Positions 1-38,286 of a DNA stretch of 38,286 bases are shown one piece after another. Source of the DNA: Nonomuraea lactucae (lineage in GTDB: Bacteria; Actinomycetota; Actinomycetes; Streptosporangiales; Streptosporangiaceae); NCBI RefSeq assembly GCF_003313395.1, contig NZ_QNFZ01000079.1, positions 1 to 38,286 on the forward strand, given 5' to 3'. The notes beneath the pieces were generated by a model. The model had not been told where the DNA came from. It made no database searches and saw nothing but the letters and a program-made list of their open reading frames with translations. The position numbers and the translations under genes were made by a program. Each line of letters opens with the position of its first letter. Position 1 is the stretch's first letter.

Positions 1-1971
1 CTGCCCGGGCCGCCGGGCCGCTCTCCGCGGGCGCGGGCGGCCGCTCGTTTGGGCGGCGCCGGGTTGCTGCTGCCGACGCTGGCCGAGTCCGATGTCACGC
101 TGCTCGACCTGTCGGTGCACAGCCAGGCGCTGCGCGACGGCGCCTGGCTGGCCGGGGACGAGGACGGGGGCGTGGCCGCCTCGCCGGAGGAGGAGGTGGA
201 GTGGCGGATCGCCCGGCAGGCGTCGGGCCAGGTGTCGGGCCGGTCGTGGGCGGTGGTGTGCCGTTACGGCGAGGCGCGGCTGACCCGCACACGCGTGCAC
301 AGCCTTCAGCCGCCCACCAGCGTGGCGCTCGGCGTGGAGGTCTTCTGCGCCGCGGGCACGCCGGTGGCCGCCCCCTTCGACGGCGTGGCACGGTCGAGCG
401 GGCCCGGCCGGGTGAGGCTCGCCGGGTCCGGCATGGACCTGCACCTGTCCGGGATGCGGCTGAGCGCGAGCGGGGAAGGCGGGGGAGCGCGCCTGGCCGC
501 CGGTGACCCGCTGGGCGAGGTCGCCGACGGACGGCTGTTCGTCCAGCTGTGCACCATCCGCGAGACGGTGCGTGACATGCTGCCGCCCCGGTTCGTGACC
601 GCCGAGGCAGCCCGCGCCTGGCTGGGCGTGTGCCCCGATCCTTCGCCGCTGCTCGGCCTCGACTGCGCCGTCCCGGCCGAGCCGAGCGCCGCACGGGTGC
701 TCGGCGAGCGGCACGCCGCACTGGCCGCGGTCCAGGAGTTCTACTACGACCAGCCGCCCAGGATCGAACGGGGCTGGCGCCAGCATCTGATCGACGTCGA
801 GGCCAGAACCTACCTCGACATGATCAACAACGTGGCCGCCATCGGGCACGCCCACCCACGGCTGACCGCCGCCGTCAGCCGGCAGTGGGCGCTGCTCAAC
901 ACCAACTCCCGCTTCCACTACCGCCTGGTCGCCGACTTCGCCCGGCGCCTGGCCGGCCTGCTGCCGCCCGAGCTGGACACCGTCTTCCTGGTCAACAGCG
1001 GATCAGAAGCCGTGGACCTGGCGCTGCGGCTGGCCCAGACCTACACCGCACGCCAGGACGTCATCTGCGTGGCCGAGGCCTACCACGGCTGGACCATCGG
1101 CTCCGATGCCGTCTCCACCTCCATCGCCGACAACCCCAACGCCCCGGCCACCCGCCCGCCGTGGGTGCACACCGTCCTGGCCCCCAACACCTACCGGGGC
1201 CGCTTTCGCGGCCCGCACGCCGCCGCCCGCTACCTCGACAACGCCCGCGACGTCATCGCCGCCACCATCGCCGCCGGACGGCCCCCGGCCGCGTTCATCT
1301 GCGAAGCCGTGTACGGCAACGCCGGTGGCGTGCCCCTGCCCGAGCGCTACCTGCACGGCCTCTACCAGGCCGTCCGCCAAGCCGGCGGCCTGTGCGTCGC
1401 CGACGAGGTCCAGGTCGGCTACGGACGGCTCGGCCACCACTGGTGGGGCTTCGAACAACAGGGCGTGATCCCCGACATCGTCACGGTCGCCAAAGCCATG
1501 GGCAACGGCCACCCGCTCGGCGCGGTGATCACCCGCCGCGACATCGGCGACGCCTTCCGCCGCAACGGCTACTTCTTCTCCTCAGCCGGCGGCAGCCCGG
1601 TCAGCTGCGCGGTCGGCATGACCGTGCTGGACGTGATCGAAGACGAGGCCCTGCAGCACAACGCCGCCCGCACCGGCGAGCACCTGCGCCGCCGCCTGAA
1701 CCACCTGGCCCGCCACCACCCGATCATCGGCGCGGTCCACGGCATGGGCCTGTACCTGGGAGTCGAACTCGTCCGCGACCACACCAGCCTGGAACCGGCC
1801 ACCCACGAGACCGCCGCCATCTGCGAGCGGCTGCTCAGCCTCGGCGTGATCGTCCAGCCGACCGGCGACCACCTCAACATCCTCAAGATCAAACCACCGA
1901 TGTGCCTGACCACCGACAGCGCCGACTTCTTCGCCGACGCGCTGGCCCTGACACTCCGCGACGGCTGGTGA
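1..1971 (+). CDS. Class III PLP aminotransferase with M23-like domain (5' end outside window)
   Basis: The frame is open from base 1, so the true start lies upstream; a TTG at 49 is only the first start-like codon inside the window. About 300-545 encodes a beta-rich segment with the pattern of an M23/lipoyl-like fold (GVEVFCAAGTPVAAPFDG, then MDLHLSGM). From about 720 to the end is a class III (ornithine-type) aminotransferase: NSGSEAVDLALRLA cofactor region, CVADEVQVGYGR with the PLP aspartate, and VAKAMGNGHPLGAV, whose lysine codon (1492-1494) should form the Schiff base. Known relatives join an aminoglycoside-phosphotransferase-like kinase, an M23-like module and this aminotransferase, close to ethanolamine-phosphate phospho-lyases; the kinase would be just off the window. 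The substrate cannot be read from the sequence. A dehydrogenase remnant follows 21 nt downstream. Confidence 0.9.
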   Translation: MPGPPGRSPRARAAARLGGAGLLLPTLAESDVTLLDLSVHSQALRDGAWLAGDEDGGVAASPEEEVEWRIARQASGQVSGRSWAVVCRYGEARLTRTRVHSLQPPTSVALGVEVFCAAGTPVAAPFDGVARSSGPGRVRLAGSGMDLHLSGMRLSASGEGGGARLAAGDPLGEVADGRLFVQLCTIRETVRDMLPPRFVTAEAARAWLGVCPDPSPLLGLDCAVPAEPSAARVLGERHAALAAVQEFYYDQPPRIERGWRQHLIDVEARTYLDMINNVAAIGHAHPRLTAAVSRQWALLNTNSRFHYRLVADFARRLAGLLPPELDTVFLVNSGSEAVDLALRLAQTYTARQDVICVAEAYHGWTIGSDAVSTSIADNPNAPATRPPWVHTVLAPNTYRGRFRGPHAAARYLDNARDVIAATIAAGRPPAAFICEAVYGNAGGVPLPERYLHGLYQAVRQAGGLCVADEVQVGYGRLGHHWWGFEQQGVIPDIVTVAKAMGNGHPLGAVITRRDIGDAFRRNGYFFSSAGGSPVSCAVGMTVLDVIEDEALQHNAARTGEHLRRRLNHLARHHPIIGAVHGMGLYLGVELVRDHTSLEPATHETAAICERLLSLGVIVQPTGDHLNILKIKPPMCLTTDSADFFADALALTLRDGW

Positions 1972-1992
1972 GCCCAGAGAAGGGAAGCAAGC

Positions 1993-2133
1993 GTGATCTC
2001 CGCAGTCGTGATGCCCCGGCCCGACGCGCCGCTGGAGGTGCGCGGGTCACGTGTACCGGGCCGTCCAGGTGATGGCCCGCTACGGGCGGACCTCGCCGCG
2101 CAGCGCGTGGTGAAGGCGCTCATCGTCCCGTAG
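1993..2133 (+). pseudogene. Remnant of a zinc-type alcohol dehydrogenase (46 residues)
   Basis: A GTG start sits behind a good ribosome site (GAAGGGA, about 8 nt upstream) only 21 nt after the aminotransferase. It opens with VISAVVMPRPDAPLEVR, which looks like the first strand of a medium-chain alcohol dehydrogenase. After about 17 residues the text becomes arginine/glycine-rich, then closes with QRVVKALIVP, which resembles the C-terminal end of the same family. The simplest reading is a gene that lost some 300 internal codons by deletion, leaving head and tail in frame. An oxidoreductase downstream of an aminotransferase makes metabolic sense. The assignment rests on two short segments and could be coincidence. 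Confidence 0.35.
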
Positions 2134-2160
2134 CGGATCCGGCGGATCCGGCGGAGCCGG
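2134..2160 (+). repeat. Three tandem 9-bp units
   Basis: CGGATCCGG, CGGATCCGG and CGGAGCCGG follow each other directly after the stop codon of the dehydrogenase remnant. The unit is itself nearly palindromic. No function is evident; replication slippage in GC-rich DNA is enough to explain it. Confidence 0.8.
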
Positions 2161-2263
2161 TAACCGGGGGCTGGGTGCCACTCGACCGCCCGACGTTCGT
2201 TACGCTGGCAAGGAAGACCGCTGACCTGCGAAAACTCTCCGCTGGATGGCGGGAGGTACTCCA

Positions 2264-2713
2264 ATGAACATGATCATAGGTCGTGGACGGGCGATCGAGG
2301 TCGCGTGCGCGGCGGCCGTGCTGCTCGGCGCCGCGGGACATGGCGTGGGTGCGGCCGCTTCCGGATATGCCGCTTCGACACCCGCGGCGCCCGCGTCGGC
2401 GCCTTCCCTGTCGTCGCCCGCCGCTGTGAGTGTCCAGAACGACGTGATCCTGAGGGACTTCTCCATCGCGATCGCCGACCGGCGACTCGCCCCCGGCACT
2501 CACACGTTCAGGCTCCACAACGCGGGGCGCGCACCGCACGCCCTGGCCATCATGGGACCCGGCATGGGGGCCGTGCGGCGGTCGGAGACGCTCGCCGGCG
2601 GGGAGACGGCCCGGTTCACGGTCAACCTTGTCCGGTCCGGGACGTATCAGGTCTGGTGCCCCGTCGACGCGCACCGAGGGCGGGGGATGGAGACCACGCT
2701 GGTCGTCAGGTAA
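2264..2713 (+). CDS. Secreted cupredoxin-domain protein
   Basis: This 149-residue protein has a hydrophobic signal-like N-terminus (about residues 10-35), an Ala/Pro/Ser-rich linker and a plastocyanin-like beta fold (about 55-149). Likely type 1 copper ligands are His92 (in RAPHAL), Cys132, His137 and Met142 (WCPVDAH then RGRGM), i.e. Cys-X4-His-X4-Met, as in small blue copper proteins. It should act outside the membrane as a copper-binding electron carrier or copper-handling protein; the partner is unknown. I chose ATG 2264 rather than ATG 2246 because GGGAGG at 2251-2256 is correctly spaced only for 2264. No copper oxidase is adjacent, so its pathway is open. Confidence 0.85.
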   Translation: MNMIIGRGRAIEVACAAAVLLGAAGHGVGAAASGYAASTPAAPASAPSLSSPAAVSVQNDVILRDFSIAIADRRLAPGTHTFRLHNAGRAPHALAIMGPGMGAVRRSETLAGGETARFTVNLVRSGTYQVWCPVDAHRGRGMETTLVVR

Positions 2714-2807
2714 TCACGACCGGAGGCACGGCGGGCCCGGCGCGGTCCAGCCGTCTCACTGCCGTGCCCTTGCCAGCGCATAATCCCGTTATTACAGTAA
2801 CTCGATT

Positions 2808-4172
2808 ATGAACGTCCGGGAGTACATGAGCCGGGTGCCCGGCTACGCCGCGTTCCCGTCGGTGGACGCCATGCGGGACGAGTTCGACCAGGTGGCAGCC
2901 GCCCATCCCGATCTGGTGCGGCTGCGCCGCGTGGGCACGTCCCGGCTGGGGGAGCCGCTGCGCGCCCTGAGCATCGGCGACGGCCCCCTCGACGCGGTGG
3001 TCATCGGGGGACCGCATCCCAACGAGCCGGTCGGCGCCCTCACCGTCAGCGCGTTGATCCAGCTGCTGTGCCAGGACGCCGGGCTGCGGGCGGGACTCGG
3101 CTTCCGCTGGCACTTCGTCGCCTGCGCGGACCCGGACGGCGCCAGGATCAACGAGGCCTGGTACGGCCGGCCCGGCGACCGCCGCGCGTACGTCGAGAAC
3201 TTCTTCCGCCCCGACCTGGCCGACCAGGTCGAGTGGACCTTCCCCTTGCTGGGCGGGGATTACCACTTCGACCGAACGCTGCCGGAGACGGCGGCCCTGA
3301 TGCGCCTCATGGACCAGGTGCGTCCGTCGCTGGTCTACTCCCTGCACAACGGCGAGTACCAGGGCGCGTTCTTCTACATCAACCGGGACGATCGGGTGCT
3401 CGCCGAGCGGCTGGCCGGCGTGCCCGGCGTGGAGGGCATCCCGCTGCACCACGGCGAGCCCGAACTGCCGGGCGCCAAACCGCTCTCCCCGGCCGTCTAC
3501 CTGACGCCGGACGGGGCGCGCGTCGGCGCCGCGTTCGGCGCGGGCGGCAACAGCGCCGACTACGCGGCCCGGTTCGGGGCGCTCCACCTGATCGCCGAGG
3601 TGCCCTACTGGACCGACGACCGGGTGTCCGACCAGAGCGAGGTCGGCCGGCCGTACAGGGAGATCGTCGCCGAGGGCGCGGCGGCCCGGCGGGAGCTCTT
3701 CGACACGCTGCGGGAGGGCATGCTGGCCGTCTCGGGCGACCTGACCGTGCGCTCGCCGTTCCGCCGCTCGACCGAAGGCACGCTGGAGACCTTCCGCAGG
3801 CTCGCCGAGCTGGAGGAGGCCGTGCCCTGCCTCGACCGCCCGGCCACGGTCGCCGAGGAGTTCGGCAACCGCCAGGCATTGCACCTGTTCCGGCTCCGCC
3901 TTCTCGGGCTGTTCCTGCGCATGCTCGACGCCGAGATCGCCGTCGGCAACCCGACGCCGGCCATCCGCGAGCAGCGCCACCTGCTCGCCGAGCGCTTCGA
4001 CCTCTGGTACGGCCAGGCCGAGGCCGACTCCCCCGGACCGCCCGTCGAGATCCGCAAGCTGGTCGCGGTGCAACTCGGGGCCGCACTGGTCGCCGCCTCG
4101 CACGCGGCGGAGAGTCGCGCCGCTATGGACGGCCGGGACAGCCCAGCAGGATTCCGCGAAGGCTCATGGTGA
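2808..4172 (+). CDS. M14-family zinc carboxypeptidase-like protein
   Basis: The 454-residue product has the M14 zinc-peptidase pattern: GGPHPNEPVG gives the HxxE pair (His70, Glu73), YSLHNGEYQG the third ligand (His180), and LIAEVPYW a possible catalytic glutamate (Glu264). No signal peptide or membrane segment is seen, so it is probably cytoplasmic and may trim peptides, peptidoglycan fragments or amide-linked small molecules. The C-terminal 150 residues are helical and have no recognised domain. No convincing Shine-Dalgarno site precedes ATG 2808; GTTATTACAGTAAC just upstream is a weak inverted repeat (GTTA/TAAC), and a leaderless start or ATG 2826 is possible. The 3' end overlaps the convergent TetR gene by 50 bp. 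Confidence 0.82.
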   Translation: MNVREYMSRVPGYAAFPSVDAMRDEFDQVAAAHPDLVRLRRVGTSRLGEPLRALSIGDGPLDAVVIGGPHPNEPVGALTVSALIQLLCQDAGLRAGLGFRWHFVACADPDGARINEAWYGRPGDRRAYVENFFRPDLADQVEWTFPLLGGDYHFDRTLPETAALMRLMDQVRPSLVYSLHNGEYQGAFFYINRDDRVLAERLAGVPGVEGIPLHHGEPELPGAKPLSPAVYLTPDGARVGAAFGAGGNSADYAARFGALHLIAEVPYWTDDRVSDQSEVGRPYREIVAEGAAARRELFDTLREGMLAVSGDLTVRSPFRRSTEGTLETFRRLAELEEAVPCLDRPATVAEEFGNRQALHLFRLRLLGLFLRMLDAEIAVGNPTPAIREQRHLLAERFDLWYGQAEADSPGPPVEIRKLVAVQLGAALVAASHAAESRAAMDGRDSPAGFREGSW

Positions 4173-4710
4173 GGTAGTCGGTCAGCTCGTCAGGGGACAT
4201 GGCCGCGATGGGCCCGTCGGCCAGGACGTAGCGGCTGAACGTGACCCCGATGAGGTGCGCGCCGAGCAGGTCGACCCGTAGGGGGACGTCGGCGCCGTCC
4301 AGCACGGTGAGGTAGGCGCTGATGCTCTTCTCGCGCATGGCGCGCAGCAGCGCCTTGGCGGAGTCCTGGTCGTCGGCGGCGCCGCGGACGAGGGCGATGA
4401 AGGGGTCGGCGCTGTCCGCGGACTCCATGCGCGCGACGTACGCGCGGGCGACGCGCCCGGCCAGGCCCTCGACGTCGCCTTGGACGCTCTCCCCGAGATC
4501 ACGCGTCCCCGGCACGGCGGCGAGGAAGAGCTCCTCCTTCGAGGAGAAGTGCAACACCACGAGCCCGTGGGTGACGCCCGCCCGTTGCGCGATCTGCCGG
4601 ATGGTGGCCTTGACGTAGCCGCGCTCGGCGAAGACCGAGCGCGCCGCGGCCAGGATGGCGGCCCGCCGGGCCTCGGGATCGCGTATCCGCTTCTTCGTGT
4701 CAGGCCCCAT
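4123..4710 (-). CDS. TetR-family transcriptional regulator
   Basis: The 195-residue protein has a typical TetR DNA-binding domain at residues 7-60: ARRAAILAAARSVFAERGY, then TIRQIAQRAGVTHGLVVLHFSSKEEL as helix-turn-helix and the following helix. The C-terminal ligand domain is variable, as in all TetRs, so the inducer is unknown. ATG 4710 is preceded by AAGGA. The gene diverges from the isochorismatase-family gene with 94 bp between starts, and that gap holds two palindromes (4719-4732 and 4759-4772). This fits a repressor controlling itself and the hydrolase. Its 3' end overlaps the M14 peptidase gene tail to tail. Confidence 0.92.
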   Translation of the reverse strand: MGPDTKKRIRDPEARRAAILAAARSVFAERGYVKATIRQIAQRAGVTHGLVVLHFSSKEELFLAAVPGTRDLGESVQGDVEGLAGRVARAYVARMESADSADPFIALVRGAADDQDSAKALLRAMREKSISAYLTVLDGADVPLRVDLLGAHLIGVTFSRYVLADGPIAAMSPDELTDYLTMSLRGILLGCPGRP

Positions 4711-4718
4711 GTCCTTAC

Positions 4719-4732
4719 TGTACACGTGGACA
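4719..4732. promoter_or_regulatory. Candidate TetR operator next to the regulator start
   Basis: TGTACACGTGGACA reads almost the same on both strands (6 of 7 arm positions, centred on ACGT). It lies 8 bp upstream of the TetR start, where bound repressor would block the regulator's own promoter or leader. Confidence 0.45.
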
Positions 4733-4758
4733 TTAAGGGTGGATCGGAGGTACGCTAC

Positions 4759-4772
4759 TGACCAGATGGTCA
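4759..4772. promoter_or_regulatory. Candidate operator before the hydrolase gene
   Basis: TGACCAGATGGTCA has perfect 6-bp arms around GA. A further GACC half-site at 4780-4783 pairs with GGTC at 4768-4771, giving overlapping inverted repeats about 30 bp before ATG 4805. This is a natural site for the divergent TetR protein. Confidence 0.5.
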
Positions 4773-4804
4773 TTAATAAGACCGTCACGCCTGAAGGGAT
4801 GACC

Positions 4805-5449
4805 ATGAACCTCGAACCCCTCTCCCCGGACAACACGACCGTCGTGCTGGTCGACTACGCCGTCGGCTTCGCCAACCTGCTCCGCTCGCACGACCTCCGG
4901 GAGCACATCGCCAACGTCACCGGGCTCGCCAGGACCGCCAAGCTCTACGGGAGCGGTCTGGTGGTGACCAACGGCGAGGCGTCGAAGCCCTCCGGCCCGC
5001 TCTACCCCGAGCTGCTGGAGGTGATTGGTGACCAGCCGGTCATCGAGCGCGCCACCGCGTTCAACTCCTTCCTCGACCCGGACTTCGCCGAGGCCGTGCG
5101 GGCCACCGGCCGGCGCAGGCTGCTCATCGGCGGCATCGCCACCGACGGCTGCGTCATGCAGACCGTGCTCGGCGCGCTGCGCGAGGGCTACGAGGCGTAC
5201 GTGGTCGTCGACGCCTCGGCCTCGCTCAGCAGGGAGGCGCACGACACGGCGGTCCAGCGGATGGCGATGGCCGGCGCCGTGCCGGTCACCTGGTGGTCGG
5301 TGGCCGCCGAGTTCCAGCTGGAACCGCGCTTCGCCGACGCGCCGCACCGCACGCGGCTCATGACCGAGTACCAGCCCGGCATGACGATGGCGGGCCGCAC
5401 GTTCTTCGCCGGAGTGGGCCAGGGGCGCCTCGCCGCCACGACCGCCTGA
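4805..5449 (+). CDS. Isochorismatase-family cysteine hydrolase
   Basis: The 214-residue protein matches the isochorismatase-like fold. Asp17 (VLVDYAVGF) and Cys116 (GGIATDGCVMQT) are the likely catalytic acid and nucleophile, and Arg82 (ERATAFNSF) lies near the usual basic position. The C-terminal part (VPVTWWSVAAEFQLE) resembles YcaC-like hydrolases rather than true isochorismatases, so the substrate is probably an amide or similar small molecule. GAAGGG at 4793-4798 is well spaced for ATG 4805; ATG 4799, two codons upstream in the same frame, is too close to it. Control by the divergent TetR protein is likely. Confidence 0.88.
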   Translation: MNLEPLSPDNTTVVLVDYAVGFANLLRSHDLREHIANVTGLARTAKLYGSGLVVTNGEASKPSGPLYPELLEVIGDQPVIERATAFNSFLDPDFAEAVRATGRRRLLIGGIATDGCVMQTVLGALREGYEAYVVVDASASLSREAHDTAVQRMAMAGAVPVTWWSVAAEFQLEPRFADAPHRTRLMTEYQPGMTMAGRTFFAGVGQGRLAATTA

Positions 5450-5489
5450 ACACCCGTGGGCGGGAGCCGAGCAATTACTGGACAGGAAT

Positions 5490-5507
5490 TGGTCAGGAGT
5501 ATGACCA
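5490..5507. repeat. Inverted repeat TGGTCA-N6-TGACCA
   Basis: Perfect 6-bp arms lie 40 bp after the hydrolase stop codon. The hexamers are those of the palindrome at 4759-4772 but in the opposite order and with wider spacing. It may be a second binding site of the same regulator or chance. Confidence 0.4.
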
Positions 5508-5533
5508 CTTACCGGTGCGAAGCTCGGCTACAG

Positions 5534-5578
5534 CGGTCCGGGACACGGCCTGTGCCGGGTTGCGCGTGTCCCGGACCG
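5534..5578. terminator. Perfect 14-bp hairpin between hydrolase and recombinase genes
   Basis: Arms 5534-5547 and 5565-5578 (core GGTCCGGGACAC / GTGTCCCGGACC) pair without mismatch around a 17-base loop. It is a plausible factor-assisted terminator for the hydrolase gene, since no T tract follows. Because it stands just before a recombinase-like gene, a recombination or attachment site is an alternative. Confidence 0.5.
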
Positions 5579-5607
5579 GAGCCCGCGGTGAATCGGACGC
5601 GGCGCCA

Positions 5608-5645
5608 CCGGATGGACCGACATGGGCCGGATGGACCGACATGGG
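5608..5645 (+). repeat. Tandem 19-bp direct repeat
   Basis: The unit CCGGATGGACCGACATGGG occurs twice without a gap and without mismatch, ending inside the ribosome-site region of the recombinase-like gene. It may be a protein-binding iteron or a slippage product. Confidence 0.85.
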
Positions 5646-5655
5646 AGGGGGAGAG

Positions 5656-6693
5656 GTGCCGAGCATCACGTCCGAGCAGTTGCCGCTGGCATACGTGATC
5701 ACACCCCCGTCCTCCGAGGAGGCCGTCTTCGAGGCGATGGTCGACGGATGGGTCCGGAAGCAGCGCGAGACCGGGCGTTTCCAGGCGTCCACTCTCGACT
5801 TCCGTGAGCGGATCGTGCGCCGGTTCGCCGTATTCACCGGCGCCCATCCCTGGCACTGGTCGTCCGAGCAGGTCGATCGGTGGGCCACCCATCTGACCGC
5901 CGAGCTCGGCCGGGCGCAGTCCACCGTGTGCCGCTACCAGGCCGTGCTACGGCTCTTCTGCGACTACGCGGCCTCGCCCCGCGACGGCTGGCCGGAGTGG
6001 TGCGAGGACCGCTTCGGCACGGCCCCCGCGCAGATCTGCCCTGAGGTGACCACCGTCCGTCAAGGCGACCGGAGACGCCGGCCGATGACGCGCGAGGAGG
6101 TCCAGCTCTTCCTCGACCATGCCGACAGCCAGGTCGAGGCCACCACGCGGCAGGGCGGAAAGGGCGCCATGGCGCGCTTTCGGGACGCCACCGTCTTCAA
6201 GGTCCTCTACGCCTGGGGCCTGCGCTGCTCCGAGGCGTCCGCGCTGAACCTCGACGACTTCCGCAGGCACCCCCGGGCTCCGGAACTGGGCCGGTTCGGC
6301 GCGCTCCGCATCAGGTCGGGCGGGCGGGCCAGCGGGCTTTCACAGCGGAGGCGGACCGTGCTCAGCGTGATGCCGTGGGCGGTGGAGGCGGTCCAGGAGT
6401 ACCTGGCCGAGATCCGGCCCGGCTACCGCGTGAGCCAGCTGCCGGCCCTGTGGCCGACGGAGCGAGGCGGGCGCCTGAGGGCCAGGGAGATCGAGGAGCG
6501 GTTCGCGGCCTACCGTGACGCCCTCGGCCTCGATCGGACGCTGACGCCACTCTGCCTGCGCAGCGCGTACATGGCCCATCTGCTGGAGGACGGCGCCGAG
6601 CTGGCCTTCGTCCAGGAGCAGGTGGGGCACCGCTTCGGCGTGACGACGGCGATCTGTGCCGGCTCCACAGAGGGGAACCGACGTGACGGCTGA
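5656..6693 (+). CDS. Tyrosine-recombinase-like protein lacking the catalytic tyrosine
   Basis: GTG 5656 is chosen because GGAGG (5644-5648) is well placed; the product is 345 residues. Residues 20-115 resemble the SAM-like core-binding domain and 150-345 the catalytic domain of phage-type integrases. Arg190 (WGLRCSEASALNL) and the second arginine Arg302 remain, as does His325 (QVGHRF). Where the family has His-X-Leu-Arg-His, this protein has L299-C-L-R302-S303, and where the nucleophile tyrosine is expected (TTAIY) it has TTAIC with Cys334 (TGT). The tail after this point is only about a dozen residues. The reading frame is open, so it may be a recently inactivated recombinase or a DNA-binding protein without strand-transfer activity. 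It overlaps the next gene by 11 bp. Confidence 0.8.
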   Translation: MPSITSEQLPLAYVITPPSSEEAVFEAMVDGWVRKQRETGRFQASTLDFRERIVRRFAVFTGAHPWHWSSEQVDRWATHLTAELGRAQSTVCRYQAVLRLFCDYAASPRDGWPEWCEDRFGTAPAQICPEVTTVRQGDRRRRPMTREEVQLFLDHADSQVEATTRQGGKGAMARFRDATVFKVLYAWGLRCSEASALNLDDFRRHPRAPELGRFGALRIRSGGRASGLSQRRRTVLSVMPWAVEAVQEYLAEIRPGYRVSQLPALWPTERGGRLRAREIEERFAAYRDALGLDRTLTPLCLRSAYMAHLLEDGAELAFVQEQVGHRFGVTTAICAGSTEGNRRDG

Positions 6694-7087
6694 GCTCGAT
6701 TACCGCTGGCATCTGCGCAAGGTCATGGCCGGCCGCGGCATGCACGCCACCTCGGATCTGCGCCCGCTGCTGGCCGAACGGGGTCTCAAGCTCTCGCAGA
6801 GCCAGGTCTACCGGCTGGTCGCCGAGCGGCCGGTGCGGCTGAACCTTCAGGTGCTCATGGCCCTGCTCGACATCCTGGGCTGCGCGATCGACGACCTGAT
6901 CGAGCCCGTCCCCAACGGGCGAGACCGGCGCGTAGTCCTGACCAAGGCGTCCGGGCGCGCCGACGCCAGGGACCGGTCCCGCCCGAAGCGGCCCAAGCGG
7001 GCACGCGTCCTGCCCCGACAGGAGCCGGCACCCCGGTCCGAACCCGCGCCCGCTCACCGACCCGCGGAGCCTGACGTCAGCGGCTGA
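6683..7087 (+). CDS. Small helix-turn-helix protein paired with the recombinase
   Basis: GTG 6683 follows AGAGGGGA at the right distance. The 134-residue product begins TAELDYRWHLRKVMAGRGM and carries a Cro/XRE-like helix-turn-helix (about 20-65: LRPLLAERGLKLSQSQVYRLVAERP) followed by LMALLDILGCAIDDLIEPV. The last 50 residues are basic and Pro/Arg-rich. Proteins of this type are commonly found right after such integrase-like genes in actinomycetes, often on mobile or plasmid-derived segments, so it is probably a DNA-binding partner or regulator. Its 3' end overlaps the convergent FAD oxidoreductase gene by 11 bp. Confidence 0.82.
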   Translation: MTAELDYRWHLRKVMAGRGMHATSDLRPLLAERGLKLSQSQVYRLVAERPVRLNLQVLMALLDILGCAIDDLIEPVPNGRDRRVVLTKASGRADARDRSRPKRPKRARVLPRQEPAPRSEPAPAHRPAEPDVSG

Positions 7088-8438
7088 TCGCGGTGAGCAC
7101 CTCCTCCCTCGCCAGGGTGCTCGTCGGCGCCTCCTCGGCCAGGGCCAGCGCCCTGCCCACGAGGCCCTCCCGCGCCAGCACCTCCCCGGGCGGGACCAGC
7201 ATCGACCCCATGTCGGCCATGGCCGTCAGCACCTCGGGGTCGGCCGGCTTCGCGGCGTCCAGCGCCTTGGCCACCGCCCAGGTCGGACTGTCGTAGAAGC
7301 GCCTGCCGTGGATCCGGGCGTAGATGTCCCCGAGCCGGTTGTGCTCCCAGAATGCCAATGTGTCGTAGAACGGGCCGAGCGCCCTGTGCGCCGCCTCCTC
7401 GTACCCGAGGACCAGCTTGTCGGGGGCGTCGTGCGCGCGCACGGCCTCGCGCAGCAACTCGGCCTGCACGAACGCCATCGACATGCCCTGGCAGAACGCC
7501 GGGTTGGTCGTCGCCCACGCGTCTCCGACGCTGACCAGCCCGGTCGCCGGCGGGTGACCCCCGGCGATGGAGCGCCGCCGCCGGGTGACCGGCCCGGCCG
7601 CCTGCAGGACCCCGGTGACGGGCTCGCCGTACGCCACCCACTCGCGCAGATCGGGAAACAGCGCGGCCACCCGGTCCCAGACGTGCTCCTCGTACAGCGA
7701 CCGCATCACCCGGTCGCGCCTGGAGACCACGAGCGTCAGCGACCACGTGCCGTCGCCGCTGGGCAGGGCGAGCGTGGAGATGCTGTCGTGGTGCTGCAGC
7801 GGCCAGGCAGGCTGTGGCGGCAGGCGGCCTCCCGCGGCGTGGAAGTAGCGGGAGTGGAAGTCGAACCCCGCGTCCGCCCGCAGCGCGAGCCGTCGCCCGA
7901 CGCTGTGGAGACCGCCTATCAGGGTGCTCACCGGCGAGTCGTCCCCGCCCGCGTCCACCACGAGCGTGGCCCGCACCGTCTCGCCGCTCTCCGTCACCAC
8001 CGCGTTCACGTGCGGCACCCCGCCCGCGCCCGGCCGCCCGGTCCGGAGCGTGCGAACGCCGACACCACGCCGTATCTCGATGTTCGGCCTGCGCGCCGCC
8101 GCCTCCACCAGCGCGCCCTCCAGCACCGGCCGCCGCACCGCCAGGGCCTCGTACCGGTGATGGGGCGCCGCCCTCGCCCCGGCGAGCAGGTTCCACCGCC
8201 GGCCGCCCCCGGACTCGACCGTGGCGACCACCTCGGGCAACTGCCGTTCCAGTACGGCCAGGCCGCGGGGCAGCAGCACGTGCGGCTGGCGGAACTGGGA
8301 GACACCCGGGCGATCACCGGCCTCCGGCTCCGCCGAATCGCGATCGAACACCGTGACGCGATGACCGTCGGAGGCGAGGAAGAGGGCGGCCGCCAGGCCC
8401 GCCGGCCCGGCCCCCAGAACGACTATGTCCACCGTCAT
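7077..8438 (-). CDS. FAD-dependent oxidoreductase/monooxygenase-like protein
   Basis: The 453-residue protein starts with the FAD-binding Rossmann motif VVLGAGPAGLAAALFLASDG and an acidic FDRD strand end. The second FAD motif is GLVSVGDAWATTNPAFCQGM (about 310-330). DRPGVSQFRQPHVLLPRG after the first motif is typical of a branch of group A monooxygenase/geranylgeranyl-reductase-like flavoproteins in actinomycetes. It should be a cytoplasmic NAD(P)H-linked hydroxylase or reductase; the substrate is unknown. ATG 8438 gives the canonical N-terminus although the ribosome site is weak. It is monocistronic here. Confidence 0.85.
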   Translation of the reverse strand: MTVDIVVLGAGPAGLAAALFLASDGHRVTVFDRDSAEPEAGDRPGVSQFRQPHVLLPRGLAVLERQLPEVVATVESGGGRRWNLLAGARAAPHHRYEALAVRRPVLEGALVEAAARRPNIEIRRGVGVRTLRTGRPGAGGVPHVNAVVTESGETVRATLVVDAGGDDSPVSTLIGGLHSVGRRLALRADAGFDFHSRYFHAAGGRLPPQPAWPLQHHDSISTLALPSGDGTWSLTLVVSRRDRVMRSLYEEHVWDRVAALFPDLREWVAYGEPVTGVLQAAGPVTRRRRSIAGGHPPATGLVSVGDAWATTNPAFCQGMSMAFVQAELLREAVRAHDAPDKLVLGYEEAAHRALGPFYDTLAFWEHNRLGDIYARIHGRRFYDSPTWAVAKALDAAKPADPEVLTAMADMGSMLVPPGEVLAREGLVGRALALAEEAPTSTLAREEVLTAISR

Positions 8439-8539
8439 TCAGGCATCGTCGGCCGCGTCCCTGCCCACTCTCCATACCGATCCCTGTTCATTCCGAGGCC
8501 GTTCCGGAGGACCGATATCGTGAGCCGTCATTAGATGAT

Positions 8540-8553
8540 TGATTCATGCATCA
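8540..8553. promoter_or_regulatory. Near-palindrome in the divergent promoter region
   Basis: TGATTCATGCATCA (12 of 14 positions symmetrical, centre CATG) lies in the 244-bp gap between the FAD oxidoreductase and the first ATPase gene. The gap is clearly more AT-rich than its surroundings. A pair CGAGGC/GCCTCG also flanks an AT-rich core at about 8583-8616. Both could be operators; no regulator gene is adjacent. Confidence 0.35.
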
Positions 8554-8682
8554 GATACACGAACCCCCAGTTCAAGTGCCATGCGAGGCATTTAATTTCG
8601 CGTTTTATGCGGCCTCGAAGTGTGTCAAATTACTTGTTGTTCTAGTAAGGGCGACAAAACACTAAAGGCTAGAGTTGGCGAT

Positions 8683-10740
8683 ATGTCATTGGGGAGTGGC
8701 AAGAAGTCCGAGCTGCTTGGCTGCCGTGTGCAGGCTGCGCGCGAGATGGCGTTCGTGGGCCGCGAGGAGGAGCTCGCGGTCTTCAACGCGGCGCTCTACG
8801 GCGGCTGCAGCGTCCTCTACGTGCACGGCCCGGGCGGCATCGGGAAATCGGCCTTACTTCGGCGGTTCGCGCAGGAGGCGGCGGGGGCGGGGCGGTCGGT
8901 GGCACGCCTGGACGGGCGGACGGTGGAGCCGTCGCCCGCGGCGTTCGCGGCCGAGGCCGAGCTGCTGCTGCGCGACGAGCAGGCGGTGCTCCTGGTCGAC
9001 ACCTTCGAACGGATCCAGGGCCTGGAGGGCTGGCTGCGGGAGCGTTTCCTGCCGAGGCTGAGGGTGGGCGCGCTCGTGGTGATCGCCGGGCGGTTCCCGC
9101 CGGACATGCAGTGGCGGGCCGATCCGGGATGGGCCGGCGCGCTGGAGGTCTTGTCGCTGCGCGACCTGCCACCGGGCGACGCCAAGGCGCTGATGGACAG
9201 CTGCGGGGTGGCCGACGAGCTGCGCGAGCCCCTGCTGGCCTTCGCCGGCGGGCATCCGCTCGCGTTGCTGCTGGGCGCGGCGGTGGCGGTGAAGGACGGC
9301 AAGGCGAGCAGGCGCTGGACCCCCAACCAGGACGTCGTGGGCACCCTGCTCGACCAGCTGGTGGGCGAGGTGCCCTCGGACGCGCACCGGCACGCGCTGG
9401 AAATCTGCGCGCACGCCTACATGACCACGGAGGACCTGCTGCGGACCGCCCTGCCCGAGGATGCAGGGATGTTGTTCGGCTGGTTGCGGCGGCTGCCGTT
9501 CGTGGAGTCGAGCAGCCTCGGGCTGTTCCCGCATGACGTGGTGCGGGAGGTGCTGGAGGCGGACCTGCGGTGGCGCGATCCGCAGGGCTATGCCGCCATG
9601 CACGAGCGCATCCACGCCCATCTGGCGGAGAAGGTGCGCACGGCCGCCGACCAGGACGTGCTGAGCGCGGTGGTGGCGCTGTTCTACCTGCATCACGACA
9701 GCGAGGCCATGGTCGCTCCGCACAGCTGGTACGACGAGGGCGAGATCGAGGAGGACGTCATGCGGCCCGCCGACGTCGCCTCGTTGCTGGCCGTGGCGAG
9801 CGCGGCCGAGGGCGAGACCTCCGCGGCCTCCGCCGTGTTCTGGGCCGAGCGCCAGCCGGAGGCGTTCCGCATCTACCGGCGGACCGAGACCGGCGAGCCG
9901 GTGGCGTTCTACGCCTGGCTGCGCCTGTACGAGCCCGACGAGACGGAGTGCGAGGCCGATCCGATCGTGGCCGCGGCCTGGGCGCACGCGCGCGCCACCA
10001 CCCCGTTGCGCGACGGGGAGCATCTGGCCGTGGGCCGGGCGTGGGTCCTGCCCACCTACTGGGGCAACTCGCCCGTCCTCGATCTGATGCAGTGGCGGAT
10101 CATCGCCAACTGCCTGCGGTCGGAGCGGATGGCCTGGTCGTACCTCGCCATCCGGCGGCCGACGCGGTCCAGCACCGAGTGTTTCCGCTACCACGACATG
10201 CGCGACCTGCCTGACCAGCCGTTGCTGGGGGGCAAGCCGTACACGATGTTCGTGCACGACTGGCGAGCGGTGCCGGCGCAGGCCTGGCTGGAACGGCTGA
10301 ACCCCACGCTGGTGCCGGACTCCTACTCGGCGGAGGCCCCGGCCGCGCGCCTGGAGGTGCTGTCGCAGGAGGAGTTCACCCAGGAGGTCCGCAAGGCGCT
10401 GCGGCACCTGTCGCGTCAGGACGTGCTGGCAGCCTCCCCCCTGACGCGCAGCAGGCTGATCGCCGAGCACGGCGGGAAGGATCCGGCCAAGGCGCTGCGC
10501 GAGCTGCTGGAGCAGGCGATCGAGGCGCTGCGGGCGAGCCCGCGTTCGGTCAAGTTCCACCAGGCCGTCGCCGCCACCTACCTCCGCGGCGTCCCGACGC
10601 AGGAACTGGCCGCCGAACGGCTCGGCCTGCCGTTCACGACCTACCGCCGCCACCTGGTCGCGGGTATCGAACGCGTCTGCGCCGACCTGTGGCACCGGGA
10701 GCTGTACGGCTCGGGCGCCGCGTGCTCACCCGCACGATGA
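8683..10740 (+). CDS. Large P-loop ATPase with C-terminal HTH (paralogue 1)
   Basis: The 685-residue protein has an N-terminal AAA/STAND-type NTPase: VGREEELAVF, Walker A GPGGIGKS at 49-56, Walker B VLLVDTFER, and a STAND-like GGHPLAL motif. A winged-helix-like helical region follows (about 220-330). Residues about 385-520 (IYRRTETGEPVAFYAWLRL, then HLAVGRAWVLPTYWG) resemble a GNAT-type acyltransferase fold; that is my inference. The C-terminus (TQELAAERLGLPFTTYRRHLVAGIERV) looks like a sigma-4/LuxR-type helix-turn-helix. It is probably an ATP-switched signalling or transcription protein. ATG 8683 is chosen because the paralogue at 10812 begins at the same place, although an open frame extends to GTG 8620. 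There is no clear ribosome site. Confidence 0.8.
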   Translation: MSLGSGKKSELLGCRVQAAREMAFVGREEELAVFNAALYGGCSVLYVHGPGGIGKSALLRRFAQEAAGAGRSVARLDGRTVEPSPAAFAAEAELLLRDEQAVLLVDTFERIQGLEGWLRERFLPRLRVGALVVIAGRFPPDMQWRADPGWAGALEVLSLRDLPPGDAKALMDSCGVADELREPLLAFAGGHPLALLLGAAVAVKDGKASRRWTPNQDVVGTLLDQLVGEVPSDAHRHALEICAHAYMTTEDLLRTALPEDAGMLFGWLRRLPFVESSSLGLFPHDVVREVLEADLRWRDPQGYAAMHERIHAHLAEKVRTAADQDVLSAVVALFYLHHDSEAMVAPHSWYDEGEIEEDVMRPADVASLLAVASAAEGETSAASAVFWAERQPEAFRIYRRTETGEPVAFYAWLRLYEPDETECEADPIVAAAWAHARATTPLRDGEHLAVGRAWVLPTYWGNSPVLDLMQWRIIANCLRSERMAWSYLAIRRPTRSSTECFRYHDMRDLPDQPLLGGKPYTMFVHDWRAVPAQAWLERLNPTLVPDSYSAEAPAARLEVLSQEEFTQEVRKALRHLSRQDVLAASPLTRSRLIAEHGGKDPAKALRELLEQAIEALRASPRSVKFHQAVAATYLRGVPTQELAAERLGLPFTTYRRHLVAGIERVCADLWHRELYGSGAACSPAR

Positions 10741-10753
10741 CGATGTGACCCAG

Positions 10754-10772
10754 GTTCGAGCGTGGCTCGAAC
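10754..10772. terminator. Perfect 8-bp hairpin between the two ATPase genes
   Basis: GTTCGAGC and GCTCGAAC flank the loop GTG, 14 bp after the stop of paralogue 1 and 40 bp before the start of paralogue 2. It may be an attenuating terminator or an operator. A TACAGT hexamer at about 10800 is close enough to ATG 10812 to suggest a leaderless start for the second gene. Confidence 0.4.
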
Positions 10773-10811
10773 GTCCGCTTCTCAGGGTGAGCGAACCGGT
10801 ACAGTTTCCCC

Positions 10812-12854
10812 ATGTCCTCCCCGAATGATCAGGACCCCGTGATGCTGGGACTGCGCCTGCAGGCCGCGCGGGAGCGGGCTTTCGTCGGGCGGGAGGAGGA
10901 TCTCGCCACTTTCAGGTCGGCGCTCTGCGGCGCCCACAGCGTGCTGTACGTCCACGGCCCGGGTGGGGTGGGCAAGTCCGCGCTGCTGCGGCGCTTCTCG
11001 CTGGAGGCGGCGGAGGCCGGTCGGCGCGTGACGATGCTGGACGGGCGGACGCTCGATCCCACGCCGGCGGCGTTCGAGGCCGAGGCCGGGTCGGTGCTCA
11101 AGGACGAGCGCGCGGTGCTGGTGATCGATGCCTTCGAACGGGTTCAGGGCCTGGAGGGCTGGCTGCGCGAGCGGTTCCTCCCGCGACTGCCGGTCGGCGC
11201 GCTCGTCGTGGTGGCCGGCCGCACCCCTCCGGACATGACCTGGACCGCCGACCCGGGCTGGGCGCACGCGCTCCGGGTGATGGCGCTGCGTGACCTCGGC
11301 CCCGTGGACGCGGAGGCGCTGCTGGACGCCCGCGGCGTGGCCGACGAGATGCGCGGGCCGCTGCTGGCCTTCGCCGGCGGCCATCCCCTCGCGCTGTCGC
11401 TGGGCGCCGCGGTGGCCATCAAGGACAGCCAGGCGAGCTCGCGCTGGACGCCCTCGCAGGACGTGGTCGCCACCCTGCTCGATCAGCTCGTCGGCGAGGT
11501 GCCCACTCTCGCGCACCGGCACGCGCTGGAGGTCTGCGCGCACGCGTACATGACCACGGAGGAGCTGCTGCGCGAGATCCTGCCGGACGACACCGCGTCC
11601 CTGTTCGCCTGGCTGCGACGGCTGCCGTTCGTGGAGTCCAGCCGCATGGGCCTGTTCCCGCACGACGTCGTACGCGAGGTGCTGGAGGCCGATCTGCGCT
11701 GGCGCGATCCGCAGGGATACGCCGACATGCACCGGCGCATCACCGCCTACTTCACCGGCCGCATCCCCGTCGTGAGCGACGCCTGGGTGCTCGGGGCGGT
11801 CGGCTCGCTCTTCTACCTGCACCGTTCCGTCGGAACGACGGCGGAGTTCCACAGCTGGCGCGGTGACGGCGAGGTGTACGAGGACGTCTTCCGCCCCGAG
11901 GACGTCGATGCGCTGGTGCGGATGGCCGCCGCGGTGGAGAACGACGAGTCGGCGGCAGCCGTCGCCTTCTGGACCCGTCGTCAGCCCAAGGCGTTCCGCC
12001 TCTACCGGCGGACGGAGACCGGCGAGCTGGCGGGCTTCTGCTCCTGGCTGCGCCTGTCCGAGGTCTCCGAGGAGGAGGCGGCGGCCGACCCGATCGTCGC
12101 CACGGCCTGGGCCAACGCCCGTGCCATCGCGCCGCTGCGGCCCGGCGAGCACGTGGCTGTCGGCCGTACGTGGGTGCGCGAGGAATACGGCGGCACGTCG
12201 CCGGCGATGGACCTGATGCAGTGGCGCGCCGTGGGCTACTGCCTGAGCGCCGACCGCATGGCCTGGTCGTTCATGGCCATGCGCGACGACCACGCCATGC
12301 GTGACTACCTGCGCTACTACGACATGCACGACCTCGGACAGCACGCGTGGCTGGGGGAGACCGAGTACGTGCTGTTCGCCCACGACTGGCGGGCGACGCC
12401 CGCCCAGGCCTGGCTGGACCGGCTCGACCAGCTGCTGCTCGACGGCCCGCAGGAGAGCCCGGCCCCGCCCGTGCCCGAGCTGGCGGTGATGTCGCAGGCG
12501 GAGTTCGCCGGAGCCGTGCGCAAGGCCCTGCGGCACCTGTCCCGGCCCGCCGAACTGGCCGTCAGCCCTCTCACGCGAAGCAGGATCGTCACAGAGGACG
12601 CCGACTCCGACCCCGCCAAGGCCCTGCGCCGGATCCTGGAGCAGGCCATCGACGACCTGCGCCAGGACCCGCGCGCGGCCAAGTTCCACCGCGCCCTCGC
12701 CGGCACCTACCTCCATGGGGCCCTGACACAGGAGATCGCCGCCGAGCGTCTCGGCCTGCCCTTCACCACCTACCGCCGTCACCTGCTCGCCGGCGTCAAG
12801 CGGGTCTGCGAGGACCTCTGGCACCGCGAGATCCACGGCACGGTCGGGAGCTGA
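10812..12854 (+). CDS. Large P-loop ATPase with C-terminal HTH (paralogue 2)
   Basis: The 680-residue protein aligns with the preceding gene from end to end with very few gaps; by eye well over half the residues are identical. Walker A GPGGVGKS is at the same residues (49-56), followed by VLVIDAFER, GGHPLAL, the GNAT-like middle (LYRRTETGELAGFCSWLRL, HVAVGRTWV) and the C-terminal HTH (TQEIAAERLGLPFTTYRRHLLAGVKRV). The strongest conservation is in the segments FVESS...LFPHDVVREVLEADLRWRDPQGYA and the HTH; the stretches around residues 330-360 and 530-560 diverge. The pair arose by tandem duplication. Function is unknown; an ATP-dependent regulator is the best guess. Confidence 0.8.
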   Translation: MSSPNDQDPVMLGLRLQAARERAFVGREEDLATFRSALCGAHSVLYVHGPGGVGKSALLRRFSLEAAEAGRRVTMLDGRTLDPTPAAFEAEAGSVLKDERAVLVIDAFERVQGLEGWLRERFLPRLPVGALVVVAGRTPPDMTWTADPGWAHALRVMALRDLGPVDAEALLDARGVADEMRGPLLAFAGGHPLALSLGAAVAIKDSQASSRWTPSQDVVATLLDQLVGEVPTLAHRHALEVCAHAYMTTEELLREILPDDTASLFAWLRRLPFVESSRMGLFPHDVVREVLEADLRWRDPQGYADMHRRITAYFTGRIPVVSDAWVLGAVGSLFYLHRSVGTTAEFHSWRGDGEVYEDVFRPEDVDALVRMAAAVENDESAAAVAFWTRRQPKAFRLYRRTETGELAGFCSWLRLSEVSEEEAAADPIVATAWANARAIAPLRPGEHVAVGRTWVREEYGGTSPAMDLMQWRAVGYCLSADRMAWSFMAMRDDHAMRDYLRYYDMHDLGQHAWLGETEYVLFAHDWRATPAQAWLDRLDQLLLDGPQESPAPPVPELAVMSQAEFAGAVRKALRHLSRPAELAVSPLTRSRIVTEDADSDPAKALRRILEQAIDDLRQDPRAAKFHRALAGTYLHGALTQEIAAERLGLPFTTYRRHLLAGVKRVCEDLWHREIHGTVGS

Positions 12855-12864
12855 GGGGTCCGTT

Positions 12865-13428
12865 TCACCACCAGCGCCAGTTGTTCCTGTCGCTGCGTGG
12901 GGGCTCGCAGCAGAGTTTTATGTGGACCTTGCTGTTGTTGTGCTTCAGCGTCAGCGCATCCAGGAGGGCTTCCATCCCGTTACCGTTGGCCTCGTCCAGT
13001 TTCTGTACGGACGCCAGAGGCCTGTAGGGGAGGTTGTCCGCCCCCATCGGTAGCCACAGCTGGCCGCGGTCATTCGCGCTGCACAGGCTCATGTAGGCGT
13101 TTTCCTTGGCATCGCTGTCAATGCACCACCACCCCTCGGAGCTCACGGTTCTGGGGTCGGCGTACCGGAACATGAGCGGCTTGCTCGCCCCGAAGCCCTT
13201 GACGGTGGTGTTGACCTTGCCCACGTACCAGAGCCAGTGGTTGGGCTTGCATGGGAGCACCTTCAAGTCCCGGCCGCGGGGGACCATGCAGTAGCCGTCG
13301 GCGGACCTCAGCTGGGCTTTGTAGCCGTCTGCCGACGTGGCCGCGTGTGCCGATGTGGCGGCGAGCCCGTTCGTCATCGCGGCCGCGACGGCCATGCCCG
13401 CGAGTATGGCCGCGTACTTCCGTGTCAT
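12865..13428 (-). CDS. Small secreted beta-trefoil-like (ricin-B-type) protein
   Basis: The 187-residue protein has a clear Sec signal peptide (MTRKYAAILAGMAVAAAM, cleavage near SAHA-AT at about 30). The mature part has three weakly repeated segments ending in aromatic motifs (NHWLWYV, GQLWLP, NNWRWW) with paired cysteines (YCMVP..LPCKP, WCIDS..LCSAN). This is the pattern of a ricin-type beta-trefoil, which usually binds carbohydrate. GGAG about 9 nt before ATG 13428 supports the start. It converges on the second ATPase gene with 10 bp between them, so shared regulation is not implied. The family call is by pattern only. Confidence 0.65.
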   Translation of the reverse strand: MTRKYAAILAGMAVAAAMTNGLAATSAHAATSADGYKAQLRSADGYCMVPRGRDLKVLPCKPNHWLWYVGKVNTTVKGFGASKPLMFRYADPRTVSSEGWWCIDSDAKENAYMSLCSANDRGQLWLPMGADNLPYRPLASVQKLDEANGNGMEALLDALTLKHNNSKVHIKLCCEPPRSDRNNWRWW

Positions 13429-13748
13429 CCGGATATCTCCAGCTGGTGGGCATGAGTGGTGTGCCTGCGAGGCGACTGGACGGGGACGATCATGCCGTCT
13501 GTGAGCGACGCCTTCCAGGCCGGTTCACCGTCCAAAAGATGACCAGTTCTGTCCGGCCTGCCGGACTCCCGTGTCGCTCCGGCCGGCCGCGCGGCTTTCG
13601 GGCCGAAGCCGACGTCGGCCTGAATTCGTGCGCCCCGGTCGTCCCGCTGTGGACGCAAAGTGGGCAGAAAGTGGTCACTATCCGGCCTTCCGGACGGGCG
13701 GTCGCTTGGTGGATATTTATCCCCGTCTAGCAACAGGGGGAGACACGC
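13429..13748. other. 320-bp intergenic region
   Basis: No believable gene is seen. It should carry the promoter of the secreted protein (minus) and of the quinone oxidoreductase (plus). AAAGTGG occurs twice in direct orientation, at 13657-13663 and 13668-13674, exactly 11 bp apart, which would place two protein contacts on one face of the helix. TATTTAT at about 13711 may be a -10 region for the plus gene. Confidence 0.5.
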
Positions 13749-14717
13749 ATGCGTGCCGTGTGGTTGAGGGAGTTCGGCGGGCCCGAGGTGCTGAGGGTCG
13801 AGGAGACCCCGGACCCCGTACCGGGAGAGGGACAGGTCGTGGTCGAGACCGCGGCGATCGGGATCACGTACGTGGAGACCCAGGTCCGCTCCGGATCGGC
13901 GCCCATGCCGCTGCCCACCCTGCCGGTCATCCAGGGCAACGGTGTCGCGGGCACAGTCGTGGCGGCCGGGCCCGGAGCGGATGCCGCGCTGGTCGGCCGG
14001 CGGGTGGCCACCACGACCGGCGGGTCCGGCGGCTACGTGGAGAAGGTCGCGGTCGACGCCTCCACGGTAATCCCGATCCCGGACGGACTCGGCTTCCAGG
14101 ACGCGGTCGGCCTGCTGAACGACGGGCGCACGGCGCTGGGCATCGCCACGGCCGTGGCGCCCAAGCCTGAGGAATGGGTGCTGATCGGCGCCGCGGGCGG
14201 CGGGGTCGGCAGCCTGCTGGTCCAGGTGGTCAAACAGGCCGGTGCGCGGGTGGTTGCCGCCGCGAGCTCGACCGCCAAGCTCGACCTCGCCCGCGACCGG
14301 GGCGCCGACGTGGTCGTCGACTACACCCAGCCGGACTGGAAGACACGCGTATGGGAGGCCACCGGCGGCGCGGGCGTGGACGTCGCCTGCGACTCCTCCG
14401 GCGGTCCCATCGGGCGGGGGGTGTTCGAGCTGGTACGGCCGGGCGGCCGGTTCATCGCGTTCGGCGCGGGGAGCGGGACGATGACGCGGATCAGCGAGGA
14501 GGAGGCGAACGCGCAGGGCGTCGCCGTGGTGCCGCTGTGGGAGGCCTTCCCCTCGCCGGCCGCCATGCAGGAGATGTCCGTGCGGGCGCTGGCCGAGGGC
14601 GCGGCCGGACGGCTGCGACCCGCCATCGGCCAGACGTTCCCGCTGGAACGCGCCGCCGACGCGCACGCGGCGATCGGCGCGCGGAAGACGCTGGGCAAGA
14701 CGCTGCTCATCCCTTGA
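13749..14717 (+). CDS. Zinc-independent quinone oxidoreductase (medium-chain dehydrogenase)
   Basis: The 322-residue protein is a full-length quinone reductase (zeta-crystallin type). It starts MRAVWLREFGGPEVLRVEETP and has the nucleotide-binding motif GAAGGGVGSLLVQVVKQAGARVV at about 150-170, typical of NADPH-using members. The structural and catalytic zinc ligands of alcohol dehydrogenases are missing. The reaction is expected to be NADPH-dependent reduction of quinones or activated alkenes in the cytoplasm. AGGGGGAG at 13735-13742 fixes ATG 13749. Its end overlaps the convergent phosphatase gene by 11 bp. Confidence 0.9.
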   Translation: MRAVWLREFGGPEVLRVEETPDPVPGEGQVVVETAAIGITYVETQVRSGSAPMPLPTLPVIQGNGVAGTVVAAGPGADAALVGRRVATTTGGSGGYVEKVAVDASTVIPIPDGLGFQDAVGLLNDGRTALGIATAVAPKPEEWVLIGAAGGGVGSLLVQVVKQAGARVVAAASSTAKLDLARDRGADVVVDYTQPDWKTRVWEATGGAGVDVACDSSGGPIGRGVFELVRPGGRFIAFGAGSGTMTRISEEEANAQGVAVVPLWEAFPSPAAMQEMSVRALAEGAAGRLRPAIGQTFPLERAADAHAAIGARKTLGKTLLIP

Positions 14718-17700
14718 CCGACGCGGTAGGGCCGGACCTCCTGTCACTCGCCACGGGAGGAACGCGGATCGCGAGCACGGTGACGTCGTCCTCCTGCTCG
14801 TACCCCGACAGCATCCGGTCGACGAGGTAGTCCAGCAGCATGTGCGGGCTGCCCACGACCTCGGCGGGCGCCTCCTCGACGGCCAGGCGGAGTTCCGCGA
14901 GGCCCTTGTCGAGCCCGCGCTCCCTGTTCCAGACGAGCCCGTCGGAGTAGAGCACCGCGGTGTGACCCGGCGGCACAGCGAGCGCGGACTGCCGGCGGAC
15001 GCTGGGCCAGCCCAGCGGCGTGCCGGGCCGGACCTCTGTGAGCTTCGCCCGGCCGTCGGGGGAGATCAGCACGGGCGGCGGGTGGCCGGCCAGCGCCAGC
15101 GAGCCCCTGCCGGTGCCCGGCTCGATGACCAGGTACGCCAGGGTGGCGAGCTGTTCGGGGTCCTCCGTCTCGGTGAAGACGCGGTCCAGACCGGTGAGCA
15201 CGGAGGCGGGCGGCGGGTCGACGAGCGCCAGGGTGCGAATGGCGGTGCGGGTGCGGCCCATCACGATCGCAGCCGCGATCCCCTTGCCCATGGCGTCGCC
15301 CACGACCGCGGCCACCCGCCCGTCGCCCAGCTCGAACGCGTCGAAGAAGTCGCCACCGACCATCACGTGGTGGGTGCCGGAGCGGAACCGGTGGGCCAGC
15401 TCCAGGCCCCTGACGACCGGCAGGCGGTCCGGCAGCAGGCTGCGTTGCAGCGTCTCCGCGGTGCGGTTCTCGCGCTCGAACAGCGTGCCCCGCTCCACCG
15501 CCAGCGCGCACTGGGCGGCCAGGGCCTCCAGGAAGACCCGGTCCTCGGGCGAGATCTTCTGTGGCTGGGTGAAGGAGAAGCGCAGCGCGCCCAGACTCCG
15601 TCCGGCCACCAGGAGCGGCAGGCCCACCCAGGCCCGCTCGTCCGTGTGCGCGAGAAAGCCGCTCAGCGTGTGCTCATCGCTTCCGGCCTCCAGGAACTGT
15701 GCTTCCAGCGCTTCCGGCGACTCGGCGACGAAGGGGACGCGCTTCCTCGCCGCCAGGGTCATCACGCTGATCGCGGCCAGCGAGGTCTCGGATGCGTGGC
15801 CGCCGGGCAGCTCGTGGAGTCCCTCACCGCTGACCAGCTTCAGCGAACCCCGCTCGGGGTCGAGCAGCGCCACCGCCGAGCGGTCCGCGGCCAGTGCCGT
15901 CCGGCCCACCTCCATGATTATCGACCCCACCTCCTCAACCGTCAGCGCCTCGGCGAGCCGCGCCGTGGCGCCCTGCAGACGTGCCGTACGGATGGCCGCC
16001 TGCCCCAGCTGGTCGGTCAGCAGTTCCCGCGCCTCCTCGCTCTCTCGCTGGGAGGTCACGTCCTCGTTGGCGCCGACCCATTCGGTCACCCGTCCCTGCC
16101 TGGTGATCGGTACGGCGCGCACCTGAAAGTGGCGGTAGCCGCCCGCGCGGGTACGGACCCGGTAGCCCCATTCGAACGTGGACTGGCCGCGCAGCGCCCC
16201 ACGCCAGGCCTCCTCCGTGGCCGGGAGGTCCCCCGGATGCACGGCGCCGAGCCAGCCGTCCGCCAGATACTCCTCCAGCGCCTGGCCGGTGATCGCCCGC
16301 CACTGCGGCGCGTCCTCCAGCACCGCTCCGGTGGGGGAGGTGATCCAGAGGATCGGCGACTGGGCTCTGGCCAGTCCGGCCATGCGCTCGTACAGCCGCT
16401 CGGCGGCACTCTCGCCGCGGCGATCGGCACCGGCGGCGAGGACCGGATCGGAGACGCCGTCGGCCTCCGAGCTGATCAGTCCGAACGGGTCGCCCGCCGT
16501 TCTGACGACCCGGTCGCCGCTCGGCGGCGCGCCCGGGAGGTAGCCCAGGAACGTGGCGGTTCCCGTGCCGGCCCTGGCCGCGAGCTCTCGGGAGACCGCC
16601 TGGAGGACATGGATGGCACTCCGGCGGCCCGTGCGCGACATCGATCTGAGGAGGAGCCGTCTGGCGCCGGGCACGAAGGTGTAGAAGCCGGGGTGCTGTT
16701 CCGACGGGTGAAGGAGCCCGCTGAGCATGACCTCGGCGAGATGCTCAGGAGCCGATCCCGGGAGGAGCGCCTGCTGCATGAGCCTGATCAACGGCAAGGA
16801 GGGGAAGGAGGCGGTGGCCAGGTAGCCGGCCAGTGAGTACGCCTGCGGCGAGGCCACCGCGCGCAAGCGCAGGATCTGCTCCTCGACGGGCTGGGCGCGC
16901 TCCTCATGGACCCACGCGCCGAGGGCGGCCGGCTGGTCGTCCAGGTGCGTCACGGCGACGGGCGTCATGTTTCCGGCCATCATCTGCGCCCAGTTGGCGA
17001 ACCACGGCGCGGACAGCCCGACCACGGGGATGGCAACGCCTGGATTGCTCCTGTCCTGATCCGGCCTCTCCGGATGCAGCCTGAGCGACGGGTTCGCGGT
17101 GAAGGGGCGGGCCATGACGGCCCGGTGAGCGGTCACCGTGATCGCGGTTCGGTGCCAGAGCCGTTCAGGCAGCGGCTGCAGGATCGCCGTCGGCGAGCTC
17201 GACGCCCATCGCCGCACCGTACGGGCCATTCTTCCGGCCCACCAGTGGCTGCCGGAGCAGTCGCTCAAGAGCAGCACGAGCTGGCGGCCGGATGGATCGG
17301 TCAGGGCGCCGGGCGGCCCCGCGGATCCGGCCGTGATGCCGTGCGGCCCGTCTTCGAGGCGCGTGAGCCGCACGTTCCTGAACGCGCCCAGATTCGTGCA
17401 GAGCTCACGCAGTTCCTCGCCCATGGGCCGCCACAGGTCCATCGACGGGCCGAAGTCGATCACCAGGGTCAGGTTCAGGCGGCGTTCCAGGGTGGGAACC
17501 AGAACCGGGACCCAGGGCGAGCGCCGTTGAGGGTACTGCCTCGCGATCCGATCGACCGTGGCCCGCTCGTCGAGCGTCCGCTGGTGCCGGGTCAGCGCGC
17601 GCCTGCGCAGTGGCCTCAGGGCTCGGTTGAGCTTCATCCCGCCGGAGAGCATGGGCGCGCTCGACAGCTGGACCGCCGTCGCGCTCCCCCCGGCCGATTC

Positions 17701-17949
17701 CGGTGTCGCGTGGGAGTAGATCTCGCGCCGGGCGTCCGCCGGTGCGGGCGGTGACTCCGGCAGGGGGAGCCGTGCCGGTGGTTCGGGCTTCTCGACCGGC
17801 TCCCGGGTCACGGGCGAGCCGCGCTCCGCGGCCGGGCCGCGTTCGCGCACCATCATGGCGAGCCAGAGGCGCTCGGCGAGTTCGACGGCCGTCGGCGGCT
17901 GCCCGACCGCGCTCAGGACGCGGCGCAGCCCGTCAATGCTCGCTGTCAC
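14707..17949 (-). CDS. SAV_2336/vWA-like protein fused to PAS, GAF and SpoIIE-type PP2C phosphatase
   Basis: The 1080-residue product has four parts. Residues 1-35 (DGLRRVLSAVG..ELAERLWLAMM) and about 145-480 match the SAV_2336 family; LTLVIDFGPSMDLW (Asp165) and LVLLLSD correspond to vWA-fold strands, with a degenerate MIDAS (DxGxS). About 516-635 is a PAS domain (YRVRTRAGGYRHFQV, then EWVGANEDVTSQRESEE), 650-820 a GAF domain, and 845-1064 a SpoIIE/RsbU-type PP2C with metal aspartates in GGDFFD (867, 870), GDAMGKG (885), YSDG (1003) and EDDVTVL (1054-1055). It should be an active Mn/Mg-dependent Ser/Thr phosphatase. GTG 17949 overlaps the MoxR gene by 17 bp, so translation is coupled; an upstream in-frame extension lies inside moxR. 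It is the last gene of the VMAP operon. Confidence 0.85.
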   Translation of the reverse strand: MTASIDGLRRVLSAVGQPPTAVELAERLWLAMMVRERGPAAERGSPVTREPVEKPEPPARLPLPESPPAPADARREIYSHATPESAGGSATAVQLSSAPMLSGGMKLNRALRPLRRRALTRHQRTLDERATVDRIARQYPQRRSPWVPVLVPTLERRLNLTLVIDFGPSMDLWRPMGEELRELCTNLGAFRNVRLTRLEDGPHGITAGSAGPPGALTDPSGRQLVLLLSDCSGSHWWAGRMARTVRRWASSSPTAILQPLPERLWHRTAITVTAHRAVMARPFTANPSLRLHPERPDQDRSNPGVAIPVVGLSAPWFANWAQMMAGNMTPVAVTHLDDQPAALGAWVHEERAQPVEEQILRLRAVASPQAYSLAGYLATASFPSLPLIRLMQQALLPGSAPEHLAEVMLSGLLHPSEQHPGFYTFVPGARRLLLRSMSRTGRRSAIHVLQAVSRELAARAGTGTATFLGYLPGAPPSGDRVVRTAGDPFGLISSEADGVSDPVLAAGADRRGESAAERLYERMAGLARAQSPILWITSPTGAVLEDAPQWRAITGQALEEYLADGWLGAVHPGDLPATEEAWRGALRGQSTFEWGYRVRTRAGGYRHFQVRAVPITRQGRVTEWVGANEDVTSQRESEEARELLTDQLGQAAIRTARLQGATARLAEALTVEEVGSIIMEVGRTALAADRSAVALLDPERGSLKLVSGEGLHELPGGHASETSLAAISVMTLAARKRVPFVAESPEALEAQFLEAGSDEHTLSGFLAHTDERAWVGLPLLVAGRSLGALRFSFTQPQKISPEDRVFLEALAAQCALAVERGTLFERENRTAETLQRSLLPDRLPVVRGLELAHRFRSGTHHVMVGGDFFDAFELGDGRVAAVVGDAMGKGIAAAIVMGRTRTAIRTLALVDPPPASVLTGLDRVFTETEDPEQLATLAYLVIEPGTGRGSLALAGHPPPVLISPDGRAKLTEVRPGTPLGWPSVRRQSALAVPPGHTAVLYSDGLVWNRERGLDKGLAELRLAVEEAPAEVVGSPHMLLDYLVDRMLSGYEQEDDVTVLAIRVPPVASDRRSGPTASVKG

Positions 17950-18940
17950 CGTCCGGGTCCGTTCCGTCCGTGTCGTGATCGAGATAGGGCATGAGCCGGT
18001 CGGCCAGTCGCAGCCTGTCCTCCGAACCGCTGTGGTGAAGGAGGTAGACCGCGTTGAGCAACTGGTCCGTGGCGAGGGCGCCACCGGTCTTCCTGGCGAG
18101 GAAGCGTTCGACGATGTCGCGACTGCCGGCGACCAGCTCGGAACCGAGATGTGCGGCGACGATCCGCTCCAGTTTCTCCCCGGTGGGCTGATGCAGGCGG
18201 AGCGTGACGCACCTGCGCAGGAAGGCGGGCGGAAACTCGCGCTCGCCGTTGCTCGTCATGATGACCAGCGGGAACGACCGGCACCGCACGACCCCGCCGG
18301 AGACGGCCACGGGAGCGCCACCGTCGGCCGTCATCACCTCGGCCGACGGCGAGGTGTGACGCTGGAGCTCCGGTATTTCGAAGCAACCCTTCTCGAAGAT
18401 CGTCAGCAGGTCGTTCGGCAGGTCCATGTCACTCTTGTCGATCTCGTCGATCAGCAGCACGCGCGGCCGGTCGAACGGGAGGAGGGCGGTGCCCAGCGGT
18501 CCCAGCCGGATGTAGCGGCCGATCTCCTCGTCGGCTGCCGCGCCACCGGTGTGTTCCTCCCTGCTCGCGGCGTACAGCCGGGTCAGCGGATCGTACTGGT
18601 AGAGGCCGTCCAGCAGGGTCACGCGACTGGTGATCGGCCAGTGCAGCACCGGACCGAGCCGCAGTTCGTGGGCGACCGCGGTGGCGAGCGTGGATTTGCC
18701 TGCCCCGGGCGGACCGGTCACCAGGAGCGGGCGGCGCAGGAACAGGGCGGCGTTCACCTGCTCGACCGCCCGCACGTCGGGCTGGTAGCTCGTCGCTTCA
18801 TGATCCCCGTTGCCGCCCCATGGCGGTTGCGGCAGGGTGGGGCCTCCGGTGAAGACCCGCCACGGAGGGGGAGGCGGGAGATCCCGGTCGATGCTGTCGT
18901 GGGGGACGCCGGATCCGGTGTAGATGAACCAGTTCGACAT
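17933..18940 (-). CDS. MoxR-type AAA+ ATPase of a VMAP ternary system
   Basis: The 335-residue protein has Walker A GPPGAGKS (76-83), Walker B VLLIDE (161-166), sensor-1 asparagine in MTSN (231) and an arginine finger in FLRR (242-243). The opening MSNWFIYTGSGVPHDSID, and NAALFLRRPLLVTGPPGAGKS followed by LGPVLHWPITSRVTLLDGLYQYD, are features of MoxR proteins that travel with VMAP proteases and vWA proteins. In that family the ATPase is thought to remodel its partners or control their assembly in an NTP-dependent way. GGAAGGGGA lies before ATG 18940. Only 1 nt separates it from the protease gene, and it overlaps the phosphatase gene by 17 bp. Confidence 0.9.
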   Translation of the reverse strand: MSNWFIYTGSGVPHDSIDRDLPPPPPWRVFTGGPTLPQPPWGGNGDHEATSYQPDVRAVEQVNAALFLRRPLLVTGPPGAGKSTLATAVAHELRLGPVLHWPITSRVTLLDGLYQYDPLTRLYAASREEHTGGAAADEEIGRYIRLGPLGTALLPFDRPRVLLIDEIDKSDMDLPNDLLTIFEKGCFEIPELQRHTSPSAEVMTADGGAPVAVSGGVVRCRSFPLVIMTSNGEREFPPAFLRRCVTLRLHQPTGEKLERIVAAHLGSELVAGSRDIVERFLARKTGGALATDQLLNAVYLLHHSGSEDRLRLADRLMPYLDHDTDGTDPDGDSEH

Positions 18941-18941
18941 C

Positions 18942-20621
18942 TCAGTCCCCTTCCCGGGAGGGGGCCAACGGCGGGTCGGGCATTCGCGTTGGATCGTCCC
19001 AGAACAGCGATATCTTCTGGACAGGCTTGTCGTTCATGCCCGCTCTCCGCAGGTGCTTGATCCGGTCAGGGAGCTGATCAGGCGTCGATTTCTCGACAAT
19101 GGCCGCCACTTCCGACAGAAACCTGTTTCCGCGGCAGTCGTCGTGCTGCTCGGCTCGGCAGGAGGATCGTGGCCACACCATGATGGGAATGCCGAACTTC
19201 AGTGCTTTCCTGATATGCCCGAGATTCGGCGACGTGGCGTGCACGATGGTGGTGCGGGCCTCGTCCGCCAGCCAGCCGAGCGTGGCCCTGTCCCGGCAGC
19301 CGACCAGGCCGGGTGGATCGCAGCCGAGCTCGCGGAGCCTGCGCCAGCGCTTGATGGCCTGATCCCAGCGCTGGCTGCCGCCCCGCCTGCGTGCCAGGTC
19401 GCGGATCACCACCGGATAGAGCAGGCCGAGTTCGAGGCTGTCGGCGGGATCGTCGTTCGTGGACCAGTTCTCGACGCCCGTCCTCCTGGTGAACCAGTCA
19501 TCGGGCAGCATGAACTCGATGATGAAATCCTCGCCCGCCACCTCGGCCAGCAGGCGTGGTATCTCACGCTCCACGCTGGCTCTGACCTGGTCCTCCGCGA
19601 CCGGGCCGGGCAGGGGGCGGGTCCATCCGCTTCCGTCGGCCCGCCAGATGGAGAACTCCAGAAGATAGCCGCCGAGGCCGCTGGGCGCGATCCGCACGAT
19701 GATCGCCACCGAGGCGGGCACGGCCGTGGTGTCCGGCCCGGGACCGAGATACCTCGTCCGCCACTGCCGTACCTCCGCGGCCCTCGACCTGTCGTCCATG
19801 CGGGCGATGATCCTGGTCAGGAAGCGGGTCAGCGCGCCGTCCTCGTCGATCTCCTCGGCGGCCAGGACGACGGCCCTCCAGAGGGAGGGTTCGCCCTGGT
19901 GGGACAGGAGGGGGAACTCATCGGCCAGCAGGGCTCGGGGCGAGATCCCCGTGGTGGCGCCGGTGAGGTGCCGGCGTAGCTCTCCCCGAGGCCCCGCGCC
20001 GAGGCCGCCCGGCCAGGAGTGGGGGAGCAGGTCGTCGAGCGGCTCCCAGTACCTGCGCAGCGTGGAGATCGGCAACATGCGGCCCACCCGCTGCTCCGCC
20101 GCCAGGTCGGCGTCGGTGACCATGCCCACCACCTCACCGGTGCCCGGCAGGTAGACGGCGGCGCCGCTGAACCCTCTCTCGATGAACTGACCGTGGCCGT
20201 CCCACGCGTTGAGCTGGCACCATTCGTCGGCCATGATCTGGCGGTCGTCGATGCGGAGTTCGGCGAAGGCGCCGGAGTCGGTCTTCCCCTTCGCGACGCC
20301 GTAGGCGAAGAGTTTGCTGTCCCGCCAAGCACCGGCGTCGGTGGGATCGGCCAGGCGAGCGGGCGTTATGCGGACCGGCCGCGCCAGCTCAAGCACCGCG
20401 ACGTCCCCTCGGGGAGCTGTTCGCGGTCTCCACGGTCCTCTGTGCACCACGGCGGCGGAGCACCGCAGTGAGGGGTCGGCGGCGGGAAAGACGACGACGG
20501 GATCGCCCAGGTCGTGGACGACGTGCGCGCAGGTCAGCACATGGCGGTCGTCGATCAGGAAACCGGAACCCGCCGTCCGCCCGTCCGCCTGATCGATGCG
20601 GGCGTGCCACGGACTGGTCAC
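18942..20621 (-). CDS. Trypsin-like serine protease with VMAP-C domain
   Basis: The 559-residue protein begins with a trypsin-fold domain (about 5-185) with all three catalytic residues: His33 (LTCAHVV), Asp73 (RGDVAVLEL) and Ser152 (RGFSGAAV). No signal peptide precedes it, so it should be cytoplasmic. About 200-545 matches the C-terminal domain of vWA-MoxR-associated proteins (LIFELSIWR-type strands, then LGLLYPVVIRDLARRRGG with flanking WRRLRELG). In described systems VMAP is the effector-bearing partner of a MoxR and a vWA protein. I place the start at GTG 20621, which overlaps by one base the TAG of the 32-residue ORF upstream (TAGTG). AAGG lies only 2 nt before it, so coupling rather than independent initiation is likely. 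Confidence 0.87.
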   Translation of the reverse strand: MTSPWHARIDQADGRTAGSGFLIDDRHVLTCAHVVHDLGDPVVVFPAADPSLRCSAAVVHRGPWRPRTAPRGDVAVLELARPVRITPARLADPTDAGAWRDSKLFAYGVAKGKTDSGAFAELRIDDRQIMADEWCQLNAWDGHGQFIERGFSGAAVYLPGTGEVVGMVTDADLAAEQRVGRMLPISTLRRYWEPLDDLLPHSWPGGLGAGPRGELRRHLTGATTGISPRALLADEFPLLSHQGEPSLWRAVVLAAEEIDEDGALTRFLTRIIARMDDRSRAAEVRQWRTRYLGPGPDTTAVPASVAIIVRIAPSGLGGYLLEFSIWRADGSGWTRPLPGPVAEDQVRASVEREIPRLLAEVAGEDFIIEFMLPDDWFTRRTGVENWSTNDDPADSLELGLLYPVVIRDLARRRGGSQRWDQAIKRWRRLRELGCDPPGLVGCRDRATLGWLADEARTTIVHATSPNLGHIRKALKFGIPIMVWPRSSCRAEQHDDCRGNRFLSEVAAIVEKSTPDQLPDRIKHLRRAGMNDKPVQKISLFWDDPTRMPDPPLAPSREGD

Positions 20622-20719
20622 TACCTTATGGCGACGGCTTGAAAGCCGCTCACATCCTGGTCGGCGACCTCCACGACGATCGATTCGCCATTCATGTCCC
20701 AGCGCACTAATTCGCTCAT
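20621..20719 (-). CDS. 32-residue Trypco1-like mini-ORF coupled to the protease
   Basis: ATG 20719 opens a short frame beginning MSELVRWDMNGESIVVEV and ending QAVAIR, stop TAG at 20621-20623. This is the N-terminal beta-hairpin pattern of the trypsin-co-occurring domain 1 family (CU044_2847-like proteins), small proteins encoded directly before trypsin-like genes; family members are usually about 100 residues, so two thirds is missing. The last base of the stop is the first base of the protease GTG, a classical re-initiation arrangement. Either it is a decayed Trypco1 kept because it drives translation of the protease, or a genuine minimal version. A perfect inverted repeat lies 3 nt before the ATG. 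The gene is too short for most gene finders. Confidence 0.6.
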   Translation of the reverse strand: MSELVRWDMNGESIVVEVADQDVSGFQAVAIR

Positions 20720-20722
20720 ATC

Positions 20723-20745
20723 GCCGCCATCCACAGCATGGCGGC
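20723..20745 (-). promoter_or_regulatory. Inverted repeat covering the ribosome-binding region of the VMAP operon
   Basis: GCCGCCAT and ATGGCGGC pair perfectly around a 7-base loop and end 3 nt before ATG 20719. In RNA this stem would hide the weak ribosome site of the first gene. In DNA it could be an operator. No separate ribosome site is visible. Confidence 0.4.
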
Positions 20746-20812
20746 AACCTAGCAAGCTTGAGTGTGCCCTTCAGTGGGTTTCGGCATTTGCGGTGTAATG
20801 CGGCTTTGCCAG

Positions 20813-20849
20813 GCCGGCCCGCGCCCGGTCGAGCCGGGGGCGGGCCGGC
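20813..20849 (-). terminator. Strong hairpin terminator of the subtilisin gene
   Basis: GCCGGCCCGC (20813-20822) and GCGGGCCGGC (20840-20849) pair perfectly. Inside them CCCGG and CCGGG extend the stem past one G/G mismatch to a 5-base loop. It starts 17 bp after the subtilisin stop codon. There is no T tract, as is common in actinomycetes. It separates subtilisin transcription from the VMAP operon. Confidence 0.65.
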
Positions 20850-20866
20850 TGGGTCGGGGACGTCGG

Positions 20867-23800
20867 CTAGGTGGTCACGGCGTAGGCGCGGGTGATCGTC
20901 TGCTTCACCTCCTGGCCGTCGGGGCCGGAGGCGGTCGCCCGGAGGGAGACGAATCCCGGGGCGGCCGGGTTGGTGATCGAGGTGGTCCAGCCCTTGGCCG
21001 TACGCCGGAGCTCAAGCGGCTGCCAGGTGCGGCCGTCGTCGAAGGACGCCTCCACCCTGGGCGTCTCCAGCTGGCCGCCCTCGGCCCGCATCTGAACCTC
21101 GGTGGCCGATCCGGTCTTGGCCCGATTGAAGGCGTCGAGCCCTTCCGGCGCGTAGCGCAGGGCGGGCAGAGCCAGCGGCTGGGACTCCGTCGTACGGGCC
21201 GACCGGAACGTCCAGGTCGCCTCGACGGCGGTGGACAGGGCGGCGTACGGGACGTCGCGGCGGGCGGAGGCGGTCAGCGTGTATGTTCCCGTCTCGGCGG
21301 GCAGACCGGTGGCGACGAGCGGGCAGTACCACCAGTTGGCGCAGCCGTCCAGCTCGGCCTTGGCGAGCACTGTGCCGTCCTTGGCCAGGACGACGCTGCC
21401 CTTGGCGTTGCCGTCCCAGCCGGCTCGGTCCAGGCCCGTGTCGGTGAACAGCCCGCTGGGAACGTAGCTCATCTCGTCGCCGCGCCGCCTCAGGACGGGG
21501 GCGGCCGGGCCGGTGACCGCGGCGTTCCAGATCTCCGTGACCGGCCTGCCGCCGAACGTGACGTCCTTGGCGTCCTCGACGTCGTGTCTGGCTTCGTCGG
21601 GGGGCCCGATGGACAACCCGCTACGCCAGATGAGGCCGCGCGCGGGCGTCAGGTAGCTCGTCAGCGTGCCTGGCAGGTCCACGGGCGTGGGGCTGGAGCC
21701 CAGGAAGATCAGGTCCGATCCGCGCAGTGCCGGGCCGCGGTCGAAGTCTCCCTTGGCGGCGACATGCTGGCCACGGAAGGACGAGGTGATCTTCGTCAGG
21801 TTCGCGGTCCTGGCCCGGACCCCGGGGTCGGCGGGGATGCCGCCGGATCGGTAGTCGACCAGATCGTACCGGTAGGGGCTGGGGGAGGCGTCCTTCTTGT
21901 TCCACACCGTCGCCGCCATGAACTCCAGGCCGCGCTGGCGGGAGGGGAAGACGTAGGTGTCGCGAGGGTCGGCGAAGGGCCAGTACATGAACTCGATGAC
22001 CTTGTCTCCCTCCTTGTAGCGCAGGCTGACCTTGGCGATCTCGGCGGGGGCGGCGGTGGGGTCGTCGACCGTGAACCGGACCGGGACGGCCTTGCGGGCG
22101 TCCAGGACCACCTTCTCGTCCCGCGTGCCGATGCGCACCTTGAAGTGGGTGGTCGTGGGCCCGCTCTGGTCAGCGATATGGGCGACCAGGCTGTAGTCGC
22201 CGCGCGGGAGGCGCACCTTGCCCGTGCCCTCTTGCATGTCGATGCTCTCGAACCGGGCGTTCTTGAGGTCGTAGGCCGTGATCATCGGCATCTTGGCCGG
22301 CGCGCCGTCTCGTCCGAGGGCCGTCACGGTCAGGTCGTACGACTCGGGTTCGACGAAGGCGCCCGCCAGGGTGCGCACGGTCATGTCGCCCGATGCCGCG
22401 GTCACCATGCCGGGGTGGGTGCCCGTCTGCAGGCCGCCGCGGAGGGTGAGCGTGACGGCGGCCTCGCCCTTCGCGGGCACCTCCAGCCGCTCGGCGGACA
22501 GGGTGAAGGGGCCCTCGGCGGACAGGGCGAGGGTGACCGGGGCTTCCGCCGTGTTCCGGTAGGTGATCTTCTTGGTGGGAGGCTCGCCGCCGCCCGGCCA
22601 GCGGACCACGGCCCAGACGTTGGCCGGGGTCGCGACCACCTGCTGCGCCAGCGCGCCCGGCACGTCCACCCGGCCTGCGCCCTGCTGGTACGGCGAGAGT
22701 CCCTCCTTCGGCTTGGCGCCGCTCATGAGGGCGGCCTTGAGCTGCTCGCCGGTCCAGTCGGGATGCTTCTGGGCGAGGATGGCCGCGGCGCCCGCGACAT
22801 GGGGGGTGGCCATGGAGGTGCCGGACTCCGGTCGGTACGGGCCGTCGGCCGTTCCCTTGGCCGCGGCGGCGACGATCTCCACGCCCGGGGCGGTGATGTC
22901 GGGCTTGACGGCGCCGTCGCCCTTGCGCGGGCCCTGGCTGGAGAACGAGGCGAGTTGGTCGGCGCTGTCCACGGCACCCACCGTGAGCGCCGCGTCCGCG
23001 CTGCCGGGACTGTTCATCGTCCCCTTGCCGGGTGAGTTGCCCGCCGCGATGACGAACAGTGTGCCGGTCTGCTGGGACAGCGTGTTGACGGCCTGCTCGA
23101 TGGGATCGAGATCCTGGTGGTCCGGACCGCCGATGCTGACGTTGGCCACGCGTGCCTTGGCCTTCGTGGCCGCCCATTCCATGCCGGCGATCAGGGCGGA
23201 GTCGCTGATGTCGCCGCTCTGGCCGCCGACCTTGGCTATCGCGAGCTTCGCGTCCGGCGCGACGCCGCGGTACTTTCCGCCCGACGCCTGTCCCGATCCG
23301 GCGATGGTGGACGCCACGTGGGTTCCGTGCCCGTTGGTGTCGGTGGCGTCGGGCTCGTCGCTGAAGTTCACCGACTGGGTGACCACGTCCTTGAGGTCGG
23401 GATGGTCGGGGTCGTAGCCGGAGTCGATCACAGCGACGGTCACGCCCTTGCCGGTCAGGCCCTGCTCCCAGGCCTTGGGCGCGCCGATCTGCGGCACGCT
23501 CTTGTCGAGGAACAGCTTCCGCTTGCCGTCGAGCCAGAGCTTCGACACCGACGCCCCGAGGGTGCGTCGCCCCGCGCCCTGCCCCAGCCGTGCCCAGGCC
23601 GTGCCGGCCTGGGCCTTGGTCACCCGTGCCGCCGACAGGCCGAGGGTGTCGATGCGCCGCTGCTGCGCCGTGGCGGCTCCGGGAGCCGTCGCCCCCTCGG
23701 TGATGACGGGGATGTCGGCGCGGTGGGCGTCGTCGTACTGCCAGGCGAGGAGCTGGGTGACGTCGAAGAACCGCTGGTCGACCAGGCCTTGGGCGATGAG

Positions 23801-24115
23801 CGGCGCCGCGTCGGACGGTATGACGTGAAGGTGGCCGTCACGTCGTTGCGCGGCGAACGACACCTTGCGCCCGGATCCGGGGTGGATCCGGTACGCCTGC
23901 TTGTCTCCCGGCGTTCCGTACAGGGTCACGCGGTCACCTGTGATCAACGTCACCTGCCCGGACGCGCCCCCCTGTAAGGCGGGGGCGACTTGTAACGCCG
24001 CGTCCTGTCGTTGAGCGGCCATGGAGTTGACCGCGCCGACCCCGGCGGCCGGCGCCGCGACGCTGCCCAGGGCCGTCACCGCCACCAGGGCTGTGAGTCC
24101 GGCTTTCCGCTTCAT
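20867..24115 (-). CDS. Large secreted subtilisin-like serine protease (S8)
   Basis: The 1082-residue protein has a signal peptide (MKRKAGLTALVAVTALGSVA), a propeptide-like region opening with GQVTLITGDRVTLYGTPGDK, and a full S8 domain: catalytic Asp in VAVIDSGYDPDHPDL, His in GHGTHVASTIAG, oxyanion Asn in VIAAGNSPG, and Ser in SGTSMATPHVAGAAA. The C-terminal 550 residues are beta-rich accessory domains, common in exported actinomycete subtilases. It probably degrades extracellular protein during growth or development. ATG 24115 is chosen over ATG 24130 because GGGAGAAG is well spaced for it. A terminator follows the gene and direct repeats precede it. Confidence 0.92.
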   Translation of the reverse strand: MKRKAGLTALVAVTALGSVAAPAAGVGAVNSMAAQRQDAALQVAPALQGGASGQVTLITGDRVTLYGTPGDKQAYRIHPGSGRKVSFAAQRRDGHLHVIPSDAAPLIAQGLVDQRFFDVTQLLAWQYDDAHRADIPVITEGATAPGAATAQQRRIDTLGLSAARVTKAQAGTAWARLGQGAGRRTLGASVSKLWLDGKRKLFLDKSVPQIGAPKAWEQGLTGKGVTVAVIDSGYDPDHPDLKDVVTQSVNFSDEPDATDTNGHGTHVASTIAGSGQASGGKYRGVAPDAKLAIAKVGGQSGDISDSALIAGMEWAATKAKARVANVSIGGPDHQDLDPIEQAVNTLSQQTGTLFVIAAGNSPGKGTMNSPGSADAALTVGAVDSADQLASFSSQGPRKGDGAVKPDITAPGVEIVAAAAKGTADGPYRPESGTSMATPHVAGAAAILAQKHPDWTGEQLKAALMSGAKPKEGLSPYQQGAGRVDVPGALAQQVVATPANVWAVVRWPGGGEPPTKKITYRNTAEAPVTLALSAEGPFTLSAERLEVPAKGEAAVTLTLRGGLQTGTHPGMVTAASGDMTVRTLAGAFVEPESYDLTVTALGRDGAPAKMPMITAYDLKNARFESIDMQEGTGKVRLPRGDYSLVAHIADQSGPTTTHFKVRIGTRDEKVVLDARKAVPVRFTVDDPTAAPAEIAKVSLRYKEGDKVIEFMYWPFADPRDTYVFPSRQRGLEFMAATVWNKKDASPSPYRYDLVDYRSGGIPADPGVRARTANLTKITSSFRGQHVAAKGDFDRGPALRGSDLIFLGSSPTPVDLPGTLTSYLTPARGLIWRSGLSIGPPDEARHDVEDAKDVTFGGRPVTEIWNAAVTGPAAPVLRRRGDEMSYVPSGLFTDTGLDRAGWDGNAKGSVVLAKDGTVLAKAELDGCANWWYCPLVATGLPAETGTYTLTASARRDVPYAALSTAVEATWTFRSARTTESQPLALPALRYAPEGLDAFNRAKTGSATEVQMRAEGGQLETPRVEASFDDGRTWQPLELRRTAKGWTTSITNPAAPGFVSLRATASGPDGQEVKQTITRAYAVTT

Positions 24116-24161
24116 CCAGACTTCTCCCATCAGTCGGGTTTGACTCCATGAGTAATGTCTG

Positions 24162-24203
24162 GAAAAGATCAGCTGATTACAGCTCCGCGAAAAGATCACT
24201 GAT
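24162..24203. promoter_or_regulatory. Direct repeats upstream of the subtilisin gene
   Basis: GAAAAGATCA occurs at 24162-24171 and 24189-24198. Each copy is followed by CTGAT (with one extra G in the first), so the repeat is effectively 15 bp with a 27-bp period. It sits about 50-90 bp upstream of ATG 24115 in an AT-richer stretch. It is a good candidate for a tandem activator or repressor site. Confidence 0.5.
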
Positions 24204-24345
24204 AGAGGCCGGAACCGTCGCCGTCCGTCGTCGGCGTGCGCGTCACCCGGTGGCGTGGTCGGCGAGGACCGGTGCGAGGAGGTGCCGGCGGGCCTGCTAG
24301 TCTCGCCCGGCTGGTCCAGCCCTCCCTCCAAAGAGCCGGAGCACC

Positions 24346-24708
24346 ATGAACATCCTCGCCGCCGTCCTCGTCGCGCTCGTCGCGCTGCTGCACGTCTACT
24401 TCCTCGTGCTGGAGATGTTCCTGTGGCGTACCCCACTGGGGCGCAGGACCTTCGACCTGGACCAGGAGTTCGCCGACAAGTCCGCCCCCCTCGCCAAGAA
24501 CCAGGGCCTCTACAACGGTTTCCTCGCCGCCGGCCTCGTCTGGGGGCTCGTCGCTAGCGACCCCGTCGGATTCCAGGTCAAGATCTTCTTCCTGGCCTGC
24601 GTGATCGTCGCCGGCGTCTTCGGGGCGGCGACCGCCAACCGGCGCATCCTGTTCGTCCAGGCCCTCCCCGCCCTGCTCGCCCTCATCCTGGTGGTCCTCG
24701 CCCGCTGA
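24346..24708 (+). CDS. DUF1304-family small integral membrane protein
   Basis: The 120-residue protein has four hydrophobic segments (about 3-24, 52-72, 78-96, 101-119). Between the first two is the conserved hydrophilic stretch EMFLWRTPLGRRTFDLDQEF, then KNQGLYNGFLAAGLVWGL, which identify DUF1304. The function of the family is unknown. CCGGAG about 8 nt before ATG 24346 supports the start. It stands alone, diverging from the subtilisin gene. Confidence 0.88.
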   Translation: MNILAAVLVALVALLHVYFLVLEMFLWRTPLGRRTFDLDQEFADKSAPLAKNQGLYNGFLAAGLVWGLVASDPVGFQVKIFFLACVIVAGVFGAATANRRILFVQALPALLALILVVLAR

Positions 24709-24761
24709 ACATCCGCCTAGCGACCCGGTCCCGCCCTGCTCCTGGCGTTCCGCAAGTCCGC

Positions 24762-24777
24762 CGATAGCCACCTATCG
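24762..24777. promoter_or_regulatory. Small inverted repeat upstream of the MmyB-type relic
   Basis: CGATAG and CTATCG flank CCAC in the 146-bp gap between the DUF1304 gene and the broken regulator. It could be the former operator of that regulator, or a weak hairpin after the DUF1304 gene. Confidence 0.3.
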
Positions 24778-24854
24778 CCGGTACGGCGGGGGGTGGTGAC
24801 CCTAGGAGTGGCGCGGCTCCCCTTCCCGGCCCTGTCCTGCCTAGTCTCGAACGC

Positions 24855-25332
24855 ATGGACTAGGAGAACCCGCTCGGGCGGTTTCTGCGGGCGCGTCGTG
24901 AACTCGTGCGGCGGGAGGATTGGGGCATGCCGGCCGGCGGCCGGCGCCGGGTGGCCGGCCTGCGCCGGGAAGAGGTGGCCATGCTGGTGGGCGTGAGCAC
25001 GGACTATTACGTACGGCTGGAGCAGGGCCGGGAGCGGCACCCTTCGGTTCAGGTGGTCGACGCGCTGGCCCGGGTGCTGGACCTGGAGGAGGAGGCGGTC
25101 GCCTACCTGCACGAGCTGGCACATGAGGTGCCCAGCCGGCGCCGGCCGGTCTCACGACAGTGGCGACCTGGTCCGGCTGGTGTTTCTTGACCCGGACGCG
25201 CGGGAGTTCTACCCGGACTGGGAGCGCGAGGCGGTCAACACCGTCGCCGGGCTGCGCGCGGCAGCCGGGATGGACCACCACGATCCGCGGCTGATCGAGA
25301 CGGTGGGCGAGCTGTCGGTGAAGAGCGAATTG
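24855..25332 (+). pseudogene. Broken MmyB-type helix-turn-helix regulator
   Basis: Three defects are visible. ATG 24855 is followed at codon 3 by TAG (24861-24863), after which the family's normal N-terminus runs on: ENPLGRFLRARRELVRRED, then RRVAGLRREEVAMLVGVSTDYYVRLEQGRERHPS, an XRE-type HTH. At about 25150-25160 the frame shifts and roughly 60 residues of the ligand domain are missing; the text resumes in another frame with DLVRLVFLDPDAREFYPDWE. Homology then stops near 25332, before the family's usual end. MmyB-like regulators commonly control an adjacent divergent or convergent SDR or oxidoreductase gene, and an SDR gene does lie next to it. Confidence 0.85.
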
Positions 25333-25374
25333 GCCATTCCGGCCGCCACGGTCGGCCCACCTCGCCCGGACGCG

Positions 25375-26310
25375 CTACCCGGTTGCAGCCGGCAGGCCGA
25401 GACCGGCGCGGACGTGGGGATACCGCGGCGCCCAGCCGAGTTCGCGGGTGGCCGTGGCGTGGGAGATCCGCATCGATGTGTCGAGCATCAGACACCCCAG
25501 GTAGGGCACCATCAGCCGGAGCGTCCATCGGGGCAGCGACATCGGCGGCGGCGTGCGGTGGGCTTCGGCGACGAGAGTGGCGAACTCCCGCCAGTCCATC
25601 GGCGCGTCGTCCACGATGTTGTAGGCGCGCCCGGCCTGACCGCGTTCCATCGCCCGCACCGCGGCCGCCGCCGCGTCCTCCACGTGGATGAAGCAGGTCA
25701 CACCGGTCCTTCCCCGCGGCAGGAGGGGAAGCCGCCTGCGCATCAGGTCGGCGAACAGGTCGCTGAACGCGTGCGGCCCGTAGAACATCCCGTACCGCAG
25801 CGCGACACCCTCGATGCCGTCGGCACCGAACACCTGCCGCTCGGTCGCCAGGCAGGACGCCACCACCAGGTCGCCCACGTTGCCGGCGGGCTCGCCGAAG
25901 ACGTCGTCCTCGGTCAGCGTCCTGGCTCCGTGGTCGCGGTAGCCGTACCCGGTGATCAGCGACTGGGTGACGAACCGGCGCGCTCCGACCGCCCGGGCGG
26001 CCGCGAGCAGGTTCTCGGTGCCCTTGCCGCGCAGGGCGAGCGTGGGGTCGTCGGCACGAAGCCTCCGCCTCACCCTCCGCAGCGCGGTGGCCTGGTGCAT
26101 CACCGCGTCCGCTGAAAGGCCGTCGACCGCCCTGACCAGGGCCAGGCAGTCCATCACGTCGGCGACCACCGGCACCCCACCCAGGGCCGCGACGAGCTCG
26201 TGGTTGGCCGGGTCGCGGATGACGGCGATCACCTCGTGGCCCGCCTCCACCAGGGCGGACAGCAGGGGCCTCCCGATCGCGCCGGTCGCCCCGGCGAGCA
26301 GGACCTTCAT
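25375..26310 (-). CDS. NAD(P)-dependent epimerase/reductase of the extended SDR type
   Basis: The 311-residue protein starts MKVLLAGATGAIGRPLLSALVEAGHEV, giving the GATGAIG nucleotide-binding motif at 7-13. VMHQATAL and GTENLLAAARAVGARRFVTQS are standard extended-SDR strands. The usual YxxxK pair is not evident: the helix reads NVGDLVVASCLATERQVF, so it is an atypical SDR and may reduce rather than epimerise, or bind NADPH as a sensor. GGGAGAGG precedes ATG 26310; a longer in-frame start at 26373 is unlikely. It converges on the broken MmyB-type regulator, which may once have controlled it. Confidence 0.85.
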   Translation of the reverse strand: MKVLLAGATGAIGRPLLSALVEAGHEVIAVIRDPANHELVAALGGVPVVADVMDCLALVRAVDGLSADAVMHQATALRRVRRRLRADDPTLALRGKGTENLLAAARAVGARRFVTQSLITGYGYRDHGARTLTEDDVFGEPAGNVGDLVVASCLATERQVFGADGIEGVALRYGMFYGPHAFSDLFADLMRRRLPLLPRGRTGVTCFIHVEDAAAAAVRAMERGQAGRAYNIVDDAPMDWREFATLVAEAHRTPPPMSLPRWTLRLMVPYLGCLMLDTSMRISHATATRELGWAPRYPHVRAGLGLPAATG

Positions 26311-26393
26311 CGCGCCTCTCCCTTCCCTGCGCGAGCGCGCAGCAAGCGGACGGCGCCGTTCCACCCGCCGCATGTGCTACTCGCCATCAGATT

Positions 26394-26437
26394 CTCCCGA
26401 TTCCCCCGTCGCCTTCAGGCGTCGGGGGAGTCGGGAG
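26394..26437. repeat. 20-bp hairpin with TTCA loop, likely IS200/IS605-type end
   Basis: Arms 26394-26413 and 26418-26437 pair along 20 positions with only one T/T mismatch and one T/G pair. The loop TTCA between GCC and GGC gives the CCTTCAGG core often seen at subterminal hairpins of actinobacterial TnpB-carrying elements. It lies about 130 bp before the TnpB relic, with no gene between. A terminator is less likely because the neighbouring genes diverge from it. Confidence 0.55.
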
Positions 26438-26563
26438 CGGGAGGGCCGCCAAAGCCCGAGCGTGCGGTGACCTGTCAGATCCGCGCATCACAGTCTCCTT
26501 CCGGGATTTCGTCGGTACCGGCCGATAGCGTTGATCAGTGCGGTCGGGGTGGAGGAGGTGGGC

Positions 26564-27268
26564 GTGCGCAGGTCGTTCAAGTTCCTGCTGCGCCCTACCG
26601 CCAGCCAGGTCGCGGCGCTCGCGGCGTGCCTTGATGACCACCGCGACCTGTACAACGCCGCTCTTGAACACCGTCGTACGGCCTACCGCAAGGCAGGCGT
26701 GACGGTCCGGTACGGCGAGCAGTCGGGCGAGTTGAAGCACATCCGCGCCGACGACCCCGGGGGTCAGGGCCGGTGGTCGTTCTCCTCCCAGCAGGCCACG
26801 CTGCGCAGGCTGGACAAGGCGTTCCGCGCGTTCTTCGACCGCGTCAAGGCAGGCCGCACCCTGGGCTTTCCACGTTTCAAGGGCCGGGGCTGGTTCGACA
26901 CGGTCGAGTGGCCCAAGGACGGTGACGGCTGCCGGTGGGACTCCCCGCTCGAGCACCCGGCCACGGGCGCCGCGGTCGGCTTGGACATGGGTGTCGCCTC
27001 GCTGGTGGCCACCAGCGACGGCGAGCACGTCGCCAACCCGCGTCACCTGGCCGCGACCGCCACCCGGCTGGCAGCCGCGCAGCAGGACCTCGCCCGTAAG
27101 AAGCGCGGGTCCAAGCGCCGCCGCAAAGCCGTGGCCCGGGTCGCGGCGCTGCACGCCAAGGTGCGGCGAGGTCGACTCGACTCGGCGCACAAGGCCGCGC
27201 CGGCGCTGGTCCGCGACCACGACGTGATCGTGCACGAGGACCTGCAGATCGCGAACATGACCCGGTCG
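26564..27268 (+). pseudogene. tnpB: Deleted TnpB (IS200/IS605-family RNA-guided nuclease relic)
   Basis: GTG 26564, behind GGAGGAGG, opens RRSFKFLLRPTASQVAAL, the TnpB N-terminus, and RDLYNAALEHRRTAYRKAG follows. After TVEWPKDGDGCRWDS (about 26940) some 50 residues of the family are missing and the text resumes at ATGAAVGLDMGVASLV, with the first RuvC aspartate (codon 26984-26986). ARKKRGSKRRRK and VIVHEDLQIANM, with the RuvC glutamate, are intact. Homology then ends near 27268, so the four-cysteine zinc finger and the last RuvC aspartate are lost. The open frame runs on to 27481 through unrelated DNA. It cannot be an active nuclease. Confidence 0.88.
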
Positions 27269-27504
27269 GCATCGTCATGCACCGTTTCGGCGGGAAGTCG
27301 TGGCGTCTCATCCCCACTGGGAAGGAAATTGTCCGTGACGGATAGCGCCTCGCGGATAATGCTCGCTGATTGTGCGTACGTCGCCCGCAGGATGTCGTGT
27401 ATCGCCGCGTGGGGGGCGACCCGTGGCAGCCGGACGAATCCATCGCGGACCAGTCGGCGGTACAGGAGCGCCACCGCCTGATCGGTTACTGCTTCCGCGG
27501 ACAT
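27262..27504 (-). pseudogene. N-terminal fragment of a gene cut off by the TnpB relic
   Basis: ATG 27504 opens MSAEAVTDQAVALLYRRLVRDGFVRLPRV and continues for about 80 residues to AETVHDDADR, where the sequence runs into the TnpB relic and becomes its antisense. The DGFVRLP pattern early in the protein is reminiscent of the phytanoyl-CoA dioxygenase family, but this is weak. The inferred event is insertion or deletion at about 27265 that joined the two fragments tail to tail. A longer in-frame start at 27519 is possible. Confidence 0.45.
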
Positions 27505-27520
27505 CACCCGACCGTTCCTC

Positions 27521-27550
27521 ATCCACTCATACGTGATCCACTCATACGTG
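27521..27550 (+). repeat. Tandem 15-bp direct repeat
   Basis: ATCCACTCATACGTG occurs twice without gap or mismatch just upstream of the truncated minus-strand gene, partly inside a possible N-terminal extension of it. It may be an operator duplicated by slippage. Confidence 0.8.
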
Positions 27551-27583
27551 CGTCCAAAATGTCGGATACCCACACATTCTGTA

Positions 27584-27671
27584 AAGTCACGAAAAAGCGG
27601 GACATGTGGGATGGCGGCTCCACGCGGACGGCGACGCCGACCAGCGCCGATGTCACGATTATTCGTGACTT
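27584..27671. promoter_or_regulatory. AAGTCACGAA sites in inverted orientation
   Basis: AAGTCACGAA at 27584-27593 and its reverse complement TTCGTGACTT at 27662-27671 face each other across 68 bp. The second copy is also half of a perfect palindrome, GTCACGA-TTAT-TCGTGAC, at 27652-27669. They lie 70-155 bp before ATG 27739, so a regulator binding both sites, perhaps with looping, is likely. The protein is not identifiable. Confidence 0.5.
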
Positions 27672-27738
27672 CACATCGTCGCGCATGCATAGGCACACTG
27701 GGCGAGCAAAAGCGCTAAACCATTAGAAAGGGGGACAC

Positions 27739-28074
27739 ATGGGACCCGGAAAATCCGCTGCGGTAGTCGCCGTCGTCGCAGCCATGACGCTTGTCGCTCC
27801 GCTGAGCGGGGCTGCCCATGCGGGTTCGTACAGGAAGACGGATAGCGTGAGCTGTGCTTCCGGCTTCACGGCAGCGGGCCGCTCGTACGCGCGCGGCTGG
27901 GTCATGCATGACTGGGCGAACGGGCAATTCCGGCAATGGTTCGACCGGTACTTCACGACTCGCATCTCCGTCACGGTCGCCCGCAGCAATACGGTCACCT
28001 TCTACGTGAACAACGATGGTTCTACGTCGGGCGCTTGGGATCCCAATCGGACATATGCGTACTGCACCAGATAG
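27739..28074 (+). CDS. Small secreted protein, unknown function
   Basis: The 111-residue protein has a clear signal peptide (SAAVVAVVAAMTLVAPLSGAAHA, cleavage after AHA at about 28). The mature part of about 83 residues is rich in Tyr, Ser, Thr and Arg with two cysteines (SVSCASG and AYCTR at the end) that probably form a disulfide. The pattern ISVTVARSNTVTFYVNNDGSTSGAWDP suggests a small beta-sandwich. I do not recognise the family. GAAAGGGGGA before ATG 27739 is a strong ribosome site. The regulatory region with AAGTCACGAA sites lies upstream. Confidence 0.78.
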   Translation: MGPGKSAAVVAVVAAMTLVAPLSGAAHAGSYRKTDSVSCASGFTAAGRSYARGWVMHDWANGQFRQWFDRYFTTRISVTVARSNTVTFYVNNDGSTSGAWDPNRTYAYCTR

Positions 28075-28138
28075 TGGCGCTGAGAGCCTGGAAGGCGGGT
28101 GAAAACCCGGGAGGCGGCCGGCGGAGGTGAAACCGATC

Positions 28139-28639
28139 GTGGCTATGAGTCGTTCTGCCATCGTGAGCCTCTTCGTAGTCGGTGTTGGCGCCACCGCGCT
28201 GGCCGTCACCGTCTGGCTGCCCCAGCCCGAAGGGCGAGGACGTGCTGAATACGCGCCACCGGGCAACGAGTACGGCTCCGCGATGGTGTCCTGCCTGGCG
28301 GGTATGGGTGTCCAGGCCAGGTCCATCGACGCAGGCGCCGGAATTCACGTCACCTCGCCCCGGCCCAGGTCAGAAGTCGAAGCCGCCGTCAAACGGTGCC
28401 AAGAGGCCACGGGCTTCGACAAGTCGCCTGCGCCTCTCTCCGACAGAGAGATGAGATCGCTCTACGCCAGCGCTGCAGAAGTGGCCGAATGCATCCGGCG
28501 GCACGGGCACGCTGTGCCACCTGATCCCGGGTTCCGCGCCTTTGCCGCGACCGATGCCGCAGCCTGGCCGCTCTACGCGAAAGTGGCCACCGAGCGGCTT
28601 CCCGAGGTCCTGAACGCCTGCGGGAACCCCGTTCCGTGA
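28139..28639 (+). CDS. Membrane-anchored protein, unknown function
   Basis: The product is 166 residues from GTG 28139, chosen because GGAGGTGA (28123-28130) is well spaced; GTG 28127 in the same frame would overlap that site. One transmembrane segment (about 5-25: SAIVSLFVVGVGATALAVTVWL) is followed by an outside domain with four cysteines (SCLAG, KRCQEA, AECIRR, NACGN). AECIRRHGHAVPPDPGFRAFA resembles a motif seen in small actinomycete surface proteins of unknown role. It follows the small secreted protein by 64 bp on the same strand and may be cotranscribed. Confidence 0.72.
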   Translation: MAMSRSAIVSLFVVGVGATALAVTVWLPQPEGRGRAEYAPPGNEYGSAMVSCLAGMGVQARSIDAGAGIHVTSPRPRSEVEAAVKRCQEATGFDKSPAPLSDREMRSLYASAAEVAECIRRHGHAVPPDPGFRAFAATDAAAWPLYAKVATERLPEVLNACGNPVP

Positions 28640-28693
28640 GCGTGTCCCTGAACGCCCCGCACCCGGCACGCGCGGCATGCCGGGCACCACGCG

Positions 28694-28721
28694 TTGACGC
28701 TCACTGAACGTTCTGTATATC
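28694..28721 (+). promoter_or_regulatory. Possible promoter of the SARP gene
   Basis: TTGACG (28694-28699) and TATATC (28716-28721), 16 bp apart, resemble -35 and -10 elements of the main sigma factor. The left arm of the inverted repeat at 28706-28718 fills the spacer, which suggests repression. Confidence 0.4.
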
Positions 28722-28750
28722 TTCACCCCCAGAATCCATACAGAACGTTC
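28706..28750. promoter_or_regulatory. 13-bp perfect inverted repeat, candidate operator
   Basis: GAACGTTCTGTAT (28706-28718) and ATACAGAACGTTC (28738-28750) are exact reverse complements, 19 bp apart. Each arm contains the palindrome GAACGTTC, so the site offers two dimer sites 32-37 bp apart. It lies about 100 bp before ATG 28848, over the putative -10 region. Confidence 0.65.
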
Positions 28751-28847
28751 TGCCGCGGCACCGGCTCCTCGCCACACGGGCGCCTGCCGCGCGAAATGAT
28801 TGCGCTGGTCAGCGGAGGGGCGAACCAAGGGCACAGAGGACTGACAC

Positions 28848-31793
28848 ATGGAACCACTGTCCGCGGCGCCCGTATCCCCCAGCACGGTCAGGTTCGGTGT
28901 GCTGGGTCCTCTGGCGGTGTGGGAGAACTCTCGTCAGTTGCCGGTCGCGGGTGTCAAACGCCGGATGCTGCTGGCCACGTTGCTGCTCAGGCCCAACCTG
29001 GAGGTGCCGTCCGACCGGCTCGCCGCGGCACTGTGGCCGGACCCCGCCCCGCGCTCGGCGATGGCGAACCTGCGCACCTACGTGTCGGAACTGCGGGCGA
29101 TCCTCCCGCCGATCGCCGGTGAGCCGCGCATCCGGCGCCACCCCGCGGGATACTCGATCGCCATCGCCTCCGGCGAGCTGGACCTCGACCTGTTCGACGA
29201 CTTGATCCGGCAGGCGGGCGACGCCAGTGGCGTCGGCCGGATCGACGAGTCGCTGCGCCTGCTCAAGAGCGCTGTGGGGCTGTGCCGGGGGGAGCCGTTG
29301 GAAGACCTTCCGGACATGCCCGCCTGGCAGGCGGAGAAGGCCCGGATCATCGAACGGCGGCTGACCGCGCTGGAGCAGATGTGCGCCCACCAGTTCGCTC
29401 TCGGCCGGCACGCCGACACCATCGCCGAGGTGAGAAGCCTCATCGTGGCCCACCCGCTGCATGAGGGGCTGTGGCGCCAGTTGCTGCTGGCGCTGCACGC
29501 CACCGGCCGCCAGGCCGAAGCCCTGGAGGCCTACGCCGAGCTCCGCCGGCAGCTCATCGCCGAACTGGGCACCGAGCCCGGACCGGAGCTGCGCCGCGCC
29601 CACCAGGCCCTCCTGCTGGGCGACACCCCGACGACCGGACAGAAGACCGGCACTGAACGGGCCGTCTTCCCGCTGTGTCAGCTGCCGCCCGATGTGCCCG
29701 ACTTCACCGGACGTGGCGCAGCGGTCAGCGAGCTGATCACGATTCTCGCCGTGGCGGCGGACGGCCGCCCACCCCCCATCGCGGTCACCACAGGCGCTCC
29801 AGGTGTCGGCAAGTCGGCGCTCGCGTTGCACGTCGCGCACACCCTGCGCGCCACGTTCCCCGACGGCCAGCTGTATCTCGATCTGGGCGGCACCGCCGAG
29901 CGGGCCCGCGAACCGGCCGACGTGCTGGTGGAGGTGCTGCGCGCGCTCGGCTTCACCGGCGGTGCCATCCCTCAGGGCCTCGGCGAGCGCTCCGCGCTGT
30001 ACAGATCCCTGCTCGCCGACCGCAGGGTGCTCGTCCTGCTCGACAACGCCGCGCACGCCGAGCAGGTACGGCCGCTGCTGCCGGCCACCTCCGGCACCGC
30101 CACGCTGATCACCAGCCGCTACCAGCTAACCGACCTCCCCGGCGCCCGCCGGGTGGACGTGGACGTCTTCCACCCCGCGGAGGCCGTCGAACTGCTGGCC
30201 CGCATCGCCGGCCCCGAGCGGGCCGCCCGCGAACCAGCCCAGGCCGCCGCCATCGCCCACGCCTGCGGCAACCTGCCCCTGGCCATCCGCATCGCGGGAG
30301 CCAAGCTCAGCGGCCGGCAGTCCTGGCCACTGAGCGTGCTCGGCGAGCGCCTCGACGACGAGTCACGCCGCCTGAGCGAACTGCAGATCGGCAACCTCGG
30401 CGTGCGGCCCAGCTTCGACATGAGCATCCGGCTGCTCGACCCGCAGGCCGCCCGCGCGTTCCGGCTGCTCGGCTCGCTCGGCGCGCAGGAGCTGCCCGGC
30501 TGGGTCGTCGGCCCGCTGCTCGGCCGAGCCGACGCCGACGACGTCCTGGACACCCTGATCGACGCCAACCTGATCCACCCGGTCCGCACCGACGCCATCG
30601 GCCAGCCCCGCTACCGGCTGCACGACCTGCTGCGCCACTACGCCGCCCAAGCCGCCGCGGCCGACCCTGCCCCCGACCGGGACGCGGCCCTGACCCGGCT
30701 GCTCGGCGCCTGGCTCACCCTGGCCGAACGCGCCGCCGGCGGGCTGCCGGCCAGCATCCTGACCACCGCGCCCGGCCACGCCCCCCGCCATGGGCTGCCC
30801 ACGAGCCTGACCGACCGTCTCATGGCCGATCCACTGGCCTGGTTCGACGCCGAACGCCGTCCCCTGCTGGACGCCGTCACGCTGGCCGCCCGGCACGGGC
30901 TGCACGAACTCACCTGGGAGCTGGCCGTCTCCACCATCCCCTATTTCGACCAGCGAAGCCTCTACAACGACTGGCTCAGCAGCCACCGACAGGCATTGCA
31001 CGCCGTGCGCGCAGCCGCGAACCACCGCGGTGAAGCGGCGCTCATGCGCGGGATCAGCCAGGTGTACGTCTACCAGGACCGCTACGAGGACGCACTTGCC
31101 GCCGCCGACGAATCACGCCGGCTCAGCCAGGACATCGGCGACGCCTGGGGCGCGGCGAACGCGACCGTCGGGATGGCGACCGTACACCGCATCCTCGGAC
31201 GCACCACCCAAGCCCTCGACCACTACCAGCGCGCCCTCCCCGCGGTGATCGACGCCGGCGACCACCACCTGGAGGCGCAGATCCGCAGCTCCATCGCCGC
31301 CATCCACCTGGCCGGCAACCGCCCGCAGCATGCGCGGACCTGGTTCGACGACGCCCTGAGGCTGGCCCGCACCCTGCACGACCAGCACCGCGAGGCCAAT
31401 ATCGTCTGCCAGCGCGCCACCCTCCTCATCAGCCAAGGCCGGCGGGCCCGCGCCCTGGACGACCTGCGATGGGCGCTGTCGGTCTTCGAGACGATGCACG
31501 ACGAACGCTGCGCCGCCTACGCCATGCTCGGCCTGGCCCACCTGCACACCCTCCAAGGCGCACGAGCGGACGCCGAAGTGATGCTCGACAGCGCCTGGGC
31601 CATCTTCCGCTGGATCGGCAACCGCCGCGGCCAAGCCGCCACCCTCCAGCGATTCGGCGAGCTGTGGATCGCGCAAGGCATGACCGCCGAAGGCCGCGCC
31701 TGCCTCCAACAGGCCCACCACCTCTCCCGCGACATCGGCGACACCGCACAGGCGACCGTCATCGAGTCCAGCCTGTGGCAACTCAGCGGGTGA
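28848..31793 (+). CDS. SARP-family transcriptional regulator with NB-ARC and TPR domains
   Basis: The 981-residue protein has the AfsR-like layout. An OmpR-type winged helix (about 12-100: VRFGVLGPLAVWENSRQLPVAG) is followed by a bacterial transcriptional activation domain (about 105-250). Then comes an NB-ARC ATPase (about 275-560) with Walker A GAPGVGKS at 316-323, Walker B VLVLLDN and a STAND-like GNLPLAIRIAG motif. TPR-like helical repeats run from about 690 to the end. Such proteins bind direct repeats and activate antibiotic or specialised metabolism genes, often after phosphorylation. AGAGGA precedes ATG 28848. No large biosynthetic cluster adjoins, so the target may be elsewhere, or the ATP-grasp gene nearby. 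Confidence 0.93.
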   Translation: MEPLSAAPVSPSTVRFGVLGPLAVWENSRQLPVAGVKRRMLLATLLLRPNLEVPSDRLAAALWPDPAPRSAMANLRTYVSELRAILPPIAGEPRIRRHPAGYSIAIASGELDLDLFDDLIRQAGDASGVGRIDESLRLLKSAVGLCRGEPLEDLPDMPAWQAEKARIIERRLTALEQMCAHQFALGRHADTIAEVRSLIVAHPLHEGLWRQLLLALHATGRQAEALEAYAELRRQLIAELGTEPGPELRRAHQALLLGDTPTTGQKTGTERAVFPLCQLPPDVPDFTGRGAAVSELITILAVAADGRPPPIAVTTGAPGVGKSALALHVAHTLRATFPDGQLYLDLGGTAERAREPADVLVEVLRALGFTGGAIPQGLGERSALYRSLLADRRVLVLLDNAAHAEQVRPLLPATSGTATLITSRYQLTDLPGARRVDVDVFHPAEAVELLARIAGPERAAREPAQAAAIAHACGNLPLAIRIAGAKLSGRQSWPLSVLGERLDDESRRLSELQIGNLGVRPSFDMSIRLLDPQAARAFRLLGSLGAQELPGWVVGPLLGRADADDVLDTLIDANLIHPVRTDAIGQPRYRLHDLLRHYAAQAAAADPAPDRDAALTRLLGAWLTLAERAAGGLPASILTTAPGHAPRHGLPTSLTDRLMADPLAWFDAERRPLLDAVTLAARHGLHELTWELAVSTIPYFDQRSLYNDWLSSHRQALHAVRAAANHRGEAALMRGISQVYVYQDRYEDALAAADESRRLSQDIGDAWGAANATVGMATVHRILGRTTQALDHYQRALPAVIDAGDHHLEAQIRSSIAAIHLAGNRPQHARTWFDDALRLARTLHDQHREANIVCQRATLLISQGRRARALDDLRWALSVFETMHDERCAAYAMLGLAHLHTLQGARADAEVMLDSAWAIFRWIGNRRGQAATLQRFGELWIAQGMTAEGRACLQQAHHLSRDIGDTAQATVIESSLWQLSG

Positions 31794-31833
31794 TCGCCTC
31801 AGCGATGGCGGCGGCGACGTGATGACGCCGTCT

Positions 31834-32253
31834 TCACCGTGCCCCTCCCCCCCTGCCACGAGCGCGCAACCGGCGCGCACGCAGGACGATGCCCGCCACG
31901 ACGACGAGGGTCATGGCGCCGATCACATACGGATCCCTGGCGGCACCGCCGAGGTCCAGATCGATCGCGTGGTTCAGGGTGTGCACGGCGCTGGCCACGC
32001 CGAGGCCGACCAGCGCGACGAGAACGGCGTCCCGGACCCACAGCGCAGCCAGCAGGGCCGCTGCGACTCCCATGTGGTAGGCGCCCAGGTCGTGCAGGAA
32101 GTGCTCATGATTGGGATAGCCGGCGAACTCCGAGAACGACTGAGGCCACCCCCACATCCAGACGCCGAAAGCCAGCGTGTACGCCGCGCCGGCTGTCACT
32201 ATCACCTTCGTGGCGCCACGGCCCCACCCGGTGCCCGCGGTGCTGCTCGCCAT
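31834..32253 (-). CDS. Four-helix integral membrane protein, unknown function
   Basis: The 139-residue protein has four hydrophobic segments (about 16-35, 56-78, 80-98, 108-126) and a basic tail. Between helices 1 and 2 is GWPQSFSEFAGYPNHEHFLHDLGAYHMGVA with several His and Asp; HTLNHAIDLD follows helix 3. The histidine pattern suggests a metal- or haem-related membrane family, but I do not recognise it firmly. AAGGAGG at ideal distance fixes ATG 32253. It converges on the SARP gene with 40 bp between stops and lies on the same strand as the ATP-grasp gene, 114 bp downstream. Confidence 0.75.
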   Translation of the reverse strand: MASSTAGTGWGRGATKVIVTAGAAYTLAFGVWMWGWPQSFSEFAGYPNHEHFLHDLGAYHMGVAAALLAALWVRDAVLVALVGLGVASAVHTLNHAIDLDLGGAARDPYVIGAMTLVVVAGIVLRARRLRARGRGGGAR

Positions 32254-32367
32254 GACCACTCCTCCTTCCTTCTGGAACACCTGTCCTCGACGTCGGTCTC
32301 GACCGGTCGCTTGAAGGACGGACGAGCGCTTCCGGATGTGACAGCGGCCGGGCGCGCTGACCCGCGG

Positions 32368-33630
32368 TCAGGCGAACTCGACCAGCCGGTCCGCGGTGTC
32401 GAGCGTGCGTTCCAGAGCCTCGACATCGGGCGCGACGAAGATGAACCAGCCCAATCGGCCGATGGAGTCCGTCGCCTGAGGGATGGCCTCGCCGGGCTCG
32501 TAGAGCAACGCCGACGACGAGTACCCCATCAGGCGCCGCGCCTGGTCGAGCCCGCGCACCTCGGTGTACCGCGTCAGACCCGGACGAACGACGAACCTGA
32601 CACCCGCCGCCATCGCGGGCTCCGGGGCCGCCTGGTAAGGGGCCGGCGGCTTCCCGGTGAGGCAATCGACGAACACGCGAGGCAGGTCCACTCCGAACGC
32701 CAGGCGCAGCAGCGTGCAGATGTTGTCGCCCGGGAGCCGGGCGCCGACCTCCATCAGCACCGGACCTCGCGCATCGATGCGGACCTCCGCGTGGAAGACG
32801 CCGAGTCGCAGACCGAGCACCCGGATGATGTCCTCGACGTAACCGGTGAGGTCCGGATGGTGCCCCATGGACGCGGCCGTCTGGACGATGTGTCCGGTCT
32901 CGACGAAGTGCGGCGCCTGACCGAGCCGCTTGCGGGTGACACTGACGATCGATGGCCCCTCGGTCGAGATGTAGCCCTCGACGCTGTATTCCGGCCCGTC
33001 GATGTACTCCTCGACGAGGGCCGGTCTCTGCGATGGACGCCCGAGAGTGTCCGCCGTGGTGTCGGCGATCGCCTCCACCGCCGCGCGGACCTCGGCGACC
33101 GAGGAAGCCTTACGCACCAGCACGCTGCCGGACAGGTCGACCGGCTTGACCACGCAGGGCAGTGCGACCTCCCGGGCAGCCGTTTCCGCGTCGGCCCGCA
33201 GGCGCGGCAGGTCCGTGGACGTCTCGACGACAATGAACCGGGGGACACGGATCCCGGCGCGCCTCAGGCTCTCGCGCATCAGGTGCTTGTAGCGCAGCCG
33301 CAACGCCGAGTCCTCCTGGAGGCCGGGCAGCCCGAGTTCCGCCGCGATACGCGCGGCGAGCGGAACGAAGAACTCGAAGCCTGGAATCACGGCGTCGAAG
33401 GGCAACTGCCGGTGGCTGCGCAGGACCGCGGCCAGTACTGATTCCTCATCGTTTTCCTCATCGTTCTCGTCGACGAGGAGCAGTTCGTCCACGAGGCTCC
33501 GCTCGGCTTCGGTCAGGAAGCGCTCGTCGCGGTGGGCGGTGACCACGGTCACCCGGTGACCGGCTTTCCTCGCGGAATCAATGAGCAGTGCACCCGCCGA
33601 GACGGGCTCGATGATCAGTACATGACTCAT
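32368..33630 (-). CDS. ATP-grasp ligase
   Basis: The 420-residue protein has an N-terminal Rossmann-like preATP-grasp domain (MSHVLIIEPVSAGALLIDSARKAGHRV) and an ATP-grasp domain. LPCVVKPVDLSGSVLV is the ATP-binding lysine strand, ALVEEYIDGPEYSVEGY the hinge, and HAEVRIDARGPVLMEVGARLPGDNI carries the metal-binding Glu and Asn. The C-terminal 100 residues are a mixed domain as in carboxylate-amine ligases of the BacD/carnosine-synthase type. Such enzymes join a carboxylate to an amino group through an acyl phosphate. GGGAGAA before ATG 33630 supports the start. The divergent neighbour is a ruined glutamine-synthetase-like gene, itself another ATP-dependent amide-forming type, so the two may have belonged to one pathway. 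Confidence 0.87.
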   Translation of the reverse strand: MSHVLIIEPVSAGALLIDSARKAGHRVTVVTAHRDERFLTEAERSLVDELLLVDENDEENDEESVLAAVLRSHRQLPFDAVIPGFEFFVPLAARIAAELGLPGLQEDSALRLRYKHLMRESLRRAGIRVPRFIVVETSTDLPRLRADAETAAREVALPCVVKPVDLSGSVLVRKASSVAEVRAAVEAIADTTADTLGRPSQRPALVEEYIDGPEYSVEGYISTEGPSIVSVTRKRLGQAPHFVETGHIVQTAASMGHHPDLTGYVEDIIRVLGLRLGVFHAEVRIDARGPVLMEVGARLPGDNICTLLRLAFGVDLPRVFVDCLTGKPPAPYQAAPEPAMAAGVRFVVRPGLTRYTEVRGLDQARRLMGYSSSALLYEPGEAIPQATDSIGRLGWFIFVAPDVEALERTLDTADRLVEFA

Positions 33631-33686
33631 GTGGGGTTCTCCCAATCGACGAATCAGGTGCGACTTCCTTGGGTTGACACCGACCT

Positions 33687-33732
33687 GCCGGTGGCACGTC
33701 CGCAGGGACGGCAGACAGGGCGTGCCACCGGC
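33687..33732. repeat. 12-bp perfect inverted repeat (first of two)
   Basis: GCCGGTGGCACG (33687-33698) and CGTGCCACCGGC (33721-33732) are exact reverse complements around a 22-base loop. It lies in the gap between the ATP-grasp gene and the glutamine-synthetase relic. It could be a terminator, a transposon end or an operator. Confidence 0.6.
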
Positions 33733-33745
33733 GGGGCCGGAGTCA

Positions 33746-33780
33746 GCCGCCCGGCGATCGTGCCGGGATCGCCGGGCGGC
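33746..33780. repeat. 14-bp perfect inverted repeat (second of two)
   Basis: GCCGCCCGGCGATC (33746-33759) and GATCGCCGGGCGGC (33767-33780) pair without mismatch around the loop GTGCCGG, 14 bp after the first repeat and 10 bp before the remaining ATG of the glutamine-synthetase relic. As RNA it is a very stable stem. Confidence 0.65.
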
Positions 33781-33790
33781 AGCCGGCGGA

Positions 33791-34927
33791 ATGGACGCGG
33801 GCCTGCCAGACATCTTGGTCACCCCGGACCTGGACACCCTCGCCCCGCTGCCGTGGGAACCCGGTGTCGCCTGGTGCATCGGCGACGTCACCGACCCGGC
33901 GACCGGAGACTCCGCGCCGGAGTCGCCCCGCGACCTGCTGCGCTCCGTGCTCTGACGGCTCGGAGAAGCCGGAATGCGGCCCGTCGTCGGACCCGAACTG
34001 GAGTACTTCCTCCTCGAACCCGCCCCGGGAACCGCCACCGGATGGCGGCGCAGCCCGGACGACGTCGACGGAGCCGGCTACAGCGTGGGTCTGCGCGCGG
34101 ATCCGGGCAACCACCTGCTGCGCACCCTGCGCCACCTGCGCGACCTCGGTATCGGTGCCGTCACCGCCAACCACGAGTACGACAGTGGCCAGCACGAGAT
34201 CAATCTGATCCACTCTGACGCGCTGGACGCCGCCGACCGTGCCTTCCGCTTCAAGGCCGCCGTAAAGGAGCTCGCCCGCAAGGAAGGAAAGCTGGCCACC
34301 TTCATGGCCAAGCCGTACAACGACGCCGTGGGCTCCGGCTTCCACCTCCACCTGTCCTGTGAGGACGAGCACGGCAGGAACACCTTCGACGCCCCGTCCG
34401 CCCCGTACGGTCTCTCGGACACCGCGCGCCACGCCATCGCCGGTGTCCTGGCCCACGCCCCGGCGCTGGCCGCGCTGCTCAACCCCACGGTCAACTCGTA
34501 CAAGCGCTTCGGCCCCGGCAGTTACGCCCCCTGGCTCATCGACTGGGGTCTGGACAACCGCACCGCCATGCTCCGCGTCCCGCCGGAGCGAGGACCCGGC
34601 GCTCGCCTGGAGGTGCGGCTCGGTGACGCCGGCGCCAACCCCTATCTGGCGATCGCCGCTGTCGCCGCCGCGATCCTGCTCGGCGTCCAGGAGGGCAAGG
34701 AACCGCCCGCGCCGCTGGAGGGCGCGGGCTACGACCCGGAGAAGGCTCCGGTCCTCCCCATGAACATGCCCGCCGCCCTCGACGCGCTGGAGGCTGATGA
34801 GCCGCTCGTCGAAGTGCTCGGCAAGGAATTCACCTCATCCTTCCTCGCTTTCAAACGCAACGAGGTCGAACGCTTCGCGCGCCATGTCACCGACTGGGAG
34901 TTCACCGAGTACGCCTACCACCTCTGA
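33791..34927 (+). pseudogene. Glutamine-synthetase-like gene, 5'-truncated and with in-frame TGA
   Basis: From 33791 the frame reads MDAGLPDILVTPDLDTLAP then PWEPGVAWCIGDVTDPATG, the end of the N-terminal domain of GlnA-like proteins; the 80-100 residues before it are missing. TGA at 33953-33955 interrupts the same frame after RDLLRSVL. The text resumes unbroken as RLGEAG and MRPVVGPELEYFLLEP and runs through the catalytic domain: NHEYDSGQHEINL, AVGSGFHLHLS, NSYKRFGPGSYAP and NRTAMLRVP. ATG 33974 behind GGAGAAG could still give a 317-residue catalytic fragment, but the N-terminal domain supplies part of the active site. It resembles gamma-glutamyl-polyamine-type synthetases as much as true glutamine synthetase. 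Confidence 0.85.
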
Positions 34928-34965
34928 CTTCCCGGAGCGCCGTGATCCGGCCTGGGAGATCGCCG

Positions 34966-35382
34966 TCACCTCCGCTTGGGCGCCATCGCGGTGATCGTGG
35001 TGCCCCCGCCGAGCATGCTGTTGACCGATAGTCTGCCGCCCACCTCGGCGAACGCGGCCCGCATCCGGTCGAGGCCCGGCCCGGTCCGGCTCTGGTCGAA
35101 GCCCTGGCCGTTGTCGCTCACCGTCATGCGCCACCCGCCACTGCCCCCGGTCACCGCGATCGACACGGTGCGGGCGCCGCTGTGCCGCTCGACATTGGCC
35201 AGCGCTTCACCGAGCACGGCCAGCACGGCGCGTGCGACGCAGTCGGGGACGTCGGCGGCGGGCAGCGCCCACGTCTCCACCCGGATTCCGGTGCGCTCCG
35301 ACCACCGTTCCAGCTCGTTCGCCAGTTCCTCGGCCGGGCAGGCTGCCTCGCGCCACGTCAGTTGGACCGCGGAGTCAGTCAT
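34966..35382 (-). CDS. Stand-alone histidine-kinase-type ATPase domain (HATPase)
   Basis: The 138-residue protein contains only a GHKL ATP-binding domain: N box LGEALANVERHSGA, G1 box DNGQGF, GPGLDRMRAAFAEVGG and G2 box GGGTTI. This is the catalytic end of NarL-system sensor kinases (as in DesK/NreB types), but the sensor, membrane and dimerisation-histidine parts are missing. AGGGA about 7 nt before ATG 35382 suggests it is expressed as such; an open frame extends upstream to 35496 without family similarity. It could be an anti-sigma-like kinase or the surviving end of a kinase gene. No response regulator is adjacent. Confidence 0.8.
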   Translation of the reverse strand: MTDSAVQLTWREAACPAEELANELERWSERTGIRVETWALPAADVPDCVARAVLAVLGEALANVERHSGARTVSIAVTGGSGGWRMTVSDNGQGFDQSRTGPGLDRMRAAFAEVGGRLSVNSMLGGGTTITAMAPKRR

Positions 35383-35797
35383 GATCGTTCCCTGGTGTGA
35401 ACCGCATGGGATTCCTCGTCTCAGTGCGCCATTTTCGTCCGGCAGCACGCACATTACGTAGCCCTGGCGCGGCTTTCTGTGGCGGAATTCATGCACCGAA
35501 GGTGACCAACGTCATATCAGTGATCTAGGGCTTGTGTTCAAAAGTGCATAGCCATTTAGGCGGCTGCGTGAGTGGGCTATCGGTGGAGAGAACGGGGGAC
35601 GTCATGCGGTTGAGCGCGCGCAGCAGAAGGCGTCGGACGTGATGCTGGGGGCGGATGGCCCGGCGGCGTAGGGAGCCGACGTTCGCGATGGACCTCGTTG
35701 ATCTCGTGGATGCCATGGCATAACCGTAGGAAGCGCCGCCATTGCGGCAGCAAGCAGGTATTCAGGCTGGAATGTGCGAAGGGTATGGTGAGGACTT
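35383..35797. other. 415-bp region without a supportable gene
   Basis: It separates the HATPase gene (minus) from the molybdate operon (plus). About 35500-35560 is AT-richer than its surroundings. ATAGCC and GGCTAT form a 6-bp inverted repeat at about 35549-35577. Short minus-strand frames (for example 35525-35716) show no recognisable family and uneven codon use, so I do not call them. TATGGT at about 35785 could be the -10 region of the molybdate operon, close to its GTG start. Confidence 0.5.
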
Positions 35798-36208
35798 GTG
35801 ACGACGTTTCGGATCAGCGAGGCCGCCGCGCTGCTCGGGGTCAGCTCCGACACCGTCCGCCGCTGGGTGGACTCCGGACGCCTGCCGGCCGACCGGGACG
35901 AGCACGGCCACCGGCAGGTGAGCGGCGCGCATCTGGCCGCCTTCGCCCGTTCCCAGGTCGAGACGGTCGATGGAGGTCGCTCCTCGGCGCGCAATCGCTT
36001 TCGCGGGATCGTGACGGAGGTGATCCGGGATGCGGTGATGGCGCAGGTGGAGATAGCCGCGGGGCCGTTCCGGGTGGTGTCGCTGATGAGCCGCCAGGCC
36101 GCGGACGAGCTCGGCCTGGAGGTGGGGGTGGTGGCGGTCGCCGTGATCAAGTCCACCAACGTCGTCGTGGAGATCCCCGGCCACGAACGCGTGGCCAGTA
36201 GCCAGTGA
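35798..36208 (+). CDS. Molybdate-responsive HTH-TOBE regulator
   Basis: The 136-residue protein joins a MerR/excisionase-type helix-turn-helix (residues 3-50: FRISEAAALLGVSSDTVRRWVDSGRLPADRDEHGHRQ, in parts) to a single TOBE/Mop domain (about 65-132: RNRFRGIVTEVIRDAVMAQVEIAAG and VGVVAVAVIKSTNVVVE). TOBE domains of this type bind molybdate or tungstate. It is therefore a compact metal-sensing DNA-binding protein that should control the modABC genes following it with a 13-bp gap. GGTGAGGA before GTG 35798 supports the start. It differs from classical ModE, which has a winged helix and paired TOBE domains. Confidence 0.88.
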   Translation: MTTFRISEAAALLGVSSDTVRRWVDSGRLPADRDEHGHRQVSGAHLAAFARSQVETVDGGRSSARNRFRGIVTEVIRDAVMAQVEIAAGPFRVVSLMSRQAADELGLEVGVVAVAVIKSTNVVVEIPGHERVASSQ

Positions 36209-36221
36209 GGAGCCCTCCTTG

Positions 36222-37028
36222 GTGTTCAGTCGTTCCTCCCGGTGGGTCGTCGCCCTGCCCGCCGCGCTCGCACTGGGGCTGTCGGGATGCGGCTCCGGTG
36301 ACCCGGCTGCCTCCCCGAACTCCGCTTCCGCGTCGGCCTCCGCTGCCGGAGGCGGGGCCAAGGAGCTGACGGTGTTCGCGGCGGCGTCGCTGACCGGCAC
36401 CTTCACCGAGCTCGGCAAGGGCTTCGAGGCCGCCCACCCGGGTACGACGGTGAAGTTCAACTTCGGCTCCAGTGCCACCCTGGCGCAGCAGATCACCCAG
36501 GGTGCGCCGGCCGATGTGTTCGCCGCGGCCAGCCCGGCCACCATGAAGACGGTGACCGACGCGTCGTCGGCGAGCGCGCCGACCACGTTCGTGCGCAACA
36601 AGCTGCAGATCGCCGTGCCCGCGGACAACCCGGCCAAGGTGGACGAGCTGAAGGATCTGGCGGATCCGAAGGTGAAGGTGGCGCTCTGCGCCGAGCAGGT
36701 GCCGTGCGGGGCCGCCGCGATCAAGGCGCTGGACGCGGCCGGGCTGAAGGTCACCCCTGTCACGTTGGAGCAGGACGTCAAGGCCACGCTGACCAAGGTC
36801 GAGCTGGGCGAGGTGGACGCGGCGCTCGTCTACAGGACCGACGTGATCGCCTCGGCGGGCAAGGTCAAGGGCATCGCCTTCCCCGAGGCCGACAAGGCGA
36901 TCAACGACTACCCGATCGCGACACTGGCCAAGGCGCCGGCCGGTGACCTGGCCAAGCAGTTCGTGGATCTGGTGCTGTCGCAGCAGGGCAGGGACGTGCT
37001 GACCAAGGCCGGCTTCGAGGCGCCCTGA
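36222..37028 (+). CDS. modA: Molybdate ABC transporter substrate-binding lipoprotein
   Basis: The 268-residue protein has a lipoprotein signal with lipobox LSGC (lipidated Cys23), an Ala/Ser linker, then the ModA fold: ELTVFAAASLTGTFTELGKGFEAAHPG and FNFGSSATLAQQITQGAPADVFAAAS. These hold the conserved serines that bind the oxyanion. VELGEVDAALVYRTDV and DYPIATL follow the family to the end. It captures molybdate outside the membrane for ModB. GAGGAG at 36207-36212 is well spaced for GTG 36222; a TTG codon directly before it is less likely. Confidence 0.94.
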   Translation: MFSRSSRWVVALPAALALGLSGCGSGDPAASPNSASASASAAGGGAKELTVFAAASLTGTFTELGKGFEAAHPGTTVKFNFGSSATLAQQITQGAPADVFAAASPATMKTVTDASSASAPTTFVRNKLQIAVPADNPAKVDELKDLADPKVKVALCAEQVPCGAAAIKALDAAGLKVTPVTLEQDVKATLTKVELGEVDAALVYRTDVIASAGKVKGIAFPEADKAINDYPIATLAKAPAGDLAKQFVDLVLSQQGRDVLTKAGFEAP

Positions 37029-37034
37029 CCGCGT

Positions 37035-37895
37035 ATGGTCACCTCCGAGCGCGCCGGACCGGTGGACCCGCACAGCGGGTTCACCGGCCGCCCGGCGGCG
37101 TCATCCGGTCAGGTTTCCGGCCGCCTGCCCTGGATGCTGGTGCTGCCCGCGCTGGCGGGGCTGGCCTTCCTGGTGCTGCCGCTGGCCGGGCTGCTGATCC
37201 GGGCCCCCTGGGCGACGCTGCTGGAGCGGCTGACCGAGCCGCAGGTGCTTGAGGCGCTGCGGCTGTCGCTGGTGTGCGCCACCGTCGCCACCGCGGTCTG
37301 CCTGGTGCTCGGGGTGCCGCTGGCGTGGTTGCTCGCCCGGGTGGACTTCCGCGGGCGGCGCGTGGTGCGGGCCCTGGTGACCGTGCCGCTGGTGCTGCCA
37401 CCGGTGGTCGGCGGGGTGGCGTTGCTGCTGGTGCTGGGCCGTCGCGGGCTGATCGGGCAGTGGCTGGAGGCCACGTTCGGGATCACCCTGCCGTTCACCA
37501 CTGCCGGGGTGATCGTGGCCGAGGCGTTCGTGGCGATGCCGTTCCTGGTGATCAGCGTCGAGGGCGCGCTGCGCGGCGCCGACCAGCGCTTCGAGGAGGC
37601 CGCCGCGACGCTCGGGGCTTCGCGCTGGACCGTCTTCCGCCGCGTCACCCTGCCGCTCATCATGCCTGGAGTGGTGGCCGGGGCCGTGTTGTGCTGGGCG
37701 CGGGCACTGGGCGAGTTCGGCGCCACCATCACCTTCGCGGGTAACTTTCCCGGCACCACCCGCACCATGCCGCTGGCCGTCTACCTCGCGCTGGAGACAG
37801 AGCCGGAGGCGGCCATCGTGCTCAGCCTCGTCCTGCTCGCCGTCTCCGTGATCATCCTGGCCAGTCTGCGCGACCGATGGGTGAACTCGACATGA
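37035..37895 (+). CDS. modB: Molybdate ABC transporter permease
   Basis: The 286-residue protein has a hydrophilic N-terminus of about 30 residues and then five to six membrane segments, starting WMLVLPALAGLAFLVLPLAGLLI. The coupling-helix motif is EEAAATLGASRWTVFRRVTLPLIMPG (EAA loop), which contacts the ATPase. GEFGATITFAGNFPGTTRTMPLAVY is characteristic of ModB. The ribosome site before ATG 37035 is weak; it begins 6 nt after modA and is probably translated by coupling. Its TGA overlaps the ATG of the next gene (ATGA). Confidence 0.94.
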   Translation: MVTSERAGPVDPHSGFTGRPAASSGQVSGRLPWMLVLPALAGLAFLVLPLAGLLIRAPWATLLERLTEPQVLEALRLSLVCATVATAVCLVLGVPLAWLLARVDFRGRRVVRALVTVPLVLPPVVGGVALLLVLGRRGLIGQWLEATFGITLPFTTAGVIVAEAFVAMPFLVISVEGALRGADQRFEEAAATLGASRWTVFRRVTLPLIMPGVVAGAVLCWARALGEFGATITFAGNFPGTTRTMPLAVYLALETEPEAAIVLSLVLLAVSVIILASLRDRWVNST

Positions 37896-38286
37896 CGACG
37901 CTGCACGCCCGCCTGGTCGTCGCCCGGCCCGCCTTCCGACTGGACCTCACGCTGGAGGTCGCCCAGGGCGAGGTGGTCGCGCTGCTCGGCCCCAACGGCG
38001 CGGGCAAGACCACCGCCCTGCGCGCCCTGGCCGGGCTGACCGACATGACCGGCGGCCAGATCACCCTGGAGGGCCAACCGTTGCACACCCTGGCCGCCGA
38101 GCAGCGGCCGATCGGCATGGTCTTCCAGGACTACCTGCTCTTCCCGCACCTGTCCGCCCTGGACAACGTCGCCTTCGGGCCGCGCTGCCAGGGCGCTTCC
38201 AAGGCCGGGGCCCGCCGCACCGCCGCCGCCCTGCTGGAGCGCGTCGGCCTGGCCGGCCACGCCGCCGCCAAGCCCCGGCAGTTGTC
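37892..38286 (+). CDS. modC: Molybdate ABC transporter ATP-binding protein (3' end outside window)
   Basis: ATG 37892 overlaps the modB stop by 4 nt (ATGA). The visible 131 codons contain the ABC Walker A GPNGAGKT (residues 33-40) and the Q-loop region MVFQDYLLFPHLSALDNVAFG. They end at KPRQLS, the beginning of the signature motif, where the window stops. No stop codon is reached. It supplies ATP hydrolysis for molybdate import. A C-terminal TOBE domain, usual in ModC, cannot be checked here. Confidence 0.93.
   Translation, partial: MTTLHARLVVARPAFRLDLTLEVAQGEVVALLGPNGAGKTTALRALAGLTDMTGGQITLEGQPLHTLAAEQRPIGMVFQDYLLFPHLSALDNVAFGPRCQGASKAGARRTAAALLERVGLAGHAAAKPRQL

Follow-up and report, generated by a model that had tools for sequence, protein, structure and literature searches.

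A VMAP-type ternary operon of Nonomuraea lactucae whose vWA protein ends in a PAS-GAF-SpoIIE phosphatase module

The minus-strand operon at positions 14707–20719 in Nonomuraea lactucae, an actinobacterium that probably lives in soil, encodes a trypsin-VMAP protease, a MoxR-type ATPase and a SAV_2336-type vWA protein that ends in PAS, GAF and SpoIIE domains (Table 1). Positions refer to the window, i.e., the whole stretch of 38,286 nucleotides that was analysed. We consider it probable, on balance, that this is a VMAP ternary conflict-type operon in which the vWA protein acquired its exchangeable tail, at the effector position, through gene capture, and which works by the mechanism proposed below. 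The fusion appears to be a previously undescribed variant of a known VMAP system type; it was found once, in a draft genome. VMAP systems themselves are genome-based predictions.

Table 1. Features of the operon and of the stand-alone phosphatase genes.
Feature	Position	Strand	Remarks
VMAP protease (trypsin domain, VMAP-M8, VMAP-C)	18942..20621	-	559 aa from GTG; Pfam
MoxR-type AAA+ ATPase	17933..18940	-	335 aa; begins one base after VMAP stop
vWA fusion ORF	14707..17949	-	1080 aa; GTG start; 17-bp overlap with MoxR
SAV_2336 N-terminal (vWA) part of fusion	16435..17949	-	residues 1-505; NCBIfam NF041121, alignment with relatives
Captured PAS-GAF-SpoIIE module	14746..16428	-	residues 508-1068; ~72% identical to stand-alone phosphatase
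PAS_3 domain of fusion	16069..16308	-	residues 548-627; Pfam
GAF domain of fusion	15493..15945	-	residues 669-819; Pfam
SpoIIE-type PP2C domain of fusion	14761..15324	-	Pfam; metal-site aspartates present
Truncated Trypco1	20621..20719	-	first 32 codons; HMM; stop overlaps VMAP start (TAGTG)
Stand-alone phosphatase, N. lactucae genome	L046:8013-10223
Stand-alone phosphatase, Nonomuraea gerenzanensis	L131:5476-7686

Organization of the ternary core

In the protease, Pfam detected VMAP-C (120.6 bits, cut-off 27), VMAP-M8 (33.7 bits, cut-off 27) and Trypsin_2 (45.7 bits, cut-off 27.6). The His-Asp-Ser triad, described as intact in the sequence-only reading, was conserved in an alignment with six relatives. 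The VMAP open frame extends beyond the GTG to a TTG at 20747. The second protein matched AAA_5, a model not specific to MoxR, with 33.3 bits (cut-off 22); its Walker A/B, sensor and Arg-finger motifs were conserved in seven relatives. The N-terminal WFIYTG and PPWRVF, also aligned with seven relatives, correspond to WxhapG and PsWRxa, given by Kaur et al. 2020 (PMC7159879) as the N-terminal MoxR motifs of VMAP systems. The vWA protein matched SAV_2336_NTERM (NF041121) with 341.3 bits (NCBIfam, cut-off 200), and its two MIDAS aspartates, in VIDFGPS and LLSDCSG, were conserved in six relatives; Pfam gave no VWA match for this protein.

The VMAP-type ternary operon proposed earlier is borne out by the profile results, and its gene junctions and common strand by the ORF coordinates. 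The locus resembles the VMAP ternary systems described by Kaur et al. (PMC7159879) in the order VMAP-MoxR-vWA on one strand, the trypsin/VMAP-M/VMAP-C architecture, the MoxR motifs and a vWA protein with variable C-terminal domains. These features support its assignment as a VMAP-type ternary operon, for which complex formation and a conflict role are predicted from the genes. PADLOC reported only weak matches, to other families.

Origin and evolution of the PAS-GAF-SpoIIE module

The tail contains PAS_3 (55.3 bits, cut-off 25.6), GAF_2 (42.5 bits, cut-off 28.6) and SpoIIE (146.3 bits, cut-off 25) by Pfam, as had been read from the sequence. Also present are the aspartates D867, D885, D1003 and D1054/D1055, which we take to be the metal-site residues. 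In the SDGLV-E motif, the fusion has a tryptophan (W1007) where the stand-alone proteins have a glutamate. Among solved structures, the best sequence match of the SpoIIE part was Rv1364c (3ke6, E 2.8e-21), a sigma-F partner-switching regulator. The metal-binding role of the individual aspartates was assigned by motif, together with SpoIIE residues named in the consulted parts of PMC5468089. SpoIIE/Rv1364c-type PP2C phosphatases (PMC5468089) share with the fusion a SpoIIE domain with metal-site aspartates, but here this domain is fused to a conflict-type vWA protein.

Residues 508–1068 of the fusion are about 72% identical (71–72%) to a stand-alone PAS-PAS-GAF-SpoIIE phosphatase of the same genome, and they align with the Nonomuraea gerenzanensis counterpart at about 72% identity. 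In the N. lactucae genome, the phosphatase gene precedes an rpoD-type sigma gene (NCBIfam, 859 bits, cut-off 582) by 110 bp, and such a sigma gene follows the phosphatase in 31 of the 32 stand-alone loci checked. As judged by sequence comparison, the tail of the fusion is a captured, diverged copy of this phosphatase. Both have the metal-site aspartates, while the fused copy lacks the first PAS domain, is joined to vWA and evolves faster. Of 100 family genomes, 99 contain a match to the stand-alone phosphatase; the earlier proviso that the phosphatase might normally occur without VMAP and MoxR thus holds for the module, whereas the samples searched gave only one instance of the fusion itself.

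The median dN/dS of the fused copy was about 0.33 (0.202/0.62); comparing the stand-alone gene across genera gave 0.13 (0.069/0.52). The fused module evolves faster than the stand-alone gene but under constraint. In the tree, it attaches below the Nonomuraea-side clade; the support of only 61 and the long branch of the fused copy mean that the tree does not fix the age of the capture. The median dS between the fused copy and the stand-alones (0.62), set against that between genera (0.52), suggests that the capture is roughly as old as the neighbouring genera.

An apparent concentration of changes in the switch region of the SpoIIE domain (residues 886–935) was not relied on; this segment was picked with the data already in view. 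Of the clade-invariant positions, 15 of 43 had changed within this post hoc segment and 10 of 93 beyond it (Fisher p 0.0015). For positions that do not vary among the 32 stand-alones, the counts were 8 of 33 within and 6 of 68 beyond (p 0.06), and p was 0.10 for all columns.

In two genomes of genus g11 (G078, G091), VMAP systems are located about 10 kb from the phosphatase/rpoD locus. At L125, the gene between the two encodes an FxsB-type radical-SAM maturase; the related FxSxx peptide-processing genes accompany some VMAP systems (Kaur et al., PMC7159879).

Variable vWA tails and distribution of the fusion

The vWA protein aligned with those of eight close relatives up to about residue 495, beyond which the tails diverge. 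According to Pfam, the relatives' tails comprise TPR, WD40 plus AAA, FtsK-like and VWA plus sigma-70 regions, and a below-cut-off double-GTPase match. The vWA tail of the sister system L075 carries sigma-70 regions 2 and 4.

GAF is listed among the vWA-linked domains of VMAP systems by Kaur et al. (PMC7159879), whereas the SpoIIE/PP2C and PAS domains found here are not listed for VMAP systems in the consulted parts of that paper; PP2C appears there once, as a separate gene of GAP1-N2 systems. The word "sigma" is absent from its main text. The literature searched, those parts included, yielded no mention of a vWA component with PAS, GAF and SpoIIE domains, which agrees with the earlier remark that no account of the four-domain fusion was known.

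The fusion was present in 1 of 55 genus genomes, and no second whole fusion was found in these or in the 100 family, 118 class and 100 phylum genomes, the samples being partly the same. A further 59 SAV_2336 loci, 58 of them with a visible tail, lacked the SAV_2336-PAS-GAF-SpoIIE arrangement. A peptide-pattern scan for close relatives of the fusion yielded 31 loci, with best segments 25–41% identical, all in SpoIIE/GAF regions except one PAS match. The scan relied on patterns peculiar to the fused copy and so missed the 72% identical stand-alone genes; it is no proof of absence.

Possible action of the tail

A copy of the sigma-gene-linked phosphatase, minus its first PAS domain, was joined behind the C-terminal extension of the vWA protein. 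We suggest the following mechanism. In the resting state, a complex of MoxR, vWA and VMAP would keep the phosphatase inactive. After some trigger, MoxR would hydrolyse ATP, the VMAP trypsin would probably cut, and the phosphatase would be freed or enabled to dimerise. It could then dephosphorylate the substrate of its stand-alone paralogue, perhaps a phospho-STAS protein or another protein of sigma control, and drive a cell under infection or stress into dormancy or another transcriptional state. The phosphatase would most likely be the effector, freed or unmasked on firing of the ternary complex; in the published model, too, the protease releases the vWA-linked effector (Kaur et al., PMC7159879). 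Catalysis need not be the point of the tail, given that many vWA-linked enzymes are inactive according to the same paper.

The metal-site residues of the tail are intact, and its parent gene can be identified in the same cell, beside a principal-type sigma gene; this makes the recruitment of host modules by VMAP systems testable with one paralogue pair. The origin of the tail is a hint that VMAP-type systems may arm themselves by copying their own cell's core regulators.

PAS and GAF domains classically serve as sensors, and it is possible, although doubtful, that the PAS-GAF tail senses and the VMAP trypsin, whose triad is intact, acts as the effector. PAS/GAF would register a ligand or a change in redox state and relay it through MoxR to the protease, with the phosphatase as a passenger or brake. 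Such a model is already published for vWA proteins diversified by diversity-generating retroelements (DGRs; PMC10907252), which also combine a vWA with a variable C-terminal module, MoxR and trypsin-VMAP but carry C-type lectin ligand-binding tails, unlike the fusion. The words "phosphatase", "SpoIIE" and "PP2C" are absent from that paper. However, no PAS/GAF tail was detected by Pfam at the same position in the eight close relatives, and PAS-GAF arrived in one block with the phosphatase, so selection as a sensor is not required.

It is unlikely that the system has decayed and the fusion is a relic. This reading starts from the upstream end of the operon, where base 20719, earlier assigned to the three genes, begins a separate 32-codon Trypco1 ORF. 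Trypco1 or Trypco2 is a frequent, not universal, neighbour of trypsin VMAP systems (Kaur et al., PMC7159879); at this locus, the first 32 codons of a Trypco1 are left. An HMM of five relatives' Trypco1 matched the remnant at model positions 1–31 (E 1.1e-8, 685 six-frame segments). The second-best segment reached E 0.13 (positions 19–46), and none wholly within the missing part was better than E 2.3. A Trypco1 match was found in 29 of 59 other SAV_2336 loci, always extending to model position 106 or beyond. The truncation may mean that the operon is altered or decaying, and the rarity of the fusion and its branch length (0.54, where no stand-alone tip exceeds 0.23) point the same way. Against decay, the three long ORFs have GC3 values of 0.86–0.91, all core motifs examined are intact, and dN/dS is not near 1. 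Trypco1 is possibly dispensable, since the close relative L074 also has no match within the stretch examined.

Integrated domains of plant immune receptors offer a parallel for a rather improbable reading, in which the vWA-borne phosphatase is an integrated decoy. Invaders that attack or mimic a core signalling protein with a link to sigma factors would meet a bait copy of it, and disturbance of this copy, not catalysis, would trip the MoxR-VMAP protease. Decoy action was suggested for inactive copies by Kaur et al. (PMC7159879), and an apparently active copy would extend that idea. Together with L075, this would mean that VMAP systems use copies of host proteins of transcription control, either as bait or as dominant effectors.

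The sequence-only reading had proposed that the vWA protein senses and, through partner switching of the anti-sigma type, controls release of a cytoplasmic protease. This conjecture is improbable. The match to Rv1364c and the rpoD-type gene beside the stand-alone paralogue favour it, but the sequence gives no sign of dephosphorylation acting on the protease, and the published model runs the opposite way, from protease to effector (Kaur et al., PMC7159879). Moreover, no anti-sigma kinase or STAS antagonist is encoded among the operon's four ORFs, though they could be encoded elsewhere in the window or genome.

An artificial joining of a vWA gene and a separate phosphatase gene is very improbable: the draft assembly is fragmented (1068 contigs) and the fusion is known from this single genome, but about 28% divergence separates the fused copy from the single other close copy detected in this genome, the two parts are joined in frame 16 kb into the 38-kb window, and GC3 is similar on either side of the junction (0.887 and 0.910).

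The VMAP-type operon and its truncated Trypco1 neighbour

For Kaur et al. (2020, PMC7159879), the defining features of VMAP ternary systems are the gene order VMAP, MoxR, vWA, two MoxR N-terminal motifs, a tripartite VMAP and variable vWA tails. The sequence-only reading had placed the operon among these systems, and this assignment was upheld: the sequence features tested were present, except that the Trypco1 neighbour was truncated. VMAP-C, VMAP-M8, trypsin, SpoIIE, PAS and GAF exceeded the Pfam cut-offs and SAV_2336_NTERM, in the vWA fusion, that of NCBIfam; the VMAP and SAV_2336-like calls of that reading were both confirmed at curated thresholds. In alignments with close relatives, the catalytic triad of VMAP (6 sequences), the AAA+ motifs of MoxR (7 sequences) and the metal-site residues of vWA (6 sequences) were shared. 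PADLOC gave only weak matches to VMAP and MoxR and no match to the vWA fusion.

The truncated Trypco1 is the main sign of an altered system. A profile built from five relatives matched 29 of the 59 other SAV_2336 loci, always reaching model position 106 or beyond; these 29 include 7 of 9 close loci (none in L074, nor in L107, near a contig end). In the window, 32 codons are left (E 1.1e-8, model positions 1–31), ending in TAGTG, where the stop overlaps the VMAP start. This fragment may serve translation coupling, or it may show the loss of a protease partner.

Upstream, about 150 bp from the operon and likewise on the minus strand, lies a Subtilase-family peptidase gene. The 680-aa protein in the table has an N-terminal P-loop, with AAA_16 just over the cut-off and weaker STAND-type NTPase matches.

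Features of the operon, its surroundings and related loci
Feature	Location	Strand	Basis
VMAP	18942–20621	minus	ORF; Pfam
MoxR	17933–18940	minus	ORF
vWA fusion, 1080 aa	14707–17949	minus	ORF; Pfam and NCBIfam
Subtilase-family (S8) peptidase	20867–24436	minus
680-aa P-loop protein	10812–12854	plus
Phosphatase and rpoD-type sigma pair, window's genome	L046:6133–10223	minus
Second VMAP-MoxR-vWA system, window's genome	L047:7054–13887	plus
Second captured PAS-GAF-SpoIIE copy, G019	L050:5803–8160	minus
TPR tail	L049, L068, L074		Pfam, close relatives
WD40 and AAA tail	L067		Pfam, close relative
FtsK-like tail	L072, L073		Pfam, close relatives
Double-GTPase match in tail, below cut-off	L079		Pfam, close relative
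Further VWA and sigma-70 regions 2 and 4 in tail	L075:2439–5177	minus	all above Pfam cut-off

Origin and divergence of the phosphatase tail

The tail of the fusion derives from a stand-alone phosphatase of PAS-PAS-GAF-SpoIIE make-up. Its residues (about 508–1068) were covered by one match of 69–72% identity, in open frames of 721–764 aa, in 53 of the 54 other genus genomes; the remaining one (G017) gave split pieces only. The same search also gave weaker matches (32–37% identity) and, in G019, a second copy at 67%. A total of 12 SpoIIE-domain matches were found in the window's genome. The tail was matched with E no higher than 1e-75 in 99 of 100 family genomes, partially in five of them (G125, G133, G161, G173, G182); the one genome lacking a match was 67% complete.

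An rpoD-type gene follows on the same strand at 32 of 34 loci examined, usually after 60–235 bp; larger gaps occur at L109 and L111, each with a shortened ORF. Once the HTH-fused copy and the duplicate count of a gene in G021 are set aside, the pairing holds at 31 of 32 stand-alone loci (exception, L123) and is near-universal in the family, the window's genome included. There, the sigma neighbour passes the NCBIfam model for RNA polymerase sigma factor, principal type (859 bits vs. a cut-off of 582), and TIGR02393 RpoD_Cterm (373.6 vs. 354). Both the phosphatase and the sigma neighbour share about 92% identity with their Nonomuraea gerenzanensis counterparts, and the phosphatase value falls inside the spread of 11 other aligned genus loci (90–93%), which makes Nonomuraea very probably the genus of these genomes. 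At L125 and L126, from two genomes of another genus, some 10 kb separate the phosphatase/rpoD locus from a VMAP system, and the intervening gene encodes an FxsB-type radical-SAM maturase (in L126 as judged by eye).

The module sits after the vWA extension, with the junction near residue 505, and the first PAS domain of the stand-alone protein is missing. The tail is under constraint: median dN was 0.202 and dS 0.62 against 28 stand-alones, and 0.069 and 0.52 for the stand-alone gene between the genus and other genera (Nei-Gojobori, own script). The SpoIIE metal-site aspartates are retained; in the SDGLVE motif, tryptophan stands in place of the glutamate. In the tree, the fused copy has a long branch (0.54), with weak placement support (61).

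Proposed mechanism and rival readings

Kaur et al. model MoxR/vWA pairs as ATP-driven remodellers of bound proteins and propose that VMAP peptidases release a vWA-linked effector (PMC7159879). Here, the phosphatase would most likely be that effector, freed by the VMAP peptidase; once free, it could target the same substrate as its stand-alone parent, and this would shift transcription or growth. Release from the complex is a plausible trigger, because dimerisation and helix movement activate SpoIIE (PMC5468089). The first rival to this effector reading is a sensor model after PMC10907252. Decay of the locus is another, to be weighed with the Trypco1 fragment on one side and the constrained tail on the other. 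The sequence-only reading had a partner-switching phosphatase regulating protease release, and this loop stands as a third rival.

Rarity of the fusion and a probable second recruitment

The vWA tails of published VMAP systems comprise 86 distinct domains across 1482 systems (PMC7159879). The main text lists GAF among vWA-linked domains, names PP2C once, in another system type, and contains neither 'SpoIIE' nor 'sigma'. Literature searches for SpoIIE with vWA or MoxR gave no SpoIIE among the matches listed, and SAV_2336 with SpoIIE gave nothing; the words vWA and GAF are absent from the passages of a 2025 survey of domain architectures in bacterial PP2C proteins. No description of a vWA-PAS-GAF-SpoIIE fusion was found in the literature searched, which for Kaur et al. 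means the main text.

Residues 1–1080 were matched as a whole in the window's genome only (55 genus genomes), and no other of 100 family genomes, which include the window's and two more of the genus, matched both the tail and the vWA part at a single locus. Outside the window's genome, the whole fusion was found neither in the class (118 genomes, E 1e-65) nor in the phylum (100 genomes, E 1e-60), though a distant fusion could score too weakly to pass these limits; the samples overlap, and at most 6–14 candidates were scored per genome. Of 72,556 plasmid records, 123 matched the query and none covered 80% of it; none of 50,697 phage records matched. The fusion is known from one draft genome, the searches being samples of family, class and phylum, and an assembly chimera is the least likely of the rival readings.

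Ten SAV_2336 proteins over the cut-off came from 9 of 55 genus genomes (28 further short below-cut-off rows dropped) and 52 rows from 39 of 101 order genomes (one below-cut-off row kept), giving 60 distinct proteins, 59 besides the window's. BLAST and profiles of the phosphatase's own PAS, GAF and SpoIIE (E 0.1, filters off; unrelated GAF or PAS families could escape) detected the module in none of the 59 other loci, 58 of them informative since L107 ends at a contig edge before the tail. Two further vWA matches from the family search (G177, G178) stop before the tail. MoxR was matched at 58 of the 59 (exception, L073), and the tails assigned in eight close relatives are listed in the table. 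The second system of the window's genome has a VMAP of EAD2, VMAP-M0 and VMAP-C with no peptidase match.

The genus genome G019 carries a second captured module whose N-terminus differs: it shows a weak helix-turn-helix match, under the cut-off, and a coiled-coil-like stretch. TraG and Replication-relaxation domains in its neighbours suggest an integrative element or plasmid. This copy groups with the stand-alone copy of the window's genome (support 92). Given its N-terminus and its tree position beside that stand-alone copy, the PAS-GAF-SpoIIE module has probably been recruited at least twice.
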